DNA of 64,000 nt, taken from assembly GCA_003116975.1 (NCBI GenBank), contig BGKB01000193.1, forward strand, positions 1-64,000, written 5' to 3'. Below the pieces are notes generated by a model. That model ran no database searches and was not told where the DNA came from. It saw only the letters and a program-made list of their open reading frames with translations. The stretch is from Aurantiochytrium sp. KH105 (Eukaryota > Sar > Bigyra > Thraustochytrida > Thraustochytriidae). Positions 1 to 64,000 of this stretch are shown one piece after another; position 1 is the first letter of the stretch; the number at the start of each line of letters is the position of its first letter. Made by a program: the position numbers and the translations under genes.

Positions 1-872
1 CTGCAGTAGCGCAATTCGGTAACCTTGTGGAACCTGAGTGCGAAGTCGTCTCTCTTGCGAGCGAAATCCAGAAAGGACAGCATCAAGCTTGCCAAGGAAA
101 TCATGTCAGCGCAGAAGAAGCTCTTCGATCGAGTTTTGGTCCAGTCGAAACAGACATCTCCCGTCTTGATCAGTTGCAGGGAAGGTGGCTCGATGAAACG
201 AAAGAGTTGCCTCTCCTTTTCGTCGATGCAAGCCATGGAGGCCTTATAATTCTTTCTAGAGGAGAATCAAGGTGGTCTTCTAGCGCTATGCAGGCATGCG
301 CACGCAGACTCGCTGCTGTAACAAGCGGCAGCTCAGTTTCCGTGGTATCTGCGTCTCGTTTAGATCTTGCCGAAACCTGCGTCTATGAGATCCTTGACCG
401 GGCTGGGGAGGTTCTTGGCAAGGTGAGTAACACGACTGACTACTGCTCGCGTGCCTTTAGTATCCGCTCGGGCGCGAAGCGGCATTTGCAGGTTTCCAAA
501 AAGTTCGTTCATGTCGTCAAGGTGCATTTAACCGTGTCTAAAGATTATCCTCTCAAGGCGTGTCCATTACCATTGGATCTGGCGCCACCTCCAATTGCGC
601 AAAGACTCTCCGTGGAGGCTCAACACCCACATAGCTTTCTCAAGACCTGGGAAGGGAGCCTGACAGTGGATAAAAGTGCCTGCGATGCAGGGCTCGAGCT
701 TTTAGAATTCTGGCTTCGTCGTAACTCTTACGTGGGAGGTGCAACGCTTTGTGCGGAACTCGAAAGTCGCGCGCGCGCCCTCGTGAGCCTTTGTCAGAAT
801 TCACTCTGCGGCATCCAATATCCAGCCATTCTGCGATGGCTTGCGCTAATGGAAAAGCTGCACAGCAACTGA
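1..872 (+). CDS. 3' part of an unrecognised protein, open at the left window edge
   Basis: This frame is open from base 3 to a TGA at 870-872, so the window holds only the C-terminal ~289 residues and no start codon. I do not recognise the family with confidence. The segment around 505-600 (V-x-L-T-V-x-K-D-Y-P-L then a Pro-rich stretch) reads like the beta-hairpin and proline region of an RWD/UBC-like fold. A C-x-N-S-x-C-G...WL stretch near 813-845 loosely recalls the RING edge of FANCL, but its His and Cys zinc ligands are absent. A competing frame (25-249) is also open and looks partly coding, so the upstream frame is not settled. A pyrimidine-rich CAG at 931-933 could be a splice acceptor, so the true 3' end may lie further right. 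Confidence 0.45.
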   Translation, partial: AVAQFGNLVEPECEVVSLASEIQKGQHQACQGNHVSAEEALRSSFGPVETDISRLDQLQGRWLDETKELPLLFVDASHGGLIILSRGESRWSSSAMQACARRLAAVTSGSSVSVVSASRLDLAETCVYEILDRAGEVLGKVSNTTDYCSRAFSIRSGAKRHLQVSKKFVHVVKVHLTVSKDYPLKACPLPLDLAPPPIAQRLSVEAQHPHSFLKTWEGSLTVDKSACDAGLELLEFWLRRNSYVGGATLCAELESRARALVSLCQNSLCGIQYPAILRWLALMEKLHSN

Positions 873-1315
873 GCCGGTGTCTAATTTTTTCCCTATTTCG
901 TTTGTGAAATTACCTTTTAATCTGTGTTCCCAGGGGCCAAGTCCGGGCATTGCTTGCCTTTACACTACCTATGTCTCGGATGTAGTCCTTTGGACCGCGG
1001 CACCTACGTCACCATCGCCCCGTCTTTAGGCCATGTACCCGAGTCCGTTTACCACCTGACATTACAATTCAAAGCTGGAATCGAGCGAGAAAAGTACCGG
1101 CCGTATGCAACGCTAAGGTATTACGCGATAAAAGTCGCTGCGTCATAGAAAATCAAAAAAGACAACGTGCATCCTGATGATTTTGGCCGCGCAAGGCTTT
1201 GATCATTGAAATCGTCATCATCAAAAGCTCACACGCACAATAGCTGAGTACTTGAGCTGATGGCCTTGGACGGCGCGGTGCGCTACCCTTGAAACAAATT
1301 CTGGAAAAGTGTTCA
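873..1315. other. Intergenic, possible 3' exon remnant
   Basis: There is a splice-acceptor-like TCTGTGTTCCCAG ending at 933 and a 74-codon open frame at 924-1148 without recognisable homology. Nothing else can be supported here. The lipase maturation factor gene ends at 1316 on the other strand. Confidence 0.3.
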
Positions 1316-3433
1316 TCAGAACAGTTTGAGCAAACGCCACGTTATTCTCACGATCGCGATTGCAATAAGGGCTTCAGGCCAAACGATGCATTCCACATAT
1401 GGCCGCAGGGCAACCAAGACCGCTGCAAAAGGTGATTCTGTCTTTACATCATAATCACGCCAACCGTGTGCAGCCAAAAACTTTTGGACGCTCTGGTCCT
1501 TTGGCCGAATCTCAGGGAGATACTGTCTCTCACTTGCCATGTCGCGCACCCACCACTCCGGTTCGGACATGTTTTGCGTGTACGCAAACTCGAAGTGTTT
1601 GGCGCGTACAGCTTGTATAGGTTTCTCTTTAGCGAGCGCGTAGAGTGACGGAACGAGATCGTACACGTCATGTGAGCCGCGGAGAACTTTATCAGCAAAA
1701 TGAACGGTCCAAGGGGCGCTCTGGTAATTTGACAGCGCCGCAAACCACATTTGCCAATCAAGGCGTGGCTGATGAGGAGTGACGAAGCGCGGAGCTTCGT
1801 CAGGTGCACCTGGTTTGTATAGAAAGTCCACTTCGTGCCACTCGCCGGAAGCGAGCTCGACCTCAAAGACGACTTCTGGCCGTGCCACTTGGCCGTGCGC
1901 GCCAATGCCTGTCATCCGTCGAAAAAGCCCATAGCTATGAACAAGCCCAATGGGTTCTCGTGTCTGCTGATATGCCCAAATAATGCTGCCGGGAACGAGT
2001 GCCGAGATACTTGGCTGATCGAGGCTGGTCAGTGGAACTGCAGAGATGCAGGCCACAAAGACGAGGACGCTGCATGTAAGAAGCGTCCCCAATGTTGCGC
2101 TTGCAGATGCCAGAAACCGGCGGGGGCGGCCCGCCGCGATCTGCTTCAAGGTGTCCACGACAGTGTCGTTGATATCGAGTGCAACAGCTCCACCAAGCAC
2201 GAGAGTCTGATAGCCGAGAATCCAGGGGAGTGCTTGTTTTACATGAGCCTGCAAGGTTTTTGGATCGGCCTTCCAAAACATGAGCGGGGCCTCATTCTCC
2301 ATTTCCTGAACGAGAATAGCAAAAGCGAATACCAAAACACATGCCAAGAGAGCACTTGTCGCTACAAATGGGTTGGAGGTGCGCGTTGCAGCAATGCCCG
2401 CCAGCACACCGAACGCCAGAAGAAAAACGGGAAGTGGAATTGTTGCATCTAGCTGGACGAAGGTTGACAACGAGTAATGCATGCACAAGGCGAGACTAGC
2501 TGAAGCGATGAGCCATGTTCCCGCGAATGTGCTCTCTGCGCGAGAAATTGACAATGCGACGAGATGAAGCGGGCCGTCGCGTTCCAGATCTGCATTGCCC
2601 TGAGAAGAAGCGACGACATCTGGCGCGAGAAGCGATAGACAGAGCACAACAGTGAGAATGTTGAAGAAGTTGTAGTTTCCCGTTAGCATGATGCCAATCT
2701 GAAGAATGACCTGCAAGAGGAAGCCCAAGATGCGCGCAGTCCGAAATGGCGCGAGAATGAGAAAGGTCGCTGGGATCTCTATCAAGAGCGTGGCCGCCAC
2801 GGAAAAGCGCAGCACTGCAGACGGAGTGAAGTTTGCTGCGTACCATGCGAGTGGGGTGGGAAGACACTGGGATGCAAAATGGTAGTCGAGCGCAGTCAAT
2901 GACAGCCACGTAGGACAGCCACTCTGGATCTTGACAATTCCACTCATAAACATGAGCTTGAAAAGCAGGAAACGAATGCTCCAAATCCCCGCCCGAGGCG
3001 CGCGTTTCATCGCAAGCCAGACACAAATAAACCCGGCCTCAAGCAAGAGAATGTCCCACTGAAACGAGAGAAAAATGCGTCCTCGTTGCTGCAAGACGCC
3101 GTAGAGAATCCATAGGGCGGCCATGACCACGCAATTCTTGGAGTCAGCAAGGGTCGCGATAATGGCAATACCCGTTCCAAAAAGGAGCGCAAGTTCACAG
3201 GCCTCGCTCACGCCCATCCAAGCTGGCATTTCTTGCGCAAAGTAAGCGATTGGGTCGATATGATTTGCGGACGACTCGACTTGCACCGGTACAAGACCAT
3301 TTGGACCAAAGAGGCCCGGCCACTGCACAAAGAGGCTTGCAAATGCCCACAAGTAGCATGTTCGCATTCCAGCAAGGATCCAAGACTCTATAGGGGTTTC
3401 TCGGAACGCGTTTGTCCGCATCATCGACTTCAT
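1316..3433 (-). CDS. LMF2: Lipase maturation factor family membrane protein
   Basis: A 705-residue polytopic membrane protein of the lipase maturation factor family, ER chaperones needed for folding of secreted lipases in animals. The N-terminal part carries family blocks such as W-P-G-L-F-G-x-N-G-L near residue 45, L-S-F-Q-W-D-I-L-L-L-E-A-G-F near residue 125, and a conserved K-L-M-F-M-S-G-I-V-K segment. Several hydrophobic helices are followed by a soluble C-terminal domain with W-H-E-V-x-F and R-L-D-W-Q-M-W-F-A-A-L motifs, then a last basic and hydrophobic tail. Length matches animal LMF2 (~707). The frame opens upstream with a GTG, but the first ATG is at 3433 and is used here. The gene is divergent from the coiled-coil gene at 3948. 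LMF1 versus LMF2 cannot be decided from sequence alone. Confidence 0.9.
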   Translation of the reverse strand: MKSMMRTNAFRETPIESWILAGMRTCYLWAFASLFVQWPGLFGPNGLVPVQVESSANHIDPIAYFAQEMPAWMGVSEACELALLFGTGIAIIATLADSKNCVVMAALWILYGVLQQRGRIFLSFQWDILLLEAGFICVWLAMKRAPRAGIWSIRFLLFKLMFMSGIVKIQSGCPTWLSLTALDYHFASQCLPTPLAWYAANFTPSAVLRFSVAATLLIEIPATFLILAPFRTARILGFLLQVILQIGIMLTGNYNFFNILTVVLCLSLLAPDVVASSQGNADLERDGPLHLVALSISRAESTFAGTWLIASASLALCMHYSLSTFVQLDATIPLPVFLLAFGVLAGIAATRTSNPFVATSALLACVLVFAFAILVQEMENEAPLMFWKADPKTLQAHVKQALPWILGYQTLVLGGAVALDINDTVVDTLKQIAAGRPRRFLASASATLGTLLTCSVLVFVACISAVPLTSLDQPSISALVPGSIIWAYQQTREPIGLVHSYGLFRRMTGIGAHGQVARPEVVFEVELASGEWHEVDFLYKPGAPDEAPRFVTPHQPRLDWQMWFAALSNYQSAPWTVHFADKVLRGSHDVYDLVPSLYALAKEKPIQAVRAKHFEFAYTQNMSEPEWWVRDMASERQYLPEIRPKDQSVQKFLAAHGWRDYDVKTESPFAAVLVALRPYVECIVWPEALIAIAIVRITWRLLKLF

Positions 3434-3947
3434 CTTTACCTCGACGGAAAGTCCTCGTATTGACTCCCTTGGTCCAACTTGAGCAATCACTTTGGCTCCA
3501 ACTGTCGCTGATGATGATAATGATGACTAGGGCTGGTGTCGCTGCTCTTGCTCTTGCTTCAGCAACAACGGGTTTGCCTGAAAGAACAAGATACGCTACG
3601 TGCCCTTCGTGGCGACGACAACGACTGTGAGGTCTTTTAGCTGCAGCGCTCAAGGCCAGCGTCCTTTCAAGAGCACCTATTGTGCTCTAGCGACCGGTGT
3701 GTGGGGCCCCTTATCCACCCACGTACTCACGCTCAGGTCCACTTCCCTGCCGGCCGCTCGACTCGACTCTCGAGTTGCGGTTTGTTCGTAAAAAGTGAAG
3801 TGGTGTCTCGACGCTCGCGCTCTTCGTTGAGATTGAATGGTACAGATAGCACTTTTGAGGGTCAAGACGATGCGGCAAAGCGGCAAAGCGGCAATACTTT
3901 CGTAAACTTCGCGGACAAAGGCGGCGGGCCACGCCTTCGAAGAAGCC
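3434..3947. promoter_or_regulatory. Shared divergent promoter region
   Basis: This 514-bp gap separates the start codons of two divergently transcribed genes (LMF on minus, coiled-coil protein on plus), so both promoters must lie in it or within transcribed leaders. It includes a short ATGATGATAATGATGA run (3509-3526). I see no definite TATA box or other element. Confidence 0.4.
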
Positions 3948-5003
3948 ATGACCGCGCGCGAGCAGGAGCTCGAGCAACGTGCCGAGGCCGCGGAGCGGCG
4001 AGCTGCACAACTCGAACGCAGAATCACCGAGCTCCGGCGGGAAGCCCTCCTGCCTTGCCAAGTATGTCAGGATGCGGGCGCGGACGCGAGCCGCAGGGTC
4101 AGCGCGGAGCAGTGGGAGCTGCTCGTGGACACCTTGCTCCTGGTGGAGCCCATTTGGGAGCGCAGCAAGGAAACCAGAGTTGAGTGCATTCGGCCAAATC
4201 GCGAGAACCTCGACCTCGATCCCGTGGCACTCGTGAAAAAGAGCTCCGCGCTCATTGCGGAGCTCCAAGACAATCTTGAGCGCTGCGAGCGTCTGCGCGA
4301 GGCCGCCAACGAGGCAGACTCGTCGCTGTTTTCGCTTTTCCCCTTTAGCGCCGGGACCTTTAAGCGTGCTGCAACATTTGATCTTGAGCGCATGCAAGCC
4401 ACACCGGCTCGCCTTTCCACTGCTGACGCGACTACATCCGCGTCGAGGGCGGAGCCCGCTGAAGATGCCTTATTGGGGTCTTCTCCTCTTCGACAGCCAA
4501 GTGCTTCCAAATTGTCGCGGGAGTCATCTCTTCCGTCCTCATTGATGATGCCGTCTTTGTTGTCGTCACGGCCGCTCAAGTCGGCCTGGTCATTTTCTGG
4601 CACAGGCTTCTTCAGCAGCCGCAGCTTGACGCAAGACATGAAAGAGCAAGGAGGAAGCAGCCGAGGAGAAGACAAGGAACGCTACAAAGTGGCAACTGCA
4701 AGGGCTTCGCACTTGATGATGGAGATGGCAGCGAGTCTGCTCGATTTACGACTGGAAGTTAATTCTTATATACAGGAGCTCGTCGAGCAGGCAGCAGCGC
4801 GCGACCATGCCTTGACTGTCTCACGAAAAGACGATGCAGAATTGCAGCATCAGCAGCAGCCTCAACAGCAGCAGCCGTCGCAACAGCGTCTTGAAGAGTC
4901 CGTTTCAAAGAGGCATGATCAAGATCACAATCAGGAGGTACTCATGGATGACTTTTTGAACGAATCTGAGCTCGAGGCGGACGCAGCCGAAGTGGAACTG
5001 TGA
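3948..5003 (+). CDS. Coiled-coil protein with polyglutamine tract, unknown function
   Basis: 351 residues from an ATG in good context (AGAAGCCATGA). The first ~35 residues are a charged coiled coil (E-Q-E-L-E-Q-R-A-E-A-A-E-R-R). A globular-looking helical segment with a C-Q-V-C pair follows to about residue 125, then a Ser-rich low-complexity linker (about 140-240), a second helical block, a Gln-rich stretch (CAG codons near 4850-4885) and an acidic C-terminus. I recognise no family. The codon pattern and clean frame support a real gene. Localisation and role cannot be inferred. Confidence 0.75.
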   Translation: MTAREQELEQRAEAAERRAAQLERRITELRREALLPCQVCQDAGADASRRVSAEQWELLVDTLLLVEPIWERSKETRVECIRPNRENLDLDPVALVKKSSALIAELQDNLERCERLREAANEADSSLFSLFPFSAGTFKRAATFDLERMQATPARLSTADATTSASRAEPAEDALLGSSPLRQPSASKLSRESSLPSSLMMPSLLSSRPLKSAWSFSGTGFFSSRSLTQDMKEQGGSSRGEDKERYKVATARASHLMMEMAASLLDLRLEVNSYIQELVEQAAARDHALTVSRKDDAELQHQQQPQQQQPSQQRLEESVSKRHDQDHNQEVLMDDFLNESELEADAAEVEL

Positions 5004-5052
5004 CGCTCCACTCCCCACCCCCTCCGAGGTTGCATTATATAGTGGGCGCTTG

Positions 5053-5091
5053 TACACGCACACGCACACGCGCACGCACACGCACACACGA
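5053..5091. repeat. (AC/GC)n dinucleotide-like tract
   Basis: Alternating ACAC/GCAC repeats lie in the short gap between two converging genes (stops at 5003 and 5132), probably in the overlapping 3' UTRs. Confidence 0.8.
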
Positions 5092-5131
5092 GGAGGTATG
5101 CCCTGCATTTCGCCTTGGTGCAGCGACAATT

Positions 5132-6886
5132 CTAGTAGCCGTTCAAGTGCTCCTTGACGGCACGTCGGGTTTCTTTGCCGAGGTTGCGGCGTCTCGCTCC
5201 TTTTCGCTTTTCAGAGTCATATCCCCAAGATGCGTATGAGCTTGTTCCCTTTTTCAACGTCCGGTGCGAGACACTCGCCTTTGAGAGCACGTAGCGCACC
5301 GTGGAGTCTTCCCCTTGGCGCGCAGGTCCGAGCGAAGCCACGTTTCGTGGCTTGGTAACGGCATGCCTGCCATTATGGGCGTCGGGCGGCGCAAAGACGG
5401 CTACGCGGAGGCCTCGCTTGCTCATCTCATTAAGATCACTGGGCACGGTCCAACGGAGCGCAACGCAGCGGATATAGGACTTGGCGTTGGTGTTTGCGGC
5501 ACCTTCAAGCGACTGCAAGCGTTCCTCAAAATTGTCGCGTGGGCCCTTAAAGGTCCCGAGCGGAATCCAAGGTGCACCCGGGTTTGGACGATAGGAAAGT
5601 TTGTACTCTGGAAAAAAGAGTTCGTCATGAGCGTGCGCGTGCTTGTTGTCAAAGACGTGGAACCATTCACCCTTCCAGCTCTTGTTTGGGTTTTTGCGCC
5701 GAAAGTCATCCAGCCAGCGGTGATCAGGAAAGGTTGCGAATTGTGGCCGGCGCGCGGCGGTACTCACGGCGCACACGGTAACAGGCTGATCAAAGTGCGC
5801 CTCGAGCGAAGTCCCCGCGTTACCGTGAAGTGGGGAAAAGAAGGCGTGCCGTTGGCCCATGCGGCACTTGGCGTCTCGGACACGAATACCCTGCGCGGTG
5901 TGCATGTTGCTTGGGCGCAGTCTAAAGTCCAACTCGCGAAGGCCTACGTCGGGCGCCTCGGCGGGATAGACTCCAACGGTTCTCACTCGGAACGGATTAC
6001 CACGCGAGGTCACGGCATAAATTGTGCGGTTGTGGAGCTCGGACTCGCGCTGCTTGGCAAGCGACGCGTTAATATAGCTGTCGTAGACTTCGCCAACAAT
6101 GGGAAGATCGTATGTAATCTGGTCGTCGCCATTGCAGGTCTTGGACCGAACGGGCGGTGCGAGGGCCAGCTTCTCAAACTTTTGTTCCAAGATCCAGCGC
6201 CCCCCTTTTGCAAGGGTCACGGAGGAGCGCAGCTTGGGTGGCGGGCAACCTGCATTGAAGAGAAGAGCATCGAGTGCGGTGACCACGTTGACGCGAGGCC
6301 GATGGATTGTCACGATGTCGCTTCCCTCGTCAAAATACCCTCTGCTCATGTGGTCCTTGCGCACGGTACTTTTTCCGTCCCACGCAGCAAACCGCGGTCG
6401 TTGAAAACGGGGCGCGACGATGCGCTCAAAGATCTGCATGTCGGCTTTGGCCTCGTTGGCATCCATGTCAGGGTCGACGGCATTATATTCGTACCCGCAC
6501 GTCGGGCAGCGCGACAGAGCTGTGGCGTAGGAGATGGTCGAGACCGTGGACATTACGTCATTCTCCAGCGCAGCAGCCGATGACACTGCAGCAGAGGATG
6601 GGCCAGCAGCATGATTCCGGCCGCTCACAATTGTAAAGGCGGACTCGCAGTCGTCAATATTTGTGAGCGCGTGGCTTGGCGTCGCGGTGGAGCTTGCGAC
6701 AGAGCTCGCCAAGGAAATCACTGATTTCGCGTCACATTGACAGACTACCCAACTGGCTGATGAAGATGTTCTCGCACGGGACTGGCGCGTGGAGCCGGGG
6801 CTGCGCTTGCCGGACTTGCCACTCTTCACTGTCCCCGTACTGACCACAGTCCAGGTGTCGTCATCGCTGATGAGGCTTTTGCTCAT
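5132..6886 (-). CDS. Unrecognised protein with Cys pair and basic C-terminus
   Basis: 584 residues from the first ATG of the frame (6886). The frame is open a further 68 codons upstream without an ATG, up to a stop near 7142-7144, so a non-AUG or spliced upstream start is possible. The N-terminal third is Ser/Thr-rich and low complexity. A C-P-T-C-G-Y-E-Y motif near residue 150 resembles half a zinc ribbon. The central and C-terminal parts look globular, with repeated aromatic motifs such as W-x-P-L-G-T-F-K-G and R-x-V-A-L-R-W-T-V-P. The C-terminus is very basic (K-R-K-G-A-R-R-R). I do not recognise the family and assign no function. It is divergent from USP39. Confidence 0.75.
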   Translation of the reverse strand: MSKSLISDDDTWTVVSTGTVKSGKSGKRSPGSTRQSRARTSSSASWVVCQCDAKSVISLASSVASSTATPSHALTNIDDCESAFTIVSGRNHAAGPSSAAVSSAAALENDVMSTVSTISYATALSRCPTCGYEYNAVDPDMDANEAKADMQIFERIVAPRFQRPRFAAWDGKSTVRKDHMSRGYFDEGSDIVTIHRPRVNVVTALDALLFNAGCPPPKLRSSVTLAKGGRWILEQKFEKLALAPPVRSKTCNGDDQITYDLPIVGEVYDSYINASLAKQRESELHNRTIYAVTSRGNPFRVRTVGVYPAEAPDVGLRELDFRLRPSNMHTAQGIRVRDAKCRMGQRHAFFSPLHGNAGTSLEAHFDQPVTVCAVSTAARRPQFATFPDHRWLDDFRRKNPNKSWKGEWFHVFDNKHAHAHDELFFPEYKLSYRPNPGAPWIPLGTFKGPRDNFEERLQSLEGAANTNAKSYIRCVALRWTVPSDLNEMSKRGLRVAVFAPPDAHNGRHAVTKPRNVASLGPARQGEDSTVRYVLSKASVSHRTLKKGTSSYASWGYDSEKRKGARRRNLGKETRRAVKEHLNGY

Positions 6887-7656
6887 GATACAAAGCCCTT
6901 TAGCTTGCAGCTCGATTCTTCTGCCGTCCGCGGTAGTGATTGTATTCTCGTAAAATTTCTTTCGATGGTATGGGTTTGACGATGGCGGGCTTGGAGACAG
7001 AGTGCGCGAAAGGACCGGCGATGACGTTCCTTCCTTGGTCTGCGTGTTGCGTTTTTTTCGTGCTTTGACAATTCGGTTTTGGATACCCAATGTAGATTGG
7101 TTTTCGCTGCGGTCTTGATCAAGCTTGGTTGGCCGTGGTTGCTACCATGGCTACGGCTTGTTCGCAGAATACTGCTGTTTCCAACTCGAACCTGAACTTG
7201 AACTCGAACTCGAACTCGGACTCGAACTCGAAAGCTGAATCTGCAGCTGGCTGGTCGCGTGCCCTTCCCGTTCCTGGTCCCAGCGCCAAGGATTTTGACG
7301 TTTCCTTCCTCTCGCCCTCTCTCCCCCTCTTTGCTATACGGCGACTGACCGACAGCGAGGCAGCGAAGATCTTATCGCCTCCCCGTGGGTCGGCGTCCGC
7401 GCGGTGGCCGCGGCGGCCGCCCGTGCCGCGATCGTGTCGGCGGTTCTCGGGTCAATCCGGGTCCCCGCCTCGAACCGAAGAGTTCCAGGGCCGGAACGGC
7501 CGCGGAACCCCGGACCTGCCTCGCTAGCGCTCGCTGGGGGGCGGCCAGCGCTCGCTGGAGGGCGGCGAGAAAAGAAAAGGAAGATGAAAGAAAGGCTTGG
7601 CGCAGAGAGCAGAGCAGAGCGGAGCGGAGCGGAGCGGAGTAGAGCGGGAGGCGGCG
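6887..7656. promoter_or_regulatory. Divergent promoter region with two short-repeat tracts
   Basis: A 770-bp gap between divergent start codons. It holds a hexanucleotide tract built on AACTCG (about 7176-7230) and a pentanucleotide AGAGC/GGAGC tract (7604-7647) that ends 9 bp before the USP39 ATG. No protein-coding signal other than a possible upstream extension of the minus-strand gene. Confidence 0.45.
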
Positions 7657-9459
7657 ATGAAGCAGGAGCAGGGCACGGGCGCGGAGATGGCCGGCGGCGG
7701 CGCCAGAGCCCGCACGGCGTGCCCGTACCTGGATACGGTGGACAGGAAGAGGCTGAACTTTGACTTTGAGAAGATCTGCAGCGTGACCCTCGAGAAGCAA
7801 AACGTCTTTTGCTGCCTCGTGTGCGGCAAGTATCTGCAGGGAAAGAGCCATGGGACGCCCGCCGAGACGCACTCGGTGCAGGCTGGTCACTACGTGTTCA
7901 TGAGCCTCGAGGACGGCAGGGTCTTTTGCTTGCCAGACAATTACGAGGTTGTGGACAGCTCCTTGGACGATATTCGGTACAATCTGCATCCGCGTTTCAC
8001 GAAAGAGGAGATCCAGGATCTCGACAGCACCGTCCTGAAGAAAGCGGATGTTTTTGGCGTAAAGTATCTCCGTGGTATTTCTCCCATGAACGACATTGGC
8101 CGTGCCGACTACATTAACGCAACAATCCAGCTCCTTGCGCGTGTGGTGCCGCTGCGCGATTTCTTCCTTTGTGAGGAAAACTATCGCACCTCGCGTTCTG
8201 CCGTCGTCCACACCTTTGGCAAGCTTGTTTGTAAACTGTGGAGCAGTCGTAAGCTAAAAGCGAGCGTCAGCGCCCACGAATTCCTGCATGCCGTCTCTTG
8301 GGCAAGCAAGAAACGCTTCGAGATTGACTGCCAGGCAGATGCGGCTTTTTTCATCAAATGGCTCATGCACGAGCTACATATCGGTATTGGGGGCTCGCAC
8401 AAGCCAGGTTCGAGCATAATACACAAGTGTTTCCAGGGCGAAGTCCGCATTGAAACAGAGGTACTCGCCTCGGCAAAGGACGTTTCCATCATGATGGATG
8501 ACTTTGAGCGTGCCAAACGTGAAAACACGAATGAGGAAAGCACAAAGAGTCTCAACAATAGTAGTAGTAGCAGTAGCAGTAGCAGCAGCAGTAGCAGTAG
8601 TGGGGACCGTGGCAATGGCAGCGGACCAATTGCTGCGCACGGAAGAAGAATTGAAGGCAAGAACAGCAACAAGGGTCAAGACGCGCAAAGAATCCAGTCC
8701 AAGACCTTGCCTGCGCTCATGTTGTCGCTCGAGCTACCGGCATCGCCACTTTTCAAAGAAGGCCGAGAAGGCAAGTCGCTCATTCCGGAAATCGATATTC
8801 GCGAAGCACTGCAGAAGTTCGATGGCATACAGTTCTTTGACACGGTGGTGGACGGCAAGATCCATCGAAGAAGGTACCGCCTCGTTCGGCTTCCTCCCTA
8901 CCTATTGCTGCACATGAATCGTTTCTCCGAGACAAAATTCTCCGTAGAAAAGAATGCGACGATTGTGGATCTCTGCATCCACAGCCTTGACATGGCTCCC
9001 TATTTGGCGCACGAGAGTGTCGGAGGCAAGCCTGCAGCAACAAGTTCGCGGAAACGCAAGCGGAGCGGGCATCCGGACTTTCCCTTGACAGTTCCATCTC
9101 TCAAGTCTCCCACCTCCTCAAAGTTTAACCTCATTGGCAGTCTGTGTCATCAGTCTGCTGATCCCTCTGCCTTTGCAGAAACTTCTGAGGGTTCTTCTGG
9201 GTCGACAACTTCTGGCTTTGCCTCGAACGGCGCCTCTGCGGTGGGCTCACACGCTGGCGCGCGGGAAGGCACATCCTATGTTCCTGCAGTGCAAAATGCC
9301 ACGTACCTTGCACATGTGTACAGTAAGCCGGACTCGCAATGGTATGAGCTTCAAGACCTACGCACCCAACCTACAGCCCCTGATCTCGTTGCGCGCGCCG
9401 AGTCATATCTTGCTCTTTATGAAAATCTCGCACTCGACACCGTGTCCTCCTCCTCGTAA
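7657..9459 (+). CDS. USP39: USP39/Sad1-type U4/U6.U5 tri-snRNP protein (inactive ubiquitin hydrolase)
   Basis: 600 residues. The N-terminal ZnF-UBP domain (about residues 20-105) starts C-P-Y-L-D-T and carries C-L-V-C-G-K-Y and H-S-V-Q followed by F-C-L-P-D-N-Y-E-V. The UCH-like domain follows from about residue 145. Where active ubiquitin proteases have a catalytic Cys box, this reads G-R-A-D-Y-I-N, with Asp in place of Cys as in USP39. The C-terminus has W-Y-E-L-Q-D-L. USP39 is a catalytically dead spliceosomal factor needed for tri-snRNP recruitment, so a nuclear splicing role is expected. A Ser run (about residues 301-315, AGT/AGC codons) lies in an insert in the UCH domain. Human USP39 is 565 residues. 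The ATG at 7657 is chosen because the frame upstream is a pentanucleotide repeat. Confidence 0.95.
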   Translation: MKQEQGTGAEMAGGGARARTACPYLDTVDRKRLNFDFEKICSVTLEKQNVFCCLVCGKYLQGKSHGTPAETHSVQAGHYVFMSLEDGRVFCLPDNYEVVDSSLDDIRYNLHPRFTKEEIQDLDSTVLKKADVFGVKYLRGISPMNDIGRADYINATIQLLARVVPLRDFFLCEENYRTSRSAVVHTFGKLVCKLWSSRKLKASVSAHEFLHAVSWASKKRFEIDCQADAAFFIKWLMHELHIGIGGSHKPGSSIIHKCFQGEVRIETEVLASAKDVSIMMDDFERAKRENTNEESTKSLNNSSSSSSSSSSSSSSGDRGNGSGPIAAHGRRIEGKNSNKGQDAQRIQSKTLPALMLSLELPASPLFKEGREGKSLIPEIDIREALQKFDGIQFFDTVVDGKIHRRRYRLVRLPPYLLLHMNRFSETKFSVEKNATIVDLCIHSLDMAPYLAHESVGGKPAATSSRKRKRSGHPDFPLTVPSLKSPTSSKFNLIGSLCHQSADPSAFAETSEGSSGSTTSGFASNGASAVGSHAGAREGTSYVPAVQNATYLAHVYSKPDSQWYELQDLRTQPTAPDLVARAESYLALYENLALDTVSSSS

Positions 9460-10124
9460 AAGTCGAATCCCTCTGCTATAAGGCTATCGCGAGCGCCCGA
9501 ATCCTTTTTATAAATGAAATGAAATTATCATCTTCATCGTCTTGCCTGCCTTGTGCATGCTTGCATCCTCCATGCTTGCATCCTGCATGCTTACTTGCTT
9601 GCTTGCTTACTTCGACGACAACTACTACGTGCGTAGTCGTATTCCCCCCGGGCCGCATCGCGCGCATCTCGTTCCTTGCAAGCGGTTCCTTGCAAGCACA
9701 GTCGAGCTTGTGCCTGCGTTGCGCAGCGCGCATGCATGCCGCCGGTCGGTCGTTAGGTGAAATGAGTGATGTGATATCAAGGTAGAGTGAGACGCGTGTC
9801 GCAGGCGGTGGTTAGGTGCCCGCCCGCCCGGCGCACGGGGTCTGGCAGAAACGCAACTAGTCGAGCAGCGTCGCGGGCGAGGCACGCTCGGGGGCGCAGC
9901 GGGCGCGGACGCAGCGCCCGGCAAGGGACCGAGCGAGGGAGAGAGGAGGCCGCGGCCGCGGCGCGTGCCCGAGCGCACGAGCGCTCGTGCGTGCGTCAGG
10001 CGGTCGGTCTTCAGGAGGCAGATATCAATCAATCAACCTCGACCCTCGACCTTCGACCCTCGACGGCGAATCCAATCAGTCGAGTCAACCGTGTCCGTGT
10101 CCGTCTCGACGAGGACAGGGAACC
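9460..10124. other. Intergenic upstream of MSH6
   Basis: There is no gene here. The region contains a degenerate TTGCATCC/CTTGCTTG repeat (about 9540-9612), GC-rich leader sequence, and a CCTCGA/CTTCGA tandem repeat (about 10037-10066) just before the MSH6 start. Confidence 0.5.
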
Positions 10125-13100
10125 ATGGCCAAGAAGGGCGGCCTCTTTGCGTTCGGCTTCGGAGCGACCGCGACGCCAAAGCGCACGGGAAACAGTGCCG
10201 GCGGCGATAAGGCGCAGACCGAGGCCAAATCCAAGACGAAGGCAGCACCCTCGTTGACAACAAAGACGACCGAAAAGGTCAAGGTGCAAGAAGAGAAGAA
10301 CCCATCTGTACTCGATGAAGACGACCTCTATATGGCAGCAGCCGAAGCGGCAGAGCGCAAACTTGACAATGGCGTCCGCGTGAACGGGCACCTTACGAAA
10401 AAGATGAAGCTCGATCCTCCTAGATCGACAGCATCGACTGCGAGCGCCGCCAAGTCCACTTCTCCCGCCAAGAGCGAATCTGCCGCGACGCCGCGCAAGG
10501 CCGCCAAAGCCAGCGGGCGCAAAGCCAGCGGGCGCAAGGCCAAGCAACAAACCAAGAAACGCAAGGTTCTCATTGACAGCGACGACGAGGACGAGGACTT
10601 TGCAGAAGCCGACAATGATGATGAGGATGACGAAGACTTTGTGATGGATGCTAACGCTGCCGCGAGCGATGGCGAAGAAGAGCTCGCCGACCTCGTAGAG
10701 AGCAGCGGAAGCGAAGCGGAGCTCGGAAGCGATTGCGACGACGACGACGACGACGATGATGAGCAAGCGTCGCGTTCGAAGAAACGCAAGTCCAAGGTTC
10801 TCCAGAAAAAGAACTCAAGTGTAAACAGCGCAACAAGCGGTCGCTCTACGCCTCTTGTCACGCCGCAAAAGGCACCGAGGTCAAAGTCCATGCAAGCATC
10901 GTCGTCCTTGCGCAACGCTGCTAGTGCATCCAAGAGCTCTGCTCGAAGCCCAACATGGTCGCCCGTTTCGGGTATTTCGGGCCTAGCGACGCCGCCGCCG
11001 CGCAAATTCAACGCAGCTTCCGCTTCCACGGCGCCCTCTTCGCCTCGCGTAGGCGTCATGGATGCCGGAGAGCATGAACACCATTTTCTGCCGTGGCTCA
11101 GCGCGGAAGGAATCCGCGACGCGCAGCGGCGGCGGCCCGACGAGCCCAAGTACAATCCGACCACACTGCATGTGCCGCAAGCGTATTTCGAAGGCAAGGC
11201 GAGCGCTCACTCTGCGCACTTGCAAGCGCGCAAGATCACGCCCGCGATGCGCATTTGGTGGGACTTCAAAGCGCAGCTCCTCGACTGCGTCCTCTTTTAC
11301 AAGGTTGGCAAGTTTTACGAGCTGTACCACATGGACGCCGACACGGGCGTTCGCTATTTGGACCTCATGTACATGAAGGGTGACACCGCGCACTGTGGAT
11401 TCCCAGAGGCGGCCTATGGCAAGTACAGCGAAAAGCTCGTGGCCCTCGGTTTCCGCGTGGCGCGCGTGGAGCAGATCGAAACGCCCGAGATGATGACGCA
11501 GCGCACGGGTAAAAAGACTGGCTGCGTAAGACGCGCCATTTGCTCTGTGCTCAGTCCCGGCACGCGCACCCTTACCGTCCGCGATGGTGACATGAGCGGC
11601 GGCAGCATGTCGCGTGTCCAGTTGCTCGCACTTTACGAGATGCCTTGCAAGGAGACGACAAGCCCTGGTACAGCAGATGTCACCTTTGGACTCTGCCTTG
11701 TGGACCCTACGACGGGTCACTTTTCCATTGGCCAATTCAATGACGCAGCAAATCGCGCGCGCCTGCGCATGCTTCTTGCGCGCGAGAGCGTTGCCGAAGT
11801 CGCGTACTTTCAGGACAATCTCAGCGAAGCCTCAGCCTCTGTCCTGCGGCATATGCTTCCGAACGCCCCTGGGTCCTTTGGCTCCGTACTCCACACTGAA
11901 GTTCCGAGCACGCTGGACGCGACCGGCCGCGAGGCATGTCTCGCACGTGCCAAAATGTGTGCAAAGAACCTGACTCAGCAGCGCAAGCTTTACTTTAAGG
12001 GCGATGGCATTCCTGAAGGAGCTTTGCGCGAGCTTTTCGAGGTCAGCGACTCTGGCGGTCTCTCGCCTCGCAAGGGCCTAGAAGCTTCTGCTGCGGCCCT
12101 CGAGGCCACATGGGAGGTGCTCTCGCGCGCGCTCATTGACTATGATCTCTTTTCCATGCGTCTCTTTCGCATGTACAATCTCCCGGGAACCCATGACGAA
12201 GATAAGGCATCATCCTCGGGTGCCGGTGCTGCTGGTAGCGACGCCGATGCCGGCGACAATGTTGGCGATGATGAGGCGAGTGATGTGGCGCGACCCATGG
12301 TTCTGGATGGCCAGGCCTTGTCGAACCTGGAGGTTTTTGAGAACTCGGCGTCAAAACGTCGTGAAGAAGGAACGCTGATTGCCTTTCTGGACAAGTGCAA
12401 GACCAAGTTCGGCAAACGCCAGCTGCGCGACTGGGTCCGTGAACCCTTGCAGCAGCGCCAAGCCATTCTTCGGCGTCAAAAGATCGTCTCGGCCCTGGTA
12501 GCCATGTGGCAGCAAGACAGCGAAACTCTCACTTCGTTTCGTTCGAGCTTGGGAAGCCTTCCCGACCTGGAGCGTCTTTTGCTGCGTATTCATACCATTG
12601 GGTTGCAAAAGCCAAAGGACCACCCGGACGCTCAGGCCATCCTCTACGATGCCGCCAAGTACAACAAGAGCAAGATCGAGAGCCTCATCAAGTCCCTTCG
12701 AGGAATGGAAAATGCGCAATCCGCTCTTGGGCGATTGGGCGAGGCCATCGAGACGTTGCGTGCGGCCGACAAAGAGACTTTTGGCTGTCTCGAGCGATTT
12801 GTCGTGGCTTCAGATGCCACGCAAGCTTCCTCGCCGCTGAGCCCTCTCGATATGGCGGAAGCCCTCGAATTCTTTCAGCGATCCTTTGACGCCGCCAAGG
12901 CATTGCGACTTGGGGCGATCGTGCCGCGGCCTGGCGTGGCGGCGGGCTACGATGCAGCCATGGCGGAAAAGGAGCGCATTGAAGCTGCCATGGAGGATGC
13001 CTTGCAAAGCGCGCGTGAAGAGCTGGGCGCGCCGCAGAACAAGAGCATCAAGTTCTGGCACCCTGCCACGGCCAAGAACAAGGAGCGCTTTCAGATCGAG

Positions 13101-14252
13101 GTCCCTGACGCGGTTCTGGGACGCGTCGACGCCCCGCGTGGGTGGAAAATGAAGACAAAAAAGAAGGGCTGCCGCCGCTTCCATTCGGCCAAGGTCATCA
13201 AGCTTCTCGACGAGTTTACGCGGGCCGAGATGGCTGTCGAAAACGAAGAGGAGGATGCTACGCGCCAGGTCTTTGAGCGTTTCGATGAGAACCGTGCACT
13301 GTGGGCGCGCGCCGTGCGCGCGGTAGCAGATCTCGACTGTCTTCTTTCCTTGGCTCTCGTGTCGGGCAATGGCACGGACGATGCTCCCATGTGCGTTCCT
13401 GAGATTGTGGGCCCGGATGCCAATGGGCGAGCGATTCTCGAGCTCACCGAGGCGCGCCACCCGTGCGTCGCGGAGCTTCTCGAGCGCGCGGGGACCAGCT
13501 TTGTGCCAAACGACATTGCTGTGGGCGGTGCGCAATCGTGCCTTTTGCTCACGGGTCCCAACATGGGCGGCAAGTCGACCTTGCTTCGGCAGACCTGTAT
13601 TGCCGTCATCATGGCGCAGATCGGCTGCTATGTTCCCGCCGCGCAGTGCCGTCTGACGCCCGCAGATCGCATCTTTACGCGTCTCGGGGCCAGTGACCGC
13701 ATCATGTCTGGTCAATCGACCTTTTTCGTGGAGCTTGATGAGACGGCCACCGTCTTGCATCATGCGACACCGACTTCGCTCGTTATTCTCGATGAGCTTG
13801 GTCGAGGCACCTCCACCTTTGACGGCACGGCCATCGCTGAGGCTGTTGTGGAGCGACTTTGCGCAGTGGATCTGCGCTGCCGCACAATGTTCGCTACGCA
13901 CTATCACTCCCTCGTGCAAGACTGTCAAGAGTTCCCTTGGGTGAAGACTGGGCACATGTCGTACTTTGCGGATAGCGAAAAGGACGTGACCTTTCTCTAC
14001 AAGCTCGTGTCTGGTATCGCGGACAGCCATGGCATGAATGTGGCGCGTCTCGCCAAGCTACCGGAGGCCATCATCGAGGAGGCGCATCAGCAGTCGGAGG
14101 CTTTCCAGCGCAATTTCGCGGCCCAGCAAATTCTTGCCAGCCTTCAAGACCTCGCAAACGCGACGCCTGACGCCAAGACGCCCGAAGGCGAAACCCTTGA
14201 CGCCAAGCTTTTGCAAATCTGGAACCGCGCGCAACGCCTTTTGTCCTCGTGA
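10125..14252 (+). CDS. MSH6: DNA mismatch repair protein MSH6
   Basis: 1375 residues (human MSH6 1360). MSH6 pairs with MSH2 as MutS-alpha and recognises mismatches and small loops. The N-terminal ~330 residues are a disordered, Lys- and Asp-rich tail. The mismatch-binding Phe-x-Glu motif is present as G-K-F-Y-E-L near residue 393. Connector, lever and clamp regions follow. The C-terminal ATPase has Walker A G-P-N-M-G-G-K-S-T (~1144), Walker B/signature D-E-L-G-R-G-T-S-T-F-D (~1222) and a T-H-Y-H box. The extreme N-terminus K-G-G-L-F-A-F-G sits where other MSH6 proteins have the PCNA-binding Q-x-x-L-x-x-F-F and is degenerate. No PWWP domain is seen. The ATG at 10125 lies in GGAACCATGG; upstream in-frame sequence is repeat-rich leader. 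Confidence 0.97.
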   Translation: MAKKGGLFAFGFGATATPKRTGNSAGGDKAQTEAKSKTKAAPSLTTKTTEKVKVQEEKNPSVLDEDDLYMAAAEAAERKLDNGVRVNGHLTKKMKLDPPRSTASTASAAKSTSPAKSESAATPRKAAKASGRKASGRKAKQQTKKRKVLIDSDDEDEDFAEADNDDEDDEDFVMDANAAASDGEEELADLVESSGSEAELGSDCDDDDDDDDEQASRSKKRKSKVLQKKNSSVNSATSGRSTPLVTPQKAPRSKSMQASSSLRNAASASKSSARSPTWSPVSGISGLATPPPRKFNAASASTAPSSPRVGVMDAGEHEHHFLPWLSAEGIRDAQRRRPDEPKYNPTTLHVPQAYFEGKASAHSAHLQARKITPAMRIWWDFKAQLLDCVLFYKVGKFYELYHMDADTGVRYLDLMYMKGDTAHCGFPEAAYGKYSEKLVALGFRVARVEQIETPEMMTQRTGKKTGCVRRAICSVLSPGTRTLTVRDGDMSGGSMSRVQLLALYEMPCKETTSPGTADVTFGLCLVDPTTGHFSIGQFNDAANRARLRMLLARESVAEVAYFQDNLSEASASVLRHMLPNAPGSFGSVLHTEVPSTLDATGREACLARAKMCAKNLTQQRKLYFKGDGIPEGALRELFEVSDSGGLSPRKGLEASAAALEATWEVLSRALIDYDLFSMRLFRMYNLPGTHDEDKASSSGAGAAGSDADAGDNVGDDEASDVARPMVLDGQALSNLEVFENSASKRREEGTLIAFLDKCKTKFGKRQLRDWVREPLQQRQAILRRQKIVSALVAMWQQDSETLTSFRSSLGSLPDLERLLLRIHTIGLQKPKDHPDAQAILYDAAKYNKSKIESLIKSLRGMENAQSALGRLGEAIETLRAADKETFGCLERFVVASDATQASSPLSPLDMAEALEFFQRSFDAAKALRLGAIVPRPGVAAGYDAAMAEKERIEAAMEDALQSAREELGAPQNKSIKFWHPATAKNKERFQIEVPDAVLGRVDAPRGWKMKTKKKGCRRFHSAKVIKLLDEFTRAEMAVENEEEDATRQVFERFDENRALWARAVRAVADLDCLLSLALVSGNGTDDAPMCVPEIVGPDANGRAILELTEARHPCVAELLERAGTSFVPNDIAVGGAQSCLLLTGPNMGGKSTLLRQTCIAVIMAQIGCYVPAAQCRLTPADRIFTRLGASDRIMSGQSTFFVELDETATVLHHATPTSLVILDELGRGTSTFDGTAIAEAVVERLCAVDLRCRTMFATHYHSLVQDCQEFPWVKTGHMSYFADSEKDVTFLYKLVSGIADSHGMNVARLAKLPEAIIEEAHQQSEAFQRNFAAQQILASLQDLANATPDAKTPEGETLDAKLLQIWNRAQRLLSS

Positions 14253-15019
14253 GGTGATAGATGATACGTGCCTGCTGCTTGCTAGCTTGCTAGCTTGCGT
14301 GCCTTCCTGCCTCTCTGTCTGGCTGGACAGGGCCCCATCGTAGTATAAGAGCATAAAAGAGCCATGGAAAAAAGCAAACACACCACGATTCAGTCATGAC
14401 CAGACCAACAAATGCCCGCTCGACAACTCCGTGGCCGTCACGCCCAGCTCTCCGCGCTTCTTCCACGGCAGTTCTCCCCGTTCTTCGCCCCTCCTCCGAG
14501 CGACAGCGAGCGGCAGCGAATCAACTGTGAGGTGCTTGACATGAGCGAGCGACCATCGGCGCAACTTCGCCGCGTACGCCACGCTTCTCCTTCCCCCCCC
14601 CCCCCGCCTCCCCGAGGTGCAAGAGCAAGAGCAAGAGCGACACGAGCACGCGGAGAGAAGCACAGAAGCGCTGCAGGAGCAATAGCATCCAACAGCAAGC
14701 AAGCAATGTTGACTCGCGGCGGAGAGGTCCGAAGAAGCTGAGAGACGAGCTGAGTCCGCGCAATTCTCAACGCGACTCTGCAGCTGCTGCTCGCAGTCGG
14801 GAACGCCAGGCAGCGCAGCGGTCGGAGCCCGACGCGGGAACCCACGCCGCCGCGCCTTCTCCTCCTCGTCTCGCCGCAGCGCGACGACCTCACGGCGCCG
14901 CGAGCTCGACTCTCAGCGCACAGCCTTGAGGCTGTCGACCGCGCCTTCCTGTCGTCCCAGCCCGGCCCGACGCCTGCGCCTGCGAGCCCCGCCGCGTCAG
15001 CGTCCCGACCGAGACCATA

Positions 15020-15109
15020 AGATGCGATCGAGATGAGATGCGATCGAGATGAGATCGAGATGAGTTGAGATGAGATGAGACCGAGACGAGTTGAGATGAG
15101 ATGAGATCG
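15020..15109. repeat. (GAGAT/CGAGAT)n degenerate tandem repeat
   Basis: About 90 bp of imperfect GAGATGAGATCGAGAT units, with no coding context. Confidence 0.85.
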
Positions 15110-15540
15110 ACCTCCAGCGTGCACTGCTTGTGCGTGCATACGCGCGTCCGCATCACTCCGCGCCGCCTTCAAGCTTCGGGGAACGAACGGGCTCGCCCCC
15201 CGCGCTTGCTTCCGCGTGCCACGCCGTCGCGCGTCCGTCCATCCACCCTCCGAAGCGAGGCGAGCGTCGGCCGCGCGGCTGCTGTCGTCCGCCGGCGTTG
15301 CGGCCTGTGCTGGGCTAGCAGCTGTGCTGCAGCGAGGCGGGAGCGAGCGGTGCGTGCATCATGCATCTTCCCCAACTTGGGACTTCTTGCCTTCGACAGG
15401 TCGTCATGACGCTCAGCCTAGCTAAGGAAATGGAAGCCAAGGGGAAAGAAAGAAAGGGTGCGCGCCGCGCGGTGGGGACACCACTGTGGTGGACGGCGTG
15501 GGGATGGCGACTGGGACCTCTCGCGCCGGACCACTATAAT

Positions 15541-15604
15541 CATCACCATTACCACCACCACCATCATCATCATCTTCTTCTTCTTCTTCTTCTTCTTCTT
15601 CTTG
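15541..15604. repeat. (CAT/CAC)n followed by (CTT)n triplet tract
   Basis: CATCACCATTACCACC-type triplets pass directly into about ten CTT units. The tract is intergenic. Confidence 0.9.
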
Positions 15605-16374
15605 ACGTCGTTCGCCGGTGAACAAACGATGGCTTGGCGTTGCGGTGCGCTGCGACAGCGACAGCGACCGTGGCGAGCCCCGTTCTAAGGCGTGGCCGCG
15701 AGGTCCTGTTTTTCGGGCCTGCGAGCCTCCTTGTGTTGCGGAAAGGGTCGGTCCATGACAGCTGCTGCTGGCTGCAGACCGAGGAGAGGCTCCGCTGGCG
15801 TGACATAAGACTGACAATAATACTACAAGCTTACGCAAGACTCGCTGTCGGCTGCGGCAGCGGCATCGGGAGCGGGCGTCCGCCTTCTTGGCACGAGTGC
15901 TTTCGCGTGCGTTTGCTCCTGCTTTGTGCTGAAAACTGTTTCTGTCGCATGATGCCTGCTCGACAGCGACGGCGAGCGGCCAAAGAAGAAGGAGAGAAGC
16001 TCATGAGGTCAGAGAGTACCGCGATAATCGGAGCGCGGTAAGGTGAATGTCGTGCAATGATGCTCAGCGGCCACGCCCGTCCAGGGAGGAGGGACATGAG
16101 GCCCACTGCCAATGACGGACTGCCTGAGCGGCGAAGCTCAAGAGCGCGCCAACGAGGACACTTCGTCGTCGTCGTCCTCCTCAGAGTCGGTCCGTCGTAG
16201 ACAGGGTAGGTCCGCACGCACTAATAAAAGTGCTGTCGAGGAGGAGCCGCCGGCGGAGCGACCGCGGACCAAGGTCAAGCAAATCGCCAACCCAACCGCA
16301 AATCATAAACCAGATCGAGCAATAAGATACGAAGGAAGGTAACTAGTTAGGTAACGTAGCAACAACAAGCAAAG

Positions 16375-17454
16375 ATGGGCAAGGTCGCAGCTCTTGCCGC
16401 CCCGAAGCCGGGCGCCGATCTCGAGTGGCACGAGGTGGAGCGCCGCGAAGTGCATGACGATGATGTCGAGGTCGAGATCAAGTACAGTGGCATCTGCGGC
16501 AGCGACCTGCACCAGGTCCGCTCCGAGTGGGGAGACAACTCAGAAATGTTCCCCATGTGCCCCGGACACGAAATGGTCGGCGTTGTCAAGAGCGTCGGCA
16601 AGAACGTGACCAAGTTCAAGGAAGGCGACCTTGCGGGCGTGGGCAACTTTGTAGATAGCTGCAGGGAGTGCGGACCCTGCAAGGCTGGCGATGAGCACCT
16701 TTGTAACGAGGGCTTCGTCTTCACCTACGCCGGCAAGATGAAGTACGACCATTCGCCGTGCAAGGGCGAGGTCACCCAGGGAGGTTACTCGGCCTCCATT
16801 GTATGCAACGAGCGCTACGTCGTTTCCATCCCCAAGAACCTCGACCTCTCCAAGGTAGCCCCCGTGCTCTGTGCCGGTATTACCGTCTTCTCCCCGCTCA
16901 ACCACTACGGCCTCAAGGAGGGCATGAAGTTTGGCGTCGCCGGTCTCGGTGGCCTCGGCCACATGGCCGTCAAGTTCGCCAACGCCATGGGCGCCAAGGT
17001 TGTCGTGCTCTCGCGCGGCACCAAGAAGAAGGACGACGCCCTCGAACTCGGCGCCCACGAATACCTCGACTCGACCGATGAGGATGCCATGAAGGAAGCA
17101 GCTGGATCCTTCGACTTTATCCTCGACACCATCTCGGCCAAGCACGCTGTCGCCGACTACCTTCCCCTTCTTGTCGCCGACGGTAAGCTTATCAATGTCG
17201 GTATGGCCCCCGAGCCTCTCGAAGTCCCTTCCATGGCGCTCGCCTTCAAGCGTCTCGTATACGCTGGCAGCCTCATCGGCGGCATGAAGGAGCTCCAGGA
17301 GTGCCTCGACTTTTGCGGAAAGCACGAGATTCACCCGGAGGTCGAGCTCATCTCCTGCGACAAGGTCAACGAGGCCTACAAGCGCGTCGACAACGCGGAT
17401 GTCCGCTTCCGCTTCGTCATGGACATGAGCACGCTCAAGAAGCCCGAAGAGTAA
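16375..17454 (+). CDS. Zinc- and NADP(H)-dependent alcohol dehydrogenase, cinnamyl-alcohol-dehydrogenase type
   Basis: 359 residues, a medium-chain dehydrogenase/reductase that interconverts aldehydes and primary alcohols. Catalytic zinc ligands are C41 (G-I-C-G-S-D-L-H), H65-E66 (P-G-H-E) and C166. Structural zinc is bound by C96, C99, C102 and C110. The Rossmann loop is G-V-A-G-L-G-G-L-G (187-195). The segment S-R-G-T-K-K-K after the second strand, with Ser/Arg/Lys rather than Asp, fits NADP(H) preference as in the CAD/YahK family. No targeting signal is evident, so it is probably cytosolic. Codons are almost all C- or G-ending (AAG, GCC, CTC), more strongly than in neighbours, which suggests high expression. 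Substrate cannot be told from sequence. Confidence 0.95.
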   Translation: MGKVAALAAPKPGADLEWHEVERREVHDDDVEVEIKYSGICGSDLHQVRSEWGDNSEMFPMCPGHEMVGVVKSVGKNVTKFKEGDLAGVGNFVDSCRECGPCKAGDEHLCNEGFVFTYAGKMKYDHSPCKGEVTQGGYSASIVCNERYVVSIPKNLDLSKVAPVLCAGITVFSPLNHYGLKEGMKFGVAGLGGLGHMAVKFANAMGAKVVVLSRGTKKKDDALELGAHEYLDSTDEDAMKEAAGSFDFILDTISAKHAVADYLPLLVADGKLINVGMAPEPLEVPSMALAFKRLVYAGSLIGGMKELQECLDFCGKHEIHPEVELISCDKVNEAYKRVDNADVRFRFVMDMSTLKKPEE

Positions 17455-17525
17455 AGTACAAGTAGCCTATTCAGAATTTTATAAAGTCTATCCACAAACC
17501 AAAATCAATCATGCGTAGCTCACGC

Positions 17526-20201
17526 TCATCTGAACCGAATATCCAAAGCAGACTGTTTACCATTGTTCCAAACGTACCCGAGAAGTCCCGTTTCTGCCTG
17601 GGCACTACTCGCCTCTGCAAAAAACGGTGCAGGTGCCTCGTCACATTCCATATGCTCTGCAAATCCGGACACAAGGACGTGCGCAGCATTGATTCGCAAA
17701 AAGTCTAGGCTCGGAATCCGTGCAAGTTGCTCGAGCGTTACTTGCGAGCAAAGGCTCCTTACATCAGCGCCTATTTCCAATCGACGCAGCGCTTTCGGAG
17801 ACGCTCGTGCCACTGATGACGAAGTCGACAAAGAGGAGGCGGCGGACTGAGGCGATGCACTGAGAAGGTCCACCAAACGCTTCCAGTCAAATACGTTTAC
17901 ATCCGCAATTCGAAGTTCCGTCCATGTCCCGCCCAAAAGGTCTGCCATAAAGTCACCATTGGAAGCAATTTGACAGATTCGCGAGTTCCCATTCAAATTG
18001 AGGCGCCGCGCAATGCCCCGAGCACCAAGAATTTCCTTTCCAACGACGGGATCCAAATCGCAGTGAGAAATATCCAAGAGGTCCATCTCACGTGCGTCAT
18101 TTGCCTGTTGTAGCAAATGCTTGATATCCGCTGTATCCTGCAAAAAGTCCTTGCAATGACTAACATCTAGTACTTCGAGTCGCGCCACTCGTGGTCCGTA
18201 TGCCTTCACGCTCGCCAGAGACCAGGCCTGGACAAAAACATGGTCAGACCTTCCTCGTGCTCGGGCCATAGAAATTGATGTCACAGACTTATTCGCCAAG
18301 AGACTTGCGAGCAAATGGCTGAAATGCTGCTGATGCAGGAAACGGCAATCGCAAAAAGAAACCTCTTGGAGCTTTGGGCTTCGCACAAGAGCACTGGCAA
18401 CAAGCTTTACGGCTTCTGTCAGCGCAACACACGGCTCGTTGGTATGTTCGATAGAATCATTGAGACGTAGGACTCGCAACGTGGACAGCCGGTCCACCGC
18501 AGCAGCCAAGGCTTCCGAGGATCCAATTACGCTTCCAAAAATCGGCAAGTGCGAGAGCGCCAGGACTTCCAGCCGAACAGGGAGTGCCTCGAGGCAGTCC
18601 ACGAGTTCACTCGGGCCAAGTCCTGTACCCGAAAGATCCAGATCGCGCAAGCCATCAATGCACGCGAGGCTCCGAGGAAGTCGTGGCGCGAGACTGCTCA
18701 ACGCGTTGAGGGAAATATCAAGTTTTTTTGCCCGTGCTTCAGACATGAAGACACTTGGCAACACCAGACAAAGATCCTTTGCGTCCATGCCCAATGCGCA
18801 CAGATTAGCCGCGCCATCGGGATGTCGTTGCAGACCGCTTGCCGAGGGTATATGTTTTCTCTCTTCCACCCAAGACTCGTCCTGCATTGCAATCTCCGCA
18901 GGAGGCGGAATGCGAATGACGATGTCGAGCTCTTCCTTGAGCTGCTGCGACCAATCGGCCCGTTTCTTCATGAGGTCCTGCGCGGTCCCAAGAAGAGTGC
19001 GCTTGCGCAAGCCATCCTTGTGGATCTTGTACTGCAGTCGGGCTTGCAAAACGATCATTTTGGAAAAGGATCTCTCGGTGCCGGCTTCAGCAAGCGCGCG
19101 AAGAGTGTCTGTGTCCTTGCGCGGAAGCATCTCACCATCTACCTCTTGCTGGATATCGACAATCTCGTATTTGCGGCCCGTGACTCGAAAGAGAATTGTG
19201 CGCGCAAGCTGTCGGACCACTCGCAAGGTATCGGCCCCGATGATGCGCATGCGTTTCTTTCTTGTACCCAACGCTTCTTCCACGCGTCGTCTGGCAAGAT
19301 CCTTGTCGTCTCCAAAACGTTTGGGATCATACGCTGCAATGGCGAGAGGAAAGAGGCCCAGATCGAGCCAGACAATGTGGAAAAACGGCGCTGGATCCCG
19401 TCTGACTCGGTCTGTGCGCGACGCAGACAAAGCGTTCTTTAGGCCATCAGATTGAGATTTCGCTCTCTCGTCTCGAGAACGTTGGGACCCCCCGTTCGAG
19501 GCGGCCCGAACCAATGAGGCGTTCTCGTTTTTCTCAAGCTGCTGCTTTTCTCGCAACTTTGTGGCCTCTTGATCCTGCTGCAGGGCCTCCTTGGCGCCAG
19601 GTACAATCTTGCACAAGAACTTGAGATCCTTTTCGAGACGTTCGCACTGGTCTGCGCAAGCGTGCAGAGATTCATCGAACTCATTGAGGGCTGTGGAAAT
19701 GCGATCAAGCTCGTGGTAGAGCTGGTCCGTGGAGAGGGTCGCCTGCTCTGTCGCAACCGGGCTGGCGGCATTCGCCCCCACTTTGCGCCGTTTGAGGCGT
19801 GGAAGCGAGCGGTACATCGCATCGCCGACCTCGACGCCGTCCGGGGCGTCCGCAAAGGGGCCCTGGAGACGGCCAAACTTGGCCATGCAGATTTCGCAGT
19901 TCTTGCCCTTGTCCGCCCCATGGCAGCAGCTGCCCCCGAGCCGGAGTCTCTTGCAGAGCCGGTCGCAGGCCTCGAGCTCCTCCTGGATGCCCGCGAGGAC
20001 GTCGCGGAAGCAGCGCACGCCGCGCACGCTGCGCGGCTGCTCGCGGAGGCAGTCGTCGGCCAGGCGCGCGCATGCCTCCACGCGCGTGCCCAGCGACCGC
20101 ACCCTCGACCCCAGCCTGCTCAGCTCGCTCGCGTCGCCGCCGCCCAGCCGCGCCCCCGCCACCAGCCGCGACAGCGCCGCCGCCGCCGCCTCGCGCTCCA
20201 T
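17526..20201 (-). CDS. Leucine-rich-repeat protein, unknown role
   Basis: 891 residues from the ATG at 20201. The N-terminal ~110 residues are Ala/Arg-rich and helical, followed by a short Cys cluster (C-C-H-G-A-D-K-G-K-N-C-E-I-C near residue 95). A helical segment spans roughly 170-260, then a globular block. From about residue 480 to 830 there are leucine-rich repeats of the ribonuclease-inhibitor type, with motifs like L-D-L-S-G-T-G-L, L-E-V-L-D-V-S-H-C and L-L-D-I-S-H-C-D-L. Such repeats bind proteins. I recognise no NACHT, F-box or kinase domain, so no pathway is assigned. The stop lies 71 bp from the stop of the convergent alcohol dehydrogenase gene, so 3' UTRs probably overlap. Its promoter contains a transposon insertion. 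Confidence 0.85.
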   Translation of the reverse strand: MEREAAAAALSRLVAGARLGGGDASELSRLGSRVRSLGTRVEACARLADDCLREQPRSVRGVRCFRDVLAGIQEELEACDRLCKRLRLGGSCCHGADKGKNCEICMAKFGRLQGPFADAPDGVEVGDAMYRSLPRLKRRKVGANAASPVATEQATLSTDQLYHELDRISTALNEFDESLHACADQCERLEKDLKFLCKIVPGAKEALQQDQEATKLREKQQLEKNENASLVRAASNGGSQRSRDERAKSQSDGLKNALSASRTDRVRRDPAPFFHIVWLDLGLFPLAIAAYDPKRFGDDKDLARRRVEEALGTRKKRMRIIGADTLRVVRQLARTILFRVTGRKYEIVDIQQEVDGEMLPRKDTDTLRALAEAGTERSFSKMIVLQARLQYKIHKDGLRKRTLLGTAQDLMKKRADWSQQLKEELDIVIRIPPPAEIAMQDESWVEERKHIPSASGLQRHPDGAANLCALGMDAKDLCLVLPSVFMSEARAKKLDISLNALSSLAPRLPRSLACIDGLRDLDLSGTGLGPSELVDCLEALPVRLEVLALSHLPIFGSVIGSSEALAAAVDRLSTLRVLRLNDSIEHTNEPCVALTEAVKLVASALVRSPKLQEVSFCDCRFLHQQHFSHLLASLLANKSVTSISMARARGRSDHVFVQAWSLASVKAYGPRVARLEVLDVSHCKDFLQDTADIKHLLQQANDAREMDLLDISHCDLDPVVGKEILGARGIARRLNLNGNSRICQIASNGDFMADLLGGTWTELRIADVNVFDWKRLVDLLSASPQSAASSLSTSSSVARASPKALRRLEIGADVRSLCSQVTLEQLARIPSLDFLRINAAHVLVSGFAEHMECDEAPAPFFAEASSAQAETGLLGYVWNNGKQSALDIRFR

Positions 20202-20369
20202 GCCGCGCGCCGTTAGGTCGCTCTCCTTCGGGCTCTGCGCGCTCTCAGCCGGCCGGAGGTCCGCACGCGTGGTACCGCGCCCGGTACGCTTCCCCGGGAC
20301 CGCCGGGCGCCCCGGTCCCGGTTCCTGGGACCCCGAGCGTCCGCGCGAGGCGCAGTCACAGTTCGTGTG

Positions 20370-20399
20370 ACAGTCAACGAGACCATAAATCGGTAATTA
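20370..20399 (+). repeat. Left terminal inverted repeat
   Basis: 30 bp starting ACAGTCAACGAGACC, an exact reverse complement of 21634-21663. Confidence 0.97.
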
Positions 20400-20640
20400 T
20401 AAAGGCAATGGAGGGAGCTGCATAGGGCCGGTGGAAGGGGCGTTGTTGGCGGGCCTCTGTGCTGATTGTTGAGCCCAACTCGTATTTGGACAATAGTTGA
20501 TTGTAACCACTCTTAAAGTTTTTACTATATAACCTCTAGGATTGACCATCTGAAATTGTTAGGACAGCTTCGAGCTGCTTTTCGAGTACATCAACGTCGT
20601 ATTCTTCTTCATCATCATCATCACCATCATCGCTGTCAGT

Positions 20641-21440
20641 TTAAACACCATCTTCAATCGAGGATTCACTACGATACTCCTCTACGACACGATCGCGTGA
20701 AACGATAATCCTCTTCACCAAGTCTCGACCGGAGGGTTGCTCGAGTTTGATGAACTCGGCATCGAGTCTCTGCTTCACATCTTGAAGAGAGGTGTCCTTC
20801 GTGTATTGCCTTGCAATGTTTCCTTTCACGTAAGCCCAAATCAGTTCGATGGGCTGCAGATCCGAGTATTGAGGTGGCGTGAAGAGGACGCGATGCCCTG
20901 CCCTCTCTGCTGCCTCGATCACTTCCGGAAGCACCTTCTCCTTGATCCAGTTCTTCAGCAGAACTTTCAGCTGCGCAACTGTGCTCGTTGCGTCGTGCGG
21001 TATCTGATATTGATAGAGCGCTGCAATGACCTCCGAAACTTGAAGAATACCTGCTTCGTCGTTGGAACACGTCTCGGCTTAGCCTCTCGATTGCCACGAT
21101 TCGAGACTGGTTGCAGACTGCGATCGCCAGTCTCACTCGTTCGAGAACCAGTCCAGCTCTTTATAAGAGGAGCGAGTGTAGACTTGGATATGCCCAGCAT
21201 TGCGGACACGTTTGCCATCGCGTTAATCGGCCACTTGCGGCCTGTCTTTTTCTGCGAAGCCAACTGATCTTTTTGATACGCAAAATAAGCGTGTAGAGCC
21301 ATGAAGCGCTCTTGAGACGTGAGCACCGGTCGTCCACGAGCTTTTCTGATTGCCTGAAGTTCTCCTTCGCAGCCCTCGATGGTCGCCTTTACCCGGGTTT
21401 TGACGCTTTCATTCCGCGGACGCCCTTGCTCTTGAGATGG
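20641..21440 (-). pseudogene. Frameshifted and internally deleted transposase
   Basis: The first part (21440 down to 20967) has an R-G-R-P basic motif, then a helix-turn-helix-like stretch (A-M-A-N-V-S-A-M-L-G-I-S-K-S-T-L). The frame then shifts near 21060. The second part (about 21073-20641) carries V-L-F-T-P-P-Q-Y-S-D-L-Q-P-I-E-L-I-W, the block of IS630/Tc1-type transposases around the third catalytic acid (Glu). The region that should hold the first two catalytic Asp residues is missing: only ~60 codons separate the DNA-binding part from this block, where ~150 are usual. No ATG starts the frame. It is read as a decayed relic. Confidence 0.85.
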
Positions 21441-21633
21441 TTATATCCGGCGACGCTTGGGGGACCCGCTCATCGTTTTAGTACACACCCCCTCTTCACC
21501 GCAAGTCCGCGTCGTATGCTCGCTGGCGTTGGTCGTAGCCGCGCGCTTCGTCGCGATCTGCACGCCGTCGACTTTTTCCAGTTCATCTTAAAAAGCGCCG
21601 CTTCTCGCGTGGACGGAAGGAAAAATTAGAGGC

Positions 21634-21663
21634 TAATTACCGATTTATGGTCTCGTTGACTGT
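21634..21663 (-). repeat. Right terminal inverted repeat
   Basis: 30 bp ending GGTCTCGTTGACTGT, an exact reverse complement of 20370-20399. Confidence 0.97.
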
Positions 21664-21809
21664 GAATAACAACAGCACAGAGCGAGCCGGAGAAGCGCAG
21701 AAAAGATACTGGAGAGAAAGCAGCAGAGCGGAGCGGAGCAAAGGCGAAGCACCAATTCCGCAACAGCGCGCTGGCAGGCGGAGAGTCGCGGCGCGCGAGC
21801 GGGAGCGCG

Positions 21810-24800
21810 ATGGAGGCCGCGGCGGAGGGCGCGCGGGTGAGCGCGTGGGACGTGGCGCGCGTGGAGGCGCTGCTGGAGGCGGGCGAGGAGACGCGGCGCG
21901 AGGATGAGCAGCGGCGGCATGGCCAGGACGAGCAGAGCCGAGGGGGAGGAGGACGCCCGCACGTGCACGTGCTCGTGGCGGTCCCCGGAGAGGACGACGA
22001 CGGCGACGGTGGAGCGGAGGGGCAGGGCGGCGCCGAGGAGGAGGCGAAGGAGCGGCGCAGGAAGCTCGGCCAGGCCGTAGCGGAGGAGCTCAAGACGAAG
22101 AGCGTCGCGCTCGCAGAAAGGGAAGTCGAGGTACTGGTCAGGGACGCTTGCGGCGCGGACGCTGCGAGCGGCGCGGACGCTGCGAGCGAGGCCGCAGCCG
22201 GAGGAAGACGGCAACAGCTGATCGTGGCGACGGGGACGGCGGGGCTGGAAGACGACGCTGGCGACGCGAGGGGCAAGCCAGATATCCTTCTTTGGAGTCT
22301 GGCGTGGAAGAGATTCGCAGTGTTCCCGGCCAATGAGGAGCTCCCCGAGCCAAGTGAACTCGCGACGCTCGTCGAACTGAGTGGCCCATCTCCGCCCGAC
22401 ACGTCCAACTGGCGGTGCCTTAGCGATGAAGACGTACGCGGTATGCGCGAAGCGTGGTCAGAGGAAGACCTCACTGCCCTACACAGCAGCCTCGTAGACG
22501 GAATCTTTCTTCGCTCCGGAGGCAGACCCTGGCAGAACGCCTCTCCGTACGTGCTGACGCACTTCGCGCGCCACATGGTCGCTGCCGACCGGCGCGCTCA
22601 GGTTTACTTTCTCGTGGTAAACGTAAACTGGGTGCTTGCCAAGCTTCTTTGCAACGAGGATGCCGTCTTTCGTAGCCTTGTGGACGTGGATCTGACAATC
22701 GCAGAATCCGAAGCCCCGCAATGCGTCAGCGCCATATCACGCGCCGTTCGTAGCTCGCGTGCCCTTGTCCTGAAGACAGACCCTGCCCACAGAAAACAGC
22801 TTGCCAGCGAACTACTGTGGAATAAGCTTGCCGGGGTACAAGCCGGAGGCGATCGCTATTTCCACATGTTTGTGCACAACCTCTCTTCACTGCGAAAACT
22901 TCTCGCTGGACAGAGTGGCGGACCCTGTGCGCGCTGGCCTGTTCTTGCAAGCGCAATGGATCCCCTCATGCATCGCTATAAAGGTCTCGATCTCGGCTTT
23001 TTGCAATCCATCTCTGGCACGGGCCGTCCCCAGCGCTTTGCCTGCGCGGGATCCAAGGGCATCTTAGCGCTTGTGTCTTCTGAGACGGGACACATTCTCT
23101 CCTCTACGCCAGCGCACGCTGGTTGGGGCATCAACGGCCTGCAATTTGTCCCCGCGCTCGATGTCCTCGTTTCGGCCTCGCTGGACACGACCTGCAAGCT
23201 TTGGCGCCTCAACGAAGCGAGCGAATTTGAGGACGTGGCCACCTTTGCCGAACACAAGGACTCTGTTCGAGCGCTCTGCTGCACGGGTTCATTTGCGGCC
23301 TCTGGAGCAGACGATGGCACGGTCCTTGTTTGGAGCCTGCCAGACTGCAAAGTCTTGCATAGCTTTCAAAATGCTCACCAAGGTTGGTGCCTCGACGTGG
23401 ACTTGGCCATGCCGCAGGATTTCCCAAGCTCCGAAGATTACCTGCTACACGTAGCGAGCTGCGCCGACGATGGACTTGGGCATGTCTGGATCAACCTGCG
23501 TTCGGCCGACAATCCTGACCCGATCGTGCTTCGTGGCCATTCGAACAATGTGACAGCCATCCGTTTCCTCGGCCCGGCCACTGCGGAGCAAGCTTCTTCG
23601 ATGCTGCGAGTTGCCACGGGATCGGCAGATCTCACAATTCGGATTTGGGGTCTCTCCGACTGGAACGAAGGCTCGAGCACCAGCGTGCAGACACTCGTCT
23701 CCCTTGCTCAACACAAGGGCGAGATCCGCTCTCTGTGCGTGTGGAATGACCTCCTTGTTTCCGCATCGTCCGATCGCACTCTCAAAGTCTGGCATATTCC
23801 AGAAGATACAGGCGCTGCTGGCGCAACGATGGTCGCTGATCTCGTTGGTCATGCCGACGCTGTCAATGCCATTATTCGTGTTGATGAGCAATTTAGCTCT
23901 TCAGAGGCTGCAGGACAGAGCGGCTTCGCCTTTCTTAGCGCTAGCGATGATAAGTCCGTGCTCTGGTGGGATGTTGAAGGCCTCGAAGAGGAGACGTCCG
24001 CGCTTCGCACACAGCAGCCGGATGCGGGTGGTGAGTCTGACATCGCCGGACACAGCGAGGCGCCCACCGAGGGGACAGAAAGCGAGAGCGAGAGTGATGA
24101 GCACCAGCTCCGCAAAGCAACCGTGACCGCCCTCTCGGTGACTCCTGAGCACCACATATATGGATGCAAGACGGGGACTGTCTTTGTTGTTGAAGCGTCG
24201 ACAGGCCTTGTTGCGCAAAATATCAAGGCGCACGCCGGAGAGGTGAGCGCAGTTTGTGCCAACGACAATGTGGTTGCAACGGGGAGCGGTGATCAAACCG
24301 TCATTCTTTGGGACAAGCAAACGTGGAAACAGATTTGTAGCTTTGGGGCTCATATCTCTCGCGTGGAGGCCTTGCGCATTGATGGCAACCTACTCTTTTC
24401 GGGTGGGCGTGACAAGTTCGTGCACGTGTACGATCTTGAGACCTGTAAGATGGTGTTCCGACTTCGAGGACACAAGGATACTGTCACGGCGTTTTCTGCA
24501 GTAGGCGGAATCGCTGCGGTGAATCTCGAAAAGGTGTTTCTCTCCGCCTCAGCAGACAATACCATTCGTAAGTTTCCAGCCAGGGTCCCCCCCTATTATC
24601 ATTTAAAAAATTTGATAGGCAGGCGCGCACACGCGCACGAGTGGGCAAAGGGGAAGAGAGGAAATGGGAAGAAGGGGATGCGGCGAGGGTACAAGAAGAA
24701 TTTGTGAATAAGTGTGACTGACGTCTGAGAAATAATACGAGAAAACAGGATGCTGGAATCTGGACGATGGTCTAGAGATCCGTATGCTCACAGGGCACGA

Positions 24801-25428
24801 GGCCAGCGTTCAAGGCGTCGAACACCTTGGCCCTGTCGAGGACAAGGAAGTTGTTCTCTCTTATAGCTCAGATGGCTCAATTCGTACGTGGGATTTGGTG
24901 TGGGGTCAGCCACTCCGCGTCTTGCAGTCGTTTACTTGCCCTGTGCTAGGAATGCAATTGACGGCCTCGCGCCAGCTCGTCTACGCATGGACTCGTGCCG
25001 GCCAAGTCGGGGCCTGGGACGTTGTCACGGGCGAGAAAGTGTTTTCCTTTCAGGCCCCGCAAAGCGATGCAGCAGCCTTGGTCGACCCAGACCATGTGTT
25101 CACCGCAGGCGCTCTTCTCGACCGCAAAGATGCGCCCAATCTTGTCATTTGTGGATTAGCGCATGATCAAGGGGCATTGCTATTGCAGGTTCCCTCCTCG
25201 AATGCGCCAGAGGAGAAGGCTATAAACGACGTCGTCATGGTGCTCGATTCTCGCTCCTCCTACGGCCAATTCGACCATCCGTGGTTTATCGGACCTATTG
25301 AACAAATCGCCTTTGCCAATCGACATGCGAGTAGTGCTATATCGACGACGGATTCTAGTGCATCGCAATGCTCTTTCATCGCCGTATTCGCTGCCGCTGG
25401 CGTTGCGATGCTCGATGTCAACGTATGA
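21810..25428 (+). CDS. WD40-repeat protein, two exons
   Basis: CDS is join(21810..24567,24749..25428), 1145 residues. The N-terminal ~180 residues are acidic and helical with a probable coiled coil. Residues ~180-400 form a helical region with a Y-F-L-V-V-N-V-N-W-V-L-A-K-L segment resembling helical linkers that precede WD40 domains in NLR/Apaf-like proteins, but no nucleotide-binding domain is present. From about residue 400 to the end there are many WD repeats (V-S-A-S-L-D-T-T-C-K-L-W, A-T-G-S-A-D-L-T-I-R-I-W, V-S-A-S-S-D-R-T-L-K-V-W, A-T-G-S-G-D-Q-T-V-I-L-W), enough for two propellers. The exon junction restores a repeat reading D-N-T-I-R-C-W-N-L. It is likely an assembly scaffold; the specific partner is unknown. 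Confidence 0.9.
24568..24748 (+). other. Spliceosomal intron of the WD40 gene
   Basis: 181 nt from GTAAGT (24568) to ACAG (24748), phase 1. Joining C at 24567 to GA at 24749 gives CGA (Arg) and completes a WD repeat whose second half (C-W-N-L-D-D-G-L, then M-L-T-G-H-E) lies in the second exon. Unspliced RNA stays open for 45 more codons with a Lys/Arg-rich tail and stops at 24707. Confidence 0.93.
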
Positions 25429-25591
25429 GATGAAGAGACCACGCAGCCAGATTGGTCTCGTATTCGTGTCTGTGCGTCCTCCAAGCTACACATGTGTATC
25501 GTGAAAAGGTATTAAAATTAGAATGATTGCTTTTCTGTTATGATGCCATGAACAAAGTGGTCCTGGGGTAAGTTCGTACACATCTTGATTC

Positions 25592-28500
25592 CTAAGACGA
25601 TGAAGAGGAAGAAGTAGAGTTTGCGAGAAGACCGTCCTCGAGTACCATGACAAACTCCTCAAAGTCCTTGCAACGATTCTTGCTCGTCTTGGGACAAAAG
25701 TACTGCGAAGCGAAAAAGGCATCGGTAACGCAAACGCCGAGAATGGTCGCAAAAATACGCAGCTCCCAGCGCTTCGATGCAAGGCACCCGTCAAGGTTCA
25801 AGAGCTCGTGCTGATAGTAAGAGTGCAGGTCGATGGTCGAGGCGTTCGGATAGTATTCGGCAGACATGGCGTCGCGCGGAATCTCGATCGCAGCGGAAGC
25901 ATTCGCGCTGTTAAGACTCTTGCGCCGTTTCTTGAGGCGAGGGGCGCCGGCGCCTGTTGTGCCACATGTCGAGACGAGTGGCTTGGGCTTGCCATCATTC
26001 CACCCGGCGGCATACGTGGTAACCCCTGCGATATCCGCTTGCAAGAACACGGAGTCGCCGCGCTTGGCGTATTCGTGCTCCTGGACGATGTACTCCTGCG
26101 GAAAGAGGTCGTCGGCGTGCTTGACTTGGCCCATCATGAAGAGGCCCATATTCTTCTTCAAGTGAACAGCGGATTCCACAGAGGCGAGCAATGGGCTCGC
26201 AATTACGGTCCGGCCCGAGTCGGCCACGGGTTCTGCAAGACGCATGAGGGTGGCCGTTGTCCTCTCGCGTCCGACAGCGTCAAACTTTCCTCGAAATGCG
26301 CCAGCAACGTCTACAAGATCAAGTTGGACCGTCATGATCGTGTCACAGCAGCACAATCCAAAAAGATCAACACCAAGGGGCTTGCCCGCGCGTTTGATTT
26401 TCTTTGCGTGCAAAGGATTGTCCACAAACCTTTCGTCGGCGTTGTTCCACTTGGAGAGCATCGAGTCACCATGAAGGCGTGCACCAGGGAGCATGACTGC
26501 CTTACGGTGCTCATTGAACCACTGCACAAGAGGCAACACGTTCTTCAGCGCGGCGACTGAAGCGCTCGCAGCAGCCTGTTTCGCGTTGGGGGTCGCGCTT
26601 GCGGCGGACTGATTCTTTTGCTCGCTAGCAAGGTCCACAAACGAGAGAGAAGCGCAAATGTGCTTGAAACGCTCGAGCTTCATGAAACGCGACAAATTCG
26701 GAGTCTTGTATGCAACGTGCGCACTGTCCACCCAGAGAGAAGACCGCGAAACGCGAGGAGAGTGCGTATGCGCGAGGACGACGCCAAGATACGTAAACAG
26801 ATCCTTCTTAGTCAGCGCAGGCAACCCATGGTGCTTGAGGCGCTCCGAAGTGAAGCGCAAAATTTTCTTCGTGTTCGAGTCCCCGAGAAAGAATGCCAGG
26901 AAATAGTCCATCGGTGAACGGTCCATGTTATCGGCCTTACCGTGATCGAACTGGATCGCAGGCTGCCTCTTGAATCCCATCGAATTTCGAATGTCTGTTT
27001 TGACACTTTCCGCGATGACCCATTCAACCTCTGTCCCAACATCGATGGAAGCGCCGAGTCGTGCACTCTTGGCTGCGTCGCTTTTCTGCGGCACTGCTGC
27101 GGCGGTCGGGCCTGCAGACGCACTCTCTGCCTCCATCGACTTTCTCTTATTGTCTTTCTTTTTCTTCTTGGTTGTTGATGCCTCTTTTTGGTCGCCGTTC
27201 TCTGCGGCGCCGGCATTGTCATCGTCCGTGGAATGGTCAACAGAGTCCTTACGCTTTCTCTTCAAGGCGCCGTTAGGAGGGGCGGCCGCGGATTCGTGCC
27301 CAGATGCATCCATTGCCGTAACGGGCCGCAACCATCGAGCGCCCAGTTTGACCCGGGCCGTGCTTCCGTCTGGCATCTCAAAATCAACGACTCGAGAACG
27401 CTTGATATCCTCAATAATTTTCCCCTTGATCAGGTTCGAATCCGCGTCCGCGTCTTTTACGGACGTGCCGTTCTTGAGGGACTGAACGATGCTTAGACTG
27501 GCACATGCCTCCGTTCCACGTGAGAAATTTTTAGATCCGACGCTCGCCGCTTGCTCTGACGCCGGCGCGCTCTTGGGTGCAGCAGGCGCACTCTTGGGTG
27601 CAGCTGGTGCAGTTCTTGTGCTGTCGGTACTCTTGGCGACAGCGGGGACGGAAGCAGGGCTCTTTTCATTGCCGGTCATGGTTTCGCTTGCGCCCTCCCC
27701 TGCCTCGGCAAGCCAGCGCGGATTGATCGCATTTTCCTCCGTAGATCCGTCGGGAAGAGAGAACTTTACTACACAAGAGGCAGCCCCTTGATACTTTACG
27801 ACCACGCCTTTCAAGCTTTGAGTTCTCCAGTCAGGACCGAGAATGCGTCGTAACTTTCGTCCGTCGAAGGCGCGTTTCGCTAAGCAGCTGACGTTGGCAC
27901 CGATTGGAAACTTTTTCGTTGGCCCCTTTTTCGCTGCGACCTCGGGCTCCGTGCTCTTGACGTTCTTCTTGTTCGCGTTACCCTTGTCACCAGATTCCTC
28001 AGTGTTGACACCACTATCGGAATCGCTCTCACTATCGCTCTCGCTCTCGTTGCCGCTTCCACTGCCACTGTCGCTTCCGCTGCCACTGTCGCTTCCGCTA
28101 CCACTATCGCTGTCACTGTCATTGCTGCTGGAGTCGTCATCGCTGTCACTGTTGCTGTCGTTCTTCTTTGATTCTTCTTCATTGGCCTTGGCGTCCTTCT
28201 TCTGCTTGTCTTTCTTCTTTTTACCATTTGGAGCTGCTGCGTCTGCTGCATTCTTCTCTGCAGGCTTTGAGGTGGGTGCGGCGGACGCGGAAGCTGCATT
28301 GGCAGATGCAAGCGATGCTTTAGCGCGCTCTTGTGCAGACTCTAGAGTGGAAGCCTTCAATGCTTCGATGTCTCCAATTGGGTGAAGCTGGCGACTTGAG
28401 ATGTCGCGCTCTTCAACTCGACCTTGACCGAAATTTACTTTCACCCGACGGGCATATCGAAGAATAGCTGTGACAGATCCGGGAACCACGACGGACCTCC

Positions 28501-30169
28501 ACGACGGGCCAAAAATTGCCTTTCCCTCTCGGGCCTTGAGAAACTTTTCTGCAGCGACGCAGACAGGGTCTCCGATATCAAACTTCTTGCCTCCTTTGGA
28601 GGTCTTGGTGGCTGTCGCTGTCGCTGTCGCTGTTGTGGGCGCGGCGGCAGCGATGGCGCCTGAGTCACCCTCTACGGCATCCGAAGGCTTTTTCTTTGTC
28701 TTCTTCGCCTCCTTTGTCTTTTTACCATGATCGTCTGGCTGAGAAAGGCCAGCGCTCGCTGGAGATGGCGTGGACTCCTTTGCCTTTTTCTTTGGCTTGG
28801 AGACGGCCTTGTCTCTCTCTTCGTCGTCCTCTTCACTACTGTCGCTGCTGCCATCGTCGCTGCTGTCGCTGTCGCTGTCGCTCCCCTGGGCATCTTCCTC
28901 GCCACTGCCGCTGCCGCTGCCGCTCTCGCTCTCGCTTTCTTCGCTATCGGACTCCTGGTCATCAGCATCCGCCACGCGGCGTTTCTTTGCACTCGCAGAA
29001 CTTGGCTTCGAAGAAACTTTCGACGCGCCAGATGCTGACGCCTGCTGGCCCTTAGACTCAATAGGAGTGAGCAGTCTCGAACCAAGCTTAACCCTGGAGG
29101 TCCGGCCGCCGGGAAGATCGATCTCCACAATTCGCGAGCGTTCCAGCACCTCGATGACCGTTCCCTCTATCCTCTTCTTCGTCCAGCTCGGCCCAAAGGC
29201 TGCCCGCCCTTCCCTTCCCTGAAATACGCGTTTAGCCTCCACAGAGACGCGGGATCCGACCAGGTTCTTCTTGGTGTGAGGCGATGCCGCAAGTGCCGCA
29301 GTTTGTGAAGCGGAAATCTTCTTGACTGGAGTCGACGGTTTGCTGGTAACCGTTTTGGAAGGCTTTGGCGCGGGCTCCTCGCTGCTGTCGCTTTCGCTCT
29401 CTTCATCGTCTTCGCTCGCGTCACTGTCGTCGCTGTCGTCATTCTCGCTGCTCTTGACACTTTCGTCGCTTCCACTTTCTTCCTCGCCGCTTCCGCTTTC
29501 TTCCTCGCCGCTTTCGCTGCTACTGCTTTGCTCTTCGTCGCTGCTCGCAACCTCGCGCCGCTGCTTTGTCTTGGCGGGCTTGGCAGAAGAAATCGCCTTC
29601 TGCATCCGCGCTTTCTTGGCTGGACTCTTCTTCGGTGAATTGACAGCCTTTTCAGAATGGGAGCGGTCGTGCTTGGAGGGTGACTTGGGAACCTTTGCCT
29701 TGGGCGAAGCAGGTTCGTCAGGTCGTTGCGAACGTTCCTTGACCTTGCCGTTGCTGACCTTACTTTCGGTTTCGACTTGACCATTCTCTTTACTCCCGTC
29801 GCCCGCTCCATTAGCTCCACGAAGCGCTCGCAGTTTTGCCTTTTCCTCCTTTCTCTTCTTCTTGAGTGCCTTTCGTTCGAGCTTGGTCAACTTCTCACGC
29901 GCAGTCGCTGCGTTGAGTGCTCTGGAAAACTTGTTGAGCTTGCTGATGGTGTACTTGCTGATGATCTTTTGGCCATCAATCTTGAACTCTGCGACTCTCG
30001 CATTCGCAGAGGCGCCCGTGACAACGCCTTGATAGATCTCTGACCTCCATTCTGAGTCTGGACCAAGCAGCTTGTCTGCCTTCGCGGCCGCATCTGGCGT
30101 ATTGAAGATCATCGTGCCAGGTAATGTGATCGTGTCGCCCTTCCGGAAGAACATATCATTCTTGCCCAT
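25592..30169 (-). CDS. PiggyBac-transposase-derived protein with five SH3/Tudor-like modules
   Basis: 1525 residues from the ATG at 30169. Five similar ~65-residue modules occur at about residues 8-80, 300-370, 527-598, 751-823 and 883-955. Each follows G-x-x-V...F/A...G-P-S/D-W, an I/L-x-G-x-V strand, R-x-V-x-F/I, and R-x-L-x-P at the end. They are spaced by Ser/Asp/Glu- and Lys-rich disordered linkers. The C-terminus (about 1040-1520) matches piggyBac DDE_Tnp_1_7: P-M-D-Y-F-L-A-F-F-L, W-F-N-E-H-R, L-F-G-L-C and a final Y-Y-P-N-A-S region. Transposase Asp positions look lost: H-G-D-S-M-L replaces I-D-E-x-M-I, and V-I-A-S-P replaces the C/T-D-N box. No piggyBac terminal repeats with TTAA are evident near the gene. 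Long intact frame plus lost catalysis suggests a domesticated nuclear, chromatin-binding protein (inference). Confidence 0.88.
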   Translation of the reverse strand: MGKNDMFFRKGDTITLPGTMIFNTPDAAAKADKLLGPDSEWRSEIYQGVVTGASANARVAEFKIDGQKIISKYTISKLNKFSRALNAATAREKLTKLERKALKKKRKEEKAKLRALRGANGAGDGSKENGQVETESKVSNGKVKERSQRPDEPASPKAKVPKSPSKHDRSHSEKAVNSPKKSPAKKARMQKAISSAKPAKTKQRREVASSDEEQSSSSESGEEESGSGEEESGSDESVKSSENDDSDDSDASEDDEESESDSSEEPAPKPSKTVTSKPSTPVKKISASQTAALAASPHTKKNLVGSRVSVEAKRVFQGREGRAAFGPSWTKKRIEGTVIEVLERSRIVEIDLPGGRTSRVKLGSRLLTPIESKGQQASASGASKVSSKPSSASAKKRRVADADDQESDSEESESESGSGSGSGEEDAQGSDSDSDSSDDGSSDSSEEDDEERDKAVSKPKKKAKESTPSPASAGLSQPDDHGKKTKEAKKTKKKPSDAVEGDSGAIAAAAPTTATATATATKTSKGGKKFDIGDPVCVAAEKFLKAREGKAIFGPSWRSVVVPGSVTAILRYARRVKVNFGQGRVEERDISSRQLHPIGDIEALKASTLESAQERAKASLASANAASASAAPTSKPAEKNAADAAAPNGKKKKDKQKKDAKANEEESKKNDSNSDSDDDSSSNDSDSDSGSGSDSGSGSDSGSGSGNESESDSESDSDSGVNTEESGDKGNANKKNVKSTEPEVAAKKGPTKKFPIGANVSCLAKRAFDGRKLRRILGPDWRTQSLKGVVVKYQGAASCVVKFSLPDGSTEENAINPRWLAEAGEGASETMTGNEKSPASVPAVAKSTDSTRTAPAAPKSAPAAPKSAPASEQAASVGSKNFSRGTEACASLSIVQSLKNGTSVKDADADSNLIKGKIIEDIKRSRVVDFEMPDGSTARVKLGARWLRPVTAMDASGHESAAAPPNGALKRKRKDSVDHSTDDDNAGAAENGDQKEASTTKKKKKDNKRKSMEAESASAGPTAAAVPQKSDAAKSARLGASIDVGTEVEWVIAESVKTDIRNSMGFKRQPAIQFDHGKADNMDRSPMDYFLAFFLGDSNTKKILRFTSERLKHHGLPALTKKDLFTYLGVVLAHTHSPRVSRSSLWVDSAHVAYKTPNLSRFMKLERFKHICASLSFVDLASEQKNQSAASATPNAKQAAASASVAALKNVLPLVQWFNEHRKAVMLPGARLHGDSMLSKWNNADERFVDNPLHAKKIKRAGKPLGVDLFGLCCCDTIMTVQLDLVDVAGAFRGKFDAVGRERTTATLMRLAEPVADSGRTVIASPLLASVESAVHLKKNMGLFMMGQVKHADDLFPQEYIVQEHEYAKRGDSVFLQADIAGVTTYAAGWNDGKPKPLVSTCGTTGAGAPRLKKRRKSLNSANASAAIEIPRDAMSAEYYPNASTIDLHSYYQHELLNLDGCLASKRWELRIFATILGVCVTDAFFASQYFCPKTSKNRCKDFEEFVMVLEDGLLANSTSSSSSS

Positions 30170-31342
30170 TTTATGCTCTTTCTGCTCCTCCAGCAGACCC
30201 GGCCTCCTTCGCGGTCGCGGTCTCCTTCCTCAGCGCCGCGCTCGAGCGCGCTCTCCTCCGCAGCCACAAGCGTCGCGGCCTCGGTCTCCTTCGGCCTGGC
30301 CAGGTCCAAATGAAATCCAATCAACCGATCCCGTCCAGACCTCCCGCGCGGTCAGTCGCGGCGCCGCGAAGAGCGCGCCGTTCCTCCGCGCCCTGCGCTG
30401 CCCTGTCCTCCTCCGCGCGGCTCCTCGCGCCGCCGCCGCCGCCGCCGCGCTCCTGCTCGCGCCGCCGCGCGTCTTGTCCAGATTTGCGGCCGCCTTGGAC
30501 GCACGGCGGCCACCGGCGGCCGGCGGGGGCGCGCAAGTGGCGTATGCGTGCCGCGCAAGTGGCTTATGCGCGCCACGCAAGTGCTTTATGCGCGCTGCAA
30601 GTGGGGAGTACGGCCGCGGCCGCGAGGGGAAAAAAGGGGAGAAAGGTGTGGTGCTGGGTGCGAAGCAGCGCCTCGGCGGCGGCGGCGGCGGCGGCATGCG
30701 GCCAAGAAGAGCTCGAGCAGCGGGGCCAGCCTGGGGAGATCGACGCAAGAGCAATGCGAATGCAGAGCGCAAGAGCCTGCTGCAAGGAAGAGAAATGCAA
30801 GAGCAGCTGGAAGAGCCAAAAAGGGTGGAGAACTAACTGAAGACGAGAACGAGCGAGTGAGAGCGGAAGCGAGAGCGAGAGCGAGAGCATGTACTACTAA
30901 TCTAAATCAGCCAGGACGAAAGATTCTTTTGTTTTTGTAGACAGACGAATGCCTCGCACGTCCATGGAGGGTCGTAATGTCTGTGAGATCAGGCAGGAGA
31001 CGAAAAGACGATGGCTCGCTGCGACATGCGAGCCCGCCGTCAAGCACGCTCACGGAAGAAGTTTCTGATGATGCGGAACGCCTAATCGCCCGAGGTTTCG
31101 AGGAGTGGGAGAAGGGGGAGTAGAAGGGGGGAGGGAGGAGGAGCTAAGATTGCCAAAGCTGGAAAAGAAGAAAAATGAAGAGAGAGGACGTTTACACGCG
31201 CCCTTCTGTCTGTCAATGAATCTGTCAATCTGTGTGCCTGGAGAGTGTGGTTTGGAAGTGGCGGTATCGCAGAAACGCATGTACTTTCTGGAGGCCATGA
31301 CAGATGCCCGAGATCGCGTAAAATGGCCGGAGCGAGATTTGT
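30170..31342. other. GC-rich upstream region of the piggyBac-derived gene
   Basis: No gene is supported. It contains three tandem copies of a 22-bp unit (30531-30596) plus a partial fourth, a GCGGCG run (~30680-30700) and a GAGAGC-like purine tract (~30850-30890). The right part presumably holds the 3' UTR of the EF-G gene. Confidence 0.45.
30531..30604. repeat. 22-bp tandem repeat, three copies plus 8 bp
   Basis: Copies at 30531-30552, 30553-30574 and 30575-30596 follow GCGCAAGTGGCTTATGCGCG with few changes; 30597-30604 repeats GCAAGTGG. The array is about 360-435 bp upstream of the minus-strand start at 30169. Confidence 0.9.
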
Positions 31343-33595
31343 TTAGGAGTCGTTCTCGGCCTCCTTGTACTTGCGGATGAGCTCCTCGGCCTCGTGCTGA
31401 GGCATGGCCTCGTGAGCCTTGAACTCCATGGTGAACTCGCCCTTGGCCTGAGTCGCCGAGCGGATCTCCGTCGAATAACCAAACATTTCCTTGAGGGGAA
31501 CCTCGCACTGAATCGTCGCAAGATCGTCCTCCATGTCGGACTCGAGAATGGTGCCGCGGCGACGGTTGATGCCACCGACGACCGTACCCTGGTACTCTTC
31601 GGGAACCTGGATCTCAACCTTCATGACGGGCTCGAGCACCACAGGGCCGGCTTCGTTCACGGCCTGGCGGAAAGCACCGCGAGCAGCGAGCTTGAAGGCC
31701 ATCTCGTTCGAATCGACAGAGTGAGCCGAACCATCGACGAGCACAACCTTGACGCCCTGGAGCGGATGGCCAACAATGACGCCCTTCTCCATGGACTCCT
31801 GGAATCCCTTCTCCACGGAGGAAACGTACTCTGGCGGAATGGCGTTACCGATCATCTGGTTCACAAAGACGAACTCCTTGCCCTCCTGGATCTCCTCCTC
31901 AGAAAGAGGCTCAATGTAACCCTCAACGCGACCGAACTGACCGGAACCACCAGACTGCTTCTTGTGCGTGTAGTTGAACTCGGCACGCTGCGTAATGGTC
32001 TCGCGGTAGTTGACCTGGGGCATACCAGCGATGGTGTCGACCTTGTACTCGCGGCGCATGCGCTCGAGGTAGACCTCGAGGTGCAGCTCGCCCATACCGG
32101 AAATGATGGTTTCCTTGCTCTCGTTGTCGACCTTGACACGAAAGGTCGGGTCCTCACGCTGGAAGCGCTGCAGCGCCTTTCCAAAGTTGCCGCTCGAGTC
32201 CGAGCGGTCCTTGGGTTTGATCGCGAGGCTCACCACAGGCTCTGGAACGAACATGGTCAACATGGACGGGTTAAAGTCCTTGATATCAGCGTCGCAAAAG
32301 GTGTCGCCCGAGCTGCATTCAATTCCAAAGAGGGCGGCAATCTCGCCAGGGCCAACCTCGTCGACATCTTCCATCTCCTCCGAGTGCATGCGCACGACAC
32401 GGGGCAGCTTGACGCGCTTACCCGTGGTGGAGTTCCGGATGAACATGCCGCGCTTCAGGGAACCCTGGTAGACACGCACGTAGGTAAGCTGGCCAAAGCG
32501 GCTTTCTTCGAGCTTGAAGGCGAGGGCGACCAGAGGTGCCTTGGCGTCGCAGGCGAGGGGCTTGCTCGCCTCCTCGTCAGCCAGATCGAGGTAGCTGTAC
32601 TTCATGTCAAGCGGGGACGGAAGAAAGTTCTCCACGCCGTCGAGAAGTGGTTGCACGCCACGATTCTTGAAAGCGCTGCCCATAAAGACGGGCACAAAGG
32701 TGTTGGCAATGGTCGCGCGGCGGATGGTGGCGCGCAGAGCGTCGGGCTCCGGCATTTCCTCCATGAGGAAAAACTCTTCCATTTCCTCATCGACCTCACC
32801 GAGGCGCTCGAGGAGCTCCATGCGGCGCATCTCGACCTTGTCCGCGAGATCCTCCGGGATCGGGCCCTTCCGCACCTCCTCGCCATTGGGGCCGTGAAAG
32901 GTGTACGCCACCTGGTCCACAATGTCCACAACGCCATCGTGATTCTCCTCGAGGCCAATCGGGACCTGCATCATGGCAGCGTTGAGACGGAGCTTCTCGC
33001 GAATGGCGTCAAGGACCTTGTCCGGATTGGCGCCCATGCGATCGAGCTTGTTGATGAAGGCGACGCGCGGGACATTGTAGCGCTTCATCTGACGGTCAAC
33101 GGTGATACTCTGCGACTGCACACCGCCCACACTGCAGAGCACCATGATGGCACCGTCCAGCACGCGTAGTGCGCGTTCGACCTCGACGGTGAAGTCGACG
33201 TGGCCAGGTGTGTCAATAATGTTGATGTTCGTATCCTTCCACTGGGTATAGGTGGCGGCAGACTGAATCGTGATGCCCTTTTCACGCTCGAGCTCCATGC
33301 TGTCCATCTTGGCGCCCTTGTTCGGGTCCTTGCCCTTGACTTCGTTGATGGCATTGATGCGGCCCGTGTAAAAGAGAATGCGCTCTGTCAGGGTCGTCTT
33401 GCCGCTGTCAATGTGCGCCGAGATGCCGATGTTGCGGAGAAGTTCCGAGTTGGCCTCCCCCGCGAGGCCACGCGTCTGCATGCCAATCGCCGCGAGGGCT
33501 GCGACCTCGGTCTGCCGCTGGCCAGGCAAAGCTTGCCTGGCCAGCGCACCTCCGAGGACGCGCGCGCCGCGCGTCGCCGCCATAAAGCTCGCCAT
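31343..33595 (-). CDS. GFM1: Mitochondrial translation elongation factor G
   Basis: 750 residues; the GTPase that translocates tRNA and mRNA on the mitochondrial ribosome. The first ~55 residues are Ala/Arg-rich with no acidic cluster, typical of a mitochondrial presequence. The G domain has A-H-I-D-S-G-K-T-T (G1), R-E-K-G-I-T-I (G2), D-T-P-G-H-V-D-F (G3) and N-K-L-D-R-M-G (G4). Domain II has [11 protein letters not shown], and domains IV-V include Y-R-E-T-I-T and G-T-I-L-E-S-D with the F-G-Y-S-T box. This is the GFM1 (translocation) type rather than the recycling GFM2 type, judging from overall close similarity to EF-G1. The frame upstream starts at TTG (33610); the ATG at 33595 is used. Confidence 0.95.
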
Positions 33596-34477
33596 CTTCT
33601 TCCACACCAAGCCAAGTCCCTCGGCCTGTGTTCTTTCTGGGCCCGCGGCCTTGCCTCACCAGCAGCCCTTCGCCGCCGCAGCAGCAGCAGCAGCAGCAGG
33701 AGCAGCAAGATTGGAGTCTGCGACGGAGAGTCTTCGTCTTGCTTGGCTTGCCTGCTGCAGCAGCAGCAGCAGCAGCAGCGTCGGCAGCACTGCCTGCCAG
33801 TGGTGGGTGGTTCTGCCAAAATGCCGATGGAACCTCTGGACTCTGAAGAACCCCAATTTGCACAACCCATTTGCAAGTGCGCAACTCATTTGCAAGTGCG
33901 CGGGCCAGCAGCCAGAAGTACTAGTATGATTAGGGCATGGAGAGACAGCGATCAAGGGGGGGGGGGGGGAGGCAACGACTACGCCAAGCTTCTCGCGACA
34001 CGGGCTGTTCGTAAAAATGCTACGGGCGATCTGTGGCCGTGCCATGCGTGCTTGCTTTCTTCCTTTCTTATCATAGCTCGGTTGCAACTTGCTTTGGCGG
34101 CTTCAAACCCCGCGTGGCACTGGGAGCGTGGTTGAGAGGATGGATCTCTTACTGCTACCGAACACATGCCCAGTTTATGGAATAGAAAGCAGTGTAGGGA
34201 GCGGTGTCCGGTGCGAGAAGATTCTGCCCTTGGTTTGCGCCGGAGGTCGTCGAGGCAAGCTCAACTTCGAGTCCACTGGGCCAAAAATTTTAGCCAAGCT
34301 GAGCCGCCAATTTCCATACCTTTCGTCCCGGACGCTGGGAGGCGGAGGCGAAGTGCCGGCGCTCGCCGGCGCAGAGGTGGTGCAGCGGTTCTGGCAAAGC
34401 CCCTTTGAACCAGTCAGCGCTGGTGCCATCCACTTACTTATACGTGCCTTGTCTGTCAGAACTGTGCGCAAATAGCC
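33596..34477. promoter_or_regulatory. Divergent promoter region between EF-G and the PqiA-like gene
   Basis: 882 bp between divergent start codons. It holds two CAG/GCA runs (33678-33699 and 33751-33779), a 19-bp direct duplication with unit CAACYCATTTGCAAGTGCG (33863-33900) and a 14-G run (33956-33969). No gene is seen. Confidence 0.5.
33678..33779. repeat. Two (CAG)n trinucleotide runs
   Basis: GCA/CAG units at 33678-33699 and 33751-33779. They lie 83-184 bp upstream of the EF-G start on the opposite strand, where they read CTG/TGC. Confidence 0.9.
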
Positions 34478-37400
34478 ATGGCGCGAGGGTTCGTGGCGGG
34501 AGGTCTCGCCTTTGGCGGCTTTGGGTTCATATGCGCGATCCTTACAGCGATCGTGCCAATGTGGCTCGTAAGCCGCACCGAGCTCGTCGATCAGTTCTGC
34601 TGGTTTGGCGAAGGCATCTTCTTCACGAGCTACCGATGGGGCGATGACATTCCAGCGCTCAAACTTGAGTGCTCGCCGCAAGCAGGCCAAGCGCGGTCCT
34701 CCTTTGAGGCCTACTGCGCCCCAGTCACACACAATCCAACCCTCGATGGCGGCAGAGTCCCAATGACCCCCACGTTTCGTGACGAAATGTGCACGAGAAC
34801 AAACGCTGCCCAAGTTCTTATTGTAGCCGCAATTGCTTTGGGAGGAGCTGCGCTTGCTTGCGGAATGCTCGCTCACGCAACGTCTCGCTTCAAGGCGCAA
34901 CTTCATAGTAGCATTGGCGCCACGCTCTGCGCCGCGACCGCCTTGATGCTAGAAGTTGCCACCTTCGTCGTCATGCAAACTTCCCCGCTGTTCGATGACG
35001 AGCACATTGCGGCGCTCGCCTCTGGCTTCGGACTCCAGTACAAGGGCGTCAGCTGCATGTATCAGATGCCTTCGCTTCACTCAATTTGGGAGCAACGCAA
35101 TTTCGATGGTCGAATGCAATGTCTCTTTCCTGGCCCGAGTTTCGCACTGGCAATTGGAGCCATGATCGGTTCACTTTTTGCAAGCATTCTTTTTGGCCTC
35201 AAGTGGCACGAAGCTGCATTTGCACGCCGGGTCACGCGCGCGCATCGAAAAGAAGTACCGCGGGTCCTCGTTGACTCGCACTCGCCCCTCTTTGGCGCGA
35301 ACCTCCCAGCTTCACCGTACCTCGCGCACTCGATCGAGTCTTCCTGCGAAGAACAACAGCAATCTTTCGCAGAGCGCAGGGCCGGAACACACGCAGACCA
35401 TCGAATGGACGAAGCTGCTTTGAATCTTCGTGAGAGACTTTTGCCTCCGAGCACGGACGCGAGCGCCGGGGCAAGCCAATACGAAATCCTGCAAGCGGCT
35501 TCGGAGCACGAGATCCTTTCACATTTTCGCTCTGACCGGCACTATTCATTGTATGGGGCCTTTCGTCGACGCTGGCGAAAGCGCGGCGCCTGCGTGCGAC
35601 ACCTCATCAATACCATTCCTCCGCTTCTCAACATTACTCATGCGGTCGTCCTTGGTCTCTGGATCATGAACGGGACGGCTTTTGGAAACCTGATTCGCGT
35701 CGACGAAATCAAACTCCCCCACAATCTTCACTTCGACGACACTTCCGCAGCGCAGCGGCTTGCCGGTCTCCTTCTCGAATTCGCTGGCAGAGAGTCGCTC
35801 CAAGGCACCATCCCGTCTCGGCAAGAGTTGATGCCGAGTAATTTTACTGTGATACAGCACATGATCGACTTTAGCCCAATCACGACACTTCAAGCGCTGT
35901 TCGATGGTGGAGCGGTCTTTATCGGGCTCACCATTCTCGTGTCCATCTTTATTTGGCCGTGCATCAAAGTGCTCATTTGGTCCATACTTTGGTACGCTCC
36001 CGCCGATGAAGTCCTTCGCGGTCGTCTCTATTCATGGCTCGATGCGCTGGGTAAAATCTCTCTCGCAAATCTTTACATTCTTGCCATTCTCTGCGTTTCC
36101 AATTATTTCAAACGCGACATTGTTGTACCGTGGTTTCTCGCTCCGCTCATCATTCGACGATCCCATGCGCTCCGTGTGCGCATTTCGTTCGCTATTCAGC
36201 CCGGTTTCGGCACCTACGGATATGCGATCTCTGCCATTCTCTCGCTACTCATGGGCCAGGCAAACCTTTCGGCTCATCGTCTCGCAAAATCTTGGGAAGA
36301 GAGACGCCGCGAGGAATCAACAAGTCGTAAAGGCGAAACGCGGCGCTTGGTCATTCGAGGTTCTTCTTCTTCCTCCTCTTCTTCGTACTCGGATTTTGAC
36401 AATGAACATGGCCAGGCAGAGCAAGACGATGGAGCTCTGCCCGCTGGCAGGCTCGATGCAAGCGGTGGGGGAACGATCCTCCTTTCAAATGAAGAGGCGG
36501 CCATTTCTCCAGAATGCCAACAGCCCATGTCAGAGCGACGCTCTTTGGAAGATTCCCTGGACGTGCAAGATACTCTCCGAGTTCCTACAGATCCAAATTT
36601 AGATTCTCGTCACGACATGGAACTCGCTGGCGACGCAATGTGGACCGAGCGCTCTGTCGAGCGCCAGGTTGCCTTTTATCGGCTGCTCGGTGCTGAGGCT
36701 TGCCAGAATCATATTTTCTCGCCAACGCCAGGAACCTTTTACCGATGCACTCTTTTTGGCAAGGCAGTAATGCTCACATTACTTGTGACCGCCTTGGCAC
36801 TTTTGGGTGTTGGCCTCTCCACACCCATTATCACGCTTGAGCGCTCTGGAATTGTGGGGGATATTTTAATCCCCGAAGAGTCAAGAAACCTTACGCTGAG
36901 TGTCGTCGCCCTTCCTGGCGTTATTCAGGGCGCAGGACTGAACGGCGACCCCCCTGGTGCCCTGAGTTTTGGCATCGGCTTCTTTGTCATTGCAATGCCT
37001 CTCGTACACCTGGTGGGTTTGGTGCTCCTTTGGCTCGTGCCCTGGGCTCCATCCGACCAGATGCAGTTTATGCGCGCCATCGAGGTGCTCAACGCGTGGA
37101 GCGCTGTCGACGTATTTTGTCTCATGATTGTCGCCGCATCTTTCGATTTGCGTGCATTTACGACGCATTTGATCGAAAACGGCGGCTTTCTCCCGCTTGA
37201 TCAGTACCTGGAAAAACATATTCCTCACCTCGGCGCTTTCACAATCCAAGAGGAAAGGCTCTTGCCCGGCTTTGGAATTTTAGTTGCTGCCGTGGTACTT
37301 GAGCGCTTTGTAGGTCATGTAGTACGGTTGCTCTTCGCAACCATGATTGCTGAGCGACGCGGCCTTCGCGAGATTGCTCTGCAGGCTCGCAAGTTCTCCT

Positions 37401-37666
37401 CTGTTCTGCACGAAATCCGTGCGCAGTCATTAGCTGGTGAAGCGCAGCAACAACGAGCCCCAATGCTGTCGAATTCGCTTCTCCGCACGAACATGGCAAT
37501 ACTGAGTCCCACAACGCGATACGTACTGGCTTCGGCTGTTCCTTCATATTTCTATGCAGGCTTGCCCCTCTGTCTCTGGCGCGCGCTCGCCGCGTGCGGA
37601 ATGCTGCAGCGCGACTACACATTTGACGAGAGCAACCTTGGCGTTGAGCCGCTGCAACTGTCGTAA
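34478..37666 (+). CDS. Large polytopic membrane protein with two PqiA-like domains
   Basis: 1062 residues. The first ~260 residues have four hydrophobic segments in a claudin/PMP22-like layout: a helix at the start, a Cys- and Trp-containing loop, then three helices. A hydrophilic linker follows. Residues ~360-600 form a first PqiA-like unit with L-Y-S-W-L-D-A-L-G-K-I-S-L-A-N and a closing P-G-F-G-T-Y-G-Y. A disordered Ser/Asp/Glu linker spans ~610-740. A second PqiA-like unit covers ~760-1062 (W-L-V-P-W-A-P-S-D, A-I-E-V-L-N-A-W-S-A-V-D-V-F, L-P-G-F-G-I-L). In bacteria PqiA works with PqiB in membrane lipid trafficking; eukaryotic homologues are poorly understood, so the role here is unknown. 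Clean ATG in AATAGCCATGG. Confidence 0.85.
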   Translation: MARGFVAGGLAFGGFGFICAILTAIVPMWLVSRTELVDQFCWFGEGIFFTSYRWGDDIPALKLECSPQAGQARSSFEAYCAPVTHNPTLDGGRVPMTPTFRDEMCTRTNAAQVLIVAAIALGGAALACGMLAHATSRFKAQLHSSIGATLCAATALMLEVATFVVMQTSPLFDDEHIAALASGFGLQYKGVSCMYQMPSLHSIWEQRNFDGRMQCLFPGPSFALAIGAMIGSLFASILFGLKWHEAAFARRVTRAHRKEVPRVLVDSHSPLFGANLPASPYLAHSIESSCEEQQQSFAERRAGTHADHRMDEAALNLRERLLPPSTDASAGASQYEILQAASEHEILSHFRSDRHYSLYGAFRRRWRKRGACVRHLINTIPPLLNITHAVVLGLWIMNGTAFGNLIRVDEIKLPHNLHFDDTSAAQRLAGLLLEFAGRESLQGTIPSRQELMPSNFTVIQHMIDFSPITTLQALFDGGAVFIGLTILVSIFIWPCIKVLIWSILWYAPADEVLRGRLYSWLDALGKISLANLYILAILCVSNYFKRDIVVPWFLAPLIIRRSHALRVRISFAIQPGFGTYGYAISAILSLLMGQANLSAHRLAKSWEERRREESTSRKGETRRLVIRGSSSSSSSSYSDFDNEHGQAEQDDGALPAGRLDASGGGTILLSNEEAAISPECQQPMSERRSLEDSLDVQDTLRVPTDPNLDSRHDMELAGDAMWTERSVERQVAFYRLLGAEACQNHIFSPTPGTFYRCTLFGKAVMLTLLVTALALLGVGLSTPIITLERSGIVGDILIPEESRNLTLSVVALPGVIQGAGLNGDPPGALSFGIGFFVIAMPLVHLVGLVLLWLVPWAPSDQMQFMRAIEVLNAWSAVDVFCLMIVAASFDLRAFTTHLIENGGFLPLDQYLEKHIPHLGAFTIQEERLLPGFGILVAAVVLERFVGHVVRLLFATMIAERRGLREIALQARKFSSVLHEIRAQSLAGEAQQQRAPMLSNSLLRTNMAILSPTTRYVLASAVPSYFYAGLPLCLWRALAACGMLQRDYTFDESNLGVEPLQLS

Positions 37667-38159
37667 ACACCGACCTATTTACAATCTCCTAGTGAGAGAG
37701 AACGTGAATAATATGTACTTTTCCCTTTGTATCGAGCGCGAGCAGTGCTTGTTCTTTGTACAGGAAACAGTGTTCTTCTGTCGACAAGTTTGTCTTGCCC
37801 TAGTTGGTCGTGCAAGCCAGCCCAGATTGTCCCGCTTACAAACAGAATGAGTTCAATGTACCCGATGCACCCACAGTTGGTTATGCCACTCCAACCATGT
37901 TCGCGTCAAGGTCCCGGATTCAGCATGCCAGCAAGCGCAGAAGAGCCGTGCAGGGGCTTGGGGAGCGAGCAACTGATGGCGGACGATCCTTTTCGTCGTC
38001 GCCGCGCAAAAGGCACGATCGAGCAACAATGATCGTTGAGATGCAAGCAAAACCTCAACTCTTCCCCTATTTTCTTTTTCTTTTTTCCCCTATTTCACAA
38101 GCATTCAGACAAGCATCTGTGCATACGCATAGCTTCTCCCTTGTTCAGGAATCCTCCAC
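37667..38159. other. Intergenic between PqiA-like and secreted-protein genes
   Basis: 493 bp with no supported gene. A pyrimidine-rich stretch (38060-38095) precedes the next start codon. I see no other element. Confidence 0.4.
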
Positions 38160-38657
38160 ATGACGCCCGCGCTTCTCAAGTGGCTCACGGCCATAATGCT
38201 GGTCATGTCTCAAGCAAAATGGACCGAGGCAAGCTTTCTCAGACACTCATCCGGGGAACGCGCTCTCGCTGACTTTGTTCAAGGCGTGGCAGACCGTGCC
38301 AACAACCTCTTCCGCACCGGAAGTCGGCTCTCTGGAACAATTGAGGACGGCGGGCTCCGCAAGTTGGTTGAAATTCACCGCGCTCCGCGTGTAGCTCCTT
38401 CGTTGTGCCCAGGCGACAGCTGGGTAGAGGGTTTGATGGGCTGCATCGACGAGGACGATTCGCAGGACGCACTGCTTACGTGCATTGCATGCCCAAATTT
38501 GAAGCTCTTCCGCAAATGCGATCGTCAGCTTGGGAGCTACTTAGGATACTGTGAGACGTGCGCAATCGCTTCGGTTCGCGATAATTTTGCCGAAGAATGC
38601 AAACTTTGCACGTTGTCTCCGAAGCAAATGTATGAGATCAAACGCTGCAGACCTTGA
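38160..38657 (+). CDS. Small secreted cysteine-rich protein
   Basis: 165 residues. The N-terminus (L-L-K-W-L-T-A-I-M-L-V-M then a polar A-S region near residue 25) fits a cleavable signal peptide. The mature part has a polar first half and ten cysteines confined to the last ~85 residues, spaced with three C-x2-C pairs (C-I-A-C, C-E-T-C, C-K-L-C), which suggests disulfides or a compact extracellular fold. I recognise no family. The start is the first ATG of the frame and directly provides the signal peptide. Confidence 0.75.
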   Translation: MTPALLKWLTAIMLVMSQAKWTEASFLRHSSGERALADFVQGVADRANNLFRTGSRLSGTIEDGGLRKLVEIHRAPRVAPSLCPGDSWVEGLMGCIDEDDSQDALLTCIACPNLKLFRKCDRQLGSYLGYCETCAIASVRDNFAEECKLCTLSPKQMYEIKRCRP

Positions 38658-38783
38658 CGCCTCGAGAATTCTGATTTTAATCTTTTTTATCAATCTTATG
38701 CGAAACGGAGTTCCTGCTTACATTGGAAAGCATCGCCATCATCAAAGAGTCAAACATGTTCGTTTTCATTTGTGAAAATGTGT

Positions 38784-39947
38784 CTATCGTGGGAAGCTCT
38801 CGGGGCCGGATTGTACACGCGCTGCGAGCCACCGTAAGAGCTTGTGCGTGGCCTCGACTTCGCTGTATTCACGAAGCCACATAAAATGTTTTTGCTGCGC
38901 CTGCGCGGCCATTTCGCTCGCAAAAGCGGAAGACTTTGCATTGGCTTCAGCCAAGCGAGTAGTGTCGACAAACGTGTACTGCGAGTCTGCCGAGACCCAA
39001 ACGAGCCGTACCCCATCTAGACAGAGATCGTCAGCCCCGACACCATTCGGTGCGGAAAAGGAGCTGTGCGCTGCAGGTACCTGACTTGGTGCAGCGTTTT
39101 GCGAGGGGGCGCCGGGCTCTGCTCGCTTGCGCGCAGGTCCAAAGTGCAATGTTGTACGCAAGCCGTTGCGCCACGTCAGAGTAAGCTTCTTGAGAGGTTT
39201 CCAACGCCTCCCACCATGCTCTGCGTGAAAGTCTGCTAGGCCTGGAAGACCCTTGATGACTTGCGTCAAGCTTGGCAAGGACTCTGTCGCGGCGGAAGCC
39301 GTGCCTCCCACGGGGTGGCTCCCGGTGCCGTTGCGAACGCCATTATTCAGAGATTGCGCCTTTCCGCCTTTTTGAAGGCCCGACTGGCGTTTTGCCGCGT
39401 TGGTGTTGCGACGGCGCGCTCTCTTTTTCAGCTGTCTTCGCCGACGCCCAACCTCGACGTCAGGAAACAAGGTCGCAAGACGCTCGTGGAAAAAAGCGTC
39501 AGCCTCGTTCGCAGCCTTTGAAGCGGCGTCACGCCACGCAATTTCGTTCTGCAATGAGTGTGCGATATCGCGCGATACACCCTTGATGGCAATGGATCTT
39601 GACGCCTCCGAGCTCTCGTATGTATCAAGGTCGTTGAGCTCCTCGCCGTCCTGGTTGGGCTTTTTGTTCTTGTTCTCGCGCCGCTCGACCTCGGCGACGC
39701 GCTCGTGCAGCGTTTTCAGAAGCGTACGCACTTCCTTTTCGTGCTCCTGCAGCATCCCGAGCACGTGCGCTTGTCTGGCTTCTGGAGTCGCGGTCGGGCC
39801 GCCGCCGCTGCCGCTCCCGCTGCCAGGGCCTTCTCGAGGTCCCACATCGTTCGCGACCTCGAGGAGTTTGAGCAAGTTTAGGCCCCGCGCGCGCACCTGG
39901 TCGGTCACGTCTACCACCTCGCGCAAGGCCGCCTCGGGACCCTGCAT
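38784..39947 (-). CDS. Unrecognised helical protein
   Basis: 387 residues from the ATG at 39947. An N-terminal helical part includes a heptad-like stretch (L-L-K-T-L-H-E-R-V-A-E-V-E-R-R near residue 80), interrupted by a Gly/Ser linker. A strongly basic patch (R-R-R-R-Q-L-K-K-R-A-R-R-R, near residue 175) looks like a nuclear localisation signal. The C-terminal ~110 residues look globular (L-C-L-D-G-V-R-L-V-W-V, D-T-T-R-L-A-E-A-N). No family is recognised; a nuclear protein is likely from the basic patch only. A 115-bp (CTTT)n array ends 91 bp upstream of the start. Confidence 0.75.
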   Translation of the reverse strand: MQGPEAALREVVDVTDQVRARGLNLLKLLEVANDVGPREGPGSGSGSGGGPTATPEARQAHVLGMLQEHEKEVRTLLKTLHERVAEVERRENKNKKPNQDGEELNDLDTYESSEASRSIAIKGVSRDIAHSLQNEIAWRDAASKAANEADAFFHERLATLFPDVEVGRRRRQLKKRARRRNTNAAKRQSGLQKGGKAQSLNNGVRNGTGSHPVGGTASAATESLPSLTQVIKGLPGLADFHAEHGGRRWKPLKKLTLTWRNGLRTTLHFGPARKRAEPGAPSQNAAPSQVPAAHSSFSAPNGVGADDLCLDGVRLVWVSADSQYTFVDTTRLAEANAKSSAFASEMAAQAQQKHFMWLREYSEVEATHKLLRWLAARVQSGPESFPR

Positions 39948-40324
<377 letters not shown>

Positions 40325-43300
40325 TTACTCCACGAGAATGACGTCGTCGTAGCCGTCATCATCGTCGTCGTCGTCGTCATCCACCTCATCTCCGTTTCCA
40401 TCGTCACCATCATCATCGTCGTCGTCGTCTTCCTCCTCCTCTTCCTCTTCCTCTTCTTCCTCCTCCTCCTCTTCATCATCGTTTCCGTCGTCGTCGTTCC
40501 TGTGGGAGATATGCGCGACGTTGTTGTAGTCCTCATCTTCGTCGTCAACGTCGTCGCCAACCTTTTGGTCATTCTCCTCATCGTTGTTATCGCCATCATT
40601 GCCGCCAGCAGCAGCATGGTCAACGTTCTCATCGTCGACAGCGCCGTCATCGTCGTCGTCATCATCGTCATCGTCGTTATTCTGATTGACGTTGCCACCA
40701 ATGTGAACCTGTTCATCATCGTAGTCACCTCCATCGCCGTCACCGTCGCCAACGTTTTCATCGCCGTCATCAGCGGCAGCTGGTAGGCTATTGTCTCCTT
40801 GCTGTTGCTGACCACCTGTGTGCTGCGTTGGGTCCAAATTCTGGGCAAAACCAGACTGCGCCGTCTCTGCGCGGTCTTCTCGCTCGGATTGGCTCGCCAG
40901 CGATGCCTGCTGAGAAGTCGACGAAGACGAGGTCGCTGCTGGCGCCGCAGACGATTCCGTGCTCTTGCCAAAGCCGCCAAACACAGACGAGGACCCAAAG
41001 CCACCACTTGATGGCTTTGTGGACCCAAAGCCAGATGCGGGCGCGCCAAATGCAGACTTGGAGAACGCGGATGAGGACGTTGACCCAAATCCTGACGATG
41101 CACCGAATCCAGGAGACGAGGTCGACGACGTGCCAAAGCCCGAAGACGCACCCACGGACTTTCCAGCAGTCCCCTGTGCACCGCCAAACCCAGAGGAAGT
41201 TGAAGTAGATGAGGAAGACCCGAACTGACCAAACGATGTCGTCGATGGTTTGAATGTAGATGCCCCAAATGAAGATTCGGGAAAGCCTGAGGCCTTGCCT
41301 GAGGTTGACTCGGAGCCCGAGGCCCGTTTTCCAAAAGCCCCGAATCCGCCCGAGGTCACTCCCGCGCCGAAGCCAGGTCGAGAGCCCGTTGACGATACGC
41401 TCGCCGACGAACTGGACGATGAAGGCTGCTGCACGTCATCCTTCTTGTCGGGCTGCCGCGCACCCTTGCCAAAGGCAGCAGCAGCCTGGTTACTCGTCGT
41501 TCCAAACCTCTTTGCACGAGCGGCAATGCGATCCTCGTCGCTTGGCGCCCCAGTTGCCGATGCCGAGGTACTTGCGGAAGCCTCATTTTGGCCTGCTGCA
41601 GCGGCAGCCTTGGCCTTGGTGATGGACTGTTTACCCCCGGCGCCAGCGCCAGGCTTGCCGCCAAACACAGTGCCTTGTGACTGCTGCTGCAGCTGCTTTT
41701 TTTGCAAGAGGCGAGCTTTCATTTCTGCAATCCTGACCTGAAGACCCTCTTTGCCCTTTGCGTCGGCGGCGGCAGCAGACGTAGCCGCTGCCGAGGCAGA
41801 CGAGCCACCTGAGGCCTCACTGCTAGAGCGCAGTTTCTTGGTCGGCGGATCTGCGGTGCCAGCAGTGCCAGAGAGCATCTTGCCTTGGGCAAGAGATGTA
41901 CCTCCACTCAAAGCTGCAGCGGAGTCATTCGTCGGGTCCTTCGGGCTAAAAGCAGGCGCGTCAGCATTAAGCTCACGCTTCCGCTTGCTCTGCTGGAGGT
42001 TGCTGTCTGCTGCTGCTGCCGCTGCCGCGGCTGGCGGCTGAGCAACGTTACTTGCTGACGTGGAAGAAGAGGAGGGTGCTTGTTGCGCAGATTGCCGAAG
42101 CTTTGTGATGAGATCATCCTTCTCCTTGAGCTGCTTCTCGAGTGCACTCACTGCAGCGCGTGAGGAGGCAAGGTCAGGACCCGCAGAAGGCGAGGCCGAC
42201 GAGGAAGCCTTGGCCTGCTTCAGTTCCTCGGCCTTACTCTCGAGCTGTTTGTTGAGTGAAGCAATCTCCTCGTTCTTCTTCTCGATCTCCTTGCCCTTGT
42301 TCTGGGCGTCACTTCGATGTTTAATCGCCAAGTCCCGGATCTTGATTCGTTTCGTCTCCGAGTCGGCGTGCGCCTTTTCTGCGTTGGTCTTGGCAGCACT
42401 AGCTTGCTCGAGCTCGGCGCGCAGCTTGCCGCTCTCGGTGCGGGCCTGTTCCAAGTCGGTGCGGAGTTTCGCCATTGCGTTGTTGAGACGCTTCTGCTCT
42501 GCAACAGCCTTTTGATGATCAGCGGGATCAATCTTGTCTCCAAAGCGCTGCATAAGACCGTTGTACCGCTCCTTGAGCGCCGCGCACTCTTTCTCCAGGG
42601 CTGCCTTGTCAGCTTCCAAAGCGACAATGCGCGAGTCCTGCTTTGACTTTTCTGACGACGACGGCATCAGCTTGGCCTCAAGTTCGGCAATACGTTCCTC
42701 GGCGCGCTCTCGCGCGCGCTGATTGTCCTGGGCCTCCTGCTGCAAGAGAACGTTGACTTTGCGCAACATCGTGGTGTCTTGATCGGCAGCCTGCAATCTG
42801 CGAAGCTCTGTGAGGGAGACCGCGCGACCTTCCTCGCCAAGACGTTGCACCTCTTTTTGCAGACGTTCCTTTGTGACCTTGAGGTCCTCCTTGGTGCGCG
42901 CAAGGTCTTGTTGGGCGCGCGACAGCTCGAGGGAAATCTCCTCGGCCTCGACAAGCTTACGATCACGTTGCCGCTGGGCGATCTGGAGAAGTTCTCGCAG
43001 CCTTTGCACTTCGGCGTCCGTCTTGCTTTCTTCCGACGAAGCCGAAGTGTCGCCCTGCTGATCGGCGGACTTCTCGGCAAGGGCGCCGGAACTTTGCGCC
43101 TCGCGGATTCGGGCATTGAGTTGGTCAATTTGGCCACTCAAAAGCTTGTTCTGACGGCTGTACTCGGCAACCTCGGTCGAGGCGCGGGAGCGTTGGTCCT
43201 CGAGAGCCAGACGGTGTTCTTCCGCGGCCTTGCGCGCAGCTTCGAGGGAGCTCTTGAGGCCTTCCACCTCGCTGACAGCTTTGTGAGCCTGCTCCTTGGC

Positions 43301-46300
43301 GTCCTTGGCCTCTTGGCGCGCAGCATCGAGCTCGCGCTTGGCTTGCGCGTGCAGCTGAAGCTCGCGGTCGTAGGTGGTCTTGGCGTCTTCCGCGGCTTGG
43401 CGTTGACGCTTGGCCTCCGCTTCCGCTGTAGCTTGCAGCGCCTGCGCAGAACGGAGCTTGCTTGCAGCCTCGGCGGAAGCAGCCGTTGCCTCCTCTGCAG
43501 TCTTTTGCAGGCTTTCTACCTTGGCGGTGAGTTCTGCCGTGCGCTTCGACGCCTCCTGCGTGGCGGTCTCGAGCTGCGCGGCAAGTGAGCTGCGCTCGCG
43601 CTCCAAGTTGGCAACTGCTTCCTCCTTTTCCCGCTTCATCTTGTCGCTCGCCTCGCTAAGCTTGTTGAGAGCCTTTTCGTTCTCGGCGGCGATCGCGCGG
43701 TAAGTCTCCACGTCCTTGGTACGCGCCTCAAGATCGCGCTGCAGCGCAGCGAGCCGGTCGCTCTGGCCATTGGTAGACGCGCTCGCCGATGAGGAGGATG
43801 CCGATTCGGCAGGGGTCGCGGCGGCGCCCCGTGTTCGCAAAAGCTCGCGCAGATCCTTGAGCTGGTCCTCGAGCGCCTTCTCGCGGACAGTTGCAGCCTC
43901 AAGCGAGGCCTTGGCCTCTGCCGCCTGAGCGTTAGCGTCGCGCATTGCATCTTCGGCACGCGTGCGCGCGTTCTCTAGCGTCTTGACTCGCTCCGAAAGC
44001 TCAATGCTGGAGGTCATGGCGCCTTGGCGCTCGTCGCTAGAATTAGCGCGCAAATTCTCCAGGAGCTCCTCGAGACGGTCGTTCTCCTTGGAGAGCCGCT
44101 TGTTCGCTGCGGAAAGCTCTGCAACGCGGCCTTCTTCCATGCTGCTGTAAGCGTCGAGCATCTTGCGCTGCGTGTTGAGCTGCTCGTGAAGACGCTCGTT
44201 TTGCTGGCGCAAAAAGTCCACCTCCGCTTCCTTTGTGGCGCGACTCGCCTCCCACTGCGAGCGTTCCTCCTCGAAGCGGTTCACCTGGTCGCGTAGCTCG
44301 GTAAGCTGCTCGCTGCTGGACGAATTTGCCTTGAACGAATCCATGAGCTGCTGCGTGACACTTTGATGGGACTCTCTGGCTCGCGCGAGATCGCTTCGCA
44401 GATCCTCAATGTACCGCTCGAGAGACTCGACCTGTTTGGTGGCCGAAGCAAGATCTGCCTTGCTCTCGATCGCTTCTGCGCGCGCCTTGGAAAGCTCATT
44501 TCGCCGCTCGTCAAGCTGGTCCTGGAGAGCCTTGGTATCCTTACGCATCTCTTCCCGAAACTCGGCATATTCCCGTTTGATCGCAGCCGCAGCAGCTGCG
44601 TCTGCCCGAGCGGGGCTCTGAAGCGACATGGGTGTCCCCGCCGCGATGGAGCCGGGCGTGGCTGCAGAGCCTCCATGCATGGGCGTGGCTGGATTCTTGC
44701 CCGGGGTTCCCGCCACGGATTTGGCCGGGGTGGGTGCCTGGCCATCCTTGAGAAGAGCCACACCTTGACCGACAGATGCTGCGCTTGGTACGCCGTCTTG
44801 CAAAAGGCCGGTCTCAAGAGCCTGTTGGTTGCTTTGCATGCAGAGGGTGCGGTACATGTTGCGCTGCATCACAATGGCGCGGACCACGGCTTCTTGACGC
44901 TTGCGATCCTCACGACTACGCTCGAGTTCTTCCTGGCTTTCGCGCAACACCTGCTCAGTGGCATCGTTGACGCGTTCCTGCAATTTCGCTTCAGCTTCTT
45001 CCTGCTGGATGACAAGATCGCGCACGACGGCGAGGAGCTTCATGTGCTTCTCCTGGAGCTCATCAATGCCGCTGTACGTGGCAAGCTCCTGCGACACGAG
45101 ATCCGCGGCAGTGGAGTTACCGCCAAGTTTGCTAAGGTAGCCCGTAGCCCGAGGGGGCGCCACCAGCGGGCTCGGGGCAGCGCGGCCATTCCGAGCTTCC
45201 TGTTGCGCCCGCAAGAGCTGGCGTACTTGGCGCGTGAGGTCAGATACCTGCTGCTGAGTCTTTGCCAGAGCATCCTCTGCACGATCGCGATGACGGTTCG
45301 AGGAGGAAAGTGCGTCGCGAAGACGGGCACTCTCTTCCATGCTTTCGCTGAGTGCGTAGCTGAGGCGTTCGAGCTCCTCGACCTGGCGAGCGTGCTGGTC
45401 GTGCAACTCCTTGACACGAGGCGCCGTATGCTCCATATCTTCGAGAATGCGCGCCAAATGGCCCTTGAGACGGGCAATTTCGTCCTGGTCCGCGTGGCGC
45501 TCCTGGCGGGCCTTTTCAAGCTCGGTAAAGGCTGCCGTGAGCGAGATGCCGCGTTTCGCGAGTTCTTCGGTGGCAGCAGTTTGTGAAAGATCACCGATGC
45601 GAAGAATTTCCTCCGTTTTGCGCCTGACGTCCTCATCCTTTGCATTTCGGGCATCCTCGGCGGCCTTGAGCTCATTTTCGTGCTGTGTTTGAAGGTCGGC
45701 AATGTTCTTGGCATGATCGGCACGAAGTGACTCGAGACGCTCGATCTGCGCATGAATGATACTTTCCTTTTCGGTATCGTACTGATTAATCCGCGTTTCG
45801 AGAGCCTCGATGCGTTCTTCGTCCTCCTTCATGAGACGGGCACGCTCTTCATTGATTTCGCTTTGTTTGCGCGCAAACTCTTCGGTAGCTTCATACTTTT
45901 CCCGAAGACTGAGCAGCTCGTTGGCATGAGACCGTTGCAGCTCTGTGATTTCGGCCGCCTTGGCGTCAATCTGCTCGTTAAGCTCGATAATACGTTTCTC
46001 CTTTGCTGCAGCGACCTCATTGGCGTTGCCGAGACGAATGTCGGACTCATGCGAGGCCGAGGCCTGCGAGGTACGCAGATCGCGGATCTCTTCCGCCCGT
46101 TCATCGAGCATGGCACGGAGCCATTTGATCTCGCGCTCCTTGAGCTCCATTTTGCGTTCCCACAACGAGACTTCTTCCTTGGCAAGTTTGGACTCGTCCT
46201 GCGTGCGGGCCTCCTCGGTTTCAAGGGAGCGCTTTTGCTGTTCAAGATAGCGAGCGTTGAGGCTTTCGAGCTCCTCGCGAAGCTGGGTGGTGCTGGTCCG

Positions 46301-46630
46301 CATACGATGGGCAACCTCGTCGGCAGCATCAGCGCGACGCGTCGCGCGGTCGAGCTGATTCTTGAGGTCCGCATTTTCCACGCGGAGTTGGTTCACCTGC
46401 GACTCGAGCGAGCGCACCGTTTCGCCGAGCTCTGTGGCCTGCGAGCCTTGGCGTGCTTGTGCCTGCAGCCTGGCGTTTTCTTCGCGGAGCGCGGCTGTCG
46501 CTGCAGACTGCTCTTCGGCCTGGGCCTCGAGCTTGGCCAGGGCCTCTTCTGCCTTGGTCACAATCCACGAGGTGGCGGCGTCATCCTTTTGCGCCTTTTC
46601 GCGCTCCTCGTCGCTGAGAAACCCGGCCAT
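40325..46630 (-). CDS. TPR: TPR/Mlp-type nuclear basket nucleoporin with FG repeats and acidic tail
   Basis: 2101 residues from the ATG at 46630 (M-A-G-F-L-S-D-E-E-R); an in-frame upstream stretch is low-complexity leader. Residues ~15-1600 are almost continuous coiled coil. Family signatures are L-R-R-L-Q-A-A-D-Q-D-T-T-M-L-R-K-V-N-V-L-L-Q near 1300 and R-F-G-D-K-I-D-P-A-D-H near 1365, matching the TPR/MLP1/MLP2 region. TPR lines the nuclear face of the pore and takes part in mRNA quality control and export. From ~1640 to ~1900 there are about 18 Phe-Gly dipeptides (many G-F-G-x-x-S), unusual for a TPR. The last ~150 residues are Asp/Glu/Asn-rich, encoded by GAT/GAC/GAG triplet tracts. No intron is needed to read the frame. 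Confidence 0.92.
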   Translation of the reverse strand: MAGFLSDEEREKAQKDDAATSWIVTKAEEALAKLEAQAEEQSAATAALREENARLQAQARQGSQATELGETVRSLESQVNQLRVENADLKNQLDRATRRADAADEVAHRMRTSTTQLREELESLNARYLEQQKRSLETEEARTQDESKLAKEEVSLWERKMELKEREIKWLRAMLDERAEEIRDLRTSQASASHESDIRLGNANEVAAAKEKRIIELNEQIDAKAAEITELQRSHANELLSLREKYEATEEFARKQSEINEERARLMKEDEERIEALETRINQYDTEKESIIHAQIERLESLRADHAKNIADLQTQHENELKAAEDARNAKDEDVRRKTEEILRIGDLSQTAATEELAKRGISLTAAFTELEKARQERHADQDEIARLKGHLARILEDMEHTAPRVKELHDQHARQVEELERLSYALSESMEESARLRDALSSSNRHRDRAEDALAKTQQQVSDLTRQVRQLLRAQQEARNGRAAPSPLVAPPRATGYLSKLGGNSTAADLVSQELATYSGIDELQEKHMKLLAVVRDLVIQQEEAEAKLQERVNDATEQVLRESQEELERSREDRKRQEAVVRAIVMQRNMYRTLCMQSNQQALETGLLQDGVPSAASVGQGVALLKDGQAPTPAKSVAGTPGKNPATPMHGGSAATPGSIAAGTPMSLQSPARADAAAAAAIKREYAEFREEMRKDTKALQDQLDERRNELSKARAEAIESKADLASATKQVESLERYIEDLRSDLARARESHQSVTQQLMDSFKANSSSSEQLTELRDQVNRFEEERSQWEASRATKEAEVDFLRQQNERLHEQLNTQRKMLDAYSSMEEGRVAELSAANKRLSKENDRLEELLENLRANSSDERQGAMTSSIELSERVKTLENARTRAEDAMRDANAQAAEAKASLEAATVREKALEDQLKDLRELLRTRGAAATPAESASSSSASASTNGQSDRLAALQRDLEARTKDVETYRAIAAENEKALNKLSEASDKMKREKEEAVANLERERSSLAAQLETATQEASKRTAELTAKVESLQKTAEEATAASAEAASKLRSAQALQATAEAEAKRQRQAAEDAKTTYDRELQLHAQAKRELDAARQEAKDAKEQAHKAVSEVEGLKSSLEAARKAAEEHRLALEDQRSRASTEVAEYSRQNKLLSGQIDQLNARIREAQSSGALAEKSADQQGDTSASSEESKTDAEVQRLRELLQIAQRQRDRKLVEAEEISLELSRAQQDLARTKEDLKVTKERLQKEVQRLGEEGRAVSLTELRRLQAADQDTTMLRKVNVLLQQEAQDNQRARERAEERIAELEAKLMPSSSEKSKQDSRIVALEADKAALEKECAALKERYNGLMQRFGDKIDPADHQKAVAEQKRLNNAMAKLRTDLEQARTESGKLRAELEQASAAKTNAEKAHADSETKRIKIRDLAIKHRSDAQNKGKEIEKKNEEIASLNKQLESKAEELKQAKASSSASPSAGPDLASSRAAVSALEKQLKEKDDLITKLRQSAQQAPSSSSTSASNVAQPPAAAAAAAADSNLQQSKRKRELNADAPAFSPKDPTNDSAAALSGGTSLAQGKMLSGTAGTADPPTKKLRSSSEASGGSSASAAATSAAAADAKGKEGLQVRIAEMKARLLQKKQLQQQSQGTVFGGKPGAGAGGKQSITKAKAAAAAGQNEASASTSASATGAPSDEDRIAARAKRFGTTSNQAAAAFGKGARQPDKKDDVQQPSSSSSSASVSSTGSRPGFGAGVTSGGFGAFGKRASGSESTSGKASGFPESSFGASTFKPSTTSFGQFGSSSSTSTSSGFGGAQGTAGKSVGASSGFGTSSTSSPGFGASSGFGSTSSSAFSKSAFGAPASGFGSTKPSSGGFGSSSVFGGFGKSTESSAAPAATSSSSTSQQASLASQSEREDRAETAQSGFAQNLDPTQHTGGQQQQGDNSLPAAADDGDENVGDGDGDGGDYDDEQVHIGGNVNQNNDDDDDDDDDDGAVDDENVDHAAAGGNDGDNNDEENDQKVGDDVDDEDEDYNNVAHISHRNDDDGNDDEEEEEEEEEEEEEEEDDDDDDDGDDGNGDEVDDDDDDDDDGYDDVILVE

Positions 46631-47157
46631 GTCGCCGCCCGCGCGAGCGCTCGCGCGCGTCGAGAAAACCGAAGGCGAGAGAAGGAAAAAAAATCCAAAA
46701 CCAACCGCGGGTGGGCGCTCTCGCGCGCTTGCCCCGCCTCGCTCGCGCGCGGGCGGGGTGCGGGGGGACGCGGGCGCGACGAGGCGCGCAAGCGGGTGCG
46801 AGCCCCTCGGCCGGCCTGCCTCCTTCTGCGCTGTGCGGCGCAGCGCGGCGCGGCGCGGCGCGACGCGACGCGCGCTCTGCTCGTCGGGCGTCTGACGGCG
46901 AGCGGCTGTCGTTTGACGTTTGTTTTTTTCGAATTTTTCGAATTTTTTAGTTTTTAGTTTTTCTTGGTTGGTTTTGAATTTTCGAAGGGCGGCAGTGCAG
47001 GGCGCCATAGTGCACTGGCAGCGCGCCAACCTTTACTTGTAGAGTCTCGCGGCAAGTCGGTTATGGCCTCCTCTTCTCGCCTGGGTTGCAAAGCAGAGCA
47101 GTGGCAGAGCAGAGCAGAGCAGAGCAAAGCAAAGCAAAGCAAAACTGCAGCGCGACC
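46631..47157. promoter_or_regulatory. Divergent promoter region between TPR and OSGEPL1/Qri7
   Basis: 527 bp between divergent starts. It has a GCGGC pentanucleotide tract (46838-46872), an AT-rich patch with repeated TTTTTCG/TTTTTAG (46920-46975) and an AGAGC/AAAGC tract (47105-47143) ending 14 bp before the plus-strand ATG. Confidence 0.5.
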
Positions 47158-48588
47158 ATGCTGCTGCTCCGGGGCGTCCGTGGCGGCGCGCGTGCGGCCA
47201 CGCGACGGCGCGCGCGACCCGCCTGGGGTGGAGACGGGGTTCCTCTGCTCTGCAGGCGGCCGCTCTGCTCATCGCAAGCGAGCGAGACTCGTGTCGACGC
47301 AGTCACACGCGGTGACGAAGTTGATGGCGAGGACAATGGCAGGGACGGTGGTGGCATTGTGGTGGTAGGTGTCGAGACCAGCTGCGACGACACGGGCGTG
47401 GGCGTGCTACGCGTACGCCAGAGGTCTCGCAGGGCAGCGAAAAAGACGGGTGTCGGCATCGAGGCAGAAGTACTGGCCAATGTCGTTTCCTCACAATTTG
47501 ATATTCATCGCGAGTACGGCGGCATCGTCCCAAGACTCGCGGCCAGGGCGCACGAAGCGAACCTGCCGCTCGTCGTGGAGCAGGCGCTCGAGCAGGCAAA
47601 GTTGTCTTGGAAAGAGGTGGATGCAATTGCAGTGACGACGGGACCTGGGCTGTCGCCGTGCCTTTGGGCGGGCATTCGCGCGGCCGAGGACTACGCATCG
47701 CAGCATGCTGTCCCTGTCGTCGCTGTGAATCATCTCGAGGGCCACGCGCTGATACCGCGGCTCTTTGAAGACTCGCCAGCGGCTTTTCCCTTTTTGACTC
47801 TGATCGCTTCAGGTGGGCATACGCTGCTTGTGCATGTGAATGGCGTGCGAGACTACACGCTGGTGGCGCAGTCCCTAGACGATGCAATTGGCGAATGCTT
47901 CGACAAGGTCGCGAGAGTCATGGGGTGTGACGGTAGCGTTACGGGCCATCCGGGCAAGGAGGTTGAGCGATTAGCTGCGCAAGGAAACCCGGAAGCCATT
48001 CCGTTTCGTGTCCCGCTGACAAGGTCACACAATGTGCGCTCGTGCGACTTTTCCTTTTCTGGATTAAAGTCTGCGGTGAGGCGCTACGTTGGGCAACGAA
48101 ACGCCGAACCCTTGAGTGCCGCGGAAATGGCCGATGTTGCCGCGGGTTTCCAACATGCCGCGCTGACGCATTTGGAAAATTCCACGAGGCGGGCTCTCGT
48201 GTTTTCTGGGTGCAGAATGGAACCGGCACATCTCGAAAAAGTGGACGTCTCGATGCGACGCAAGTACAACAAGGACATTGCGCGAATGCCAGATGAGCCT
48301 TTGAGCGTCCGCCCGCCCCGATCTTTGGTCGTTTCGGGCGGAGTTGCTTCGAACGCAGCTCTGCGTCAGCGTTTGGAGCGTCTTGCGAACTGCTTTGGGA
48401 TTCCTTTGCATGTTCCTCCGCCGCGACTTTGCACGGACAATGGCGTCATGATTGCTTGGGCTGGCGCCGAGCTCGTTGCAGCGGGTCCAGGAAGAACTTT
48501 GGCGGATTTGCGCTCTCACGCGGACACTCTTGCGGCGCTCCCTCGCTGGCCTTTGAATACTATGTCGAGTGTGCATGCGTCAACATAG
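47158..48588 (+). CDS. OSGEPL1: Mitochondrial tRNA threonylcarbamoyladenosine transferase (Qri7/OSGEPL1)
   Basis: 476 residues. It forms t6A at position 37 of ANN-decoding mitochondrial tRNAs using threonylcarbamoyl-AMP. The first ~60 residues are Arg-rich without acids up to C-S-S-Q, a probable mitochondrial presequence. The Kae1/Qri7/TsaD fold starts with V-V-G-V-E-T-S-C-D-D-T. The metal-binding N-H-L-E-G-H (H-x3-H) is present, as are A-S-G-G-H-T, the S-F-S-G-L-K box, V-V-S-G-G-V-A-S-N and T-D-N-G-V-M-I-A-W. An insert around residues 345-385 (between the H-A-A-L and V-V-S-G-G-V blocks) is specific to this protein or lineage. Being monodomain with a presequence, it is Qri7-like rather than cytosolic Kae1/OSGEP. 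ATG at 47158 follows a pentanucleotide repeat. Confidence 0.94.
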   Translation: MLLLRGVRGGARAATRRRARPAWGGDGVPLLCRRPLCSSQASETRVDAVTRGDEVDGEDNGRDGGGIVVVGVETSCDDTGVGVLRVRQRSRRAAKKTGVGIEAEVLANVVSSQFDIHREYGGIVPRLAARAHEANLPLVVEQALEQAKLSWKEVDAIAVTTGPGLSPCLWAGIRAAEDYASQHAVPVVAVNHLEGHALIPRLFEDSPAAFPFLTLIASGGHTLLVHVNGVRDYTLVAQSLDDAIGECFDKVARVMGCDGSVTGHPGKEVERLAAQGNPEAIPFRVPLTRSHNVRSCDFSFSGLKSAVRRYVGQRNAEPLSAAEMADVAAGFQHAALTHLENSTRRALVFSGCRMEPAHLEKVDVSMRRKYNKDIARMPDEPLSVRPPRSLVVSGGVASNAALRQRLERLANCFGIPLHVPPPRLCTDNGVMIAWAGAELVAAGPGRTLADLRSHADTLAALPRWPLNTMSSVHAST

Positions 48589-48649
48589 GGAGATGTTCTA
48601 TGAGACCGTTTTAGTTGGTGAAGGAAGATCCAAGCTTCCGCGTCGGTGA

Positions 48650-48713
48650 CCTCCCCTCCCCTCCCCTCCCTTCCCCCCCCCCCCCCCCCAAAAAAAAAAA
48701 AAGAAAAAAGAAG
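48650..48713. repeat. C-run followed by A-run
   Basis: CCTCCCCTCCC units pass into about 17 C and then 13 A with AAAG. It lies in the short gap between the Qri7 stop and the tetraspanin stop. Homopolymers this long are prone to sequencing error. Confidence 0.9.
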
Positions 48714-48877
48714 AATGCATGAGGAGAAGTCAAGTTTTCATTCAAGAAGAAAATGAACGAAAGAAACGCCTACTTTATAATTTATCCATGTTCTTCGCCT
48801 CTCGTTGTATTCGTGAATGTTTGCGAGCGAACAAGGGAACAAACATTCGAGGTCAGATTGATTAACGCTTGCTCGAT

Positions 48878-49708
48878 TTATGCCATCGTCATGCCTTGCT
48901 GATTTGACTGCTGCGGCTTGCCCTCGGGAACGTGCTGGTAGTTGCCATCCGAGGGACGCGTGCGGCAAGCAAGGTGGCAGGAGAGGATACAGGCAATGAA
49001 GAGAACGCCACCAAAGACAACGAGGGCAACACCCGCAGGCCAAATGTAGTCGCGCATGTAGTTTGCGGCCTCCGTCTGGAACTCCTTGAGGCCCTCTCCA
49101 GTGGCAGCGTTGCTCGTTGGGCACCACTCGAGCTCGCCGCCGCTCTGAAAGGTGGAGCAGGTGTCGGCATCGAGGCTCGCGCCAGCTGCGAAGCTGTCTT
49201 GGCTAAAGTAGCAGTACTGGTCCGCCTCGTCAACAGTGTTTGGGACATCCGGGCAACCCTCAATGCTGGGCGTGAGCTGGCTGCAGCAGGTGTTGTAGAC
49301 ACCAGCAACGTAGTCATAGAGGTACTGTTTGGAGTTGCCAATGCCACCGTCGAGGTCGAGCACCGCGGTGTCGCGGATGTCCTCAAGGTAGCCCGTGTAA
49401 ACCATAATGAAGGCGCCAGCCACAATAAGCACAATCGCGAAGAAGAGCTGGATGGTACCGGTGAGGCCAAGAAGGCACTTGCTCTCGGTGAGGGTGATGC
49501 AGAAGCCAATGGCGGCAATAATGGCGATCACAGCGCCCACGGCGATCGCGACATAGTTGGCCCAGGCCGGGTACTGGTCTCCAAAGATGTCCTGGCGGCC
49601 CCTGTTGTACTCAACGACCAAAAAGATACCGATCGCAAGCACGCCGAGGCCCACCAGGAGCACCAGGACGTTGAAGAGGACCAGAAGGCCCTTGCTGCAG
49701 GACGCCAT
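48878..49708 (-). CDS. Tetraspanin
   Basis: 276 residues with the tetraspanin layout: helix 1 (L-L-V-L-F-N-V-L-V-L-L-V-G), short loop, helices 2 and 3 (A-I-A-V-G-A-V-I-A-I-I-A and I-Q-L-F-F-A-I-V-L-I-V), a ~115-residue second extracellular loop, helix 4 (V-A-L-V-V-F-G-G-V-L-F-I) and a short cytosolic tail. The large loop holds the C-C motif (N-T-C-C-S-Q) and further Cys residues (G-C-P, Y-C-Y, T-C-S, W-C-P). Tetraspanins organise membrane protein microdomains. The partner is unknown. A paralogue lies 1.7 kb upstream in the same orientation. Confidence 0.92.
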   Translation of the reverse strand: MASCSKGLLVLFNVLVLLVGLGVLAIGIFLVVEYNRGRQDIFGDQYPAWANYVAIAVGAVIAIIAAIGFCITLTESKCLLGLTGTIQLFFAIVLIVAGAFIMVYTGYLEDIRDTAVLDLDGGIGNSKQYLYDYVAGVYNTCCSQLTPSIEGCPDVPNTVDEADQYCYFSQDSFAAGASLDADTCSTFQSGGELEWCPTSNAATGEGLKEFQTEAANYMRDYIWPAGVALVVFGGVLFIACILSCHLACRTRPSDGNYQHVPEGKPQQSNQQGMTMA

Positions 49709-51446
49709 TGTCCTTCCCTCCTCTCGCTCCTTCCCGCCGCCAGCCGCCTGCCTCCCTCTTGCAACTTAGCTCTCCCTTCGCGTCTCTGGCGTGCCAGTCG
49801 GTTCCGGGCCGCCGGCAGCTGTTGCAGTTTTGCTGCCGGGTCTCGCTGCCGCAGCTCGCTCGCTCGCTCTTGTCTTTGTCTGTCTGTTCGCCTCTGCCTG
49901 CCACTGCTGCTCCTAGCGTTCGCCCCCTCACAGCGTCAGCCCGACTTGACGGTCAGCCAGCCGGCCGGCCAGTCACGGCCCCGCTCCGCTCCGCCGCCTG
50001 CCTCCCTCCCTCCCTCTCTCTGCCGCCCGCGAAGCTCACATCGCAGGCGCGGCACGGGCCCTCTCCGCGCCCGCGCCTGCGCCTGCCGCCGCGCGCGCGG
50101 GGCCGGCCCGAGGCCGCGCCCCGCGGCGCCCGCTCGCCCGCGCCGAGCGCGTCCGTCGCGCGCGTCTGTCGGGCTGCGCGGCCGGGACGCGCGGCTGGGT
50201 ACATGGCATCCCTCGAGTGCGACGCGCATGGCAACGGCGGCAAGATACGATACGGCACGGCACGATGCGCGAGCTGTGCTCGTACTCGCCGCCGCCGCCG
50301 CTGCCGCTGCCGCGGCTGCCTGCAGCTACCTGCCGCTGCCAGCGCGCGCCGTCGCCGCGGCCTCGAGACGGCCCGGCCCCGCGCCGTTGAGTCCCGCGCT
50401 CCAGCGCGCGCCGCGACCCTGCGGACCGAGGCCGGCGGCTGGCTTCAGTGGGACGTGGAGCTGGCGAGTGGCCGCGGTCCCGCCAGCCCTGGCAGTCGGA
50501 TCGCGGTGTTGCGCGGGAATCTTGCCCGCAGCGCTCGTGCACGGGCGAGGCACCATGATCGAAATGGGGCGGCACTGCGGCCGCGCATCATCGTCGATGG
50601 TGGGCCAGCAACAGTGGCCGGCGAGGTTAGGTTAGTTGGCGCTGGGCTGGCCAGAGCTCTGCGAACGCGGGTCGGAGGCCGCAGTCGAGTCGCGATCGGC
50701 CGGCCGGTCGTGTTAGCCCAGAGAAGCGGAACTCTGAGCGAACAACCAACCAGGGTCAACATGAGTGGGGGAGACCATAGACAATCGCTGTCGTGCCGAT
50801 GTTGAATGAAGGCTCTGGGCCCAGTCAGCACAGAACGATGGCAACTTTTGGAAAACGAGAAAGCCGGCCCACCATTGTCCATCGAACATTTTGCCTCCAG
50901 TAGTGGCCTCATCAGTCTGCCATCCGATGTCTCTGTCCAACGGCAGGCAGCAGCAGCTGCAGCAGTCGGTCTAGCCAAGCGCGTGTAAGCGCAGAAGATG
51001 TCACAGCAGCTACAGCTGCAAACGCTGACCACTGCAGTGCCCTTATCCGTAGCCGCTGCCGCGGGCGCGGAGATATTATCAGTGAAAAGTCCCGTTTTCC
51101 GTCGCCACCAATAGAGAACCAGTGGACGACAGACAGTATAATTCGCTGCAGCGTTTGCGACCGCGGACCAGCTGCAGCTGATGAGATGGATACGGAACGA
51201 AAATGTAACTAAATACCTCTACATGATTTCTGCGTCTGCTAAGCTTTGTTCAACAAGTCTCTCTTGTTGGGTTTTTACGAACTCTGAGCTACGGAATGCA
51301 GCCGTCCACCGTTCACCCACCCGCGCCCAGCGAGTGGTTAATTTGACGCTCACGGGCAATGCAATGCGATGCTTTCTCTCTCACACACACTCCCTTACTT
51401 GTCGTTTTTCTTCGGGTGTCCCCGGGTCATTCACGATCCAGCCATA
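49709..51446. other. 1.7-kb gene-free region between two tetraspanin genes
   Basis: Open frames exist on both strands but are Arg/Pro/Ala-rich composition artefacts of the GC-rich DNA, without domain signatures. A GCTCGCTCGCTCGCTC tract (49855-49875) lies ~150 bp upstream of the tetraspanin start. No RNA gene is recognisable. Confidence 0.45.
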
Positions 51447-52283
51447 CTATGAGCTCGCGTCAATGTTGAGGTTGATGGTTTGGCCGCCATCGTTTACGAG
51501 CGCGTTGGGCGTGCCATCATCATCGCCATCGCCATCGTCGCCGCTTTGCGCCCGGGCATGGCGGACGGCGAGAACGCAGCTACCAATAAAGGCAAAAAGC
51601 AAAAGACCACCATAGACCGTGAACGCAATGCCAGTGGGGAACCCGTAATCGTGAAGCCAAGAAGCCAAATGATCCTGGAACTCCTTCCAGTCGCTAGAAA
51701 GCACGCAAAAGTCAAGCTCTTGAATGCTATCGCATGTAGAGCTCGTGAGATTGTGCTCGCCAAAGTCGCGGTTGTCCTCGTTCCAGTAGCACACCGTGTC
51801 AAAGCTTGAAGAGGTCACATCACCGCACTGCGTATCGTAGCCGCTGGGAAGGTCATCAGGCACGCAGCAGCTTCCGTAGAGGCCGAGACTGTAATCCGAG
51901 AGAAACTTGATGTAGCCACTGATTCCATCGTTCAAGTCTGGGGCTGCCGTCTCGGACACTTGATCACTGTAAACAAAGGTAATGATGATGAGCGCGCCGA
52001 AAGCTCCAATGGCGAGCCCAAAGATGGCCTGGACGAATGCAAGGATGATGTTGCAGCTCACATTCGTGGAACTGCTCTTGCAAGCCGCCACACATCCAAG
52101 CAGGAGAATGACAATGCCAACGGCAAGCACAATCCAGAGAATCCAGTCGTTCTCAGTAAAGACATTGAGCTGGAAGCCGTCCGCGAGCAACCAGGCCGAA
52201 AGGCCGATGATAACAAGGCCCCCGATCGCCGTGAAGCAGTGCAACACGGTGATGAAGGATGCGCACAAGAAGGAGCCCCACAT
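51447..52283 (-). CDS. Tetraspanin-like protein
   Basis: 278 residues with four membrane helices: I-T-V-L-H-C-F-T-A-I-G-G-L-V-I-I-G, I-L-W-I-V-L-A-V-G-I-V-I-L-L-L, I-L-A-F-V-Q-A-I-F-G-L-A-I-G-A-F-G-A-L, and the final I-A-F-T-V-Y-G-G-L-L-L-F-A-F-I-G. The large extracellular loop has Y-G-S-C-C plus Cys residues in T-Q-C-G, V-C-Y-W, S-T-C-D and F-C-V, the tetraspanin pattern. The cytosolic tail has a run of Asp/Gly (GAT/GGC repeats). It resembles the 48878-49708 protein in layout and loop length, so the two are probably old tandem duplicates. Confidence 0.88.
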   Translation of the reverse strand: MWGSFLCASFITVLHCFTAIGGLVIIGLSAWLLADGFQLNVFTENDWILWIVLAVGIVILLLGCVAACKSSSTNVSCNIILAFVQAIFGLAIGAFGALIIITFVYSDQVSETAAPDLNDGISGYIKFLSDYSLGLYGSCCVPDDLPSGYDTQCGDVTSSSFDTVCYWNEDNRDFGEHNLTSSTCDSIQELDFCVLSSDWKEFQDHLASWLHDYGFPTGIAFTVYGGLLLFAFIGSCVLAVRHARAQSGDDGDGDDDGTPNALVNDGGQTINLNIDASS

Positions 52284-53057
52284 TTTGGCCTGCTTGAGTT
52301 TCTAATTTTAAAGAGGAGAACGCCTCGTGGATGGACTGCGCGGGTGGGCGGGCGGTTCCTTTCGCTTTGTCACGTTCCTCGCTTCTCAAGCTTTGTTCGC
52401 TTTGCCGGACTTCACGTTCGTACGCTTCTTCTCACCCGCCTCGCGACGCTTCGCGTTCGCCCACGTGCTTGCTCGCTTGCTCGCTTGCTCGCTTGCTTGC
52501 GAGCGTGCGTGCGTGCGTGCGAGCGTCAGCGTGCAGCCCTGGGGGCAAGCGATGCAATCCGATGCGGTTCTGCGCGAACCAACTCCGCCCTCTGCCGCTG
52601 GCCGGCAAGCTCACCTGGCTGCTCGCTCGCTCGCTGCTATTATGCCAGTCTGCCTGCCTGCCTGCCTGCCTGCAGCACCTGCCGCCGCGCGCACGTGCAG
52701 ACTTTCAGCCGTCCAGACGTTCAGACTCTGGCCGCGCCGCTGCCTTGCGGCTGCCGGCCTCTGCGCTGGCGCCGCGCTGAGTCCCTCTCCGCCTTCCTCC
52801 CTGCCTTCCTTCCCTCCCTCCTTCCTTACTTCGGAAGAACCAACTAGTAACACAGCCACCAAGGAGGCCCGCTCCCGCGGTTCCCCTCGAGAGGCCTCGC
52901 GGGACCCGGGCCACCTGTCTCTGCGGCGCAAGCAGGGCGCGCGGTTCAGCCGTGAAGACTAGGAGCGAACGCCCGTGGAGCAAGCAGCAGCTGCAGCAGG
53001 CAACAGCAGGCTAGACGCAAGGCCGCGCGCTTGCTTGGCTGTCGCTTGGTCGCAGTA

Positions 53058-53147
<90 letters not shown>
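53058..53147. repeat. (GCTT)n microsatellite, about 22 units
   Basis: 90 bp of uninterrupted GCTT/TTGC units, intergenic. Confidence 0.97.
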
Positions 53148-53384
53148 AGTTGACATGGTCGCTGTTGCACGGCTGCACGCGGCTGCAGCAGCCAGGTGCC
53201 GCCGGAGGGCTTCGACGAGGTCAACAAATGCAACTCGACTCGAAGGGCGGAGGAGGAGCTGCTGCTGCTGCGTACTAGTAGCCAGCCAAGCGATGTTAGT
53301 TGGGCGTGTGTTTTTTGTCTCGACAAGTCGGGAGCGGCCTGACTCTCCGGTGTTCGCCTGCGTCCTTCGAAGTTCTGCATCGAT

Positions 53385-53464
53385 CCATTCATTCATTCAT
53401 TCATTCATTCATTCATTCATTCATTCATTCATTCATCCATTCATTCTTCATTCATTCATTCATC
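53385..53464. repeat. (ATTC)n microsatellite with a few interruptions
   Basis: About 80 bp of ATTC/CATT units, with CATCC and TTCTTC interruptions in the last third. Confidence 0.95.
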
Positions 53465-53943
53465 CTTCATCTGCAGCTGCGCGCGCGGCGCGGCCCGCTC
53501 CGGCCCTCGAGACGCCGCCGTGGCTCTGCGCGGCAGAATCGACTTCGACAGTACTAACAGTAAGAACCGAGCATTGCACGCCTTGCATTGCCCAGGGCGT
53601 GGCGAGGCGGGGGCTTGCGACCTTGCGCTCTCGACAGCGAGTCCTGGCTGAGGCCGAGCACGCCCGAGACTAGCTATAGGCTAGCTATAGATAGATAGCG
53701 ACGCGGAGGAGGGTGGGAGCGTGAGCAAGCCGAGCTGAGCTCGGGAAACAGGCAGCCAACAACCAGTGAAGTGGTGAAGAACTAGAGCGAGCAAGAACTG
53801 TGCACACAGTTTGGCGCAGCCTGCCAGCGAGCGAGCGAGCGAGCAAGGACAGGCCTGCGCGAGCCGCGAGCTTGAAGTCCTTGTCAGCAATACAACGCAA
53901 AGCAGAGCAAGTCTAGAAGGCAAGGCGTTCAGCAGCCAGGGAA

Positions 53944-56283
53944 TTAGTTGGTTTTTACATTGCCTATACAAAAGTGAGCAAGCACAATGGTGGCCCCGCG
54001 CTGCAGAATGACGGGCTCCTGCAGCGGGAGGGCCTCCGGACGGTGCTGGAATTGGACGTTGAGCTCGTCGGCGCGCAAAGAGTAACACAGGACGCGCTGC
54101 TTGAGCGTGCTCGACCGCAATGTGAACTCGTGATGCTTGCTCGCATCTAGTTCGAGCGCAATCGCGCCAGAGTTCAGGTCCAGACATGCGAGGACGCGAA
54201 GTTTCGCGCCCCACTCAACATGGCGCGCGCGATCCGGCGCGCATAGACACGCCCCGCGACGAGCGATTCGCGCCAAGTCCGTCCCGTCTAAAGCAGATGT
54301 GTCTGAAGCACAAGCATCAGCGACATTGCCGGCGCCGTCGACACCCTCTGCAGATTTTCCCGCGGCGTCTCTCTTCTTGGCGAGACGAAGAGCAAAGGTG
54401 ACCGTGTGACCAGCTGCGACAACGCTGAGGTCTGCACCATAAGCCGTTCGAATGCTGTGTACAACAACATTGACAAAGCCGCCGCGAGAATCAGGCCCAA
54501 AGAGCAAAGTGTCTCCTACTGCAACAACGCCGGAGGTCAAGCGGCCGCCAACAATGACGCCCGAGTCGTCAAAATCGCACGTCTGAAAGGACTCGCGCAC
54601 GTACATGCACGCATCTGCGCTTGCGCAGTTCTCCAGACGATGGCAGACGACCGGCGCACCTTGTGGCCATGGCCCGAGACCGGCATTTCGACGCAAGGCG
54701 CCCAGGGCGCGCCGGAGCGTGATAATTCCAGCCTTGGTTGTGCTAGAGCAAACAAAGACCTGCAGACCGGGCACCGACGCACCTTGATCGGACAACTCCT
54801 CGAAGACTTGGGCCACGAGCTCACGTGCGAGCGTCTCGAGAGTGGCAACTTGCGCACCTTGGCTCTCGCTACCACCCACAAAGAGGTCCGACTTGGTCAC
54901 AACTACGATAAAGGGCACCTTGAGGAGCTTGCACATGACGAGCAGGTCCAATGTGAAGCGTATCCTCTGCGCCGCGCCACCCTCGTCGCCAGCGAAATTT
55001 CCAGATCCATGCGCTTGCAGCGCCTCGGCATCTATGACAATAACAGCAAAATCAGGGTGCATGGCCGTCAACCCGTAAAGAGCAGTTTTAAAGTACCGCG
55101 GGTGGCCCGCAGTGTCGATGAGAGTCACCGTCTCGGCAACCCCGTGCATCTTTCGTGCGCTCTCACCATCAACATCCGTAAAGATATCAGAAGGAACTCC
55201 TTGGTCATCATCAAAGTCTAGCTTTGCCTCGCCATCGCTGCCATAGCGAATGACATGGCAAGAAGTCGCCGAAGTCAGACCCAGGTCCATCTCGTGCTGA
55301 TGCTTGAGGATATGCAAGCGCGCCAAACCTTGACCATCGTCTGTTTCGTCTGTTTTGAGCACGCCAATCAGCGTCGTCTTGCCCGTGCCGCTTGCACCTA
55401 AAAACAGAGCTTCGCTCTCGTCCGGAACGACGTCCACGCGTTTCCTGCGAATGCGCACTTCAGCAATCTGTCCTTCTTGACCATTCTTCATGCGCACATT
55501 CACCACTTCACACGCAAGCATGGTCGCCATGCGCCGGAGCTTTTTCAAGGACTCCGACATCTGTTTTCTATCGATGCCTATAGGCGTCCCATCGTCCTCC
55601 ACGCCTAGCACATAGACGGCCTCGCCTCCGCCCTCAGCAAGCCGCCATTTGAGCTGCGAGGTGAGTCTTCCCAGCCGCAGTTCCGAACACGTTGCCAGCT
55701 GCAGCTTGTACTCCCAGTTCCCGGACTCGATTTCCGCGGGGTACGGGTGTACCGCGCCGGCACGAGATGCGCCCTGCTGGGCGCGCTTGCCGTGTGTGCG
55801 TCTTGCCGTCGTCGTCGTCGTCGTCGTCTTCGTCGGCTTGGCCTTTTCCATCTTTCCCGCGGTCTTCTTCGCGGTCTTGCACGCCTGGCGCGCCGACAAG
55901 CCTGCGCCCACGGGCGCGACGGGCGGCGCGCCACCGCCGTGACGCCTGGCGACTCTTACGTCCATGGCGCCGGCAGCCGTCACCACCGCCGCCGCCGGCG
56001 GCGACGGGAGTGCGTGAATAAGCTTTGTAGTAGTTCCGTTCGTCTTTAAGACCTCCGAGGCCAAGTCCAAGTCCGAGGCGAGAGCCAAGTTCGAGGAGTC
56101 CAGGGGCTCAAGCACCTTGGCCGCGGCCACGTCAAGCTCGGAATTCGACAAAGCCACCCTCGCAGCCGTCGTCGTCGTCGTCGTCGTTGTCGTCGTCGTC
56201 GTCACCTTTGTCGTCTTCGCCGCTGTCGCTCTCGCTGTCACAGTCGCTGTTCGTCGCGTCGGGGTCTCGGTCGCCTTCTTCAT
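53944..56283 (-). CDS. GTPBP1/GTPBP2-type GTPase
   Basis: 779 residues if the first ATG of this frame (56283) is used. An N-terminal low-complexity part holds two Thr runs (ACG repeats). The GTPBP N-domain starts near residue 178 (H-P-Y-P-A-E-I-E-S-G-N-W-E-Y-K-L) and includes L-K-W-R-L-A-E-G-G-G-E-A-V-Y-V-L-G-V-E-D-D-G-T, typical of the family. G domain: G1 G-A-S-G-T-G-K-T-T (~295), G3 D-T-A-G-H (~391), G4 T-K-S-D (~464). EF-Tu-like domains II and III follow. GTPBP1/2 proteins bind the ribosome or exosome and act in mRNA turnover and ribosome rescue; which applies here is unknown. The N-terminal frame is doubtful: a different frame starting at 56419 looks more protein-like until the triplet repeat. 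Confidence 0.88.
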   Translation of the reverse strand: MKKATETPTRRTATVTARATAAKTTKVTTTTTTTTTTTTAARVALSNSELDVAAAKVLEPLDSSNLALASDLDLASEVLKTNGTTTKLIHALPSPPAAAVVTAAGAMDVRVARRHGGGAPPVAPVGAGLSARQACKTAKKTAGKMEKAKPTKTTTTTTTARRTHGKRAQQGASRAGAVHPYPAEIESGNWEYKLQLATCSELRLGRLTSQLKWRLAEGGGEAVYVLGVEDDGTPIGIDRKQMSESLKKLRRMATMLACEVVNVRMKNGQEGQIAEVRIRRKRVDVVPDESEALFLGASGTGKTTLIGVLKTDETDDGQGLARLHILKHQHEMDLGLTSATSCHVIRYGSDGEAKLDFDDDQGVPSDIFTDVDGESARKMHGVAETVTLIDTAGHPRYFKTALYGLTAMHPDFAVIVIDAEALQAHGSGNFAGDEGGAAQRIRFTLDLLVMCKLLKVPFIVVVTKSDLFVGGSESQGAQVATLETLARELVAQVFEELSDQGASVPGLQVFVCSSTTKAGIITLRRALGALRRNAGLGPWPQGAPVVCHRLENCASADACMYVRESFQTCDFDDSGVIVGGRLTSGVVAVGDTLLFGPDSRGGFVNVVVHSIRTAYGADLSVVAAGHTVTFALRLAKKRDAAGKSAEGVDGAGNVADACASDTSALDGTDLARIARRGACLCAPDRARHVEWGAKLRVLACLDLNSGAIALELDASKHHEFTLRSSTLKQRVLCYSLRADELNVQFQHRPEALPLQEPVILQRGATIVLAHFCIGNVKTN

Positions 56284-58157
56284 CGCGCCCGTCCGAGGCA
56301 AGACTTCCTCCTCCTCCTCTTTTGCGCAAAGGAGACGAGCGTCGAGTATCGTCTTGGGACGCAGGTGGCCCACGATTGTCGCGCGTCACCGCATCTTGCA
56401 TCGTGCCGAAGTTGTACATGGTTGAATTTCCGTCTGGCTGCTCTGGCTGCTCTGCGCGTGTTGGAGGTGGTGGCGTCTGTACAGTTAGTTCGACATCCTG
56501 GCTTGAACGTTTGGGTATTGGCTGCCGCGCGTTTCTGGAGTTGCGGCCTAATCAGAAATCTCCAAGCAATTTCGCGGCGCGATCCAGGAACGAGCGTCTC
56601 GTCTTACAGTATAGCTCGATTCTCTTTTCGCCATCGTGGCCTCTAGCAGGGGGGGCAAATTGGGATCTCTCCCCAATCCGCTCCAGTTCCGCAAATTATT
56701 CCCAGGTCATAGTTTCCCGACACACGACAAGAGCCGCTTGTCTTGTCGTTGGCAGGAGAGGAAGAGAGGGAAGCCCCCTTCTATCGTTGTAAAGTCTCGA
56801 AAGGAGATCAAAGCAGACCTCATCTTCGCAATGGATAATCTGAAGTATGCCCTTGACGCAGATTGATTGACGAGGGCGATTCGATCCAGGTGGTCGTTTT
56901 TGGAAAGCTGTCTTCCGCGCCCCTGCAGGACAAGCCATCCCGTCCAGATGTGCAATCGTTAGCTTTTGATTGTAAAAGCAAAATGACTGCAAAGCCACTA
57001 TCATTGTTCCTACTGGTAGAGATTGTGATTATGGCTTGCTCTGGCAAGCAGATGACATTGTGGGCCTGCATGGAGAACCTCGAGCATGCGAAGAAAAGCA
57101 AACTTAAACTTCAGTGAGACTTTGTATAGCTTGAATACGACATGAAAGTTCGCGTCTTCGATTGAGAGCACCGTGACGCCTCTCGCGCACACACCTTCAA
57201 AAGGCATTGCGTGCGGAAATAATTCGATGCTCTCACAATTTTATGAAAGAAAGCAAAGAAAAATTGAAGACGAGGAAGTCCTTGCGGCGTCCGCAGGCAG
57301 GCAGACAGGCAGGCAGGCAAGCAGGCTGTATGCCGAACATAAGATAACCTCCAGAAATCGAAAACGTGAAGTGAGCCATTTCCAGCAGAGTATTTTTAAT
57401 GAGAATGTCTCGAGGAAAGTACGGGTTTCGTGCAAAGGGAGATGACGTCCCAACAGCTGCGATTCATACGCAAACTACTCCGAACGAGCGAGCGAGGTGC
57501 TCTCGCCGCTGCCGTGTCCCACACCATTTAAAGACTATTACTGCTATACTAGGCCTACTTCTACTACCAAGATACGCGAGGCGATACGTAGTCAAAAAAA
57601 AAAAACACCAAAGCCCGACCGGAGAGCGAGCGAGCGAGCGAGCGCGGCAGCGGCTGCTCGGTCGCGGCGGCGGCGGCGGGCGAGGGCGAGGGCGGCGGGG
57701 AAAGGAAGAGGTCGCAGGCTCCGCGGCCCGCACGCGCGGGTTCAGAACGCTGTTGCGCGAGGGCTGCGCTCCGCGGCAGCGAATCATCCCGTCTCGCTTT
57801 CTCGAGAACACAGACCCCGTTGCGCAGACGGGCGACAGAAGAAGCCCCGACGCGACGTCTCGCGCGGCGACGGCCGCGCGGGCGCAGCCGCGCGCGTCGC
57901 CGCACCAGCTACGCGCGCCGAGACCGGACCTGCGCCGCCGATAGCAGGCTCGCGTCCGCGCTCGAGCGCGAGCGGGCGAGTGAGTTGTGGCGTGGCCAAG
58001 GCTTGACGCCGGCGCCGCTCGCTTCTTGTTGCTGCCGGCAAGCTCGCAAGCAAGCTCGCAAGCAGGCAGACAAGCAGGCCGGCTACTCGTGCCGGAGTAC
58101 GCTGCAGCGATCGTCCTGCCCTGACCGCGTCTTTGCCGACTTTTTGCATCCTTCACC
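56284..58157. other. 1.9-kb region between GTPase and TAF1 starts
   Basis: A divergent intergenic region. The left end (56284-56419) may include the true start of the GTPase in another frame. The rest holds a GCAGGCAGGCAGACAGG tract (57291-57328), a 12-A run (57594-57605), GCGAGCGAGC repeats (57620-57645) and CTCGCAAGCAAG repeats (58036-58070). No gene is supported. Confidence 0.45.
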
Positions 58158-61100
58158 ATGTCTCTTGCGAGATGGACCGCGGCGGGCCGCGCCGCGCCTT
58201 CGGCCAAAGCAGCGCCTTCGCGGGAGGATGGCCGCTACGCTCCTCGAGGTATCATGAGCAAGCTTTCCGAGGACGAAGTCAAAGAGCTTGGCAACCAGGA
58301 GCTGGCGCGTTTTCCCAAGCTTGTCGATGATAGTGGCGAGCCGGTCTTGCGCTTTTCCGCGCTCCTCCCATCCGAGGCCGGCCAGCAGCACCCGCTCGTG
58401 CCGGCCGACAAAGTTATCAAGCGTAACAGACGCGAGGTCAAGGTGAACGAAGAAACCTGGGAGCACGATGCGCTTGAAAAGGCCCAAGTCCTTTGTCACT
58501 CCGTAGGTTTTTCTCTTTTGGGCACGCCCGCGGAGCAACTTCCAATTGGCCACGTGATTGAGGAGGATCTCTCCGACGACGAATCGGACTCGGACAACTC
58601 TTCTTTTGCTGAGCGCGCCGACGCAAAACAGATCAAGCCTCTCGAGTCTTTGGCCAACGGTCACGCCTCTAGTAAGGGTACTCCGGGCAGCGCAAATGGT
58701 CATCTGGATGCATCGACCAGCGCCGCGGCAAGCACCAAAATTTCACACGGAAACAAAGCACTCTCTGAAGAGAGCTCGATTACAAGCTGCACCGACCTTC
58801 TCGAAATGCCAACCAAGCGGGACTCCGTTGTGGCCGCCATCGATACAGCTTGGGAAAATTCGATCAGCTGGGGGGATGATGAAGAAGACCCCGCTGGCAG
58901 TAAAACCAGCGGCAACGACAGCAAGGATGCCTTTTCGTCGACTGCAATCGTCTCCAAATCGACGAGTGTCAGCGCACAACCAATCTCAATTCCCAGCCTG
59001 GACAGCAAGAATGTTTCCGTGCCACCCGCCAAATCTGATGTCGCTGCAGTATCGCCCGGTGCGAGTCAAGACGCCAAGAAAAGTGGCGCCTCCTCACCGC
59101 GTTCCCCCAAGATCAACATTCCCAAAATAGTTCTCAGCAAGAGCAAAGGGTCTCCTACATCCCCCGTACAGCCGCAGCAGCAGCAGCTGTCGTCAGCCCC
59201 ACCGCCTCCGCCTCCACCACTACCATCGTCTAGCAAGAACCCTGATGCAATGGACGTGGACGATTCTGATGATGACGACGACTTTGATGTCGAGTGGAGC
59301 TCGAGTGGCCCTGCCGGGGCCGGCGCAGGCGCAACTGGAGGCTCAATGAGTATGACGACCGGATCGAATGCACAATTTTTTCAAGTCTCGATGCCAACCC
59401 AGAATCTGGGCACCTCGAGCAACTGGGGCGTCTTCGCAGACGAGATGGAAAACCCGCCCCCTCGAGTCTCGGCCACCGAGCTGGCGGTCAGCCAGTATCT
59501 TCGCACACCGATGAACCAAGAGCTTGCATCATGCATGTGGCTCGATCAGATTTGCTGGGATGAAGACCTCCTCGATAAACGCGTCGTCATTGACGCTTCC
59601 TTCGGAGCGCCTCTCGTCGTCTCTGCCAATGACACGGGCTGTCTCACCAGAGACGAGATTGTCGAGGCGTACGGAAACGATGTTCGCCCGGGCGCGGTTC
59701 TGGCCAGAGAGGCCATGGTCGTTGAGAAGAAAAAGAAAGAAGTCTTCGAGAAGAGCGCAATGGGTCTCAAGCAACTCAAAAAGATTAGTAAAGACGAGCG
59801 CAGGACCAAGCTTCGCGAGAATGGCTACTTTCGCTTTATCGATGAGAAGAACGAGAGCAACACCGAGATGGGTCGCGGCATCAGCGAAAGGCTTCGCTGT
59901 CGCCGGCTGCCTCAGATTCCCAAAGAGGTCATTGTGCAAGAATACAAGGCCGAGCTCAAGGCCGCCGACGCGCGTCGTCTCCATCGCCCCGAAGTGGTGG
60001 TCAATCCAGAAGTTCCATTGCAGGTCGGCAAGCACACCATCTTCCACGCGGGTATCGACGGCGGTATTCGCCAGAACCGCAAAAATTGGACGCGTGCCGA
60101 CATCAGTGGGTCCACCGGCGCAATCTGTCTTTTTGAGTACATGGAAGAGCGCCCGCCGCTCTTGTGCAACGTGGGCATGGCCTCGATGCTTTGTAACTTT
60201 TATCAGGCCGACAAACCCACAGACGAGAGCTTCATCCCACCAACTCCGCCTGGCCACGGACGCCCCGTGGTCCTGCAGCCAGGCGACCGGTCGCCCTTTT
60301 TTGCCATTCTGCGGCCGAAGGAAATGTATCCGGCGATTGTCAACGACCTCATCGTTGCCCCGGTCTGCGAGCACAAGGTCAGCAAGACAGACTTTTTGCT
60401 CGTCAGACCCAAGCGCAAGGGCTCTTCGTCAACTGGAGCGGGCGCCGACGGCGCAGGTTCCAAGGAAGACGTCTATATTCGCAACATCAAATCCCTCTAC
60501 CTCGTGGGCCAAACCGAGCCGCAGCGTGAGGTCTTTCACCCCGGAACGGCCGAGACGCGCGCGAACAAGCGTGCCAAGATGCGCGAGTTCCTTGATTGGT
60601 TCGTCGACTACCAGGTAATTCGGCGCTTCAACCGCGAGCAGCGCAAACGCAACAGCCAGGTCGAGCCACGCAAGCGAAATAATCTCGTCCAGGTTGCCAT
60701 GGACTCAAAGACGTTCGAGCACATGTTCTCGCTCATTGCTCCGGCCGTGGTGCAAAAGTCGCTCAAGCGGGTCGCGCACGTGAATCGGGGCCGCGTCGTG
60801 CTCAACACCAGCGAGGCTGCAAACCTGAACGACTTGCGTGAAAAAATCTCGGGACCGGGCATGTGCCAGTATGAGAGCCTGCAGGCAGGCTTGCAGAGGC
60901 TTCGCGATCGAAGTATTGAACTGACCTCCATGTGCGAGGTGACACGTGTGATGCACGCTCAAGCTGTTCTCATGGATTTTTACCACCTCAAGGAGCGCGC
61001 CGGTTTTGCGCTCAAAGAGGCCGTACTCTCTGGCGGCACGCATGGCGTGGTACCCGGGTCGCAGCACGAGCGCGAGATCGCGCGCAAACACAACGTGCTC

Positions 61101-64000
61101 TCGCCCACTGCACAGCAGGAGCTTCGTGCCGCGCAATTTATTGTCGACGAGCTCCAGCTCACGCCCTGGTACCTGACCCAGAGCTATATTAACAACAAGG
61201 CTGCCGAGCAGCCACGCCTCAAGCTCATCGGTCTCGGCGAGCCCTCGGGCCGACATGAGGCTATTAGCTACTTACCAGAGTCTATTGAGGGTTCCATTCG
61301 TAAGGGGGCGCGCAACAAGTTTCGGCACCGAATGGTGGCTGGCGCTGCTGCCACTGCAGCTGCCCTTAGTGCTGTTAAAGCTGCCGATGCAGAGGACAAG
61401 CAACAGGACAACAATGAAAAGAAAAAGCGCAGTGACCGGTATGGTGGTACCGAGCGCGATCTGCGTGGTCTCACCCTCGAGGTGGGCGCCAAAATTCTTT
61501 CTCTTTTTGGCCACGAATGGGAGGAGATTGATCTCCTCGACCGCTGGGATCGCATCATGCTTGTCGAAGAGTACGCCTCTGCCTACGGTGGCGCTGCCAA
61601 CATTCCCTTTCTCACAAAATTTGCACGCAACGCGCCCAAGCTCACCGAGAAGGACATTCGTGAGCGCGACGTTGTGCAAAAGCGCGTCAACGCTCTCTTC
61701 GAAAAGCAGATCAAGGCCATCAGCCAGCAGCAACCCCCCGCGTACGTTCTTGAAGAGGAAAAGCGGCGCGAGCGCAAGGCGCGTAAAAAGGAAAAGCGTA
61801 AGCGCGAACGTGCCGAGAAGCGCAAGCGCAAGGCCAATGGTGAAGACGGTCAAGAGGAGGGCGAGGACGACGCAGACGGTGACGACGGCGAAGATGGCGG
61901 CAAGGATGACGATGCAGACGACGAGGATGATGAGGACGACGAGAACGAAGAAGATGAGGACGAGGACGAAGACGACGAGGCAGCAGAGAACGAAGAGGAC
62001 GAGGATGGGAATCCAAAGTCCGCCAAGGCCAAATCTTCGGCCAAAATGGAGCAAGAGGATGAAGCGATTCTTGAAGATCTCGACAGTGACTCGGACTCGG
62101 ATGACTCGGATGACTCTGACGCAAGCTCTGTCGACGAAGGTGGAGCGGCGAACGTGACCGAGCCCGGAGCCGCCGGCTCCGATGCGGCATCGACAAGCAA
62201 GGCGAACGCCGCGGGAGTTGACGCAAAAGCAGATGCCAAGACTGACGACAAGACTGGCTCCAAAGCTGACGACAAGGAGGCAAGAAAACAGGCCAAGGCT
62301 GCAAAGAAGGCAAAAAAGAAGGCAGCCAAGGCAAGCGCATCTGCCGCAGGCACTGGGCCTGCCGCGACCTCCGGAGCTGCTTCTGGCCCGAACAAAGCGT
62401 CTGGCGCCGCGGCCAAGGACGATGATTCGGACTCGGACTCAGACTCGTCAGATGATTCGGACGATGGCGGCGCAAATCTGGACATGTTCAAAGCAAGTCT
62501 GGCAGGCCCGATGCAGTCCAGCGAGAACCTTCTCGACCAGAAAGACGGCGCTCCAGGCGCGGCGGCTGGGAAAAAGAAGGGAGAGCGCATGAGTGACGAG
62601 GAGCGAATGCTTGCTCTATTTAAGCAGAACATCACCAAGCGCCACATGACGGATGATGACAAGCAAAAGAATGAGGCAATCCTGAAGGAAGCTGCGGATC
62701 GTGCCAAAATGAGGCAGATCCCGGCTAACCTCCCCGGTCAGCCTCCTTTCCGCAAGCAGCAGGTGGTGCGGCGCACGGTGATTCGCAACCTTCCCAACGG
62801 GGAGACTGAGGTGAGCGTCGAGTACATCAAGGCTCCAGAGCTCGTCAAACAGGTGCGCGAAGACATTCGCAAGCGCGAGAGCCTTGCGGAGGGCTCGCGG
62901 AGGCTCACGCGGCCTGCGCTGGATAGCAAAGCGCGTAATCGCGCTCCACCTCCGCCAAGGGTGCAGGAGCGAGACCGTATCGAGGGCAAGAAACGTTTCG
63001 AAGAGTATCAGGCGAACATTCGTCAGTACGGCAAGAACTGGCCTTCAACCGTGAAAGCGGAGGGCGACCAAAAGCGCTGCCGCACTTGCGGTCTTCCTGG
63101 ACACGTGAGCAATGCGCGCATCTGCCCGCTTAACCACTTTGAGCTCAAGGACAACGACCAGGTGAAAATGAAGGGTCTAAAGTTGAAGTTGCCCATAGCC
63201 CCATCTGTTCCCCCCGTGGTGGGCCGCATTAGTCAGCGCACGGGCGTCAAGAGTTTCCTACAGGCGCGCAAGCGCCAGCTCGGTGGCAAGACGGAGCCCT
63301 CGAGCAAGTCTGCCAAGCGACAGAAACGGGGTGGCAACAGGCGTGTGGGCCCCGTGTCAGACCTGAGCGAAAAGCTCATGAAAGTGTATCAGGAGCTCTA
63401 CGTGATGCGCGAGGCCGAGCTCTTTCGAAAGAAGGTTAACAAGCAAGCTGTCCCCCGGTATTACGATATCATCAAAAAGCCCATGTACTTGGGCAAGATC
63501 AAGCAGAAGATCGAGGGTTTGCAGTACACCTCTCGCGCGGGCTTCATGGAAGATCTTAACCTTATGCTGAGCAATGCCGCCACTTTCAATGGCAATGAGA
63601 ACGAAATCACGCGCAAGGCGCGCGAGCTTGTGAGCACGGCAGAGAACTCTATGGCCAAGATGAGCGACGTACTCGCACAGCTCGAGCAGAACATTATCGA
63701 CAGTGGCGCAGCAGCGCCTCCGCCCCCGTCATCGTCTGGTTCAGGCGCCGGGTCAAACAAGCGCCGCAAAGTGAACTCTCTCTTTAAGGCGATGCCAAAT
63801 CCCCCAACCGCTGCTGCCGCTGGAGGAACTTCCTCGTCATCGTCGTCATCGTCAACCACGGCGCAGCAACCAAAGCAGCAGCCGCAGCAAGCGAACCTTT
63901 CTTCACAGTCGTCTATGAGCTTTGATCCATTTGCGGACGATGATGGGCCCTCGGCGACACCTGGCAATGACTTTTTCAGCGGCGGTCCGACGCCCAGTCC
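58158..64000 (+). CDS. TAF1: Transcription initiation factor TFIID subunit TAF1, truncated by the window edge
   Basis: 1947 codons are visible, one frame throughout, no stop before the right edge. TAF1 is the TFIID scaffold that binds TBP, TAF7 and promoter DNA. Seen: an N-terminal L-R-F-S-A-L-L-P segment and acidic linker; the conserved DUF3591 core from about residue 460, including W-L-D-Q-I-C-W-D-E-D (~463), then the L-F-E-Y-x-E-E-R-P-P-L-L-x-N-V-G-M block (~660); a long Asp/Glu/Lys-rich insert (about 1230-1450); a zinc knuckle C-R-T-C-G-L-P-G-H (~1640); and one bromodomain (about 1735-1845) with Y-Y-D-I-I-K-K-P-M and N-A-A-T-F-N-G. The Ser/Gln/Pro-rich tail continues off the window. Animals have two bromodomains; only one is seen here. 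ATG context is TTCACCATGT. Confidence 0.95.
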   Translation, partial: MSLARWTAAGRAAPSAKAAPSREDGRYAPRGIMSKLSEDEVKELGNQELARFPKLVDDSGEPVLRFSALLPSEAGQQHPLVPADKVIKRNRREVKVNEETWEHDALEKAQVLCHSVGFSLLGTPAEQLPIGHVIEEDLSDDESDSDNSSFAERADAKQIKPLESLANGHASSKGTPGSANGHLDASTSAAASTKISHGNKALSEESSITSCTDLLEMPTKRDSVVAAIDTAWENSISWGDDEEDPAGSKTSGNDSKDAFSSTAIVSKSTSVSAQPISIPSLDSKNVSVPPAKSDVAAVSPGASQDAKKSGASSPRSPKINIPKIVLSKSKGSPTSPVQPQQQQLSSAPPPPPPPLPSSSKNPDAMDVDDSDDDDDFDVEWSSSGPAGAGAGATGGSMSMTTGSNAQFFQVSMPTQNLGTSSNWGVFADEMENPPPRVSATELAVSQYLRTPMNQELASCMWLDQICWDEDLLDKRVVIDASFGAPLVVSANDTGCLTRDEIVEAYGNDVRPGAVLAREAMVVEKKKKEVFEKSAMGLKQLKKISKDERRTKLRENGYFRFIDEKNESNTEMGRGISERLRCRRLPQIPKEVIVQEYKAELKAADARRLHRPEVVVNPEVPLQVGKHTIFHAGIDGGIRQNRKNWTRADISGSTGAICLFEYMEERPPLLCNVGMASMLCNFYQADKPTDESFIPPTPPGHGRPVVLQPGDRSPFFAILRPKEMYPAIVNDLIVAPVCEHKVSKTDFLLVRPKRKGSSSTGAGADGAGSKEDVYIRNIKSLYLVGQTEPQREVFHPGTAETRANKRAKMREFLDWFVDYQVIRRFNREQRKRNSQVEPRKRNNLVQVAMDSKTFEHMFSLIAPAVVQKSLKRVAHVNRGRVVLNTSEAANLNDLREKISGPGMCQYESLQAGLQRLRDRSIELTSMCEVTRVMHAQAVLMDFYHLKERAGFALKEAVLSGGTHGVVPGSQHEREIARKHNVLSPTAQQELRAAQFIVDELQLTPWYLTQSYINNKAAEQPRLKLIGLGEPSGRHEAISYLPESIEGSIRKGARNKFRHRMVAGAAATAAALSAVKAADAEDKQQDNNEKKKRSDRYGGTERDLRGLTLEVGAKILSLFGHEWEEIDLLDRWDRIMLVEEYASAYGGAANIPFLTKFARNAPKLTEKDIRERDVVQKRVNALFEKQIKAISQQQPPAYVLEEEKRRERKARKKEKRKRERAEKRKRKANGEDGQEEGEDDADGDDGEDGGKDDDADDEDDEDDENEEDEDEDEDDEAAENEEDEDGNPKSAKAKSSAKMEQEDEAILEDLDSDSDSDDSDDSDASSVDEGGAANVTEPGAAGSDAASTSKANAAGVDAKADAKTDDKTGSKADDKEARKQAKAAKKAKKKAAKASASAAGTGPAATSGAASGPNKASGAAAKDDDSDSDSDSSDDSDDGGANLDMFKASLAGPMQSSENLLDQKDGAPGAAAGKKKGERMSDEERMLALFKQNITKRHMTDDDKQKNEAILKEAADRAKMRQIPANLPGQPPFRKQQVVRRTVIRNLPNGETEVSVEYIKAPELVKQVREDIRKRESLAEGSRRLTRPALDSKARNRAPPPPRVQERDRIEGKKRFEEYQANIRQYGKNWPSTVKAEGDQKRCRTCGLPGHVSNARICPLNHFELKDNDQVKMKGLKLKLPIAPSVPPVVGRISQRTGVKSFLQARKRQLGGKTEPSSKSAKRQKRGGNRRVGPVSDLSEKLMKVYQELYVMREAELFRKKVNKQAVPRYYDIIKKPMYLGKIKQKIEGLQYTSRAGFMEDLNLMLSNAATFNGNENEITRKARELVSTAENSMAKMSDVLAQLEQNIIDSGAAAPPPPSSSGSGAGSNKRRKVNSLFKAMPNPPTAAAAGGTSSSSSSSSTTAQQPKQQPQQANLSSQSSMSFDPFADDDGPSATPGNDFFSGGPTPS

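Follow-up and report, generated by a model that had tools for sequence, protein, structure and literature searches.

What has a piggyBac transposase been kept for when a catalytic aspartate is lost and a row of small repeated modules stands upstream of the domain? This question is raised by paralog A, a gene in the 64,000-nucleotide stretch of Aurantiochytrium sp. KH105 DNA that we analyzed (the window; contig C193, positions 1 to 64000).

Reading frame and catalytic residues

Paralog A is a single open frame of 1,525 codons (1,525 aa) at 30169..25592 on the minus strand; the plus strand of 25592-30169 contains stops in the corresponding frame. The first-pass annotation had described one 1,525-codon frame across this interval without naming the strand, and this description holds. 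Codon-usage likeness to three neighbors was 0.89 for A and 0.92 for its transposase part, only moderately above the antisense frames (0.68 to 0.81), and the modules alone scored 0.68, as low as wrong frames; we therefore gave this measure no weight. Several other frames were noted in the window. Two WD40-repeat frames (965 and 214 aa; 21810-25428, plus strand) adjoin A and are perhaps two exons of one gene. A 1,062-aa frame in a eukaryotic gene (34478-37666, plus strand) contains two stretches matching paraquat-inducible protein A (PF04403, E 7.3e-10), a family familiar from bacteria. A 2,234-aa frame (40325-47029, minus strand) matches the nucleoporin TPR (E 6.2e-16) and TPR/MLP1 (E 1.2e-12) profiles and is likely a nuclear-pore basket protein.

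Residues 1085-1485 of A (25715..26917, minus strand, as for all features of A below) match the piggyBac family PF13843 over the whole profile (positions 1-349 of 349; E 1.6e-28; 100.5 bits against a cut-off of 22.4), in agreement with the domain assigned earlier. We aligned the catalytic region to piggyBac (PDB 6x67 and 9c0f). PGARLHGD of A aligns gap-free to PGAHLTID of piggyBac (6x67), so that D268 is kept as D1235 (26465..26467); the first-pass annotation, which considered this first box replaced (H-G-D-S-M-L), had read it out of register. It had correctly judged D346 to be replaced (V-I-A-S-P): VIASP aligns to ITCDN of piggyBac, placing S1325 (26195..26197) at this position in both alleles. 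The equivalent residue is Q in paralog B and E in paralog C by alignment. Eight profile comparisons were made at D346, of which three gave this register for A, one gave it for C, and four aligned short or unrelated pieces; their probabilities were all low (0.05-21%), which leaves the gap-free blocks as the basis for the register. At D447 the alignments were split: D1447 (25829..25831) took this position in an alignment of all paralogs (MAFFT) and in a global profile alignment that took in A and B, but two MAFFT alignments with A as the only paralog beside piggyBac showed a gap, making D1447 a possible equivalent. In the all-paralog alignment B has M at D447 and C lacks that stretch; A has a serine at the position equivalent to D450.

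Sequence alignment thus recovered no complete DDD triad in A. With a serine aligned to the second catalytic aspartate, A very probably no longer cuts DNA; mutation of one triad residue abolishes the in vitro activity of T. ni piggyBac, as cited in the portion of PMC6143343 consulted. A structure of the transposase part predicted from the single sequence (pLDDT 33.2) was given no weight, and no transposase was returned when PDB sequences were searched with this part of A or with alignment A3. Inspection by eye of A and of three frames of the 0.9 kb downstream revealed no C-terminal cysteine-rich domain.

Selection, paralogs, and genomic position

The transposase domain with the broken triad is the most constrained part of A. 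Comparison of two alleles gave a dN/dS of 0.076 (0.034-0.149; 488 codons) for the transposase part, 0.185 for the modules (375 codons), 0.36 for the linkers (652 codons), and 0.21 overall, with four neighboring genes as a yardstick (0.30, 0.21, 0.03, and 0.16). This strongest constraint falls on a domain that has nevertheless lost a catalytic aspartate, suggesting that it is kept for something different from the known chemistry. Individual modules had broad intervals, which for module 1 extend past 1. Constraint is weaker in paralogs B and C than in A (dN/dS of the transposase part, 0.42 and 0.23, respectively); their Cys/His-rich ends gave 0.12 and 0.15, with wide intervals, and the single module of C had no nonsynonymous and two synonymous changes in 80 codons.

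We searched the genome assembly (76 Mb, 367 contigs), scoring the best candidates, so that copy numbers are lower bounds. PF13843 had at least six matches, all six over the cut-off, corresponding to three loci that each occur twice: A on C193 and C261, B on C95 and C278, and C on C80 and C11. The frames of B lie at L008:3295-5667 and L009:3145-5562 (minus strand) and those of C at L010:3518-6592 and L011:3529-6585 (plus strand). A and B are approximately 26-27% identical, and C was matched only in pieces; for B and C, the PF13843 match is confined to roughly the first 100 of the 349 profile positions. Both have broken catalytic positions and a Cys/His-rich C terminus weakly resembling ribosomal protein S29/uS14 (PDB profile search, E 0.04). 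Among the best candidates scored, protein searches with the transposase parts of A, B, and C revealed no further place, no piggyBac-type gene with an intact triad, and no near-identical dispersed copy of A. Searches of viral contigs yielded no relative of A's transposase part.

Flanking DNA is colinear within each locus pair (blocks of 89.5-97.3% identity), and polyketide/PUFA-synthase matches likewise occur in contig pairs; for these reasons we read the locus pairs as haplotypes, although they may instead be two parental subgenomes. PUFA-synthase matches to TIGR02813 scored 930 bits, below the cut-off of 1010; matches to this model, none over the cut-off, also appeared in 11 of the 14 control genomes. 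With the long single-frame genes, these matches are a hint only of a labyrinthulomycete lineage.

No TTAA-bounded inverted repeats were detected within 3 kb on either side of A, B, or C (one haplotype each, ungapped). In this comparison the better of two TTAA pairs around A had 5/16 matches (control mean, 5.0), the one pair around B had 3/16 (control, 4.3), and the best of three around C had 3/16 (control, 5.6). The single open frame and PF13843 domain of A are also what a decaying or still mobile piggyBac copy could present. However, the low dN/dS of its transposase part, the loss of D346 in both A alleles and at two other loci, the lack of TTAA-bounded repeats in the 3-kb flanks, and the lack of near-identical dispersed copies among the matches listed make this explanation extremely improbable, and we reject both an active and a dying transposon. 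Domestication of A, as proposed in the first-pass annotation, is well supported: A occupies the same position in the two haplotype contigs, is present in few copies among the candidates scored, and has a domain with a broken triad under strong purifying selection.

Predicted barrel modules and linkers

Upstream of its piggyBac domain, A carries a module of ~70 residues in five repeats, four of them clear and one degenerate. In own-genome searches, module 2 (residues 300-372; 29054..29272) matched module 3 (residues 527-600; 28370..28591), module 4 (residues 750-825; 27695..27922), and module 5 (residues 880-950; 27320..27532) at E 1.8e-8, 6.1e-7, and 1.1e-6, respectively, the last across its second half only, as well as counterparts on contig C261. 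Alignment also supports modules 2 and 5, and profile matches support modules 3 to 5. Paralog C contains one module (E 0.0015 with module 2 as the query; 5.8e-6 with module 3). Module 1 (residues 4-84; 29918..30160) is degenerate and was recovered, besides by alignment, with a profile of modules 2-5, to which it scored 11.7 bits as a 100-residue piece and 6.2 bits within the whole frame; the same piece of the other allele scored 10.3 bits. The best of 2,000 shuffled stretches of the module 1 piece (1,355 domain rows reported) reached 5.4 bits, and the best of 1,000 shuffles for the N terminus of B reached 9.6 bits, near the 11.7 bits of module 1. The five repeats first proposed therefore stand as four clear modules and a degenerate one. 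The motifs said to be common to all five are shared less widely: G-P-(S/D)-W occurs in modules 1-4 (with two extra residues in module 1; the other allele has GPRW in module 2) but is missing from module 5, and R-x-L-x-P occurs only in modules 2, 3, and 5. Support in a tree of the modules was too weak for dating their duplications.

The linkers of A have no F, W, or Y and are rich in Ser, Ala, Lys, Asp, and Glu. Linker 2 (residues 373-526; 28592..29053) and linker 3 (residues 601-749; 27923..28369) are acidic and Ser rich by composition. An NCBIfam scan returned only adhesin models, on a Ser/Asp-rich linker (best E 2.2e-4, far below the cut-offs), which we attribute to composition.

A module was predicted with confidence (pLDDT 85) to form a small SH3/Tudor/KOW-like barrel, consistent with the SH3/Tudor-like fold first suggested. 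Near solved folds include the Tudor domains of PHF1, in complex with H3K36me3, and PHF19, but KOW, ribosomal, and cyanobacterial SH3-like barrels scored equally in comparison with the module model. Sequence identity to the PHF1/PHF19 Tudor and NusG/Spt5 KOW domains was 11-29% in those comparison rows, and A's module differs from both groups in having a helix and then GPxW between the first and second strands. A Pfam scan of the five modules yielded no fitting family (best, two unrelated families at E 0.04, below cut-offs) and no match to Pfam Tudor up to E 10, in a scan whose filters drop most weak matches.

All five modules are basic (pI 9.4-11.2), and in alignments read by eye, the positions equivalent to the PHF1 aromatic cage are not consistently aromatic. 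Given this charge, the lack of a recognizable cage, and the occurrence of the modules only in A and C among the matches listed from this genome, the earlier suggestion that they read a histone or DNA mark was not upheld; their properties favor binding to nucleic acid or to an acidic partner. Within those matches, the module occurred only beside a piggyBac domain; as Pfam also has no family that fits it, the domain may be undescribed. One further match of module 2 (E 0.335) was rejected as chance; it lies in a 568-aa frame (C44:175461-177165) that reads like a Tc1/mariner-type transposase. A 16-residue match on a viral contig (L054) was likewise taken as chance. Because C has one module, and B and C have the Cys/His-rich C terminus, the joining of module and transposase probably predates the split of A and C; A would then have amplified the module and shed the Cys/His-rich end.

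Possible roles and known systems

For A, a host gene with a piggyBac transposase as its ancestor, we put at about an even chance the reading that it is a non-cutting protein now serving as a multivalent chromatin or DNA scaffold. The transposase part would most likely remain a dimerizing, DNA- or chromatin-associated core. Upstream of it, the basic barrels, carried on Ser-rich, charged, and probably flexible linkers without aromatics, would probably bind weakly at several points to nucleic acid or to an acidic partner in the nucleus, which would imply a nuclear location. A more far-reaching form of this proposal, plausible at best and clearly less probable than the scaffold itself, holds that, in a protist lineage distant from both ciliates and vertebrates, three non-cutting piggyBac descendants that separated long ago have become a permanent chromatin or genome-architecture machine, one member having gained a string of lineage-specific basic barrels for multivalent binding. 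If so, the transposase fold would serve a purely structural role, as a hub.

The same features bear on three other explanations. A could belong, as a subunit without catalytic activity, to a complex of several piggyBac-derived proteins, with A, B, and C assembling together or with a cutting partner to position or stabilize it. The three diverged paralogs, all without an aspartate at the D346 position, suit such an arrangement, and the Paramecium PgmL proteins, as described in the portion of PMC6143343 consulted, lack a complete triad and can all interact with Pgm, with the first and the third aspartate retained in PgmL4, as may be true of A. However, no gene with an intact triad was found among the best candidates scored in this genome, and A is under stronger constraint than either B or C; we regard this possibility as a minority view of perhaps one chance in several. 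A histone connection has a precedent in the ciliate relative Tpb2, which binds methylated H3 through its cysteine-rich domain (PMC8086355, in part), and the nearness of the PHF1 and PHF19 folds would allow the modules to be Tudor-like readers of a methylated histone residue, anchored on chromatin by a dead transposase. The equal scores of other barrels and the inconsistent cage positions argue against such readers. A reader of histone tails would, moreover, more often be expected to be acidic, and the modules are basic; we consider this explanation unlikely. Still less do we favor a DNA-binding repressor or competitor of a once-active piggyBac family, its modules taken from the transposon's own N-terminal part. 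The occurrence of the module only in A and C, beside the piggyBac domain, among the matches listed would agree with that origin, and CSB-PGBD3 binds MER85 elements mobilized by its own transposase (PMC3459987, in part). The PF13843 search of this genome, which addresses autonomous elements only, found no active target family, leaving repression improbable. The scaffold reading remains our preferred one.

Non-catalytic domesticated piggyBac proteins are already known as a general kind and have been described from ciliates and chordates (PMC6143343, PMC8086355, PMC3902484, and PMC3459987, each consulted in part). Judged by titles and the beginnings of abstracts, our literature searches found no report of piggyBac in thraustochytrids or of piggyBac joined to Tudor-like modules. 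The closest parallel is PgmL1 to PgmL5 of Paramecium, non-catalytic domesticated transposases that work with the catalytic partner Pgm (PMC6143343): A, B, and C are likewise a diverged paralog set with an incomplete DDD, but no catalytic partner was found here among the best candidates scored. In contrast to Pgm and the PgmL proteins, which carry a cysteine-rich domain (PMC8086355), A lacks this domain and has barrel modules instead; nothing in A corresponds to the cysteine-rich domain through which Pgm and Tpb2 bind histones. PGBD5 of chordates resembles A in being a domesticated piggyBac protein with a broken DDD(D) and no terminal repeats; however, it has introns, and the part of its description consulted mentions no barrel modules (PMC3902484). 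Transposition induced by PGBD5 has been reported (PMC4625184, in part). In CSB-PGBD3 of primates, a piggyBac domain is also joined to another protein, binds DNA elements, and affects gene expression (PMC3459987); there, the partner CSB is joined by alternative splicing, whereas A is one frame with repeated small barrels. As far as our literature searches reach, the novelty here lies in the array of modules, the lack of a cysteine-rich domain, and the likely lineage. This further set, probably from another lineage and with a broken active site more constrained than the rest of the protein, would let one ask what a non-cutting transposase fold is kept for.
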